In this document: positions 1 through 39,064 of the stretch, in pieces
Layout: each line of letters begins with the position of its first letter
Position numbering within the stretch: the first letter of the stretch is position 1
DNA from: Candidatus Levybacteria bacterium RIFCSPLOWO2_12_FULL_39_17
GTDB taxonomy: Bacteria > Patescibacteriota > Microgenomatia > Levybacterales > GWA1-39-11
NCBI GenBank assembly: GCA_001782675.1
Contig: MFPJ01000030.1
Location: forward strand, 1-39,064
DNA length: 39,064 bases
Direction: 5' to 3'
The notes under the pieces: generated by a model
Told to the model about the DNA's origin: nothing
The model's input: the letters and a program-made list of their open reading frames with translations, nothing else
The model's database searches: none
Made by a program: the position numbers and the translations under genes

Positions 1-70
1 TTTCCTCTACGGAAGAGGTGATATCGCTTCCATGCTCATTCGAACCATCCGGCAGTTCCAAATTAGTCAT
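1..70 (-). CDS. N-terminal fragment of an unidentified protein
   Basis: An ATG on the minus strand at 70 opens a frame that stays open to the window edge, giving 23 residues beginning MTNLELPDGSNEHGSD. The fragment is acidic and polar with no recognisable motif, so no function can be given. The reason to believe it is real is the promoter-like sequence directly upstream (94-121). It could equally be a short spurious frame; only the sequence beyond the window would decide. Confidence 0.35.
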   Translation of the reverse strand, partial: MTNLELPDGSNEHGSDITSSVEE

Positions 71-93
71 ATTACGAACTGTACTTTTAACTT

Positions 94-121
94 ATAGTAC
101 AGCTATTTAATTATATAGCAA
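94..121 (-). promoter_or_regulatory. Putative promoter with overlapping inverted repeat
   Basis: Reading the minus strand, TTGCTA, a 16-base spacer and TACTAT form a sigma70-like promoter about 23 bases before the ATG at 70. The -10 lies inside GTACTATAAGTTAAAAGTAC (81-100), whose ends GTACT and AGTAC are inverted repeats, so a repressor site is possible. The leader of about 17 bases contrasts with the leaderless starts common elsewhere here. Confidence 0.35.
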
Positions 122-281
122 TTTGTCAAGTCCCGTATGTGATTTTGCGCCTCCTTGTCAACCTCGTCTCGCAACTATTACTTAAACATAAATTGCTATA
201 TCAATATGCAAAGCAAAAGATCAACTTCAAAGACTTCTCTCAAGACCAGGAATGGTTTATAATCCATTAAGGAAGCAAACA

Positions 282-971
282 ATGAAATTTATTATTACCA
301 ACGATCAAAATCTGAAGAAGGCTCAGGAAGAACTAGTAATAGTAATTGATGTTCTCCGCGCCTTCACTACGGCTTGCTATGCAATGAACAACAACCCCAA
401 AGATTATATAGTTGTAGGCGATCTTAATTTAGCTTATAAACTAAAGGATGAAAACCCCGACTATATCCTAATTGGTGAAAGAAAGGGTTTGAAACTTTCG
501 GGATTTGATTACGGCAACTCCCCTACAGAAATAAAAGATCTGGATTTTTCGAATAAAACAATCATCCACACAACAACATTAGGAACACGCGGAGTTACTA
601 ATGCCTTACGACATACAAAAGAAGTTATTACGGGAAGTTTTGTTAACGCTAAAGCGATAATTAATTACATTAAAAAAGAAAATCCAAATTATGTTCATTT
701 GTTTTGCACTAGTGGGACATCTGATGATAATGAAGATCTAATGTTTGCAAAATATATTAAAGGATATTTTGAGAATAAACCTTTAGATATAGACATTATT
801 AGGAAAAAATTGGCGGAACATGAATCCGGGATTAGATATTTAGTTAACCCAAGAACAAAATATTCAAAAAATGATTTTTTCCTTGCTCTTACTTTAGACA
901 AATTTAATTTTGTTTTAAAAGCCTATCCGGCTAAAGATAAATTAATCCACCTTAAGAGGATAGATTTATAA
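282..971 (+). CDS. ComB-like 2-phosphosulfolactate phosphatase family protein
   Basis: The 229-residue protein carries the hallmarks of the ComB family: an early VIDVLRAFTT motif, then GERKGLKLSGFDYGNSP and a TTTLGTRGV segment in the family order. ComB hydrolyses 2-phosphosulfolactate in coenzyme M synthesis, but bacteria without that pathway also carry the family, so the true substrate here is unknown. An in-frame ATG exists at 252, but the one at 282 is preceded at good spacing by AAGGAAG, which decides the start. The gene stands alone, with a divergent gene upstream and a convergent one downstream. Length is close to family norm (about 230-240). Confidence 0.72.
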   Translation: MKFIITNDQNLKKAQEELVIVIDVLRAFTTACYAMNNNPKDYIVVGDLNLAYKLKDENPDYILIGERKGLKLSGFDYGNSPTEIKDLDFSNKTIIHTTTLGTRGVTNALRHTKEVITGSFVNAKAIINYIKKENPNYVHLFCTSGTSDDNEDLMFAKYIKGYFENKPLDIDIIRKKLAEHESGIRYLVNPRTKYSKNDFFLALTLDKFNFVLKAYPAKDKLIHLKRIDL

Positions 972-1038
972 ATGATAATAAATTCTTATGGCAATCGAAC
1001 GGGTGGTTGGCTTAAGATTGGCGCGAAGTGTTTTTAAA

Positions 1039-1737
1039 TCAAATAGAAAGGATGAATTTGCCGTCTCCCGCCGGTTTGATTTTTATGTATGATTTTGTAC
1101 TAAAATTCTGAATTGAAAAAATCAGATTGTCATATCCTGCCCCTAATTTTTTGAAGTTTTTGCTTCCGTTAATTATAGTACCTATTGTTTCCCCGCGCCC
1201 TCCGGCGCGTACCGAATCTATACTAAGTTTAAAAGCGTCTTTTGGAAATTTATAATTTGCCTGAAGGTTGGCATCCTTATTTATAATCGTAACCAGGGTT
1301 GCCCCTTCAGTTGCCAGATTTTTAACCTGAATATCTCCCGCAAAACTTGACAAAATTTCAGTTCCCTCGGGAAGACTGGAGTATACAATGCCCGAGAATG
1401 ACGAAGTTTCGTCACGGCCCGCAAGGATTAAAATAGCACCTTTGGCGCACAAGCTCTCTTTCACCGGACACCCGAATGTGACTTTTGGTTTTAGCGTCTG
1501 TGTGGGAGAAATCATTGTTTTTGAGGGAGCTTCAACCTTTTGAGTTTTTTGTTTTGGAAGAAAAGAAAGAAATGGAACGGATTCGGAAATTGGGAGAATG
1601 CTGAAATAATTAAGCGAAACAAAAATTATAATTATCAATACGAGTGGTAAAATAAAGCCCGCCAAGCCCGCCTCAATATTTTTGGTGGCATTACTAGTTT
1701 CCGAAGGGGCATTCGGGGAGATTTGTTTTTCGCTCAT
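1039..1737 (-). CDS. Membrane-anchored protein with degenerate M23/LytM-like domain
   Basis: The 232-residue protein has a polar N-terminus, one hydrophobic segment around residues 25-45 (IEAGLAGFILPLVLIIIIFV), a Ser/Pro/Thr-rich linker and an extracytoplasmic beta-rich domain. The spacing of glycines (LPEGTEILSSFAGDIQV, then VRAGGRGETIGTI) recalls the M23 peptidase/lipoyl-like fold, but I see no HxxxD or HxH zinc ligands, so it would be catalytically dead and perhaps peptidoglycan-binding. The frame extends upstream to 1848 but the ATG at 1737 is chosen because a TTGACT-18-TATCAT promoter ends 6 bases before it. The fold assignment is an inference; the membrane anchor is clear. Confidence 0.6.
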   Translation of the reverse strand: MSEKQISPNAPSETSNATKNIEAGLAGFILPLVLIIIIFVSLNYFSILPISESVPFLSFLPKQKTQKVEAPSKTMISPTQTLKPKVTFGCPVKESLCAKGAILILAGRDETSSFSGIVYSSLPEGTEILSSFAGDIQVKNLATEGATLVTIINKDANLQANYKFPKDAFKLSIDSVRAGGRGETIGTIINGSKNFKKLGAGYDNLIFSIQNFSTKSYIKIKPAGDGKFILSI

Positions 1738-1743
1738 AGATCT

Positions 1744-1773
1744 ATGATAAAGATTAATAAAGCAGAAAGTCAA
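1744..1773 (-). promoter_or_regulatory. Promoter of the anchored M23-like gene (leaderless)
   Basis: Minus strand TTGACT (1768-1773), 18-base spacer, TATCAT (1744-1749), then six bases to the ATG at 1737. Transcription should start at or next to the start codon. It lies at the very 3' end of and just below the FabD-like gene stop. Confidence 0.55.
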
Positions 1774-1777
1774 GCTC

Positions 1778-2812
1778 CTACTGCGCGGTTTTTCTTCTTC
1801 GCGACATAATATAGGCAAGTGTTCCTCCCGCAAACAATACAAGGGCAATTCTTCTTTTATGCTTCATCATGCGGGAAAGGGTGCCGCGGCTTCCGGGTTC
1901 CACGATATCCAAAACTCCTTCACCTTCCAAAAACTCGACGACTGCCTTCCAGTTAACTGCATTAGTCAGGTGTCTCAGGAGAGATTCACGAATTTCTTCA
2001 GGATCAATCATTGGTTCTCCTGTCAAGTCATCAATTACGGGTCGGGTTGGTTTTTTGATCTTCACCTTTTTAAGCCCCTTTTGAAGCTCGGGTACAGCAG
2101 GCTGCATAAATATTGAATGGTATATTCCTGCCGACTTAACAGGAGTAACTTTAATGTTCTCATATTGTTTCAACCACTCAAGCGTTTCATCTACCTTTTC
2201 CTTTAAGCACCCCACAACAATTTGCGAATCGGAATTCACCGCCTCTATGTATATGCCCTTCTCCCTAAAATCCGAAGCTAGAGATTCTATATCCTGAAAT
2301 TTTATCCCGTCACGGCCCTCAGGCATAGTAAGCGCGAATAAACTTCCCGGATTTTTCCTGCAAGCTTTTTGCATGGCCCGGCCTCTTGCAATAACCAGAC
2401 GAATAGCATCATCTTCTTCTAATGCGCCGGCGGCAAGAAGCGCGTTTATTCTCCCTAAACTATTTCCCGCGTAGAAATCGGGCTCTCTCTCTAGCTTTTT
2501 TCTTAATTCAATATAATAGGCGTGGTTTAGAGCAAATACGGCAAGTTGAGTAATTTTTTGGTCGGAAAATAACTTTTTCGAAGGCCCCAAAAAAGTTATT
2601 TCATCTATTGGAATACCGGAAATTTTCCTCACCCTTTTATAGAATTCTTGAACATCCGGACTCTCAAGTAATTCCTTACCCATCCCAACCTCTATTGAGC
2701 CTTGCCCTCCGAATATTAAAGCTGTTGCGCCGGCAAGTTTTTTTTCCTTACCAACCAAAACAACAGGGGCTTCTGCTCCAACATTTACAGACGCAATTCT
2801 CTCCCGACTCAT
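1778..2812 (-). CDS. FabD-like acyltransferase with C-terminal membrane anchor
   Basis: This 344-residue protein matches malonyl-CoA:ACP transacylases: an N-terminal FGGQGS oxyanion-loop motif, the nucleophile motif GNSLG (FabD usually GHSLG), the carboxylate-binding arginine in ARGRAMQ, and the second catalytic residue in GIYHSIFMQP (FabD FHT). Family proteins run about 300-310 residues; here a tail adds a basic stretch, a hydrophobic helix (ALVLFAGGTLAYIM) and RRRK, which should tether it to the membrane. No acyl carrier protein or other fatty-acid gene is in the window, so the acyl donor and acceptor are unknown. A TAAAAT six bases before the ATG suggests a leaderless message. The Crp/Fnr gene diverges from it 66 bases away. 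Confidence 0.75.
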   Translation of the reverse strand: MSRERIASVNVGAEAPVVLVGKEKKLAGATALIFGGQGSIEVGMGKELLESPDVQEFYKRVRKISGIPIDEITFLGPSKKLFSDQKITQLAVFALNHAYYIELRKKLEREPDFYAGNSLGRINALLAAGALEEDDAIRLVIARGRAMQKACRKNPGSLFALTMPEGRDGIKFQDIESLASDFREKGIYIEAVNSDSQIVVGCLKEKVDETLEWLKQYENIKVTPVKSAGIYHSIFMQPAVPELQKGLKKVKIKKPTRPVIDDLTGEPMIDPEEIRESLLRHLTNAVNWKAVVEFLEGEGVLDIVEPGSRGTLSRMMKHKRRIALVLFAGGTLAYIMSRRRKTAQ

Positions 2813-2864
2813 ATAACTATTTTAAAAGGGAGTATAAGCGTTTATTGATGCTTTCGCAAGATGA

Positions 2865-2870
2865 TATAAT
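2865..2870 (+). promoter_or_regulatory. -10 element of the Crp/Fnr gene (leaderless)
   Basis: TATAAT ends eight bases before the GTG at 2879; TTTATT 18 bases upstream (2841-2846) is a weak -35. The predicted transcript begins within two or three bases of the start codon, which supports the GTG. Confidence 0.5.
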
Positions 2871-2878
2871 AATCCCGC

Positions 2879-3580
2879 GTGAACGACAAGAGAAAAGAGC
2901 AAGTTGATCGCCTTGAAAATATCTGGAGGAAACAGGATTTTTCCTCTTTTCTTAAGAAATTTTCCAGTCGACCGCATCTTCGGATCCGCGCCGGAAACAC
3001 TATCTTCTACGAAGGCGACCAACCTGAGAAACTTTATTTTATAAAAGAGGGTTTTGTAAAACTTTACCGTACTTCAGAAGAAGGAAGGGATACAATAATT
3101 TATCTTTATGGTCCGGGTAGTGTTTTAGGTGTTCGCGCTCTTACAGGGAAGGATAGACTTCTCAGACACAGCGCGGAGGCGCTAACGGAAGTTACGGTAG
3201 TAACGATTCCGCGGGACGAGTTTATAAAAGCGGCATCCGAGCACCCCGAAATATTAATAGATATTCTCCATGTCTTTATTGAAAGACTCAATTATACGGA
3301 AAGGAAACTTGAAGGTTTTATTTTAACCGATTCGACAGCACGCGTCGCAAGCTTTTTGTCCGATTTGGCCAAACGATTCGGGGTTCGAAAAAATGGAAAA
3401 ATCGATCTTCCCCTATCGTTAACTCATCAAAGAATCGCGGAATTTGTGGGAAGTTTTCGTGAAACCGTGACCATTTCTGTGAATAGACTTAAAAAGGAGG
3501 GGATATTAAAAGACGATCGGGGAAAAATAACAATTTTGGACATTAAAAAACTCAACGAACACGCCTTAATTAAAGACTGA
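2879..3580 (+). CDS. Crp/Fnr family transcriptional regulator
   Basis: The 233-residue product has the Crp/Fnr two-domain plan: a cyclic-nucleotide-binding-type beta-roll over roughly residues 30-115 (IFYEGDQPEKLYFIKEGFVKL, then YGPGSVLGV), a long dimerisation helix and a C-terminal winged helix with QRIAEFVGSFRETVTISVNR as recognition region. There is no cysteine anywhere, so it cannot bind an Fnr-type iron-sulfur cluster, and the beta-roll lacks the clear RxS cAMP-binding signature; its ligand is unknown. The start is a GTG supported only by the -10 element just upstream. It diverges from the FabD-like gene and might control it, an inference from position. Confidence 0.85.
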   Translation: MNDKRKEQVDRLENIWRKQDFSSFLKKFSSRPHLRIRAGNTIFYEGDQPEKLYFIKEGFVKLYRTSEEGRDTIIYLYGPGSVLGVRALTGKDRLLRHSAEALTEVTVVTIPRDEFIKAASEHPEILIDILHVFIERLNYTERKLEGFILTDSTARVASFLSDLAKRFGVRKNGKIDLPLSLTHQRIAEFVGSFRETVTISVNRLKKEGILKDDRGKITILDIKKLNEHALIKD

Positions 3581-3658
3581 AATTGTAATCCAGACTACAA
3601 AATTTTGGTAATCTAAGCTACTGAATCTTCCTCTAAAGTTCGCTTAAATATTTTCAAA

Positions 3659-3829
3659 ATGAAAAATCAATCATTTATTGAATGGCCAAATTTTAGTTTT
3701 GAGGAAATAAAAAATTATTATGTGGAAAATAAGGTTGCGCGAATTATGTACAGAGTTCTTATAGCTCTACTGTTTGTGCCTCAAGCTGTTGGTGGGGCTT
3801 TTTGGCAGATACTTAGATTAAAACTGTAG
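3659..3829 (+). CDS. Small hypothetical membrane protein (56 aa)
   Basis: An ATG at 3659 opens a 56-codon frame starting MKNQSFIEWPNFSFEEIKNY. The N-terminal half is charged and aromatic; the C-terminal half has one hydrophobic stretch (VLIALLFVPQAVGGAFWQIL) ending with basic residues, consistent with a single-span inner-membrane microprotein. No homologue is recognised. It sits alone between the Crp/Fnr gene and an HD-hydrolase remnant. Confidence 0.45.
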   Translation: MKNQSFIEWPNFSFEEIKNYYVENKVARIMYRVLIALLFVPQAVGGAFWQILRLKL

Positions 3830-3959
3830 AAAGCAGATTTAGGTAATTTGATATTAATTCTTAAATAAATGCTAATTTGTAAAAATTGTATAAAAGTTTT
3901 ATTCAGAATTTTTTCTTATCCTGAATTATTTTTTCTGGCAATTTTGTCAAGCAGAAGGA

Positions 3960-4247
3960 TTAATCAGACCACTCTTTGAGAAATCTGTCAAGAAAACCTT
4001 CTAGGAATTTATGTTTGTCTTCTGCTATTTTTTTCGCCGACTTTGTGTTCATCATGTCTTTTGTAACTTTTAATTGCGAAAGTATTTCCCTTGCATTTTT
4101 AGAACAATTTTTATCATTTGAATTGAATTTCCAATCAGAAATATCATGCAATAAAGCACTCATTTCTAAGACAAAATAATTAACGGGGGCTTTTTCTTCT
4201 CTTGCAATTTTTTTGGAAAGCGCTATCTGTACGAATAAGCATTCTGA
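3960..4247 (-). pseudogene. Internally deleted HD-domain phosphohydrolase remnant
   Basis: The minus-strand frame, followed upstream of its ATG at 4163 as far as a TGA at 4248-4250, reads ALSKKIAREEKAPVNYFVLE and then SALLHDISDWKF, which resembles the N-terminal part of YpgQ-type HD hydrolases. After about 20 more residues it jumps straight to NTKSAKKIAEDKHKFLEGFL and FLKEWSD, which matches the C-terminus of the same family. The central 100 or more residues, with the remaining metal ligands, are missing, and no intact N-terminus precedes it. A short expressed derivative from the ATG at 4163 (67 residues) cannot be excluded but could not be an HD enzyme. Confidence 0.6.
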
Positions 4248-4275
4248 TCAAAAGTTTCTTCATGGGTAGACGCAT

Positions 4276-5106
4276 TCAGGACTTATTTGTCTTCCAGTGT
4301 TCTTCGCTTATTTTATGCTTAAGATTTCTTGCTTTAGACTGAAGATCGATAGCTATAATTTCATTCGCTGGAGTTATATGTATCTCAACGGGCTTTACTC
4401 CAATACCAACGCTTGCGATACCTTCTATTTTTTGAGGGTTGTTAGTTAATAATTTAACTGATCTGACGCCTAATATTTTAAGTATTTCCCCTGCAACATT
4501 AAAATCTCTAACCTCAGGTAAATATCCTGACTCTTTGTATGCCTTAACAGTATTCATAGGCTCTCCGCTACTTATATCTTGTTTTTGTTCTATCTCTTGC
4601 GATTTCCATCCAAACATCTTATTTAGTTGGGCCAGCTTCCCTACTATACCATTCCCCCTGCCCTCTTGATCAAGGTAAACTATTACTCCTCTTCCCTCTT
4701 GTCGAATGAAACTCATCGAAGAATGCAGTTGTTCTCTACATTCGCAGTTTACTGCATGAAATATCTCACTTGTACGACATGAGGAATGAACGCGAACCAA
4801 GATATCATCAGCTTCTTCATAGAGCATGTCTTTTGAGGCATCGCCAAACACTAACACTTCGTGCTGCTTCCCATGCGCTAAATCCCCAAATACAATATAC
4901 GTCCAATCTCCAAATTCTGTTGGTAATGGCGCCCTGCCCAACTCTTCAATTGTTGCGGTTCCTTCTTTTCTTAACATTGCTGTGGTAATATTACCAAATA
5001 TCCACGGGCTATACCACTCCTCTCGCCTTAGTGATAAAGGAATAGATAAGCTAAACATATGCATGTCTGTGTTAAAAGAAGATCTACTAAAAAGCCATTT
5101 ATACAA
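4276..5106 (-). CDS. ribA: GTP cyclohydrolase II
   Basis: The product matches RibA, which opens GTP to 2,5-diamino-6-ribosylamino-pyrimidinone phosphate, formate and pyrophosphate in riboflavin synthesis. The zinc ligands are in place (RVHSSC, ten residues, then CEC), followed by YLDQEGRGNGIVGKL (family QEGRG-like substrate loop) and LLTNNPQKIEGI near the C-terminus. The residues before LPTEFGDW are longer than in E. coli RibA. The frame begins at a TTG (5106) with a distant AGAGG; ATGs at 5064 or 5058 are equally possible starts. No ribB, ribD, ribE or ribH homologue is in the window, so whether the flavin pathway is complete is unknown. Confidence 0.85.
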   Translation of the reverse strand: MYKWLFSRSSFNTDMHMFSLSIPLSLRREEWYSPWIFGNITTAMLRKEGTATIEELGRAPLPTEFGDWTYIVFGDLAHGKQHEVLVFGDASKDMLYEEADDILVRVHSSCRTSEIFHAVNCECREQLHSSMSFIRQEGRGVIVYLDQEGRGNGIVGKLAQLNKMFGWKSQEIEQKQDISSGEPMNTVKAYKESGYLPEVRDFNVAGEILKILGVRSVKLLTNNPQKIEGIASVGIGVKPVEIHITPANEIIAIDLQSKARNLKHKISEEHWKTNKS

Positions 5107-5160
5107 TGGATTTTTACTATCTAACCTCTAATAATTGGTGACAATTGGGGAAAGTTTTTG

Positions 5161-5296
5161 CTCTTGAGTCCCCCGGCGATGACCTATTGTCCCAGGGTCT
5201 CCCCCAGTATCGTGAGCGCTACGGCGTTTTACTTCCTTGTTCGGAATGGTTAAGGGTAGTTCCACCGCGCTCTAATCACCGAAAGGCTCAAGAGCA
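5161..5296 (-). rRNA. rrf: 5S ribosomal RNA
   Basis: The minus strand contains the conserved 5S core: GCGCGGTGG, CATTCCGAAC, GAAGTAAAACGCCGTAGCGC and GGGAGAC in order. Helix I pairs CGGTGAT with ATCGCCG. Outside it, CTCTTGAG and CTCAAGAG form a further perfect stem, either an extended helix I or a processing stem, making the whole unit about 136 nt rather than the usual 120. It follows the 23S gene by about 140 bases and is the last gene of the operon. Confidence 0.9.
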
Positions 5297-5550
5297 AAAC
5301 ATGGCTTTGCCATATCCTGAGCGGCGGTTTAAGCCACGAAGGATCTAAACAAAACCTTTTATTGTTATTCTTACAAACAACTAAGCGTATTCGCGAAAAT
5401 TCGCATCCCGCCAAAAGGCAGGGGTGATTTTCTAAAATCTACGCTATCAGGCCTATTAGTATAGCTAAGCTGAAACCGTTACCGGTCTTACACCTGCTAC
5501 CTATCAACCTCCTGGTTTCGGAGGGGCCAAAGAGATCTTATCTTAGGGTG

Positions 5551-5583
<33 letters not shown>

Positions 5584-5715
5584 CATGGGAATCTAGCTAT
5601 CCGGCGCTGCGTGTTTTCACACAACCGGCACACCAGGGATTCCCCCATCCCAGTCCTCTCGTACTAGGGACAGCTCCCTTCAAATCTCAAATCGGTTGTC
5701 CTGGATAGAGACCGA

Positions 5716-6547
5716 CAATAATGTTACTAGTCCGCCTAAGGCGAACACGGTCTACTATTTCTAGTAGACTCTGCATATCGCTATGCAGTTCGGACTATAT
5801 CTTTCCCGTCCCGTTAGATAAATTATCTAATGGGATGGGATCTTGCGTATAGTCTCTGAGGCTCTTAAGACAATAAAACTTCTTTTGAATATCTTTTATT
5901 GGTAACTCGTGGGTTTTGAAATACTTTTTCAACTATTTGTTGAAATCCTTCTCGAGTTAAATGCTCTTTCTTTTCTATCAGTGAAAGCACGAACTCAAAA
6001 ATCGATAACTCTACTCTTTTCGATGTATGTAATGGGTATTTCTTAAAAAAGGGAATTAATTTCTCTTTTAAATTCTTTCTGTCTTTAACAATTAAGACCC
6101 AAGATTTATCTTTTGAACTTCCTGGATGGTTAGGTTTTAAATAACCACAACCTAATCTTCTAGAAAATTCTTCAAGAACGTTCTTCCCTCCAGGATTTTG
6201 ACTTAAGTGGAATTCTGTTATTATTTGCCATTTAAGCGGGAGATCTTCTCGTTTCCCAAATCCTACATAAAAACACCCTTCACCGTCTACAAAACCACTC
6301 AGATATTCGTTTGAAACTTTATTCTCAATTGCCTGCTGATTGTCCGCATCTAAAGCTTTTTTACTTGACATAGAGATAGATTATCTCTATTTACTGTGCT
6401 TGTCAAGTAGCTTAGAATACTCGGAGTTTCCAGCATATAGCAAGATTTATCCCCGATAAAATCGGGGTTCTTCAATTTTCCTCTTTAGTTACAAAACGCT
6501 GAAGAGAGACAGCTCTTTTATGGTAATTGTCTATTAACCATAGGTCT
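5716..6547 (-). other. Group I intron 1 in 23S rRNA (homing-endonuclease bearing)
   Basis: The 5' exon ends ...AGACAGT and the 3' exon resumes TCGGTC, matching uninterrupted 23S around E. coli 2604/2605. Inside the intron, GCTGTCT pairs with the exon AGACAGU to form P1 with the expected terminal U-G pair, and the intron ends in G. The core segment AAGATATAGTCC is present, with GAGACTA upstream as the partner P7 strand. An 832-base length includes the LAGLIDADG frame (5865-6371). A CCCCGATTTTATCGGGG palindrome lies in the 5' part. Subclass looks like IB but was not folded. Confidence 0.82.
5865..6371 (-). CDS. LAGLIDADG homing endonuclease of 23S intron 1
   Basis: The 168-residue protein carries a single LAGLIDADG motif (YLSGFVDGEGCFYVGF, about residues 23-38) and a length like that of I-CreI, so it should act as a homodimer that cuts intronless 23S genes and drives intron homing. 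Its FHLSQNPGGKNVLEEF and C-terminal helices fit LAGLIDADG_1 proteins. It lies wholly inside the group I intron. The frame is intact, which suggests the intron is still under selection or recently acquired. Target site and activity are untested. Confidence 0.88.
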   Translation of the reverse strand: MSSKKALDADNQQAIENKVSNEYLSGFVDGEGCFYVGFGKREDLPLKWQIITEFHLSQNPGGKNVLEEFSRRLGCGYLKPNHPGSSKDKSWVLIVKDRKNLKEKLIPFFKKYPLHTSKRVELSIFEFVLSLIEKKEHLTREGFQQIVEKVFQNPRVTNKRYSKEVLLS

Positions 6548-6702
6548 ACTGTCTTACGACGTTCTGAACCCAGCTCGCGTACCTTTTTAACGGGCGAACA
6601 GCCCGACGCTTGGGAGCTTCTTCACCCCCGCGCTAAGATGAGCCGACATCGAGGTGCCAAACCGCCTCGTCGCTATGGACGCTTGGAGGCGATCAGCCTG
6701 TT

Positions 6703-7139
6703 CATGTTATTCCGATTAAATCGGAATGACAAATCAGCAATTTCTTGCTGCACTGACTATATCTTCATCCCGATAAAATCGGGAGTACGGCGTGTGATAA
6801 AAGTCATAAATTTTCTTGTTAATGTAACAAGAAACAACTTCTATCTCAGTTCCATGAATGGAACATCAGTCGATACGGGGTCGACGGTTATCTGTTTTCT
6901 GTTGTCGGTTGTCAGATATTCGTTTACCGGTTGTCTGTTTGTCAGTCTGATAAACTGCAAACTGATAGACCAGATTCCGAACACTGAAAACCGAGAACCG
7001 ATAACTGAAGACTTCCCACGGTATTACCCTTTGCCTCCCTCGATTATGGAAAAGACCAAAACCAAAGCAAGAGGGCTCCACCGTTATTAGCCGTATGCCT
7101 GGCCTTATGTTACCATAAGACCCGGACACAGTAAATTGT
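6703..7139 (-). other. Group I intron 2 in 23S rRNA (no open reading frame)
   Basis: Uninterrupted 23S would read GGGGATAACAGGCTG; here GGGGAT is separated from AACAGGCTG by 437 bases. The insertion follows U2449 by E. coli numbering, a position known to host group I introns. The exon GGAU can pair with GUCC inside the intron for P1, the intron ends in G, and the core segment GAAGATATAGTC is present with GACT upstream as P7 partner. No long protein frame is convincing. A loop of about 120 bases is filled with CTGTTTTC/GAAAACCG-type inverted repeats, and ATCGGAAT/ATTCCGAT-type palindromes lie near the 3' end. Confidence 0.75.
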
Positions 7140-9080
7140 ATCCCCGGGGTAGCTTTTATCCGTTAAGCTGCGTCCCGACCAATAAGGAACGCAGGATCAC
7201 TTAGACCTACTTTCGTACCTGCTCGACTTGTGAGTCTCACAGTCAAGCTGGCTTATGCCTATGCACTTACAACGCGATTTCCATCCGCGTTAAGCCAACC
7301 TTTGTACAACTCCGTTGCAATTTAGGAGTCAACCTCCCCAGTTAAACTGCCCACCACGCACTGTTTTCTTCCCGGATTTTTATGCGGGATAAGAATAATG
7401 ATTACCCATTTCAAAGAGAGGTATTTCACTGACCCCCGCCTTGCGGCGGGGTCCCTCCTATTCTCGACAGTTGAAAAAAGCTTTCAAATGCGAAGCTACA
7501 GTAAAGCTCCCGGGGTCTTTTTGTCCTAGGACAACCAGGCCGCGTCTTCACAGCCATCTCAATTTCGCCGGGTAAATGTTCAAGACAGTTGCTCAGTCGT
7601 TCTACCTTTCGTGCGGGTCGGAACTCACCCGACAAGGAACTTCGCTACCATAGAACAGTTATAGTTACTGCTGCCGTTCACTGGAGCTTTGATAACGAGC
7701 TGACTCTTACGAGCTTCACTCACCATCATTGACTTACCAGCACTGGGCAGGTGTCAGCCCCTATACTTTGCCTTTCGGCTTTGCAGGGACCTGTGTTTTA
7801 GATAAACAGTCGCTAAGCAAACTTTCGCTGCGGCCAGGATACCGGCTGGTACCTGGCAGGGCATCTCCCAAAGGTTACGCCCAGCTTTTTTGCCGAGTTC
7901 CTTGAACATTCTTCTCCCGATCGCCTTGGTGTTCTCCACCAGTCTACCTGTGTCGGTAATGCGGTACGGCAAGACTTGACACTCCCTGTGAATCTTTTCT
8001 CGCAGGCTGAAAGATAGATCCTCGTCCTACTCAGTTTCCCTTTCAAACTCGTACTCGCCACTCAATTTAACATTCTGACGGATTTCCCTATCAAAACTAT
8101 TTTATGGCTTAAACCCCGCAAGCGGGGCGATCTCTTCCACCCTGGTTAATCCCCAGGTGATAACCCCCTTGCGGGGGTAAACGCATCAAAACCTGTAGTC
8201 GAATTTTAACGACTCGTCCATCCGGCTACCCCGCGTTTCACACGGGCCACCGTTAGGAGCCGACTAACCCTTCGCTGACTTACATTGCGAAGGAAACCTT
8301 AGACTTTCGGCGTTCCGATTTCTCATCGGAATAATCGCTACTCATGCCAGCATTCTCACTCCCGCCTACTCCAGCAAGCCTTACGGCTCACCTTCAAAGC
8401 TGGCGGGACGCTCCCTTACTGCATTCCGGTCGTAAAACCGGAACACCTCCGTCTTCGGCATCAAGCTTAATCCTCGATCATTTTCGACGCCACAATCCCA
8501 AATCGACTAGTGAGCTGTTACGCTTTCTTTAAAGGATGGCTGCTTCTGAGCCAACCTCCTAGGTGTCTGAGGATCATGACTTTCTTAACAACTTAGCTTG
8601 AATTTAGAGGCCTTAAACGGGAGTCTGGGTTGTTTCCCTCTCGACCCACGACCTTAGCGCCGCAGGACTGACTCTCTATTCCAAAATGTTGGTATTCGGA
8701 GTTTGATTGATCCTGAAGAGTTTCCTCTCCAGATACCATTCAGTGCTCTACCCCCAACATTTATCAAATAAAGGCTATACCTAAATATATTTCAGGGAGA
8801 ACCAGCTATCTCCAAGTTCGATTGGCATATTACCCCTAACCACAAGTCATCCCATGATATTGCTACATCAACGGGTTCGGGCCTCCTGCCGATTTTCATC
8901 GGCATTCACCCTGCTCATGGTTAGCTCACCTGGTTTCGGGTCTTCTGTAACCTTCTAAATAGCCCAGTTAGGGCTCGCTTTCACTTCGCCTCCGTCGCAA
9001 TACGACTTAGACTTGAAGGCAACAAAAACTCACTGGCTCATTCTTCAATAGGCACGTGATCACTCGTGCACAGCACGAGG

Positions 9081-9185
9081 ATAAATTAACCTAATTGACC
9101 TAATTACTAATTGATCTAATCAATTGGACACTTTAAAAAATTGGTGCTTGATTAGAAATTAGAATAATTAGAAATTAGAAATTTA
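9081..9185 (-). repeat. Dispersed AT-rich repeat, copy 1, inside a 23S helix
   Basis: A run of AATTAG/CTAATT units forms a long imperfect hairpin, for example TCTAATCAA pairing with TTGATTAGA. It is capped on the rRNA helix formed by GCACGAGG (9073-9080) and CCTTGTGC (9187-9194), at about the position of E. coli helix 25. The same core (AAAAAATTGGTG then CTTGATTAG) recurs in the intergenic copy at 26566-26699. Confidence 0.75.
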
Positions 9186-9261
9186 GCCTTGTGCCATGCA
9201 CAAGCCTTCACTGCTTGTTAGCCATTAGTTTCAGGTACTATTTCATCCCCCTCCCGGGGTG

Positions 9262-9300
<39 letters not shown>

Positions 9301-9524
9301 AAGTGCTGATATTTAGCTTTGGAGCTTGGTCGCCCCGGCTTCCCACAGGGTTTAATCGTGCCCCATGGTACTCAGGAACAGACAAGGCGTAGAAAAAAAT
9401 TTCGCTTACAGGACTATCACCTTCTATGGTGGTGCAGTTCCGGCACCTTCTACTATCTTTTTCAACATCCTTTTGCATTTAAGCAAGTCGTCCTACAACA
9501 CTTCTTCTGCTCCGCAGAAGAAAA

Positions 9525-9658
9525 TCCTAATTGACCTAATTACTAATTTACCTAATCAAATACCAAAACCCAATGAGCAATGACTAAAACTTAGAACATT
9601 GAACATTGAAGAATTAGAAAATTGATTAGAAATTAGAATAATTAGAAATTAGAAATTT
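9525..9658 (-). repeat. Dispersed AT-rich repeat, copy 2, inside a 23S helix
   Basis: The same CTAATTGACCTAATTACTAA opening and TTGATTAGAAATTAG closing arms as copy 1, here with a different loop containing GAACATTGAACATTGAAG. It extends another domain I helix of 23S and is followed by its own small stem CCTTTTGCGAAGCAAAAGG. Confidence 0.72.
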
Positions 9659-9984
9659 CCTTTTGCGAAGCAAAAGGAGTTTGAGCTGATCCCTTTTCAC
9701 TCGCCGCTACTAAGGGAATCTCTTTGATTTCTTTTCCACCGGTTACTTAGATGTTTCAGTTCACCGGGTTCCCTACCCGCCACTAATATGATCTCGATAA
9801 ATCGAAACCAACTTCATGGCAAAGGTTATGCCGAATTTGCATCGGCATGGGTTTCCCCATTCGGACACCGCCGGATCAAAGCATCATGGGCTGCTCCCCG
9901 ACGATTTTCGCTGCCGTAGAAACGTCCTTCTTCGGTCAACACTTCCTAGGCATCCACTAATGGCGTGGCAATAGCGTAGATTTT

Positions 9985-10301
9985 AAAAAACCACTGTCCG
10001 ATTTACATCGGACTGGCCTAGTTGTTCTTAATTATTATTTGAGAATAACAATTTACCCCGACACCATTCTATGATGCGGGGTTTATATTTCCCCAATTGT
10101 TAAAGAGCGAAGCACTTTAACCCTGAGCGAACCACCACTTGGTGGTGAGTCGAACGGGTTAAGGCCATTTTCTCCCTAATATACTTTTGTCTCGCCCCGA
10201 GTAAAATTGCCCTCGGCGACGAGGCAGAAATATACTAGCTGTGCCTGCCAGTTTCAGCTTGCTTGAACCTGGCACTTTTTTTTTGCAAAAGCGAAAAAAA
10301 G
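9985..10301 (-). other. tRNA-Ala to 23S spacer
   Basis: About 317 bases of transcribed spacer with no gene. It holds several stems likely to guide processing: TTGTTATTCTCAAATAA-type AT-rich hairpin near 10025-10050, CCCCGCATCATAGAATGG region near 10058-10080, CCACCACTTGGTGG near 10131-10144, and a GCAAGC...CTTGC region next to the tRNA. No second tRNA was found. Confidence 0.6.
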
Positions 10302-10374
10302 TGGACCGGAAGAGATTTGAACTCTCGACCTCAGCTATGCAAAAGCTGCGCTCTACCAACTAAGCTACCGGCCC
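10302..10374 (-). tRNA. tRNA-Ala (anticodon UGC)
   Basis: A 73-base cloverleaf on the minus strand. The acceptor GGGCCGG pairs with CCGGTCC and contains the G3-U70 pair that marks alanine tRNAs. The anticodon stem CAGCT/AGCTG closes the loop TTTGCAT with UGC in the middle. The T arm is GAGAG, TTCAAAT, CTCTT. The discriminator is A and the 3' CCA is not encoded. It is the first gene of the rRNA operon, in the place normally held by 16S plus spacer tRNAs. Confidence 0.95.
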
Positions 10375-10598
10375 CTTAAGATCTTGCATGAATCTGGAAA
10401 CCCGCACACTTTTAAAGTTGGCGGTCCATTAAACAAATTAATTTTTAAACCTGATTCGAGAATAAAGCATTGCCGGTTATCGGCAGAAGTAGTTGACCCC
10501 GATTAAATTGGGCTCAATAGGGACTCCTATATCCGGAGTGTATTGAGTTAGTCTGAGTTAAAAGTCATAAAATACGTGCTTTCCTCGAAAGGTACTTT

Positions 10599-10627
10599 AT
10601 TCTACCTAGATCCGAGCCTTATGTCAA
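10599..10627 (-). promoter_or_regulatory. rRNA operon promoter
   Basis: Minus strand TTGACA (10622-10627), exactly 17 bases, TAGAAT (10599-10604): close to the sigma70 consensus. Transcription should begin near 10592 and run through a leader of about 217 bases into tRNA-Ala, 23S and 5S. There is no room for a 16S gene between this promoter and the tRNA. Confidence 0.8.
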
Positions 10628-10678
10628 GATAGGAAAATAAAATAGACAGCAAAATGACAATTTAAACTTCTAAAATTG

Positions 10679-10684
10679 TATAAT
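10679..10684 (+). promoter_or_regulatory. -10 element of the 75-aa gene (leaderless)
   Basis: TATAAT ends eight bases before the ATG at 10693, with TGACAA 18 bases upstream as weak -35. AAGGA is present but only one base from the ATG, too close to serve as a normal ribosome site. It diverges from the rRNA promoter. Confidence 0.5.
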
Positions 10685-10692
10685 ACAAGGAT

Positions 10693-10920
10693 ATGGATTT
10701 TGAGGAAAAAGTTAACTTTTTAAGATCATTGCCAAAATTTCGGGTTGTGCCTATCTCCGAAATTAAAGCAATAGCTTATGCTGCAAAAGAAAAAGATAAA
10801 GTAGAATTGGGAGATTTTTTAATCGGGCGAACAAACTCATTAAGCTTGACCCTAAATATTGAAGACATTAAAAGGATTGTCAAAGTTTATCCTTCCCTCG
10901 AGCCAAAGTTAAAAATTTGA
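10693..10920 (+). CDS. Hypothetical protein (75 aa)
   Basis: A small, charged, soluble protein (MDFEEKVNFLRSLPKFRVVP...) with alternating helical segments, for example EIKAIAYAAKEKDKVELGDF. I do not recognise it. It has its own promoter-like element, diverges from the rRNA operon, and its stop codon overlaps the -35 of the following gene's promoter (TTGACA at 10917-10922). Confidence 0.55.
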   Translation: MDFEEKVNFLRSLPKFRVVPISEIKAIAYAAKEKDKVELGDFLIGRTNSLSLTLNIEDIKRIVKVYPSLEPKLKI

Positions 10921-10945
10921 CAAATTGGTTCTTTTTTGCTAGAAT
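10917..10945 (+). promoter_or_regulatory. Promoter of the CAP-domain gene
   Basis: TTGACA (10917-10922), 17-base spacer, TAGAAT (10940-10945): near-consensus. The predicted start is about 10952, just before the leader hairpin at 10956-10977. Confidence 0.75.
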
Positions 10946-10955
10946 AGCTTTCACA

Positions 10956-10983
10956 AGTTTCGCAAATATGCGGAACTTTTTTT
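10956..10983 (+). terminator. Leader hairpin with T-run before the CAP-domain gene
   Basis: AGTTTCGCA and TGCGGAACT form a nine-pair stem (one G-U pair) closed by AATA, followed by seven T residues that end at the ATG at 10984. It has the form of an intrinsic terminator but lies between a strong promoter and the gene it would serve, so it may act as an attenuator or as a hairpin that hides the start codon. Confidence 0.6.
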
Positions 10984-11649
10984 ATGTCAAAGGCAGGAAA
11001 TATTCTACTCCTTGTGATGGCATTTTTTTCCATCACGGGAGCTATGCATGAGACAAAGGCAACAAAAAAAATTACCCAGGATTTGAGCTCATGCTCAGCG
11101 TCCCGGGTTTCTACTAAGCTTTGTGAGGAAATTTTAAATCAAAGCTGTATCGCTTCCCCTGAGGAAACACTCAAACAAGCGCAAGGCAACGTTATTGTTG
11201 CCGGATCACAAAGTCAAACTCTTCAGGCATCTTCCGCAATTGATCCCATAGTTTTACCCACTATGCAGCCTTTGGCTCCCGAATCTCTCCAAAATGATAC
11301 ACCTCTCAACTCTGACTTGATATTTGACTTGGCAAACCAATTTCGCGCCTCAGTTGGGCTTGCCCCTTTTGAGAAAGATGATAAAGTTTGTGAGCTTGCA
11401 GAGTCAAGAAGTAATGAGCTTGCCGGGGAAATTACAAACGGAAACATCCATTCGGGACTCTATAATAGAAATCTCCCCTATTGGATCTTTGAGAACGCAA
11501 AAGTGGGATCAAATGAACAAGGAACTGTGTCTTGGTGGCTATCATCACCCATTCACAAAAGTTCCGTTGTGGGTGACTATAGGTTTTCTTGTGTCAAATG
11601 CACCGGAACTTATTGTTCTCAGCTTTTCACAAGCTTTTCTCCTAAATAG
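10984..11649 (+). CDS. Secreted CAP/SCP-domain protein
   Basis: The 221-residue protein begins with a hydrophobic signal or anchor segment (ILLLVMAFFSITGAM), then a low-complexity Ser/Gln-rich linker, then a CAP superfamily domain over about residues 110-221. Visible signatures are LANQFRASVGLAPF (the usual N..R...GL helix), ELAESRSNELA, a histidine in IHSGLYNR, ENAKVG, and the final WWLSSPIHKSSVVGDYRFSC ... YCSQLF block. Bacterial CAP proteins are extracellular and of mostly unknown activity. No Shine-Dalgarno sequence; the T-run of the leader hairpin touches the ATG. Cysteines in the C-terminal part may form disulfides. Confidence 0.8.
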   Translation: MSKAGNILLLVMAFFSITGAMHETKATKKITQDLSSCSASRVSTKLCEEILNQSCIASPEETLKQAQGNVIVAGSQSQTLQASSAIDPIVLPTMQPLAPESLQNDTPLNSDLIFDLANQFRASVGLAPFEKDDKVCELAESRSNELAGEITNGNIHSGLYNRNLPYWIFENAKVGSNEQGTVSWWLSSPIHKSSVVGDYRFSCVKCTGTYCSQLFTSFSPK

Positions 11650-11697
11650 ATTCCTACTTGCCCTAAAAATAGAGCCGGAGATATAATATAGGGTGGC

Positions 11698-12282
11698 ATG
11701 ATGATCAGAAAAAAATCACTGGTAAAAAACATTGACCTCGAAAAACTGGCGGTAAAACTAACCGAATGGGTAGGTACACCTGCGTCAATTATAGTACACA
11801 CCTTTCTTTTTATTGGTTCTTTTTTGGTTTATTTTTTGGGAGTAAAATTTAACACTATACTTTTAATTGTAACAACTGTAGTTTCTCTTGAGGCAATTTA
11901 TCTTGCTCTTTTTATTCAATTAACTGTAAATAGGACAACGGAAAGCCTTGAAGATGTAGGGGAAAATCTTGAGGAAATTCAGGAGGATGTTGAGGGACTT
12001 GAGGGAGGATTTGGTGAAATCGTGGAGGATGTTGAGGGACTTGAGGGGAATATTAAGAGGATAAGAAAAAATGTTGAAGGACTGGAGGCGGATGTTGAAG
12101 ACATTTCATCTGACATTGATAAATTTTATCTTGAGGAAGACCGGGAAAAACATCAGGAGGGTCAGGCTCACATTGAATCAAGTAAATCTCTTCAGAACAT
12201 TGAGAAAGAGCTAATCACACTTTCAAACGGAATTATTGCCCTTCGGGATGACCTTGAAATCCTCAAGAAAAACCTCCCCTAA
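11698..12282 (+). CDS. DUF1003-like membrane protein with repeated coiled coil
   Basis: Residues about 10-80 resemble DUF1003: WVGTPASIIVHTFLFIGSFL, a second membrane segment, then VVSLEAIYLALFIQLTVNR, the family's SLEA...NR signature. The C-terminal half is an acidic coiled coil with three near-copies of a 14-residue unit containing (E/D/N)VEGLE, followed by helices rich in Glu and Lys. The 194-residue protein should sit in the inner membrane with the coiled coil in the cytoplasm, perhaps as an oligomerisation arm. A TTGCCC-18-TATAAT promoter (11658-11687) lies ten bases before the ATG. Function unknown. Confidence 0.75.
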   Translation: MMIRKKSLVKNIDLEKLAVKLTEWVGTPASIIVHTFLFIGSFLVYFLGVKFNTILLIVTTVVSLEAIYLALFIQLTVNRTTESLEDVGENLEEIQEDVEGLEGGFGEIVEDVEGLEGNIKRIRKNVEGLEADVEDISSDIDKFYLEEDREKHQEGQAHIESSKSLQNIEKELITLSNGIIALRDDLEILKKNLP

Positions 12283-12324
12283 ATCTTCTCCACGAGGCGA
12301 ACCCGAGAGCGACAGGAACCTAAT

Positions 12325-13863
12325 TTAAGCGGCTACAGATTCAGGAACAGGATATCCGTATTTTTTAAGGAATTCAATGCTTTGATATACCCCGCTTGCA
12401 CTCCAGGCTTGAATTAGCTGACCCGGCTGCTCTACTCTGTATTTAATTTGCCCTTCTGCGTCAACAATTCTCCCATTAATTCTTGGCTCAGGTGTATCAT
12501 CGCTTGGTACGTTTTCGGGCATTATCCCAAGACTTAACCAGATATTGACGGTGCATTGATGCACTAATGCTGCAAGATCAATATTTCCATGCCTTTCAAG
12601 CCCTTTTGCAATCTTGTTGTTTTCTCTAATCCAAACGCTTCCATTGTGATATGAAGCCGGATTATATCTTACTTCAGAGCTTGCAAGGGTCCTGATCCCT
12701 TTTCCTGAAAACATTTCAGGTGAAAATAGAGCTCTAATAAGCATCTCTCTTTTTCGTACAATCCCAGGATCATCCCCTTCTAAAATGTCCGAGTCCAAAA
12801 CATGACCCATGTCAGAAGTTCTTATTCTTAAGAGCTCATATGCCCCATCTTCTTTTTTTTCTGCACCGAGAGCAAAATAACCTCCTCTTTCATCTTCAAC
12901 CCAAAAATCATTCAGAATTCTGTCTTTTAAATTTTTAGCGCGTCCATCATACAAATGCTTATTCTCCGGAAACAGACTGCTTAGCGCTTGAAGAGCCTTA
13001 TACGCATCCACTTGAAGTGAAAACGAAGCAATACCATAAGTATTGTCAGCAATTCTTCCGTCAGCATGATGATAAGCTTCTTTTGAATCTCGCCATACTT
13101 GATTTGAAATCCCTTTGGGGATTTCCTGGCGAAACTCAAGCATTCCCAAAGGACTCGCATCTATCTCTTTTATCATAAGATCAGCTGCAAGCGTTACGGC
13201 ATGAAGAACTTCTTGTTCTTCTCCGTTTTTGTCTTTATAAACTTCCGATAATATTTCTCTTCCTTTTTGCTGTACATATAAACCTGCAAGCTGTATATAC
13301 AAAGGGTTTGAATCCTTTGCGCCATAATAGGCCCATCCCCAACCGGATTCTGAAGTTATTTTTTGAGCAAGCGGATCTTCAGGAGATCTCTTCTCGTGAA
13401 TTATGCTTCCCCGCCTTTCCTCCCTTGCGTAATCGAAATCAACCCCCTGGCTTTCAGCAAGAGAAATAAGAGCGGTTTTGGCAACTTTTGGAAAGTCTTT
13501 TATTAGATCTTGCGCAACAATTATTTCATCCCGGCCAAACTCGGTGTCACTAAAAAGTTGCAATTCCGGTTTTTCGGCGTTTTCAGGCGTACAGGCAGCT
13601 GCCGAAACGGGATGAAGACCAATGTCTTCTACTTTTTGTGCTTTGGTAACAAGCATCAATGCTTCAATTGGAGAAATAGGAGCAGGCCAGCGAATTTCAA
13701 CAGGGCTCATGGAGACTATAACTTCGCCTTGAGGCAAATATACAGGGTGCGGATCTTGTTCGTTTCCTTCAAAAGCGACATACCTTCCCGGCCGATCTGG
13801 ACTTATAGGATGAACTCTTGAATTTCCAATTTTATCTAATAAATCCGCTTCAACAGCGTTCAT
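12325..13863 (-). CDS. Six-hairpin glycosidase, amylo-alpha-1,6-glucosidase-like
   Basis: The 512-residue protein has landmarks of the glycogen-debranching-enzyme C-terminal (alpha/alpha)6-barrel family: GWGWAYYGAKDSNPLYIQLA, NQVWRDSKEAYHHADGRIAD, MGHVLDSDILEGDD, SGKGIRTLASSEVRYNPASY and HNGSVWIRENNKIAKGLER in the usual order. Such enzymes cleave alpha-glucosidic bonds in glycogen, starch or trehalose-related sugars. No signal peptide is seen, so it should be cytoplasmic. No glycogen synthase or phosphorylase lies nearby, so the substrate is open. It is converging with the DUF1003-like gene and has its own promoter at 13884-13911. Confidence 0.8.
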   Translation of the reverse strand: MNAVEADLLDKIGNSRVHPISPDRPGRYVAFEGNEQDPHPVYLPQGEVIVSMSPVEIRWPAPISPIEALMLVTKAQKVEDIGLHPVSAAACTPENAEKPELQLFSDTEFGRDEIIVAQDLIKDFPKVAKTALISLAESQGVDFDYAREERRGSIIHEKRSPEDPLAQKITSESGWGWAYYGAKDSNPLYIQLAGLYVQQKGREILSEVYKDKNGEEQEVLHAVTLAADLMIKEIDASPLGMLEFRQEIPKGISNQVWRDSKEAYHHADGRIADNTYGIASFSLQVDAYKALQALSSLFPENKHLYDGRAKNLKDRILNDFWVEDERGGYFALGAEKKEDGAYELLRIRTSDMGHVLDSDILEGDDPGIVRKREMLIRALFSPEMFSGKGIRTLASSEVRYNPASYHNGSVWIRENNKIAKGLERHGNIDLAALVHQCTVNIWLSLGIMPENVPSDDTPEPRINGRIVDAEGQIKYRVEQPGQLIQAWSASGVYQSIEFLKKYGYPVPESVAA

Positions 13864-13883
13864 AAACTGCTGCCTATAATGCT

Positions 13884-13911
13884 ATTGTAATACCGAAAAT
13901 GCAGGAGTCAA
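13884..13911 (-). promoter_or_regulatory. Promoter of the glycosidase gene
   Basis: Minus strand TTGACT (13906-13911), 16 bases, TACAAT (13884-13889), 20 bases from the ATG at 13863. One of few genes here with a leader long enough for initiation signals, though only a weak AGGCAGCAG precedes the start. Confidence 0.5.
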
Positions 13912-13918
13912 GAAGCAG

Positions 13919-14845
13919 TTAAATTTTGCCTTCCATTAGCGCTCGTTCTACCTCTAAGGCTGCCATGGAGCCAAAAGCGGCGGCGGTTACCGCCTGTTTA
14001 TAAATTGCGTCATGAACATCTCCTGCAACATAAATCCCTTCTATATTGGTTTTGGTGTGATCGTAAACCTTAATAAATCCTTTATCGTCGCGGTCAATAC
14101 CTTGAAATAATGCGGAATTGGGAATGTGCCCAACAGCTACAAAAACCCCATCAATCGGCATTTCAGATATTCCATTGGTTTGATTATTTTTTATTTTTAC
14201 TTTTTCGACTTTATTCTCCCCCAAGATTTCGACAATCTCGGAATTAAATATTAATTTAATTTTTGGATTTTCTTTCACCCTTTTCTGCATAATCTGTGAG
14301 GCGCGAAACTCGCCTCGCCTGTGAACAATTGTCACCGAACTTGCGAATTTCGTTAGTACCAGCGCCTCTTCCATTGCACTGTCTCCTCCACCAACAACAA
14401 TCGCGTTTTTATTTCTGAAAAAAGGAGCATCACATGGCGCGCAGGATGAAACTCCCCGGCCAATTCTTTCCTGCTCACCGGGAACCCCAAGCCATCGAGT
14501 TTCTGCGCCCGTTGCGATAATTACCGATTTGGAAGAATATGTTTTTTCATCGTCTGTGTGAATCGTAAAGGGTTTTTTGGTAAAGTCTGCGTCTTTGAAA
14601 TCAACATCCAAAATTTGTGCCCCATGATGTTCAGCCTGCTTTCTCATGTTCATCATTAAATCAGGACCCTGGATACCCTCGGGAAATCCGGGATAGTTCT
14701 CCACAAGCGTAGTCAGCATGAGTTGCCCCCCCCACTTTCTTCCCGCGATAACAAGGGTTTTTAAATTGGCGCGGGTGGCATAGAGAGCCGCAGTCAAACC
14801 CGCCGGCCCTGATCCGACAATAATCACATCAGATAAATTTTCCAT
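13919..14845 (-). CDS. trxB: Thioredoxin reductase
   Basis: A full-length 308-residue NADPH- and FAD-dependent thioredoxin reductase. FAD binding is seen in IVGSGPAGLTAALYA at the N-terminus, the redox pair is C135/C138 in SSCAPCDAPFF, NADPH binding in VVGGGDSAMEEALVL, the HRR motif contacting the NADPH phosphate in VHRRGEFRA, and the final FAD motif in GIYVAGDV. It lies downstream of the thioredoxin gene in the same direction, separated by about 100 bases filled with a terminal-inverted-repeat element. The pair should reduce cytoplasmic disulfides. Confidence 0.96.
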   Translation of the reverse strand: MENLSDVIIVGSGPAGLTAALYATRANLKTLVIAGRKWGGQLMLTTLVENYPGFPEGIQGPDLMMNMRKQAEHHGAQILDVDFKDADFTKKPFTIHTDDEKTYSSKSVIIATGAETRWLGVPGEQERIGRGVSSCAPCDAPFFRNKNAIVVGGGDSAMEEALVLTKFASSVTIVHRRGEFRASQIMQKRVKENPKIKLIFNSEIVEILGENKVEKVKIKNNQTNGISEMPIDGVFVAVGHIPNSALFQGIDRDDKGFIKVYDHTKTNIEGIYVAGDVHDAIYKQAVTAAAFGSMAALEVERALMEGKI

Positions 14846-14853
14846 AGGAAAAT

Positions 14854-14950
14854 AATACTACAAATACAGTACCAATACTACCAATATCAAATATTTCAAT
14901 GAAACTTGGCTTATTGAATTATTCGTAGTATTTGTGGCATTTGTAGTATT
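14854..14950. repeat. Short element with 12-bp terminal inverted repeats between trxA and trxB
   Basis: The 97-base stretch begins with AATACTACAAAT (14854-14865) and ends with its exact reverse complement (14939-14950). Internal sub-repeats echo the same unit (CCAATACTACCAATA, CGTAGTATTTGTGG). Its right end covers two bases of the trxA stop codon. It can form a long hairpin and may be a MITE-like unit or a processing/termination structure. Confidence 0.65.
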
Positions 14951-15275
14951 AAGCAGCTAGGGCTGCGTCAATATTACTCTTAAACACTTCTTTCGGTTGT
15001 ACTCCTACCATTGTCTGCTCAGGTTTGCCGTTTTTAAATATCACAAGGGTGGGTATGGACATTATTCCATAGTCAGATGGAGTTTTTGTATTCTCGTCAA
15101 CATTTACTTTGCCGACTTTAATTTTGCCGGAATATTCCCTGGCTACTTCCTCAACAATAGGCCCCACCATTTTACAAGGCTGGCACCATTCTGCCCAGAA
15201 ATCAACAAGGACAGGAATATCACTCTGAAGAACTTCCTTTTCAAATGTATTGTCTGTGAGGGTTAAAATATTCAT
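14949..15275 (-). CDS. trxA: Thioredoxin
   Basis: A classical 108-residue thioredoxin: active site WCQPCK with C31 and C34, the buried aspartate in VDFWAEW, and the cis-proline loop in MSIPTLVIFKNG. It reduces protein disulfides and is recharged by the TrxB encoded just downstream. A promoter (TTGAAA, 17 bases, TATACT) ends six bases before the ATG, so the message is probably leaderless. Confidence 0.96.
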   Translation of the reverse strand: MNILTLTDNTFEKEVLQSDIPVLVDFWAEWCQPCKMVGPIVEEVAREYSGKIKVGKVNVDENTKTPSDYGIMSIPTLVIFKNGKPEQTMVGVQPKEVFKSNIDAALAA

Positions 15276-15281
15276 GAATCA

Positions 15282-15310
15282 AGTATAAATTATCACGCTT
15301 CGAATTTCAA
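15282..15310 (-). promoter_or_regulatory. trxA promoter (leaderless)
   Basis: Minus strand TTGAAA (15305-15310), 17 bases, TATACT (15282-15287), then six bases to the ATG at 15275. Confidence 0.6.
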
Positions 15311-15332
15311 ACATCAAAACTTTTAATATTTA

Positions 15333-15956
15333 CTATTTGCTTTTTAATATCTCTTTCACTTCTTCATCCTCAATCTGCGGGAATTCTTGATAAAATTGTC
15401 CAACAGCCGAGAAATCACGAGGCAGAAGAACTAAAACAATGGTTGTAAAATATTTTAATATTTCCTTTTTCGTAAGTTTTGAAATAACCGGAGTTGCCAA
15501 AATTATTTTTTCCGCATGGAGCTTTTTTAAGATCATGCTAGCCGCAACAGCTGTTGAACCTGTCGCAACTCCATCATCAACAATTATCACATCGCGCCCG
15601 CTAACATTTATTTTTGCCGCCCCAAGCTTTTCTTCCCTTGCGCGAACCGATTCAATCGTTTGCCTAAGTAACATTTCCTTTTCTTCTTGGGATAATTTTA
15701 TTTTTTCCAAGATACGCTCATCCCAGTAGGCTATCCCGCCTGTACCGACAGCGCCAAGTGCAAGTTCCGGATTTTGAGGTGCGGTAATTTTCTTAACCAC
15801 TAAAGGAAAAAGAGGAATTTGAAGAATTCTGGAAACAATATTTCCTACTACAATCCCGCCTCTGGGGATCGCGACAACTATGGGGCTTTTTAAGCCTCTA
15901 ATCTTCCCTACTTTGGAAGCAAGTAAAATTCCCGCTTCCTCACGATTTAAAAACAT
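15333..15956 (-). CDS. Phosphoribosyltransferase-family protein
   Basis: The 207-residue protein has the type I phosphoribosyltransferase fold: the PRPP loop VIIVDDGVATGSTAVA (about residues 123-138), preceded by a hood/flexible segment VKKITAPQNPELALGAVGTGG typical of the stand-alone phosphoribosyltransferases of unknown substrate. N-terminal REEAGILLA and VVAIPRGGIVVG also match those proteins. It is not a clear match to Hpt, Apt, Upp or PyrE, so the base or other acceptor cannot be named. It lies between trxA and a membrane protein with no obvious shared role. Confidence 0.82.
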   Translation of the reverse strand: MFLNREEAGILLASKVGKIRGLKSPIVVAIPRGGIVVGNIVSRILQIPLFPLVVKKITAPQNPELALGAVGTGGIAYWDERILEKIKLSQEEKEMLLRQTIESVRAREEKLGAAKINVSGRDVIIVDDGVATGSTAVAASMILKKLHAEKIILATPVISKLTKKEILKYFTTIVLVLLPRDFSAVGQFYQEFPQIEDEEVKEILKSK

Positions 15957-15960
15957 AAAA

Positions 15961-16055
15961 CTAAAATGGCTATATAGCTAAAATGGTTACATGGCTTTGA
16001 AACCATGCAACTATGTAACTACCTGCCTGCCGGCAGGCAGGTTTTAACCATTTAG
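15961..16055. repeat. Imperfect inverted repeat with a GC-rich palindrome
   Basis: Units such as GCTAAAATGGTTACATGG appear on one side and GCAACTATGTAACTACC and TTAACCATTTAGCTAC on the other, forming an imperfect hairpin. Within it, CCTGCCTGCCGGCAGGCAGG (16022-16041) is a perfect palindrome. No gene is visible; it lies just upstream of the phosphoribosyltransferase gene and just downstream of the membrane protein. Confidence 0.6.
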
Positions 16056-16499
16056 CTACTTATAGTAGGATTTAATTTGGAACAGAATGTAAAATCCAAT
16101 TAATGCTCCCACCACTCCTCCTACCGAAAGAGCAACAATTGTCGAAACAACGCTCGCAACTTCACTCCAGAAAAGCAGATTCCATCCGGATATTTTTCTT
16201 GCGCGTGTTCCCGGAAATGCAAGAAGGAGAAGTACACTTGCAACAAGAGCTAAAATCGCTCCAATTACTCCACCGCTTGCTGCGCCGATTCCACCTCCTA
16301 TTAAAATAAAAGGAGCCAGGAAGGTAAGAAGACCTACGGCAACAAGAGATCCTAAAACACCAATAATTCCAAAAATCAATGCAAGCCAGGGAGCGATTTG
16401 AACTATAACATCTTTCCAGTTGCGAGGTAAAGCGGGAAGTTTTGAGTACCACTCTTCCATCATGTCGATTAATTGGTTTGCGGAACTAGATTGTGCCAA
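16056..16499 (-). CDS. Hypothetical polytopic membrane protein
   Basis: A 147-residue protein with about four hydrophobic segments: IAPWLALIFGIIGVLGSLVA, LLTFLAPFILIGGGIG, GVIGAILALVASVLLLLAF and VVSTIVALSVGGVVGALIGF. Small residues (Gly, Ala, Ser) crowd the second and third, suggesting tight helix packing. The N-terminal 25 residues are soluble. The start is TTG at 16499, fixed by AAGGGGGTGAG seven bases upstream, the strongest Shine-Dalgarno in the window. Not a family I can name. Confidence 0.65.
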   Translation of the reverse strand: MAQSSSANQLIDMMEEWYSKLPALPRNWKDVIVQIAPWLALIFGIIGVLGSLVAVGLLTFLAPFILIGGGIGAASGGVIGAILALVASVLLLLAFPGTRARKISGWNLLFWSEVASVVSTIVALSVGGVVGALIGFYILFQIKSYYK

Positions 16500-16586
16500 A
16501 ATTTCTCACCCCCTTTCTAGAAGCGGCGAACCACTCCTCTCTTAATCTTATCATGAAGCAATTCAAAATCAATATGGTACAGTTTA

Positions 16587-17999
16587 TCAGAAGGTTAATC
16601 CCAGCTGTGTTTTCTCGCTTGAGGTTTTACTATCTTCCTCGTTATTCCAGATTGCAACCTTTCCATATTCCCCGTCAAATCCCGGCACAATTTTTATATT
16701 TCTTGCCCTCACTTTTTCTATCCCTTTGGCAATCCTGTCTCCGCCTACCTCTCTAATTTCCGAGACGGGAATTCGAAATAAAACTTCATGCTCTGATCCA
16801 AAATGGTTAATGAGCCTATCAAAAAGAGAGAGGACTCCTTGACTTCCAACTCCTGAACTTAAAGACTCTGCCAGAACTTCAAGAAGAGGAACAAGAGCAA
16901 CATAAGGCGGCCGCATGTCTTTAGCATCCTTTATCCAAACCACGCCAAATTCATCTTCTCCCGGTTTGAAATTATTGGATTCTTTAGTTGCCAATTCCTC
17001 AACTCTATGCATTACCCCAACTGTTAATGGCTTTTTACAGACAGGACAAATCGTACCTTTGGTTTTGTCATCCGAAGGAGAATAGGAAACCTTACAAAGT
17101 CTGTGACCGGTATAATGATATTTTCCTTCCTCAGGATAAAATTCAATCGTATAAGCTATCTCAAATACCCTCTCTTTTCCCCGAACAAACGAATTCAAAA
17201 TATTATCATAAGCTATATCTTCTGTCTTTATTGGATTATTTGAAATTGGAAATTTGACATTTGACATTCCGTTCTTCTTTCGAAGAACGGTGGCTTCTCT
17301 CCCCATTTTTTCCAAAGAATGAGCATCGGAAAATGACACGATTGAACGCGAATCAAGTTCATTAATGCGCCAGTTCATTGCAGGATCAGAGCTAAGTCCT
17401 GTCTCAACTGCAAATATATATTTAGAATACTCCCCAAAACAATCAGCTAGTCTATCATAGCCGGAGCGAGAACCGTAAAGAGAAAACCATGGGGTCCAAA
17501 CATGACATGGAATTATTGCAATCTTACGGTCTATATTGAACAAAATAGCGGCTAGCTCGCGAGATGGAATTCCTAAAATTGGTCGTCCGTCTGATGATAA
17601 ATTGCACCCCCGTTTAATTAAAGCCGTATTTATCTTTTCTGCTGTTTCAAGATTTGGAGAAAAAATTAAAAGATGGATCCTGTGGGGCACACCATTTTCA
17701 GAATATATGCTTGAAACCTCAGTTGAAAGCATAAAATAAGGCCCCAAAAAATCTTTTTGGGAAAGCGATCCAAGTTCAAGGTCTGCCTTCTTTTGGTCTT
17801 TAAGCCTGAAGATTCCCGGATTTAATTCTTCCAATTGGCTTTTTGCTTCCCGAAACCAAATGGGATGGGTAAAATCTGTAACTGACAGAATATTTATTCC
17901 TTTTTTGCGCGCCCAAATATACATATTCCGAAGATTCATTCTTTGAGAAACCGCTCGCGAGAAACGAGAGTGAAGATGTAAATCGAGGACCAATTCCAT
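16587..17999 (-). CDS. Endonuclease Q-like PHP-domain nuclease
   Basis: The 470-residue protein combines an N-terminal PHP metal site (DLHLHSRFS at the start, LSTEVSSIY, IPCHVWTPWF, FSDAHSLEKMG) with a downstream zinc-ribbon segment (HRLCKVSYSP and CPVCKKPLTVGVMHR). That order is the one in archaeal and bacterial EndoQ proteins, which nick DNA 5' to deaminated bases such as uracil and hypoxanthine. Residues around 260-275 (GMSNVKFPISNN) come from a TTTGACAT-type repeat read in frame. A TATAAT ends six bases before the ATG, so it is likely leaderless. Activity is inferred from family only. Confidence 0.75.
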   Translation of the reverse strand: MELVLDLHLHSRFSRAVSQRMNLRNMYIWARKKGINILSVTDFTHPIWFREAKSQLEELNPGIFRLKDQKKADLELGSLSQKDFLGPYFMLSTEVSSIYSENGVPHRIHLLIFSPNLETAEKINTALIKRGCNLSSDGRPILGIPSRELAAILFNIDRKIAIIPCHVWTPWFSLYGSRSGYDRLADCFGEYSKYIFAVETGLSSDPAMNWRINELDSRSIVSFSDAHSLEKMGREATVLRKKNGMSNVKFPISNNPIKTEDIAYDNILNSFVRGKERVFEIAYTIEFYPEEGKYHYTGHRLCKVSYSPSDDKTKGTICPVCKKPLTVGVMHRVEELATKESNNFKPGEDEFGVVWIKDAKDMRPPYVALVPLLEVLAESLSSGVGSQGVLSLFDRLINHFGSEHEVLFRIPVSEIREVGGDRIAKGIEKVRARNIKIVPGFDGEYGKVAIWNNEEDSKTSSEKTQLGLTF

Positions 18000-18015
18000 T
18001 GATTGATTATAACAT

Positions 18016-18186
18016 CTACTTTTTTGTCATTCCGAGGATTAATGTTTTGTCAGGCATTGGGTCATAACCTCTTGCCTCTCTTCGAAAAGCTGCCATTTCC
18101 TTCGAAACAGTCTTCGGATCTCCAAGTAATCTAATGATTTCCTGTAATTTCAACTCTGATTGCTCAACCATAATTTCTTTATACAT
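18016..18186 (-). CDS. Hypothetical small protein (56 aa)
   Basis: The minus strand from the ATG at 18186 encodes 56 residues beginning MYKEIMVEQSELKLQEIIRL, a hydrophilic helical protein with KEMAAFRREARGYDPMPD near the end. A second in-frame ATG lies at 18171. Its 3' end reaches into the promoter region of the EndoQ-like gene downstream. No family is recognised; composition is that of a real coding frame but length is too short to be certain. Confidence 0.4.
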   Translation of the reverse strand: MYKEIMVEQSELKLQEIIRLLGDPKTVSKEMAAFRREARGYDPMPDKTLILGMTKK

Positions 18187-18227
18187 TTAAATGTAGTGCT
18201 TTCCAAGCAGTCTGTTATAATATTCTC

Positions 18228-18500
18228 GTGCAGAAGATCGGAACAGTTCTTAAAAATTTTGACCCTTTTAAAGACAGGTATATCAGCCGGGAATTTCAGT
18301 CATATGGGATCTATCTTTCGGAAATCTTAAACGATTATAAACACAAGTCTCTTTACATTAAACTTGCCAAAACCGTACATCGTTCAATCCTTGAAAAAGC
18401 CCTTTCTTATGTCAGAGACGCAAAAACCACTACACCCAATAAAGGCGCTCTATTTATGTGGCAGATGAAGCAGTTAAAGGAGGCAGGGAATAGGAAATAG
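18228..18500 (+). CDS. Hypothetical protein (90 aa)
   Basis: A 90-residue hydrophilic helical protein. It contains YISREFQSYGIYLSEILNDY and LYIKLAKTVHRSILEKALSY and ends GALFMWQMKQLKEAGNRK. I believe this kind of protein recurs in Patescibacteria, but I cannot name the family or function. The start is GTG; TATAAT at 18216-18221 ends six bases before it, supporting a leaderless start. Diverges from the 56-residue gene. Confidence 0.65.
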   Translation: MQKIGTVLKNFDPFKDRYISREFQSYGIYLSEILNDYKHKSLYIKLAKTVHRSILEKALSYVRDAKTTTPNKGALFMWQMKQLKEAGNRK

Positions 18501-18570
18501 CGACGGGTAAAACTTTATTAATCGAATTAGTGCCTGAGTGGGTCTTTGCGAAATGTACACGAGCGACATA

Positions 18571-19125
18571 ATGAAATATATGAGAAGAAAAAATAAACCA
18601 GCAATCCTTCAGAGTAAATTATTTTATGCAATCCTTTTTTTGCTGTCATCTCTCCTTTTGTTTTCACCAATATTCTTTAAATTTGACCTGAATTCTTTAA
18701 AATCCTTTGGAATAGCAGGTGTCTTTTTATTTAATTTTATTTCCTCCTCAACTCTTTTCTTTCCCGCTCCGGGTTTTTTGGCAACAGGAATTGGCGGAGC
18801 TCTTTTTAATCCTTTTTTAGTGGCATTGGCTGCATCTCTTGGCTCAACTCTTGGCGAGTCTGTAGGTTTTCTTTTTGGCCACTCTTCAAGAAAAATTAGT
18901 CATCCAAAGGACCACACTTTCATGGAGTCACTATACAAAATAATTCATCATAAACATGGGTTTCTTTTAATTGTGGCCCTTGCCTTTATCCCAAACCCTT
19001 TCTTTGATGCTATTGGAATTCTTGCCGGACTCGCCCTTTATCCATTGAGACGGTTTCTTCTTTCGGTCTTTATCGGAAGATTCGCTCGAGATATAATTGT
19101 TGCCTATGTCGGATCAACCCTCTAA
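18571..19125 (+). CDS. VTT/DedA-like membrane protein
   Basis: The protein has four to five hydrophobic segments and the VTT/SNARE-associated pattern: LFFPAPGFLATGIGGALFNP, LAASLGSTLGESVGFLFG and a late FIPNPFFDAIGILAGL that resembles the family's P-N/D motif. DedA-type proteins are lipid scramblases or flippases of the inner membrane. The open frame starts at a GTG (18538) with in-frame ATGs at 18553, 18571 and 18580; I chose 18571 because a basic stretch (MKYMRRKNK) then leads into the first membrane segment, but no ribosome site decides. Its 3' end overlaps the MGMT-like gene by 20 bases. Confidence 0.75.
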   Translation: MKYMRRKNKPAILQSKLFYAILFLLSSLLLFSPIFFKFDLNSLKSFGIAGVFLFNFISSSTLFFPAPGFLATGIGGALFNPFLVALAASLGSTLGESVGFLFGHSSRKISHPKDHTFMESLYKIIHHKHGFLLIVALAFIPNPFFDAIGILAGLALYPLRRFLLSVFIGRFARDIIVAYVGSTL

Positions 19126-19420
19126 ACGCTTTGAGATGATTTATGAGTTAGTTCGCAGGATTCCAAGAGGCAAAGTGACTACTTACGGCGTGATTGCAAA
19201 AAAACTTGGTATGTCTCCCCGACTTGTAGGCTATGCCCTGCATCTAAATCCTGACGGCGAAAAAACTCCTTGCCATAGAGTCGTTAATAGAGATGGCCGA
19301 ATTGCAAAAGGTTTTGCTTTTGGAGGAGAAAACGAACAAAGAAAAAGGTTGGAACAAGAGGGCATAATTTTTGTAAGTAAAGATTGTGTTGATTTTGGAA
19401 AGTATCTGTTCAATTTCTAA
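19106..19420 (+). CDS. MGMT-family DNA alkyltransferase domain protein
   Basis: A 104-residue stand-alone copy of the C-terminal domain of O6-alkylguanine-DNA alkyltransferases. It has the helix-turn-helix (TTYGVIAKKLGMSPRLVGYAL) and the active-site motif PCHRVV, with the alkyl-accepting cysteine intact; alkyltransferase-like (ATL) proteins of similar length usually have tryptophan there. It may therefore repair alkylated guanine by itself or flag it for excision. The ATG at 19106 lies inside the end of the VTT gene, indicating translational coupling. Confidence 0.85.
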   Translation: MSDQPSKRFEMIYELVRRIPRGKVTTYGVIAKKLGMSPRLVGYALHLNPDGEKTPCHRVVNRDGRIAKGFAFGGENEQRKRLEQEGIIFVSKDCVDFGKYLFNF

Positions 19421-19436
19421 TTGGAGCAAAGCGACT

Positions 19437-19715
19437 TTACATCGCGGGTTGATTCGGGGGATTTCCACCGGGAGTTTGTTCTCCGGATGTTGGCTCTGGA
19501 GTCGGAAGTGTTACCGGTGGAATAGCAGGTTCCGGAGTTGACGGTTCCACAGGTGGCTCTGGTACTGGAGGAGTCGGATTTGGCTCAACCGGTGGAACAG
19601 AAGACGGAGGCGTTGGAACTGTCGGCTCAGAAACCGGTGATGTAGGATTTGATATAGGAGGAGTTGGAATAGGTCCGCCGGCTGGCGGATTAGGTTGTTG
19701 ATTTTGGTCGTCCAT
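19437..19715 (-). CDS. Proline-rich hypothetical protein
   Basis: A 92-residue low-complexity protein: about 40 percent proline with Glu, Thr, Ser and Val, arranged as PTPP, PVEP and PEP units, for example PVEPNPTPPVPEPPVEPSTP. No membrane segment, signal peptide or fold is visible, so it may be a flexible linker or surface-exposed tail detached from a larger protein, or a rapidly evolving free-standing protein. The regular PEP periodicity supports this strand over the other. It converges with the MGMT-like gene. Confidence 0.5.
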   Translation of the reverse strand: MDDQNQQPNPPAGGPIPTPPISNPTSPVSEPTVPTPPSSVPPVEPNPTPPVPEPPVEPSTPEPAIPPVTLPTPEPTSGEQTPGGNPPNQPAM

Positions 19716-19766
19716 ATAATATTACTTAAGCATATTTTAGATTGTCTTGTCAAGAGTCTTTATTTT

Positions 19767-21512
19767 TTATTTCCTTACAAACTGCTGCTTATACATTTCC
19801 TCAATCTCAGAAACAGTGGTCGCGTCCTCAGGCCTTTTGTCTGCTTCCCGAAACTTCATCAATCTTGGAAATCGAAGAGCATATCCAAAACCTTCCTTAT
19901 CCCGTCCGGCAGTGTGAATCGGAGAGCGTGTTATTTCATCTGCGTAAATCTTAAGAACAACTTTTGGTTCAACCCAATATGAGGGAGTAATTTCGGAGTT
20001 GACGCGGGCCGGTTTATGTTTCACTTTTATGTCCTTTCCAATTTCATTGACTTTCCGAAATTCTTCGTCTGTCAGGCCGGTCCCAATCCGGGAAACCGTA
20101 ACGAACTCATCTTTTTTATCATCATACAAACCCACCAGAAGTCCTCCAGCTCCAAATTCAGTCCTTTTCCCCCGTCCGGAGTAAACCCCCAGCAAAACAC
20201 AGTCAACGCTATCTGTTAATTCTCCCGCTTGGCTCCTCTTAAATTTTATCCAATGAAAACCACGTCCTCCCGCAACATAAGGACTGTCAAGTTTTTTAAG
20301 CATGAGACCCTCAAGGCCTTGGGATATTGCTTCATTGAAAAATTCTGCCACCTCTTGCGCATTATGAAGAGTCCTTTCTTCGACAAGCCTAATAATTTGT
20401 CCTTCTTTTGAAACTATTGATGAAAGTAGTTTTCTTCTTTCCTTATAGGATTTTTGAGTAATATCTTGTCCATTTAAATACAAAAGGTCAAAAGCAAACA
20501 TAATCAGTGGCAGTTTCTTTGTCATTTCCTCAATCTTATATTTTCGGCGTCTCTTTGTCGTTTCCTGAAACGGCAGAAATTCGGAAGTTGTGGGATTATA
20601 TGCAATTGCCTCTCCTTCGAGAATTGCCGATTTTGCTTTTACTTCCTTTTTGGCGCCTTCAACAATATCCGGAAAAGCATTTGTGGTATTCTCAAGATTT
20701 CTTGAGAAAAGCTTGATCTCATCTCCTTTTTTGTGAACTGCAACCCTGAATCCGTCAAGTTTTGGTTCTGCCGCAAATTCCTGACCCAACCTTTTAACCG
20801 CCTCATCAGCCGAAGGCAGGCGTTCAGCCAAAGCAGGCCTGATTGGTTTTCCTACGATTAAATGGATATTCTTAATCCCCTCAATCCCTTTTTTAAAGAA
20901 AGCTTCGGCTACAAATCCTAAATCGCTTGTTTTATTGTATGCACCTTCTAAGCGAGGACGGAGAGATTTGTCTCCGTGTTTTGCCAAAGATAATGCATCA
21001 AGCACTGTTGGATCTCCAATTCCAAGACGAAGAGTTCCAAGAGGAATATTTACAACATGCTTAACCGAAACTGAATCTAAATCATTCAGAAGATCGGCAA
21101 GAATTGTAATTTTTTTTTCAACTGACCCTTCTCCGCCTGTTTTTGCAATCGAATGCAGTCGCTCGAACACTTCAGCTACTGATAACTTTGAACTTTGAAC
21201 TTTGAACTTTGAATTCTGCGACAGCTGCTGCGCAGCTATCCCCATACTGCCGAAATGCCGATAAGATTTAATTACTTCTTCTTTTGAAGAACCAAACGCG
21301 CGGGCAATTGAGATGGCCGCCAGATTTTCAGACATTCCAATTTCTGTTGGTTCAAAAAACGGCGCCACCCTTCCTTGAATAAGATAACAAATCTTCCCAA
21401 TCTCATCATCATCCGATTCTTTGAAAAGCTTCGACAAAATATCCACCAGCTCCAAGCGCTTAGAAGTCGCCTCCAACTTTTCGTAATACTCCGAAAGTTT
21501 AGAAAATTTCAT
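19767..21512 (-). CDS. lig: ATP-dependent DNA ligase (archaeal/eukaryotic type)
   Basis: The 581-residue enzyme has the three domains of archaeal-type ligases: an N-terminal DNA-binding domain, the adenylation domain with lysine K251 in AEPKLDGFRV, and an OB-fold. Further nucleotidyltransferase motifs are seen as FSRNLE, ILEGEAIAY, FAFDLLYLNG, GLEGLMLKKL and WIKFKRS. It seals nicks in DNA using ATP, whereas most bacteria use NAD ligases. Residues 97-110 (SQNSKFKVQSSKLS) come from a TTTGAACTTTGAA-type repeat read in frame in the N-terminal domain. The start overlaps the stop of the upstream 200-residue gene by four bases (ATGA), so the two are co-translated. Confidence 0.95.
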   Translation of the reverse strand: MKFSKLSEYYEKLEATSKRLELVDILSKLFKESDDDEIGKICYLIQGRVAPFFEPTEIGMSENLAAISIARAFGSSKEEVIKSYRHFGSMGIAAQQLSQNSKFKVQSSKLSVAEVFERLHSIAKTGGEGSVEKKITILADLLNDLDSVSVKHVVNIPLGTLRLGIGDPTVLDALSLAKHGDKSLRPRLEGAYNKTSDLGFVAEAFFKKGIEGIKNIHLIVGKPIRPALAERLPSADEAVKRLGQEFAAEPKLDGFRVAVHKKGDEIKLFSRNLENTTNAFPDIVEGAKKEVKAKSAILEGEAIAYNPTTSEFLPFQETTKRRRKYKIEEMTKKLPLIMFAFDLLYLNGQDITQKSYKERRKLLSSIVSKEGQIIRLVEERTLHNAQEVAEFFNEAISQGLEGLMLKKLDSPYVAGGRGFHWIKFKRSQAGELTDSVDCVLLGVYSGRGKRTEFGAGGLLVGLYDDKKDEFVTVSRIGTGLTDEEFRKVNEIGKDIKVKHKPARVNSEITPSYWVEPKVVLKIYADEITRSPIHTAGRDKEGFGYALRFPRLMKFREADKRPEDATTVSEIEEMYKQQFVRK

Positions 21513-22111
21513 TTTTGCCTTTCCGCCAACATCCTCACAATTTCCTCATGAGTCATTCGGCGCGGCCAAAGAAGACTCTTGTCCGCGGGATCATAAATCG
21601 GTAAGGCACTCTGTGGTTTAACATTCCAAATTCCTCTGACAATTTCCAACACTTTATCAAAACTTAAATTAACTAAGGCTTGCCCGTAAAACCCCAAGCC
21701 TACATAATCGTTAGGGTTTGAATCTTTGATAAAAACTTCATCCGTATGTTTAAGACGCCCTTTGGTAGTTTCATCTTCAGGTAGAGTGAAAACATCCTGT
21801 GGAGTTTTTATTAACACCAAGACTTCTCCAGGAAATGGAACTTTTTCTTTACTAAAAGTGGATACGAAAGCTCGATTTAACGGCATGCCCCAAACAGATT
21901 GATAGTCTTTCTTCCCCTTTTTCGCTGCACTTTCGCCGCTGAGAACACCTTCGCTTAAAATATCTCTTAAATTTCTAACCCATGTTGCATGCGTAAGAAA
22001 ATCAACTCTTTCAAGGTCAACTACTCTAGATAAGGCAACACTCTCTGGTGTTGGCTTCTGTTCTTGCTGCTCTCTCTTTAAAATTTGTCTAACGGCCTCA
22101 CCAATTTCCAT
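21509..22111 (-). CDS. Hypothetical protein co-translated with DNA ligase
   Basis: A 200-residue soluble protein. Residues 36-60 (VDFLTHATWVRNLRDILSEG and VLSG following) resemble the opening of ADP-ribosyltransferase-fold proteins of the DarT kind (H-x-T-x-x-x-N-x-x-x-I-L), but the similarity is faint and no catalytic glutamate can be fixed. A later segment reads YVGLGFYGQALVNLSFDKV and the C-terminus has WPRRMTHEEIVRMLAERQK. Its stop overlaps the ligase start as ATGA, which ties it to DNA joining or nucleotide modification by context only. Function unknown. Confidence 0.6.
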   Translation of the reverse strand: MEIGEAVRQILKREQQEQKPTPESVALSRVVDLERVDFLTHATWVRNLRDILSEGVLSGESAAKKGKKDYQSVWGMPLNRAFVSTFSKEKVPFPGEVLVLIKTPQDVFTLPEDETTKGRLKHTDEVFIKDSNPNDYVGLGFYGQALVNLSFDKVLEIVRGIWNVKPQSALPIYDPADKSLLWPRRMTHEEIVRMLAERQK

Positions 22112-22117
22112 ATTATT

Positions 22118-22165
22118 TCATTACATACCTTGCGGCTTTGGTTTTTCCTTGCGATGCATCCATAA
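22118..22165 (-). pseudogene. Possible orphan C-terminus of a Fic/winged-helix gene
   Basis: The minus strand reads MDASQGKTKAARYVMK followed by a stop. This resembles the last residues of the neighbouring Fic protein (KKQGVTKGVKYVMTKD). It may be the stranded end of a duplicated or replaced copy. Too short to be sure. Between the two lies a run of CTAGTATCTAGT-type repeats (22180-22218). Confidence 0.25.
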
Positions 22166-22210
22166 TTTTTATTTCTTATTCCCTAGTATCTAGTCACTAT
22201 TATCTAGTTT

Positions 22211-23248
22211 CTAGTCTTTCGTCATCACATATTTCACGCCCTTGGTTACGCCTTGCTTTTTCAAGATCCCTTTTTTGACTAAATCCTGAACTTCCCTTAA
22301 AACCGTATCTTCTGAAACCATAGGAAATAAAGTATCATAAGCTTTATTTTCTACATAACCATTTGCCTGTATGTATTCAATAATCTTGAGTTGCCGCTCA
22401 GATAACATAACCGGCCCTCCCAATTTTTTCTTGAGGTTTGAGTCAATTGAAATTTTTTCGATCCTGTCTTTTATCTTTGACAATTCTGCGGCAAGACACT
22501 CTGTAAAATATTCAAGCCACATGGTTTGATCTCCGTTTTTCTTCTCAACAGACTGAAGAGCCTCATAATATTTCTCCGGATCCCTGTCAAAGTGCTCCTC
22601 CAGGGAAAAGAATTGTCTTATGTCATATCCAAGCTTATACAAAGCAAGCATAGATAAAGCTCTCCCCACTCTGCCGTTTCCATCCAAAAATGGGTGAATT
22701 CTCACAAATTCATAATGAACGATCCCGCCTTTTAAAACGGGATGAATTTCCGATTCCTCATTAATAAAAATTAAGAGCTCCTTCATTTGCCAAGGGACCT
22801 CAACTGTTTTTGGAGGCTTGAAGGCAATATCTCCGGTAATTGAATTCTTGATGACAACCTCCTTATCTCTGTAAATTCCCGCGCGCTCATCTTCAAGAAG
22901 TTTTTTAATCACAATTTTATGGAGGTCGGCTATCGTATCTCCGTCTATTTTTGAATTTGTTCTTTTATCTATATAATCAAGAACCTTTCGATAATTAATA
23001 ACCTCCTGCACATCCCGCTCTCGGGCAACAATTCTTTCCCCATCCAATATTTTCTGAACCTGATTCAAGCTTAATTCATTGCCTTCGATATGGGTGCCGA
23101 AATGGGTTGTGCGCAGCATTGCATCATCCTGAAATTTTTTCTCCCAATAAGGAAGAAGCGGGGCATTTTCTATAATTTCTCGGGCTGCCTCAATCGCCCC
23201 GATGTTCCTTAGAATTTTATTATTTATTGAAAAAGTGGGACTATACAT
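22211..23248 (-). CDS. Fic/DOC family protein with C-terminal winged helix
   Basis: The 345-residue protein contains the Fic core motif HPFLDGNGRVGR, whose histidine deprotonates a target hydroxyl and whose DGNGR loop binds ATP for AMP transfer. An inhibitory-helix-like FGTHIEGNEL sits in the N-terminal Fic_N segment, in the class II position, suggesting auto-inhibition. The C-terminus is a winged-helix (SERQLKIIEYIQANGYVENK, then VREVQDLVKKGILKKQG-like). The frame continues upstream to 23320 but that part (LSEAEG) is a palindromic repeat read by chance, so MYSPTFS at 23248 is taken as start. Target protein unknown. Confidence 0.88.
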   Translation of the reverse strand: MYSPTFSINNKILRNIGAIEAAREIIENAPLLPYWEKKFQDDAMLRTTHFGTHIEGNELSLNQVQKILDGERIVARERDVQEVINYRKVLDYIDKRTNSKIDGDTIADLHKIVIKKLLEDERAGIYRDKEVVIKNSITGDIAFKPPKTVEVPWQMKELLIFINEESEIHPVLKGGIVHYEFVRIHPFLDGNGRVGRALSMLALYKLGYDIRQFFSLEEHFDRDPEKYYEALQSVEKKNGDQTMWLEYFTECLAAELSKIKDRIEKISIDSNLKKKLGGPVMLSERQLKIIEYIQANGYVENKAYDTLFPMVSEDTVLREVQDLVKKGILKKQGVTKGVKYVMTKD

Positions 23249-23265
23249 TTTAAGAAAATAAAAAA

Positions 23266-23290
23266 TCAACCCTTCGGCTTCGCTCAGGAC
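23266..23290. repeat. TTCGGCTTCGCTCAGGACG-type repeat
   Basis: CCCTTCGGCTTCGCTCAGGA lies upstream of the Fic gene. It belongs to the same broad family as CCCTGAGCTTGTCGAAGGG found inside the glycosyltransferase gene (31063-31081) and the pair near 34545-34578. Followed by AAAATTCAAAATTGC-type AT-rich repeats up to about 23390. Confidence 0.5.
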
Positions 23291-23376
23291 GAGAATGCAA
23301 AATTCAAAATTGCAACTCAAAACTAAAAAATTATTTAAACTTTAAATTTTGACTTTATTTTTTTACCTTTAACTTT

Positions 23377-23405
23377 TTGCCTTTTGACTTATTATTTTGT
23401 ATTAT
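23377..23405 (+). promoter_or_regulatory. Promoter of the DUF5654-like gene (leaderless)
   Basis: TTGCCT (23377-23382), 17 bases, TATTAT (23400-23405), then seven bases to the ATG at 23413. The -35 is made from the AT-rich TTTTGACTT-type repeat tract. Confidence 0.5.
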
Positions 23406-23412
23406 ATCAACT

Positions 23413-23712
23413 ATGGCAATAACCAAAGAGGACAAAAAACAGGAAGAGCAAAGGCTGCATATTGCAGTAGTAAGACAAATGCTTACTTTGGCAACTTCAG
23501 GTTTTGGTCTTGTTGCGGCGCTTGCATGGAATAATTTAATTCAGGAATTCGTAAATAACTATATTAAAAAATATCTCCCTGACAGCGCCGGTATTATATC
23601 TCTTTTAATATACGCATTGGTTATTACTGCTTTTGCTGTTCTTGTAACAATTCAATTGTCAAAGTTATTGAGAAAACTAGAGGCGCTTCAAAATGATTCT
23701 AAAAAATCTTAA
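23413..23712 (+). CDS. DUF5654-like two-span membrane protein
   Basis: A 99-residue protein with a charged N-terminus (MAITKEDKKQEEQRLH), the segment SGFGLVAALAWNNLIQEF, a short soluble loop and a second membrane helix IISLLIYALVITAFAVLVTI. The FGLVAALAWN signature followed by a two-helix layout is that of DUF5654 proteins of archaea and Patescibacteria; function unknown. The start at 23413 rather than the upstream ATG at 23377 is fixed by the promoter. It overlaps recF by 20 bases, so the two form an operon. Confidence 0.7.
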   Translation: MAITKEDKKQEEQRLHIAVVRQMLTLATSGFGLVAALAWNNLIQEFVNNYIKKYLPDSAGIISLLIYALVITAFAVLVTIQLSKLLRKLEALQNDSKKS

Positions 23713-24739
23713 ACTAAAAAACTTCCGCAACCATAGATCTGCCTCATTTGGACTCTTCTCCACTACAATAATCATTGGTCCAAATACCGCAGGGAAAACA
23801 AATATTCTCGAGGCAATTAATATTTTATCAAGAGGCAAGTCTTTCAGGGCAGAACATGATAAAGACACAATTTGCGAAGGCGCAGAATTCACAAGGATTG
23901 AAGCGGAAATTGACTACGAGAATGAAAAAATCAAGCTTGCTGTGATTTTTTCAAACACTAACAACTATTTATCAAAGAAATTTTTGGTGAACAATGTACC
24001 CAAGAGGCTTTCCGATTTTGCTTCAAAATTTACCTCGGTGCTTTTCACTCCGCACGATATTGAAATAATCGCAACTTCTCCGTCTCTACGGCGCCGCTAC
24101 ATCGACTCAATTCTCTACCAATCAGACAAAAAATATAGAATTGCCTTTTCGCTTTATGAAAAAGCACTTAAGAGGAGGAACCGTATGCTCTATGACATGC
24201 GGGAAGGAAAAAAACAATATAAGAGGGCAGATTTTGAGTATTTTGAAAAGATATTAATTGAACAAGGATCAATTTTAACCTCAAAACGAGAAGAATTTGT
24301 AGATTTTGTAAATGAGAGAAACAAGGAAATTTTTGATTTTGTGCTTTTTTATGACAAAAGCGAAATGTCCGAAGCCCGCCTCTTCAAATATCATTTTGAA
24401 GAACAAGCAGCAGGAATAACATTGGTGGGCCCTCAAAGAGATGATTTTATTTTTTATTTTCCAAAGACAAAAAAAGTTATACGGGAATTCGGCTCTCGTG
24501 GCGAAGAAAGACTCACAATCTTCCAATTAAAAGTTCTTGAAGTAAACTACCTGCTACGCGCAACCGGCCACATTCCTGTTTTATTACTCGACGATATATT
24601 TTCCGAATTAGACGATACCAACATTCACAAAGTATTCGATTTACTTCCCGATCAGCAAACAATTCTGACCACAACCCACCGTGAATTCATCCCCAAAAAA
24701 ATCCTCAACCGCGAGGAAGTCTCCATTATTGAATTGTAA
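23693..24739 (+). CDS. recF: DNA replication/repair protein RecF
   Basis: The 348-residue ABC-type ATPase has the RecF order: LKLKNFRNH at the N-terminus, Walker A in IIGPNTAGKTN (29-37), then TPHDIEIIATSPSLRRRYID, LVGPQRDDF, the signature EFGSRGEERLTIFQLKV and Walker B in VLLLDDIFSELD. RecF loads RecA at single-strand gaps with RecO and RecR. The usual dnaA-dnaN neighbourhood is absent; here it follows a DUF5654-like membrane protein with which it overlaps, so it is expressed from the promoter at 23377. Length is close to family norm. Confidence 0.93.
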   Translation: MILKNLKLKNFRNHRSASFGLFSTTIIIGPNTAGKTNILEAINILSRGKSFRAEHDKDTICEGAEFTRIEAEIDYENEKIKLAVIFSNTNNYLSKKFLVNNVPKRLSDFASKFTSVLFTPHDIEIIATSPSLRRRYIDSILYQSDKKYRIAFSLYEKALKRRNRMLYDMREGKKQYKRADFEYFEKILIEQGSILTSKREEFVDFVNERNKEIFDFVLFYDKSEMSEARLFKYHFEEQAAGITLVGPQRDDFIFYFPKTKKVIREFGSRGEERLTIFQLKVLEVNYLLRATGHIPVLLLDDIFSELDDTNIHKVFDLLPDQQTILTTTHREFIPKKILNREEVSIIEL

Positions 24740-24815
24740 CTTTGCCATTTGGACCGCAGGACCACTTGGCGAGAGCTTTTGCTACTTTTGGCGATCCAAA
24801 AGTAGGGGTAAGATT

Positions 24816-25694
24816 TTAGGAGTTTTTGACAAAATCCGAAAAGCCGGATCGCACAAACGCCGGATCATCTTCCCTAATAATTTCGTAAGCAAACCGCGCC
24901 AGAGGAAGGTTAATTCTTGAATGTTCTTCAAAATACGGAACTGACTCAACCGAACTATATCCCTCAACCGTTTCACCTATTAAACTCAACGCCTCACCCT
25001 TTTTGTGCTTTGCTAAAAGTTTTCCAAAGGAAAAATTCCTTGACTCCTCTGAATTGCAAGTCAAAATTAAATCCCCAATCGTTCCGGGCAAAGCGCGCCT
25101 GTCAATCGTGTAACCTAATTTTCTTGACAAACGATAAAATTCTTCAATTGCCAAAAGGATAAGCTTAACTCTGGTATTAGTTTTAAAACCTAAACCTTCT
25201 GCCACTCCGCAAGCAATTGCATAAACATTTTTAAAAGCAGAAGCCAATTCTAACGCTCTAATTCCCCGCGTCAAGCGGACTCGGAAATAATCTGTATGGA
25301 AAAGATCTCGGATTAATTCCGCGTTTTGCTCTTTTACATATCCTATATTAACCAATGTCGGCATTTTCTCCTCTACCTCCTCTGCAAAACTTGGCCCTAT
25401 CAAAGAAAAGTAATCTATATTTTTTCCTAAAATATCCATGGCAATCTGATAAGGAAGCTTGTGCGTTACCTTTTCTATTCCTTTGGCTCCATTTATATAA
25501 ATTATATTTTTAAGATTTTTACCATGAAGAGTTAAGACTTCTCTTATTGCCTGCGTAGGAATACACATAATTAAAATTGCTTGATCCGGCAAGTCGTCGC
25601 CTTTTTTCCAAAAGGAAAATTCCCTACCGTTTTCGGAAAGCAGCGAGCCGATTGCGCTACCCCATTTGCCGTCTCCTACAACAATTATTTTCAT
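24816..25694 (-). CDS. gpsA: Glycerol-3-phosphate dehydrogenase [NAD(P)+]
   Basis: The 292-residue protein reduces dihydroxyacetone phosphate to glycerol 3-phosphate for phospholipid synthesis. The N-terminal Rossmann motif is VVGDGKWGSAIGSLL; later come INGAKGIEKV, LIGPSFAEEV, the catalytic lysine in ASAFKNVYAIACGVAEGLG, and NTRVKLI and GTIGDLILTC of the C-terminal domain. It is slightly shorter than the 330-residue norm. It begins inside the last codons of the NAD(P)H-hydrate dehydratase gene (four-base overlap), so both are on one message. Confidence 0.92.
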   Translation of the reverse strand: MKIIVVGDGKWGSAIGSLLSENGREFSFWKKGDDLPDQAILIMCIPTQAIREVLTLHGKNLKNIIYINGAKGIEKVTHKLPYQIAMDILGKNIDYFSLIGPSFAEEVEEKMPTLVNIGYVKEQNAELIRDLFHTDYFRVRLTRGIRALELASAFKNVYAIACGVAEGLGFKTNTRVKLILLAIEEFYRLSRKLGYTIDRRALPGTIGDLILTCNSEESRNFSFGKLLAKHKKGEALSLIGETVEGYSSVESVPYFEEHSRINLPLARFAYEIIREDDPAFVRSGFSDFVKNS

Positions 25695-26551
25695 AATAGA
25701 TTTTTCATAACTATTGGAATTTCATTCGCTAAATCAGAAGCATTAAAGTAAATTCCGACTTTTTGAAATAGAGATTCCCCCGCTCTTTTATTGATATAAG
25801 AACTGGCCACGGCGGACAAAAATGCCTCATTTTTGCAACATAGGGCCGCAACTAATCCCGCCAAAACATCACCGGTCCCGCCCTTTGTCATTCCCGCATT
25901 CCCCCCAGAAACTCGAACCGACTCAGTTGACGAAGCAACAATATCGTATTCACCTTTAAGCAAAACCACGCAATTATACTCTCCTGCGAAAATCCTAATC
26001 TGTTCTTCAACTTTTGAGTTTTGAATTGCAGTTTTGACTTTTGAGTTTTGACTTTTGAGTTTTAAAATCTCGAATTCTCTTCGATGCGGCGTTAATATCG
26101 GCATTTCTTTCAATCCGAGCAAAACCTCCGGATCCATAACCTGCAGGCTTCCACCGTCAATTACCCATTTTTTTTGAGGATATTTTTTTAAAAGTCCCTC
26201 CGTCAATTCCCTTGTATCATCGTCTCCCTCTTCCTTTCCTTCCCCTCTTGGCAGTCCGGGACCAATCAAAATACAATCTGCTTCATTTACATAATGTTCC
26301 AACTGGGAACGGGGAACAATTATTCCGTTTCGAAATTCTGTTTTTAACCTCTCAACAATTTTATTGTTTATCTCAACCGAAGAATAAAAAACCATGTCAA
26401 CAATTCTTGAAGCAACAGTTGCCGCCCATAAAGAAGCCGCATGAAAAAGCTGCGATCCTCCAATAATCAACAGCTTTCCATTTTGCCCCTTGTGAGATGA
26501 GGATGCAGGCTTATAAAGATTTTTAAGCAGTTCAGGATTAAATTCTTGCAT
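25691..26551 (-). CDS. nnrD: ADP/ATP-dependent NAD(P)H-hydrate dehydratase
   Basis: The 286-residue protein matches the C-terminal (YjeF_C, ribokinase-like) domain that repairs hydrated NAD(P)H. Key segments are GKLLIIGGSQLFHAASLWAA, CILIGPGLPRGEG, WVIDGGSLQVM, LTPHRREFE and GNAGMTKGGTGDVLAGLVAAL with the catalytic aspartate. Residues about 164-181 (LKSQNSKVKTAIQNSKVE) are an in-frame copy of the TTTTGAGTTTTGAATT-type repeat. The YjeF_N epimerase domain is absent. TATAAT lies seven bases before the ATG and abuts the dispersed AT-rich repeat copy 3. First gene of an operon with gpsA. Confidence 0.9.
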   Translation of the reverse strand: MQEFNPELLKNLYKPASSSHKGQNGKLLIIGGSQLFHAASLWAATVASRIVDMVFYSSVEINNKIVERLKTEFRNGIIVPRSQLEHYVNEADCILIGPGLPRGEGKEEGDDDTRELTEGLLKKYPQKKWVIDGGSLQVMDPEVLLGLKEMPILTPHRREFEILKLKSQNSKVKTAIQNSKVEEQIRIFAGEYNCVVLLKGEYDIVASSTESVRVSGGNAGMTKGGTGDVLAGLVAALCCKNEAFLSAVASSYINKRAGESLFQKVGIYFNASDLANEIPIVMKNLL

Positions 26552-26565
26552 AGAAAAGATTATAC

Positions 26566-26699
26566 AATTTCTAATTTCTAATTGCTCTAATTGACCTAAT
26601 CAAGCACCAAACACCAATTTTTTAATGTCTTAATTGGGATTTTAGGTTATTAGAACATTATTTAGAAATTAGGTTAATTAGAATAATTAGGTTAATTTC
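26566..26699. repeat. Dispersed AT-rich repeat, copy 3
   Basis: A stretch made of AATTAGAAATTAG, CTAATTGACCTAATC and GGTTAATTAG units, with the same AAAAATTGGTGTTTGGTGC core (minus strand) as the 23S copy at 9081-9185. It lies between the UMP kinase and hydrate dehydratase genes and touches the -10 of the latter. Confidence 0.7.
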
Positions 26700-26705
26700 T
26701 GGGGG

Positions 26706-27407
26706 TTAGCCTTCTATTACTGTTCCGACAAAGTCACGAAGGGCAAAATAATTTTCAAGATTTCCAAAATTGCTTCCCTTTAAGATTACTACTTTTAAAC
26801 CTAGCTCCTCTGCTTTTCTTGAAGCAATAGGATCAAAAGGCAGGTTCATACCCGGAACCCATTCATCTCCTACTATTTTTCTAAACTTATTCCATGTAAT
26901 TCTTTTAATAGATTTGGCGTCAGCATGAATTTTAGGATCCTTGTCATAAGCCATATCTATATTGCTTAGGTTTATTACCGTCTTGATATTGTAATCTTCA
27001 CAAACCATTGCCGCGCAGAAATCAGTTGACCATCCCGGTTTCCAACCTGATGCAATTATAATAGGTTCTGTTACTTTTCTTATAATTTCATAGTGTTTTA
27101 GGATATAGGGGTGAGCCAGATCTCGAAATATTGTTTTGATTAGATGAGCATTAAGTCGGGTGGCATGGATTCCAAGCCAGTCAAGATCTTCTGCTTCAAG
27201 CTCATGCTCTATTACGGTTCTTGCTGCGTCCTGATAATGGCGGGTCGTAGCTCCCCCGCCTGTTACGATAAAAAACTGGCGACCCTTGTGTGTCGCCAGC
27301 TGTTTTCGAATAAGATCATTAAATCGCTTAAGAAAGGCAATGTCAATCCCTCCGTTTGGAACGATCAATGAACCGCCCAGTGAAATAACAATTTTATCTT
27401 TATTCAT
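26706..27407 (-). CDS. pyrH: UMP kinase, archaeal-like (amino acid kinase fold)
   Basis: The 233-residue protein has the amino acid kinase layout: VISLGGSLIVP at the N-terminus, VTGGGATTRHYQDAA, GIHATRLNAHLI, and IASGWKPGWSTDFCAAMVCE, which resembles the GGxxPGxST-type nucleotide-binding loop of archaeal UMP kinases, followed by INLSNIDMAYDKDP and GMNLPFDPIASR. It should phosphorylate UMP to UDP. Bacterial PyrH usually has a different GTP-sensing part; the closer look here is archaeal. A hairpin with six T residues stands between its promoter and the ATG, so synthesis may be controlled by attenuation. Confidence 0.85.
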   Translation of the reverse strand: MNKDKIVISLGGSLIVPNGGIDIAFLKRFNDLIRKQLATHKGRQFFIVTGGGATTRHYQDAARTVIEHELEAEDLDWLGIHATRLNAHLIKTIFRDLAHPYILKHYEIIRKVTEPIIIASGWKPGWSTDFCAAMVCEDYNIKTVINLSNIDMAYDKDPKIHADAKSIKRITWNKFRKIVGDEWVPGMNLPFDPIASRKAEELGLKVVILKGSNFGNLENYFALRDFVGTVIEG

Positions 27408-27412
27408 CTCTC

Positions 27413-27439
27413 AAAAAAGGCCAAGGTTAACCCTGGCCT
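27413..27439 (-). terminator. Leader hairpin with T-run (attenuator candidate) before pyrH
   Basis: Minus strand AGGCCAGGGTTAACCTTGGC plus CT (27439-27418) forms a stem of AGGCCA with TGGCCT plus GG/CC inside, closed by TTAA, followed by TTTTTT (27418-27413) and GAGAG before the ATG at 27407. It is a textbook intrinsic terminator, but it lies downstream of the gene's own promoter. Confidence 0.65.
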
Positions 27440-27465
27440 GCCCTAAAGGACAATTCTTAATCATT

Positions 27466-27494
27466 AAGATAGCAGAAATAGCCCTAAATTGCAA
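27466..27494 (-). promoter_or_regulatory. pyrH promoter
   Basis: Minus strand TTGCAA (27489-27494), 17 bases, TATCTT (27466-27471); expected start near 27459, giving a leader of about 50 bases that holds the attenuator-like hairpin. Its -35 lies three bases from the -35 of the divergent dsbA-like promoter. Confidence 0.6.
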
Positions 27495-27497
27495 GCC

Positions 27498-27526
27498 TTG
27501 ACATTAAATTTGCTAGCATATATATT
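27498..27526 (+). promoter_or_regulatory. Promoter of the DsbA-like gene (leaderless)
   Basis: TTGACA (27498-27503), 17 bases, TATATT (27521-27526), seven bases to the ATG at 27534. Back-to-back with the pyrH promoter. Confidence 0.7.
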
Positions 27527-27533
27527 TAATGTT

Positions 27534-28295
27534 ATGGCAAAAGGAGAACAATTTCTTACGCTTGGAGGACTTGTCCAAAACATTTCAAAAATAAAAGCTA
27601 ATCAGTTCCTCTATGTTGTTCTGCTTGTAGCCGTTTTTCTTCTTGGATATTTGGCGGCACGAGTCCAAATGCTTGAGAAAGATTCAAATGCCCGGACCCC
27701 AACAGTCCAAGCGCCTCAAGGTCAACAACAAGCGCCACAGGCGCCTCCCGAGAAAGTTGATGTTACTCTCGGCAAACTGCCGGCAAGCGGGAAAAATAAT
27801 GCAAAAGTTGCAATGGTTGAATTCTCCGACTTTGAATGTCCGTTTTGTGAAAGATTTTTTAAGGAAACTCTGCCTCAAATTAAAAAAGAGTATATTGATA
27901 CAGGAAAAGTAAAACTTACCTACAGGCACTTTCCGCTTGATTTCCATGCTGCGGCAATGCCTGCGGCTTTAGCGTCAGAATGCGCAAATGAACAAGGAAA
28001 ATTTTGGGAATATCATGACAAGATTTTTACGGAACAATCTAAAATTTCGGGGAAAACAGGAGAAATAATATCCCAACAATTAAAAACTTGGGCTAAGCAA
28101 ACCAAGCTAGATACTACCCGGTTTAATAATTGCCTTGATTCTGAAAAATATAAGGAAGCGGTTAACAAAGATGTAAATGATGGGAAAACCGCCGGAGTGT
28201 CAGGAACCCCAACTTTCTTTATCAACGGAAAAAGATTGGTTGGCGCCCAACCCTTCGCCGCCTTCAAAGCAGTAATTGACGAGGAACTAAAATAG
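27534..28295 (+). CDS. Membrane-anchored DsbA-like thiol oxidoreductase
   Basis: The 253-residue protein starts with a cytoplasmic stretch, one membrane anchor (QFLYVVLLVAVFLLGYLAA), a Gln/Pro-rich linker and a DsbA-fold domain: SDFECPFCERFF with the CxxC pair, YRHFPLDFHAAAMPAALASE, and the cis-proline loop GVSGTPTFFINGKRLVGAQP. It should introduce or isomerise disulfides outside the cell membrane. The start at 27534, rather than a frame beginning at 27489, is set by the promoter. Two very short membrane-protein genes follow at 3 bases and by overlap, forming an operon. Confidence 0.9.
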   Translation: MAKGEQFLTLGGLVQNISKIKANQFLYVVLLVAVFLLGYLAARVQMLEKDSNARTPTVQAPQGQQQAPQAPPEKVDVTLGKLPASGKNNAKVAMVEFSDFECPFCERFFKETLPQIKKEYIDTGKVKLTYRHFPLDFHAAAMPAALASECANEQGKFWEYHDKIFTEQSKISGKTGEIISQQLKTWAKQTKLDTTRFNNCLDSEKYKEAVNKDVNDGKTAGVSGTPTFFINGKRLVGAQPFAAFKAVIDEELK

Positions 28296-28298
28296 CTT

Positions 28299-28493
28299 AT
28301 GACTCCTCGCCAAATAGAAGAAACTGCCAAGCTATACATGGATTTAGGTAAATTAACTTTTGCATCATTAATTCTCGGTTTCTTTCAATTTAAATCTGAC
28401 CCTATTGTTGGTTTAATAGTAGTCATTTTAGGATTGACATTCTCTATGGGATTCTTTATATTAGGATTGAGAGTATTTAAAGAATTAGAATGA
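28299..28493 (+). CDS. Small membrane protein downstream of the DsbA-like gene
   Basis: A 64-residue protein with a polar N-terminus (MTPRQIEETAKLYMDLGKL) and two hydrophobic segments (TFASLILGFFQF and IVGLIVVILGLTFSMGFFIL). It begins three bases after the oxidoreductase stop and its stop overlaps the start of the next microprotein (ATGA). Not recognised; operon position suggests a link to the envelope. Confidence 0.6.
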   Translation: MTPRQIEETAKLYMDLGKLTFASLILGFFQFKSDPIVGLIVVILGLTFSMGFFILGLRVFKELE

Positions 28494-28612
28494 ACGTCGA
28501 TAACGCTACATTATTTTGGCTACTTTTTTATATTGCCGTTGGTGTGCTGGGTATTTTTTTGACCTTAGTCTATATTGCTTCAAAAAAGCCGACCTCAAAA
28601 CGTAGCCGTTAA
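28490..28612 (+). CDS. Single-span microprotein (40 aa)
   Basis: An ATG overlapping the previous stop opens a 40-codon frame: a short polar start (MNVDNA), one membrane helix (LFWLLFYIAVGVLGIFLTLV) and a basic tail (SKKPTSKRSR), a clear inside-positive membrane microprotein. The ATGA overlap is strong evidence that it is translated. Function unknown. Confidence 0.5.
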   Translation: MNVDNATLFWLLFYIAVGVLGIFLTLVYIASKKPTSKRSR

Positions 28613-28658
28613 AGCTAGCATTATTTACAAAATTTCAATAACCTGCTACCGTTAACTT

Positions 28659-29217
28659 ATGGCCAAAAGAAAAAATAGCGGAAAGCAAACTTTTTTAATA
28701 GTTCTAGGTTTGGCATTTTTATTGACAAGCATTGTATTTGGACTTTATTTCATCAAAAACTCCCAACTTATTAACAAGGCAGCAGAACAATCAGAAACTG
28801 CCAATTGGAAAACATACACAAATAATGAGTATGGATTTTCCTTAAAGTACCCTACTGGGTTTAACATAGAAGACAATTCTACTAATTTTCCTCCATTCAA
28901 CATTACTATTAAGGACAGCACTAAACAGTTGGTTGGTGAGGGAGGGGGGAAATTTAATCCAGGCATTCATATTCAGGTGCAATCTGAAAAAATGTCTCTT
29001 GATCAATATTTATCAAAGTATGCGAATAGTTTAATAGTAAGAAATAAACAAAAAATTAATGGATCCGAATTTACTATCATTGAGGCAACAATTGGGCATG
29101 CCAGGACCTTTGCAATATTTAATTAATACGGGTCAGAGCATTATATCCATATCCAACTCATTTCTAGATGATTCAGTATTTCACCAAATCCTCTCCACCT
29201 TCACGTTCTCCCGATAA
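28659..29217 (+). pseudogene. Anchored extracytoplasmic protein with a frameshift
   Basis: From the ATG at 28659 the frame encodes a basic N-terminus, one membrane anchor (TFLIVLGLAFLLTSIVFGLYF) and a domain starting WKTYTNNEYGFSLKYPTGF, a motif common in PsbP-like anchored proteins of Patescibacteria. It stops at 29126 after FAIFN. In the adjacent frame, directly downstream, the sequence reads NTGQSIISISNSFLDDSVFH then QILSTFTFS, the usual end of such proteins, up to a TAA at 29215-29217. One base has been lost or gained near 29120. Either the gene is broken (155-residue product) or the assembly has an indel. Confidence 0.6.
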
Positions 29218-29225
29218 ATCGGGAT
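29209..29225. repeat. TCCCGATAAATCGGGA palindrome
   Basis: A perfect palindrome at the stop of the frameshifted gene. Relatives (CCCCGATTTTATCGGGG, CCGATTAAATCGG) occur in both 23S introns and in the rRNA leader near 10498-10513. Confidence 0.55.
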
Positions 29226-29270
29226 CAGTGTAAACAAATTCCTAGATTAAAATTTTGTTAAACTCTATAT

Positions 29271-29618
29271 ATGACTTGGGAAATTAAGCTTTTCGAATCA
29301 AAGCGTGGAGAAAAGCCGGTTGAAGAATTTATTAAATCACTGAATGAGAGGGTGCAACTAAAGATTACAAGAACACTTGAACATCTTGAGGAATTTGGGC
29401 TCGAAGGTGCATATCCACATGTTAAGAAGCTGACCAGTACTTCACTTTGGGAACTTCGCATACTGGGAGGAGACAACATTCGTATTTTCTATGTCACAAT
29501 TACTGGAAAAGTATTTTTGCTATTACATGGATTTAAGAAGAAAACACAAAAGACACCTACTAAAGAGATTGCTATTGCCCAGAAGCGTTTAGATGAATAC
29601 CAGTCAAGAAAAAATTAA
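29271..29618 (+). CDS. higB: HigB/RelE-type toxin
   Basis: A 115-residue protein of the phage Gp49-like HigB group: WEIKLFESKRGEKPVEEFIK at the start, then LEEFGLEGAYPHVKKLTSTSLWELRI and NIRIFYVTITGKVFLLLHGFKKKTQKTP, the conserved strand-and-basic-helix end with the FxKKTQK motif that lines the ribonuclease site. Such toxins cut mRNA on the ribosome. The helix-turn-helix antitoxin gene follows 40 bases downstream, the toxin-first order of HigBA modules. Confidence 0.9.
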   Translation: MTWEIKLFESKRGEKPVEEFIKSLNERVQLKITRTLEHLEEFGLEGAYPHVKKLTSTSLWELRILGGDNIRIFYVTITGKVFLLLHGFKKKTQKTPTKEIAIAQKRLDEYQSRKN

Positions 29619-29621
29619 GGG

Positions 29622-29651
29622 TTGACAAATATCGCAATTTTGCGATATAAT
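29622..29651 (+). promoter_or_regulatory. Antitoxin promoter with palindromic operator
   Basis: TTGACA (29622-29627), 18 bases, TATAAT (29646-29651), seven bases to the ATG at 29659. The palindrome ATATCGCAATTTTGCGATAT (29629-29648; nine-base arms with a two-base centre) fills the spacer and runs into the -10, the expected binding site for the antitoxin to repress its own promoter. No second copy is seen before the toxin. Confidence 0.78.
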
Positions 29652-29658
29652 ACTTTTT

Positions 29659-29931
29659 ATGAAAGCTTGGAATGAATTAAAAAAAGAATTACTAAAAAAT
29701 CCTGAATTTAAAAGGCAATATGAAGAGTCTCAACCTGAATATGAAATTGCTCGGGCTATCATTCGTGTGCGGATTGAGAAAAAAATGACTCAAAAAGAGC
29801 TGGCCAAAAAAATGAATACTACTCAATCTGTTATCTCTAGAGTTGAACAAGCTAAAACAAGTCCTTCTATTTCCTTCCTCAAGCGTTTAGCAACAGCTCT
29901 CAATACCACTCTCCAAATCCAATTTAAATAA
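29659..29931 (+). CDS. higA: HigA-type helix-turn-helix antitoxin
   Basis: A 90-residue XRE-family protein. The N-terminal third (MKAWNELKKELLKNPEFKRQ...) is the toxin-binding helix, followed by a Cro/C1-type DNA-binding domain: MTQKELAKKMNTTQSVISRVEQ and the SPSISFLKRLATALNTTLQI end. It should neutralise the HigB toxin and repress transcription through the palindrome at 29629-29648. It has its own leaderless promoter, so antitoxin can be made without toxin. Confidence 0.92.
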   Translation: MKAWNELKKELLKNPEFKRQYEESQPEYEIARAIIRVRIEKKMTQKELAKKMNTTQSVISRVEQAKTSPSISFLKRLATALNTTLQIQFK

Positions 29932-30003
29932 TTGATATATTCCTGATTCCTTTGTAATTGCTAATCTCTCTTGTTTTATGTGTTTTGAGCAGTATAAGGA
30001 AAA

Positions 30004-30846
30004 TTACTTCTGGCAGTTCTGGCAAAAAAAGGTTCCTCTGCCGGCAATACGGATAAATTTTATTAGCGAACTGCAATTCGGGCAGGGTTGATTGCGTTTG
30101 CCATAAACTAATGTGTGATTTTGGTATTCCCCTTCTTGCCCTAGGATGTTAACGAAAGATAATTCTGAGGCTCCCTTGCTCTCAAGCCCTTTTTTCAAGA
30201 CGAACAGAATCGATTCATAAAGTTTTTTAAGTTCTTTTTCCGATAGACTTTTGCCCGGACGGCGAGGATCAATTCCGGCCCGAAAAAGCGCGTCATTTGC
30301 ATAAATATTTCCAATTCCCCCCATGTTTGTCTGATCCATAAGAAGCGGCTTAATCTTCGTAACTTTTCTCCCGACTACGAATTTAAACCGCGCGAAAGTG
30401 AGATCTTTGAAAGGCTCAGGCCCCATGTCGCGGAAGAAGGGTAATTTCTCAACCTCATCTGCTTTCAAAACTTTGATCCACCCAAACCGTCTCTGATCGT
30501 TGTAGTAGAGTGCTGCCCCTTGGTCTAATTTGAAAATTATATGCGTTAAATTGTTCGGTAATGTCTGCCCGACTTTTGGCGAAAGCGGAATATTTTTTGT
30601 TTTCTCATCGCGGTAAATCAGTTGTCCGGTTAGTTTTATGTGAATTGCCAAAGAATATCTATTCGACAGCTCCAAAATCAACCCTTTCCCCACTCTTCGA
30701 ACCCCAGTAATTTTCGCTCCAATCACATTCAAGGCCTCGCCTTGAAAAACTTTTGGGTGGCGAATCTCAACATCCAAAATCTTATGCCCCGCAACATATT
30801 TTTGAATCCCTAATTTGAGTGTTTCAACCTCAGGTAACTCCGGCAT
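30004..30846 (-). CDS. mutM: Formamidopyrimidine-DNA glycosylase
   Basis: A complete 280-residue Fpg: N-terminal PELPEVETLK with the catalytic proline and glutamate after Met removal, lysine K54 in RVGKGLILEL, QRRFGWIKVL, the helix-two-turn-helix around TNMGGIGNIYANDALFRAGI, and the C-terminal zinc finger (CPNCSSLIKF, RGTFFCQNCQK). It excises 8-oxoguanine and ring-opened purines and nicks the strand. TATATT lies six bases before the ATG, suggesting leaderless expression. It is the third oxidative or base-damage repair gene in the window besides EndoQ and MGMT-like genes. Confidence 0.95.
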   Translation of the reverse strand: MPELPEVETLKLGIQKYVAGHKILDVEIRHPKVFQGEALNVIGAKITGVRRVGKGLILELSNRYSLAIHIKLTGQLIYRDEKTKNIPLSPKVGQTLPNNLTHIIFKLDQGAALYYNDQRRFGWIKVLKADEVEKLPFFRDMGPEPFKDLTFARFKFVVGRKVTKIKPLLMDQTNMGGIGNIYANDALFRAGIDPRRPGKSLSEKELKKLYESILFVLKKGLESKGASELSFVNILGQEGEYQNHTLVYGKRNQPCPNCSSLIKFIRIAGRGTFFCQNCQK

Positions 30847-30885
30847 GATAGTAATATAAAAGATTAAATATAAAAAATAAAAGAG

Positions 30886-32025
30886 CTATATGGTAAGAGA
30901 ATTAACAAAATCAAGAATCTTTTTGTCAAAAACTTCGCTTGAAAACTTTTCGGCTTGTTTGCGGCATTCGTCCGAACTTATTTTTGCCTTTTCGAACTTT
31001 TTAATCGCCTCATTTATTGCATCAGGTGTATTCTCGTCAAAAAATATTCCTGTTGCCACTTGCCCTGAGCTTGTCGAAGGGTCAACTACTGTTTCGCGAA
31101 CTCCGCCAGATCGGTACGCTATAACCGGTGTCCCGGCTGCCATTGCCTCAACCGGCGTAATTCCAAAATCCTCATCAAATGAGGCAAAAACATATGCTTT
31201 TGCATTTGCCATTAATTCTTGTCTTTCAATATCAGTAACTTCACCTAAAAACTCTATGTTTTTTCCTGCCATTGACTTAAGCTCTTCGTCAAATCCCGCG
31301 AATCCTTTACCAAATACCTTAAGCTTTTTACCACTTCTGTTAAAAGCCTCGACAATAATGTCGATCCCTTTTGCCCTCGCAAGCCTTCCTCCCGCAAGGT
31401 AGTATTCCTTTTTCTTCACCCCCGAGGTGGGGGCTGCTTTCACCTCGGGGGTGGATAACGAGACGGGTGGATTTATCACCACCGCATCTTTTCTATAAAA
31501 CTTTTGAATTCGGACTCGAACTTCTTCTGAATTAGCTATGAAATAATCAACATTTTCTGACGCTTTAAAATCTACCATTCGCAAAAAATGATTTGCAATC
31601 GAACCAAAAATTCGCATTAATGTATCTTTCTGCCATTCTCGCGCAGTCATATATCCATATAGATAGCGCGGTGGTGTGTGGGTGTAGCAAACAAGTTTAG
31701 CTCTACCCTTTCGAACTAGATTTGGGAAATATGCTCCTGTTTGAGAAACAATAATTACATCGAATTTCGAAAGATCAAATGATAGAAAAGAAAGAGGAGA
31801 AATCAAGCGAAAAATAGAAATGAGTTTTTCTTTATACGGAATCCACTGAAGAAAGGAGGTTTTAATTCGCATCTGCCGAAATACCCACATGTGAGGCCCT
31901 AAATATTCCGGAGCGTATATCGAAGTATAAACCGGCGCCTCAGGAAAGAGTTTGTGCAATTCCTCTAATACCCTTTCAGCTCCCCCATACTCTTTTATGT
32001 AGTCATGAACTATCGCAATCCGCAT
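30886..32025 (-). CDS. GT4-family glycosyltransferase
   Basis: The 379-residue protein has the GT-B fold: EYGGAERVLEELHKLF at the N-terminus, a central VNPPVSLS and GRLARAKGIDIIVEAF, and the donor-binding EDFGITPVEAMAAGTPVIAY with the E-x7-E motif. GT4 enzymes use nucleotide sugars to build envelope glycans or glycolipids; the exact sugar cannot be told. Between VVD and VATGIFF the residues PSTSSGQ are encoded by CCCTGAGCTTGTCGAAGGG, a dispersed repeat read in frame. Its ATG overlaps the stop of the 5'-3' exonuclease gene by one base (TAATG), so the two genes are co-translated. Confidence 0.9.
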   Translation of the reverse strand: MRIAIVHDYIKEYGGAERVLEELHKLFPEAPVYTSIYAPEYLGPHMWVFRQMRIKTSFLQWIPYKEKLISIFRLISPLSFLSFDLSKFDVIIVSQTGAYFPNLVRKGRAKLVCYTHTPPRYLYGYMTAREWQKDTLMRIFGSIANHFLRMVDFKASENVDYFIANSEEVRVRIQKFYRKDAVVINPPVSLSTPEVKAAPTSGVKKKEYYLAGGRLARAKGIDIIVEAFNRSGKKLKVFGKGFAGFDEELKSMAGKNIEFLGEVTDIERQELMANAKAYVFASFDEDFGITPVEAMAAGTPVIAYRSGGVRETVVDPSTSSGQVATGIFFDENTPDAINEAIKKFEKAKISSDECRKQAEKFSSEVFDKKILDFVNSLTI

Positions 32026-32954
32026 TATAATAATTTCATTTGATTCTCTTTTTTAATTTCCTGCTTTTGGTTAAAAATTTCATCAACTCTCCTTGGGAGC
32101 GTCTTGAATTCGTAAGATTCGAGCGCCTTTTTAAACTCGCCGATATCTATTTTTGAGGTCAAACAATCCGCAAAATCACAAACAAAAGGAACATCTGTTA
32201 CAATTTTTGCCAAGGTTTTTCCTATCTGCGCGGATTCTGCCCCATCTATTAACTTTTGCGCCAACGCTTTATTCTTGATCGCAATTTCATCAAGATGTTT
32301 ATAAATATTATCAACATTTCCATAATGCCGAACCAAGGTTGCCGCAGTCTTTGGACCGATTCCTGAGACTCCCGGATAATTATCGGATGGATCGCCGGTC
32401 AGCGCTTTCAAATCAACGATTTCACGAGGTTCCACATTATACTTTGTTAGAACTTCTCCCTCATCAAAAACCTTAACTTCCGAAATCCCTTTTACAGGCA
32501 TTAACACTTTTGTTTTATGGTTTACAAGTTGGAGCATATCACGGTCTCCGGTCACTATATAGACAATATTTCCCATGTCCTTTGCCTTTTCCGAGAGAGT
32601 ACCGATGATATCATCCGCTTCATATCCGTCAACAGCGAATTCCTGAATTTTTGCCTTGCGCAAAATGTCAATAATCGCTTGATATTGTTCCGATAAATCA
32701 GACTCCATCTTTGGTCTCTGCGCCTGATATCCCACATATAATTCTTGACGAAATGTTGGTTTTGGCCGGTCAAAAGCCACGACAATATGAGCCGGTTTTA
32801 ATTCATGAATTAATTTTAAAAACATTGAGAAAAAACCATGGACTGCGCCGGTTGGAACGCCGGAACTTGTAGTGAATGGGGGCATTGCGTGATAGGCGCG
32901 ATGCACTATTGCCGAACCGTCAACTAACATGAAAATACTCTTCTTGGAATCCAT
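32025..32954 (-). CDS. Stand-alone 5'-3' exonuclease (PolA N-terminal type)
   Basis: A 309-residue FEN-like nuclease equal to the N-terminal domain of DNA polymerase I. It holds the metal-binding acidic residues in LVDGSAIVHRAYHAMP, VVAFDRPKPTFRQ, DGYEADDIIGTL and VTGDRDMLQLV, followed by the helix-hairpin-helix DNA-binding GDPSDNYPGVSGIGPKTAATL. No polymerase domain follows; the next gene is a glycosyltransferase. It should remove RNA primers and flaps. TATAAT lies six bases before the ATG (leaderless). Whether a separate polymerase part exists elsewhere cannot be seen. Confidence 0.93.
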   Translation of the reverse strand: MDSKKSIFMLVDGSAIVHRAYHAMPPFTTSSGVPTGAVHGFFSMFLKLIHELKPAHIVVAFDRPKPTFRQELYVGYQAQRPKMESDLSEQYQAIIDILRKAKIQEFAVDGYEADDIIGTLSEKAKDMGNIVYIVTGDRDMLQLVNHKTKVLMPVKGISEVKVFDEGEVLTKYNVEPREIVDLKALTGDPSDNYPGVSGIGPKTAATLVRHYGNVDNIYKHLDEIAIKNKALAQKLIDGAESAQIGKTLAKIVTDVPFVCDFADCLTSKIDIGEFKKALESYEFKTLPRRVDEIFNQKQEIKKENQMKLL

Positions 32955-33040
32955 AAGGGAATTATAACAAAAAGGGGAATCTTACAATTGACAACTGACA
33001 TTTGACATGTGACAAGTTTAGTTAATTGTTAAATGTTAAA

Positions 33041-34310
33041 TGTTTTTAGGGGGAATGGGTTGGGCGCGCGGGCAGAGACTCACAGAATGTGAGAGATCAG
33101 CAACAGCTGAAAATAGTTTCAACCCGAAGGCTGAAATAGAGATTTTGTCTCTGTTTTTCCCGCGCGCCCATTGCCCAGTCTGCGATGCTCTATTGCAAGA
33201 GGAAGCTTGGGTTTGAGACCCAGCCGAGCATGAGCTTCGGACATAGGGGTCTCCTATAACTTTTGGCTTCCCTTGCAAGGAAGAGCATGGTAGTCGTCCA
33301 CACGATGAGTCAGCCGGAGGGCTAGAATCCTTTTTGAATGGGAGAAGCGACGAGTCCGAACTGGTGAGAACTCTTATGTGGGTAAGCCTTGGCCTACGAT
33401 ATGGAGAGTCCCCATTGCCCAGCATTATTTGGTCTCGTGTACGCTCATTTTCATCCAAAAAGCAATCCTTGCCCCGTCAGTCAGACTCAGAAGAGATACT
33501 TAAGATGTACCATCCATCTCCTCCTAAGAGAGGTGTTTTCTGCGACCGTACGAAAGTTCGGCTAAATCCAACGCTTAGGCGAAGGGGGGCAGGTGACAAA
33601 CGACCTTGGCGTCCGATGGGTAAACCCATGAACTCGGACAATCGTTGAGATCGTTCACTTGTCATCCAATCGCTTACTGCGAAGAGCTAGCCCTTGGGGG
33701 GGTTGACAGGTGGCTGTTGCCGTCTATTCTTTTTTAGGACTGACCCCTGGAATTCCTAAGTAGGATCTCTGTTGTGCATATCCTCTCCTGTGGATAACTT
33801 GCTCGGAACGAATGTTCCAGTAGTCCCGACGTTAGGAAATCGCCAGATGTGGGGCCCGGTCGCTGCAGTTGGCGACGATGTCGATCTCGCTGCTCGAGGA
33901 AACGATCGTCCTCGGGATGGTAGAAGCGAGATGCCGCATGGGAATCCTCCTTTTTACGGGTAGACTGGTGTTGGCGTGACTTGGCTTAGTCCAGCGCGGG
34001 CGATAGGACAGTCAAACGACTGATGCTTTAGACGAATAAATCGTCTCTACACATTATTCCAATCGCTACGCGAAGGTTCAGCCCCAAGGCAAGATGCCGT
34101 GTGATCCTTGATCCCAGAAAACCTATTCAATTTTTCCTCAGGTCGAAGACTCCGCACCTCCCAACACATGATTAGAAAAGGCAACCTTCCGCTCGATAGT
34201 CAATAGATTCTACCGAACCAGAAAGTGTGATATCGCGAAAGTATCCGATATTTGATTGCCTTTGACGACTAATGAATTCTTTTTTCCTCCCTTCTTTTTT
34301 CAACTGTGGA
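33041..34310. ncRNA. Unclassified structured non-coding RNA region
   Basis: About 1.27 kb with higher GC than its surroundings and no credible protein frame. It is full of strong stems: GGGCGCGCGGG (33062-33072) with CCCGCGCGCCC (33159-33169) plus CAGAGAC/GTCTCTG inside; ATGCTCT/AGAGCAT and GCAAGAGGAAGC/GCTTCCCTTGC across 33185-33288; GGTGACAA/TTGTCATCC enclosing AACGA/TCGTT, GTCCGA/TCGGAC and ATGGGT/ACCCAT at 33592-33667; CGAGGA/TCCTCG near 33896-33915; GGCAA/TTGCC around 34180-34260. A promoter-like pair at 33703-33730 suggests two plus-strand units. I found neither the RNase P P4 core (GGAAAGTCC) nor a tmRNA tRNA-like end, so the class is unknown; a divergent version of either is possible. 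Confidence 0.4.
33703..33730 (+). promoter_or_regulatory. Promoter-like element within the structured region
   Basis: TTGACA (33703-33708), 16 bases, TATTCT (33725-33730), followed by about 550 bases of stem-rich, non-coding sequence. It may start the second RNA unit. Confidence 0.45.
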
Positions 34311-34351
34311 TTTCCGGACTGAAAGCTTATCTTGCAATCAGAAATCCACAG
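34304..34351. repeat. 11-bp inverted repeat CTGTGGATTTC
   Basis: CTGTGGATTTC (34304-34314) and its exact reverse complement GAAATCCACAG (34341-34351) enclose 26 bases. A perfect TTATCCACA (minus strand) lies at 33789-33797. They recall DnaA boxes but there is no cluster or origin-associated gene. Between 34352 and 34510 the sequence is AT-rich with recurring GCAAAT/ATTTGC words and no gene. Confidence 0.45.
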
Positions 34352-34523
34352 CCGAAAAATGCGCTATGCAATAGAAGCACATTTTAAAGGAAGTTCGCAA
34401 ACTGGATTTTTAAAGTGCCAAAAAGCCTCTTTTGCTTCTCTATAAATGCTTGCAAATCGCATTTTTGAAAACAAATTTGGCTATTTAAAGCAAATATACA
34501 CCTAGCTTTAGCAAATTGCAAGA

Positions 34524-34641
34524 GGCCTCCTATTTACGAGGCCAGTCGAAGGGTTTACCATGAACAGAGTCGAAAGGGTCAATTGTCAGCCCGCCCCGCT
34601 TCGCGGAGCGGGGCCGGGGTTGTTAATTGTCAGTTGTCAAC
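34524..34641. repeat. Cluster of palindromes at the end of the non-coding block
   Basis: In order: the hairpin GGCCTC/GAGGCC (34524-34543); a GTCGAAGGG...GTCGAAAGGG pair (34545-34578) of the family seen in the glycosyltransferase gene; CCCCGCTTCGCGGAGCGGGG (34594-34613); and GTTAATTGTCAGTTGTCAAC (34622-34641). The last contains TGTCAGTTGTCAA, the exact reverse complement of TTGACAACTGACA at 32988-33000. Confidence 0.6.
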
Positions 34642-36898
34642 CTTGTGGTTTTCTTCCGTATTTTTCTTTCGATAAACGGACGATTGCCTCTTTGTTTTCA
34701 TTTTTTAAAGCAGGCAGGGGAAGCGTTGTTGCCGGGAAGGGCGCCGAGGTCATTCCGTCAATTGAAAGCTTCAAAACTATTTCGAATTTGCCAAGTGAAA
34801 CCAAATCATTTTCCGAATAGATTTCCGCGAATTCTTTTGTCAAAAGGTACGCGTCATGGGCGCCAACCACAAATGAAGCAAGCGTGCCGACATTTCCGTA
34901 AATTGCCCGTTGAACACTTAGCTCGAGCTGGTCGCTATACTGGTTTGCCAAAGTCAAAGACAGGCGATATTTTCTTGCTTCGGAGAGTATTTTAATAAAA
35001 GATTCTGTCGCGAAATTCTGAAACTCATCAACATAAAGAAAGAAGTCCGCTCTCTCTTCTTCTTTTTGAAAAGACCTATTCATTGCCGCAAGCTGAATCT
35101 GCGTAATAACCATCGCGCCCAAAAGCGCGGCATTATCTTCTCCGAGTTTCCCCTGTGAAAGATTAAGAATTAAAATTTTCCCTTCATCCATAATTCTCTG
35201 AAGATCAATTGAAGACTTTGGGTTGCCAATAATATTTCTTACCATGCGGCTTGAGACAAATTGACCGACCTTATTTTGAATTGGAGAAACAGCTTCGGCT
35301 TTCAATCTATCCGGCATCTTTGCAAATTCGGCTTCCCAGAAATTCCTGAGCACCGGATCTGATAATTTTGCTACAACTTTTTCCCGGAAGCCTGAATCAG
35401 ATAAGATTCTCAACGCATCTACAAGCGTCCCCTGCTCAATATCCAGAAGAGTTAAAATTACATTTCGGAGTATGTATTCTAAACGCGGCCCCCATGACTC
35501 ACCGTAAATCTTATGAAATATTGAGACAATCCCCGATGAGACAAGATCCTTGTGCTGTGAATTTTTAATCTCTAAGACATTTAGCGAAAACGGCCGCTCC
35601 GAATCAAAGGGTTCAAGATAAACCACATCTTTCATCCTTCTCTTCGGAATGTAATCGAGAATAATTTCCGACAAATCCCCGTGAGGATCAATTATTCCAA
35701 TTCCCCGGCCCCGCCTTATGTCATCAATTGCCATGTTCGCAATAAGAGTAGATTTTCCGGCTCCGGTTTTTCCAATTATGTAAACATGCTTTCTCCTGTC
35801 GGGAGTTTTTATTCCAAATATCGTTTCTTTATTTTTAAACTCGGCTTTCGCAAAAAAATTAACATCTTTCTTGTCCGCCATAGCCTTGGCATCGGCGGAT
35901 TTTTCATCAATTTGCCCATCCGCCGTTTTAACTACGGAGGGTGAAACCGGAAGATTTTCAGGAGGTTCTCCAAGCAAAGTTTTGCCCCAGGCAATATTTT
36001 TGATTCCGGCAAGCAAAAAACCTGAAGGATGCCAAAGGGAAGCCAGTTCTTGGGCATTTAGCACCTGATACCGCCTTTCAAAAAAACCCACAAAGCGTTC
36101 CCTTATTCTTTTGACTAACCTTTTTTTTGCAAAAAGCGGCTTTCTGAAAACAAACTGATTTCCCTCACCCAGCGAAAAGCTTCCGAATGTCCCTGCAAAG
36201 TTATGCATATAAGGCAGGGTATTTGGGTTGTCGGATCCAACCGCAAGTCTTACAACTGCTTTGCCTCCTTGAAAACCTGCTTTTTGCATCATCCGAAGCT
36301 TCTGCGGGTTTTGTGCGTAGCGAGTTGTTGCGCCCATGGAACTTTCGCCCGTTGCTACATCTTTGACTGCTTGTTGATGGGTATCCTCAATTAAGCGGCC
36401 TGCCATCTCAACCGCCTTGTCCTGCCAGGGAAAAGAAGCGGGCTTAATAAGAATTTGAAGAGCCATTTTGACTCCGGAATCCTGTTTTGCAAGAAATCCG
36501 AGAAGTGAGGACATTGGATCTATGTCTTTAAAATCGGCATAAGTTTTAATAGGAAGATAAGGATAAGAATTTAAGACCATTTCTCCAACCGAAAGATATT
36601 TGGACGAGAGGACTTTTTCCACAGGATCTTCTGTTTTTGAAACATTTGATTTTGGATAGGATGAAGAAATCAGGCTTGATACAAGCGTCTCGCTCTCGGA
36701 TTTTGTTGTTACATAAAAGAAAATGGTTTGGTCCAAAAGATAAATTTCAAAAGAGTAAGAGCGCGGATGAATATATAATCTTTTCCAGAGAGGAATATAG
36801 GGATACGGAAGGAGAGAGGAGAAGATTTGAGTCGCCGACTCAATTGGAGTTTCGTCGTCTTTTGGATTGCGGACTAAAAGGTGGGCAAAAATACTCAT
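34637..36898 (-). CDS. VirD4/HerA-like DNA-translocase ATPase
   Basis: About 753 residues. The N-terminal 350 form a poorly known region with beta and helical segments; the C-terminal half is a RecA-like motor with Walker A IIGKTGAGKSTLIANMA (about 376-390), GIIDPHGDLSEIIL, RNVILTLLDIEQ, and Walker B FFLYVDEFQNFA, then EARKYRLSLTLANQY. This is the TraG/VirD4/HerA layout used in conjugation and type IV systems, and as a chromosomal ATPase in Patescibacteria. No other secretion gene lies in the window. A TTG five codons upstream could also start, but the ATG at 36898 has TATAAT six bases before it, next to dispersed repeat copy 4. Confidence 0.85.
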   Translation of the reverse strand: MSIFAHLLVRNPKDDETPIESATQIFSSLLPYPYIPLWKRLYIHPRSYSFEIYLLDQTIFFYVTTKSESETLVSSLISSSYPKSNVSKTEDPVEKVLSSKYLSVGEMVLNSYPYLPIKTYADFKDIDPMSSLLGFLAKQDSGVKMALQILIKPASFPWQDKAVEMAGRLIEDTHQQAVKDVATGESSMGATTRYAQNPQKLRMMQKAGFQGGKAVVRLAVGSDNPNTLPYMHNFAGTFGSFSLGEGNQFVFRKPLFAKKRLVKRIRERFVGFFERRYQVLNAQELASLWHPSGFLLAGIKNIAWGKTLLGEPPENLPVSPSVVKTADGQIDEKSADAKAMADKKDVNFFAKAEFKNKETIFGIKTPDRRKHVYIIGKTGAGKSTLIANMAIDDIRRGRGIGIIDPHGDLSEIILDYIPKRRMKDVVYLEPFDSERPFSLNVLEIKNSQHKDLVSSGIVSIFHKIYGESWGPRLEYILRNVILTLLDIEQGTLVDALRILSDSGFREKVVAKLSDPVLRNFWEAEFAKMPDRLKAEAVSPIQNKVGQFVSSRMVRNIIGNPKSSIDLQRIMDEGKILILNLSQGKLGEDNAALLGAMVITQIQLAAMNRSFQKEEERADFFLYVDEFQNFATESFIKILSEARKYRLSLTLANQYSDQLELSVQRAIYGNVGTLASFVVGAHDAYLLTKEFAEIYSENDLVSLGKFEIVLKLSIDGMTSAPFPATTLPLPALKNENKEAIVRLSKEKYGRKPQG

Positions 36899-36904
36899 GG
36901 GTTT

Positions 36905-36910
36905 ATTATA
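36905..36910 (-). promoter_or_regulatory. -10 element of the VirD4-like gene (leaderless)
   Basis: Minus strand TATAAT six bases before the ATG at 36898, joined directly to AGAAATTAGAAATTG of repeat copy 4. The same junction precedes the hydrate dehydratase gene at 26551. Confidence 0.6.
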
Positions 36911-37028
36911 CAATTTCTAATTTCTAAATAATGCCGCACTGACCCAAGTCCCAATTGATTCCTCAATTAGGCATTGGAAATTGGGATTTGATTAGGTCAA
37001 TTAGGTTAATTAGATCAATTAAAAATTA
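36911..37028. repeat. Dispersed AT-rich repeat, copy 4
   Basis: Same family as the copies at 9081, 9525 and 26566: TTTCTAATTTCTAA at one end, GATTAGGTCAATTAGG and TTAATTAGATCAATTA at the other, with CCAATTGA...TCAATTAGGCATTGG in the middle. It fills the space between ftsH and the VirD4-like gene. Confidence 0.7.
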
Positions 37029-37031
37029 ACT

Positions 37032-38909
37032 TTATTCTTTACCTGAAGGCTTAGCCATACGAATGCTTTTTCTTTCTCCGTCTTTTGCCTTCATAATTTC
37101 ATCAAACTCTTCTCCTTCGAGCGTTTCTTTCTTAAGCAAAGCCTCGGCAACTTTATCAAGTTTTGGTTTATTTGATTTCAATATTTTCTGAGCCTCCTGA
37201 TAAGCGATGTCAATAATTTTTCTTAATTCATTATCAATCTTTGCCTGCATTTCATTTGATATCTGAGAAACCTCTCCAAACATCCTTGCCTTTTCAGTGT
37301 CATAATTAACCGGACCCAAAGAACTCATTCCGTATTGAATTACCATTGTCCTTGCAAGCTCGGTTGCTTTTTCAATATCATCCGCTGCTCCTGTTGTCAT
37401 CTCGGAGAATATTAATTCCTCAGCAACTCGTCCTCCCAACATTGTTGCGATCTGCTCAAGCAGACGGGTTTTTGTTTCATGAACGCGATCCTGACTTGGA
37501 GGAATCAATGTGTGGCCAAGCGAAAGCCCCCGGCCCACAATTGAAATTCGATGCACCGGGTCTGCCTGAGGCATGAAGTATGAAACAATAGCATGTCCCG
37601 ACTCATGATAAGCGGTAATTCTTTTGTCATCCTCTGACTGCATCCTCTTTTTCTCAGGTCCCAGCTTAACTTTAGTTGCCGCCTCTTCAATATCTTTCAT
37701 GTCAATTTGAGTTTTTGAAAACCTTGCTGCCAATATTGCTGCTTCATTGAGCATATTCTCAAGATCCGCCCCGGAATAACCAACCGTTCTGCGAGCAACT
37801 TTTTCCCAGTCAACGGTTTTTACAAAAGGTTTTCCTGTTGCGTGGATCTTAAGAATTGCTTTTCTTCCCTCAATATCGGGTAGCAACAAAATTACTCTTC
37901 TATCAAATCTTCCGGGGCGCACCAGTGCCGGATCAAGGATGTCAGGACGATTTGTGGCTGCGATTACCACGAGCTGTTCATTTGGGGTAAATCCATCCAT
38001 TTCAACCAGAATCTGATTCAAGGTTTGTTCACGCTCATCATGACCGCCCATTATTCCGACGCCTCGGTGACGGCCAATCGCGTCTACCTCGTCAATAAAA
38101 ATTATGGCCGGTTGTGATTTTTTTGCTGTTAAAAAAAGGTCTCGAACGCGTGCCGCGCCGACTCCAACCAACATCTCCATAAATTCTGAGCCCGCGATTG
38201 AGATAAAAGGAACTTGCGCTTCTCCCGCAACCGCGCGCGCCAACAAGGTTTTCCCTGTTCCGCTTGGGCCAACGAGTAAAACTCCCTTTGGTGTCCTTGC
38301 GCCCATTACCCTATATTTCTCAGGATGCTTTAAAAAATCAACAATTTCGGTTAATTCCTGTTTTGCTTCATCAACTCCCGCAACGTCGGCAAAAGTAGTT
38401 TTGGAGAAATCTTTGTTAAATGTTTTGCCTCGGCTGGAGCCAAAGGAGAAAATATTTTCCTGCGCCCCTCTTGCCTGTCTGAAGATAAAGTAGAAGAAAA
38501 CTATAATTAAGACTACGGGCAAAAACGACGAAATTAGATTTATCCAAATATTTGCGCCTGTTTCATCTTTTACATTAATTTTAACAGATTGGGGATTAAC
38601 ACCCGATTCTTTTAGGACTTCAAAAATAGAGGTATCCTTTTCTTTTCGAGAGCCTGCCAGCTTCCCGTCCTTATAAACAATTTCTAGTTTAGAATCATTT
38701 ACCGTTATTTCTTTTACTTTATTCTGTTTAATGTCGGTTACTAATTTTGAAATAGGAACCTCATCAACCCTTGGCCCTGAGGCCAGGTCCCCAATTCCCA
38801 TCATTATAAAAAGCAAAAAGAAAAACAGAAAACCGTAAAGAAGGAGATCTTTCCAAGAAAATTTAAGGCCGAATCTTGCCTTCTTCCCGTTCCTTTTGCG
38901 TCCATTCAT
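37032..38909 (-). CDS. ftsH: ATP-dependent zinc metalloprotease FtsH
   Basis: A complete 625-residue membrane AAA+ protease. Two membrane segments flank a periplasmic domain (about 22-38 and 122-142). Walker A is GPSGTGKT (214-221), Walker [12 protein letters not shown], the second region of homology [20 protein letters not shown], and the zinc protease motif HESGH (435-439) with the downstream EELIF glutamate region. It degrades unfolded membrane proteins and short-lived regulators. TATAAT at 38921-38926 lies 11 bases before the ATG. Its other neighbour is beyond the window. Confidence 0.97.
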
Positions 38910-38939
38910 ATTGTGCGAAAATTATAACACAAGTTGAAG

Positions 38940-39064
38940 CCAGTTAAAAGTTAAAAGTGCAAAGTGAAAAGTTACAGTTGAAAGTTTAAAATTATTTAGA
39001 ACTTTGAATTTTGAACTGCAATTTTGAATTTTTAATTTTGAACCTTGAACTATTTCAGGGGGTC
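38940..39064. repeat. AT-rich short tandem and inverted repeats upstream of ftsH
   Basis: About 125 bases composed of GTTAAAAGTTAAAAGTG, GAACTTTGAATTTTGAACTG and similar words. The same words are found at 23290-23395 and, read in frame, in the DNA ligase and hydrate dehydratase genes. No gene is visible to the window end. Confidence 0.6.

Follow-up and report, generated by a model that had tools for sequence, protein, structure and literature searches.

A probable rRNA-style expression cassette for non-ribosomal cargo in a Candidatus Levybacteria genome

The locus and its surroundings

Candidatus Levybacteria, the host of the DNA described here, is a tiny groundwater bacterium, and the window that we analysed is a single stretch of 39,064 nucleotides from one of its genomes. 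Within the window, a block at 32988-34640 lies between a gene for a 5′-3′ exonuclease (32025-32954) and a gene for a VirD4/HerA-like ATPase (34637-36913), both on the minus strand; the best matches of the VirD4-like protein lie in two lineages of the Microgenomates, Candidatus Levybacteria and Roizmanbacteria. The GC content of the block is raised, as a preliminary description made from the letters had noticed, reaching 0.48-0.53 over 33001-34000 (about 0.50 in the core), whereas the genome as a whole has 0.386. The body of the block is present in a single copy in its own genome, and DNA homologues were found neither in 188 relatives nor in phages; the only match, of 28 nt within a nuclease gene of genome G017, was judged to be due to chance. 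At a contig end of that same genome there is a stretch that looks stem-rich and like a structured RNA (L010, 2627-2846), with no match in Rfam. The window itself also holds, at 29271-29931 on the plus strand, a toxin-antitoxin-like pair in which a Gp49-like (HigB-type) protein is followed by an HTH_3 protein.

Perfect 13-bp inverted repeats do stand on either side of the block, and their arms lengthen to 20 nt at 90%, but the bounding role that the preliminary description gave them was mistaken, and with it the limits of 32988 and 34640. The 13-mer TTGACAACTGACA is dispersed, with 8 exact copies in the genome where 0.04 would be expected and 48 copies with one mismatch where 1.6 would be expected, and copies related to it also occur on six other contigs.

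Coding signal, known RNA classes and folding

The earlier judgement that the block holds no believable protein agrees with our searches. On the minus strand, no open sense frame of the cargo exceeds 99 codons, against a mean of 106 for the longest frame in shuffles, three-base periodicity is absent from the block, and its four stop-masked frames gave no Pfam match at E ≤ 0.5; on these grounds we rejected a protein-coding reading of the block. It had also been held to belong to no known RNA class, and an Rfam scan of the block likewise returned no match at the gathering score or at a useful E-value, neither to the covariance models of RNase P and tmRNA, nor to OLE, GOLLD, ROOL and the other large RNAs of Rfam, nor to small- or large-subunit rRNA. 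That RNase P and tmRNA do not lie here fits with the candidates for the two found elsewhere in the genome, on contigs C14 and C41, the RNase P match being under its gathering score at E = 1e-11. The rRNA genes appear to be unlinked, since the 16S gene is on another contig (C42). The 23S gene, at 6493-9978 of the window on the minus strand, is 3486 nt long against 2925 for the model and so holds extra sequence, perhaps introns; just 3′ of it, an open reading frame at 5865-6371 (minus) looks by eye like a LAGLIDADG homing endonuclease.

Compared with dinucleotide shuffles, 33040-34260 folds with z = -8.5 on the minus strand and -5.3 on the plus strand. Much of this excess is due to the hairpin at 33061-33170: the interval 33000-33199 has a z near -6 to -7 whichever strand is folded, and 33180-34260 has a z of -5.0 on the minus strand. 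In pieces of 180 nt, the core has a mean z of -1.4 (minus) and -1.0 (plus), against +0.1 to -0.4 for the neighbouring genes and -2.6 for 16S. The block thus folds better than its shuffles, but the many long perfect stems first ascribed to it were an overstatement, because the excess comes largely from that one hairpin and the folding of the core is only moderate, no better than that of relatives whose spacers carry protein genes.

A minus-strand unit shared with relatives

The same order of VirD4-like ATPase, spacer and 5′-3′ exonuclease is found in two genomes of the same genus (G001, G002) and two of the same family (G004, G005), with spacers that are 1.4-2.2 kb long, raised in GC and share almost no sequence. 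On the minus strand, nonetheless, all five spacers present a −10-like box, a hairpin with TTTGCA(T) in its loop and a boxA-like element, and in the window these are part of a longer series of candidate elements (Table 1).

Table 1. Candidate elements of the minus-strand unit and the neighbouring repeats, in window coordinates
Feature	Position	Strand	Basis or remark
Right inverted repeat, reverse-complement copy of TTGACAACTGACA	34628-34640		Overlaps 3′ end of VirD4-like gene
Promoter-like pair TTGCAA - 17 nt - TATATT, putative unit start	34493-34521	minus	9/12 matches; weak alone
5′ leader hairpin, TTTGCA in loop (TTTGCAT in relatives)	34431-34476	minus	Comparison with relatives
boxA-like element GCACTTTAAAAA, degenerate	34407-34418	minus	Orthologues nearer consensus
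Closing (leader-trailer-like) helix, 5′ strand TCCAGTTTGCGA	34395-34406	minus	Abuts boxA; folding, comparison
Second leader hairpin, long, with arms of 19 nt that are 89% complementary	34296-34359	minus	Repeat search, folding
Cargo of about 1.2 kb within the closing helix, without coding signal	33186-34394	minus	Periodicity, ORF shuffles, Pfam
35-aa frame, its ATG at 33939 preceded at 6 nt by a full Shine-Dalgarno (AAGGAGG)	33832-33939	minus	Sole mini-protein candidate
Closing helix, 3′ strand TCGCAGACTGGG	33174-33185	minus	Folding, comparison
Terminal hairpin, large and branched, outer stem perfect over 12 bp, no clear T run	33061-33170	minus	Folding
Left inverted repeat, dispersed copy of TTGACAACTGACA	32988-33000		Outside unit, no boundary

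The −10-like box stands at the equivalent place in G001, G002, G004 and G005, and also in a unit recovered by the scans below (L102). The stems of the leader hairpin vary in sequence from species to species, with pairing possible, by eye, in each; an alignment of these hairpins with MAFFT was unreliable, and the hairpin of our copy is in the centroid fold and absent from the minimum free energy fold. Likewise by eye, the relatives have a hairpin of differing sequence at the place that corresponds to the second leader hairpin. The boxA-like element reads GCTCTTTGAAAA in G001, and GCTCCTTGACAA and GCTCTTTAACAA in the leaders of the genome's own 16S and 23S genes. When the minus strand of the window is folded, the segment just after boxA, CCAGUUUGCGA, finds its predicted partner 1.2 kb downstream, just ahead of the terminal hairpin, and this hairpin is likely to be the 3′ end of the transcript or a terminator.

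In all five spacers, the best helix of the post-boxA segment ends just ahead of the terminal hairpin, enclosing 1118-1617 nt. The fraction of shuffles that matched its score was 0.003, 0/300, 0.06, 0.11 and 0.01 in the five spacers, and in four of the five the cognate body ranked first in a comparison that included 13 bodies from other units. When the closing helices of our copy, G001, G002 and G005 were aligned, 93.8% of cells were paired, against 19-35% in slid controls, and 6 of the 12 pairs had changed on both sides, although these four alignable sequences are few and the register of the alignment was picked from the helix itself. The placement, the cognate pairing and the covariation together are good evidence that a minus-strand transcript would form this helix as RNA. 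Covariation in relatives, which the preliminary description had put forward as a check on a structured RNA, is found in the closing helix; the body has no sequence or structure conserved between species.

What the relatives carry inside the unit differs from what we find in the window. Open reading frames for membrane proteins of 219-286 aa are present in three of the four relative spacers, all but that of G004, whose cargo we take, from its sequence judged by eye rather than by a family search, to be a class I fructose-bisphosphate aldolase. These frames run with the neighbouring genes, that is, along the minus strand of the window, and their codon periodicity is clear in G001, G002 and G004 and weaker in G005.

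Scans for further units

A scan of 1.16 Mb for boxA followed by a long-range helix gave 14 matches against 1 in the control, and 23 against 8 in a looser version. The genome's own 16S rRNA came first among the 14, and the rest mostly adjoin a VirD4-like gene, in Levybacteria, Roizmanbacteria, Woesebacteria and Shapirobacteria. In most of the scanned units the helix follows boxA with zero spacing, as it does in 16S, a spacing that the 14-match scan did not impose. Because the helix served as the criterion for choosing several of these units, the pairing scores of those units carry no independent weight. The cargo of the scanned units comprises small proteins, mini membrane proteins that occur in groups, and proteins that are secreted or anchored in the membrane; that of L102 is a secreted protein that reads like a von Willebrand A domain, and the units L085 and L133/L134 have very short open reading frames.

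Within the genome itself, a looser scan again placed 16S at the top and gave 13 matches against 7 in the control, the unit of the window lying just under the cut-off and appearing at 26. Two matches, L166 and L157, were rejected as units because they overlap ordinary genes, and a third, L206, because it is a long inverted repeat instead; the 7 matches in the control, against 13, weighed against counting such matches as well. This repeat (contig C35, 12105-13620) is perfect over at least 25 nt, with arms about 1.5 kb apart and no open reading frame of 100 aa between them; it lies beside a tRNA-like sequence and is perhaps a relict mobile element. On contig C20, L161 (10740-14040, minus strand) is a second candidate rRNA-style unit, with the boxA GTTCTTTAACAA, a perfect closing helix of 13 bp and then a hairpin after the cargo. 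Its 3.3 kb of cargo has a GC content of 0.52 and holds small orphan membrane-protein frames and a lipoprotein frame; the cargo frames had no Pfam match, and one of them had no homologue in the genus.

Discussion

We consider it probable that the block is read from the minus strand and serves as an expression cassette of rRNA style with non-ribosomal cargo. Comparison with relatives shows its layout, its conserved position and its covarying closing helix; transcription, its strand and ends, the loading of Nus factors and processing by RNase III we infer from the sequence. The promoter-like pair would start a minus-strand transcript carrying the 5′ hairpin and boxA; the latter would be the loading site of NusB and the other Nus factors, and this loading would let RNA polymerase traverse a long, structured and poorly translated RNA. 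The 12 nt that follow boxA would then pair 1.2 kb downstream, looping out the cargo as the leader-trailer helix of pre-16S rRNA does, and RNase III may cut this closing helix, so that the cargo is released or protected. NusB and RNase III, the two factors on which such a mechanism would depend, are encoded in adjacent genes of this genome (G000, contig C35, 23709-24390, minus strand). The degenerate boxA of our copy speaks against the model.

For the cargo of our copy, the likeliest reading is an RNA of about 1.2 kb, specific to the lineage and noncoding or only minimally coding, in a slot that in relatives is taken by membrane or secreted proteins or by an enzyme. We place this reading first because the cargo has no coding signal, folds better than its shuffles and contains one frame of 35 aa led by a Shine-Dalgarno sequence. 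As the orthologous units carry periodic protein genes, our copy may instead be a decayed gene or a source of tiny peptides. A pseudogene inside a cassette that has kept its control signals would suit the membrane-protein frames of 219-244 aa at this place in G001 and G002, the chance-level frames of our cargo and the departure of its boxA from the consensus; we nonetheless think it unlikely, given that the cargo resembles the genes of G001 and G002 neither as DNA nor in translation and bears no Pfam trace, that it folds better than shuffles, and that the promoter-like pair, boxA and both strands of the helix are retained. Less likely again is a mostly structural mRNA from which one or a few mini-proteins are made. 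The 35-aa frame, with its AAGGAGG 6 nt from the ATG at 33939, would be a candidate, and the very short frames of L085, L133 and L134 provide a parallel, but the peptide has neither a membrane segment nor a relative, periodicity is absent, and most of the 1.2 kb would be left unaccounted for.

Two further readings leave the minus-strand unit aside. The idea of the preliminary description, a large structured RNA made from the plus strand independently of the minus-strand signals, draws on a raw fold energy for 33000-34000 that is slightly lower on the plus strand and on a positive G+C skew over 33001-34000, which slightly favours that strand and is a leftover inconsistency with the minus-strand model. 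Against it, the z-scores prefer the minus strand (-8.5 against -5.3), the covarying closing helix adjoins the boxA of the minus strand, and the 188 relatives and the phages searched offer no homologue for comparison; the internal plus-strand promoter proposed at 33703-33730 is at chance level, being one of 3 promoter-like sites found against 1.8 expected. We regard this idea as very improbable. The preliminary description was right that the block appears not to code and falls in no known RNA class, and a large RNA of a new kind may still be its product, but the firm evidence is for a minus-strand, rRNA-style unit with protein-carrying orthologues. A mobile element ending in the 13-mers, which would explain their inverted placement on both sides of the block, has the smallest chance of all: the 13-mer is scattered across the genome, the body is present once only, and the corresponding site in relatives is occupied by a spacer of similar length. 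A transposon or MITE was rejected, with a dispersed repeat in place of element-specific terminal inverted repeats and no second copy of the body.

Antitermination at boxA and the leader-trailer helix are regarded as machinery of rRNA synthesis. Returning to the cassette, we tentatively suggest, as a possibility that we rate well below the cassette itself, that the Microgenomates (CPR) possess a class of pre-rRNA-like non-ribosomal units with fast-evolving cargo, and that the unit described here yields a genuine noncoding RNA of about 1.2 kb with rRNA-like processing. If so, the streamlined CPR would have put a core system to new use, employing the rRNA package to express surface proteins that change fast, an enzyme of glycolysis and an RNA that apparently does not code, and some of the GC-rich, quickly diverging 'empty' spacers in CPR genomes would be accounted for. 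More units could be sought by a rule that is independent of their sequence, namely boxA followed immediately by a long-range helix.

Comparison with known systems

OLE, GOLLD and ROOL are large ornate bacterial RNAs (PMC12286853), and the block resembles them as a long, apparently noncoding, transcript-type element, but differs in having no Rfam match and a body without sequence or structure conserved between species. Because the orthologues of the minus-strand unit carry protein genes, we favour a cassette with replaceable cargo over a conserved family of ornate RNA.

Non-ribosomal boxA units share with the block the use of boxA outside rRNA operons. One such boxA stands upstream of CRISPR arrays, and we know of no description of a leader-trailer helix around the known non-ribosomal boxA units, whereas the units surveyed here have both boxA and such a helix; in the literature we found no boxA units described in CPR. 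In E. coli, boxA serves the Nus factor complex outside rRNA as well (PMC5725501).

A further comparison is with the pre-16S rRNA unit. The 30S subunit of E. coli cannot form without the leader-trailer helix, and boxA recruits the antitermination complex there; active 30S formation requires a helix of >17 bp (PMC10250234), and the 12 bp of the closing helix here count against the model in this respect. In the present genome, the boxA of the 16S gene, GCTCCTTGACAA, is directly followed by a helix, 20 bp or longer, that encloses about 1.74 kb. The unit of the window shares with pre-16S rRNA a promoter-like start, a leader hairpin, a boxA-like element (GCACTTTAAAAA, degenerate in this copy) downstream of the promoter, and a 5′ strand predicted to pair more than 1 kb downstream in a covarying helix of 12 bp. 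It differs in that this helix is shorter than that of 16S (9-14 bp among the surveyed units), that the cargo diverges almost past recognition among species of one genus, and that its product is not ribosomal RNA. For this last reason it would work like an rrn unit without being an rrn operon; in it a known system, the pre-rRNA-type unit, would be put to a variant use, and it matches no Rfam class.
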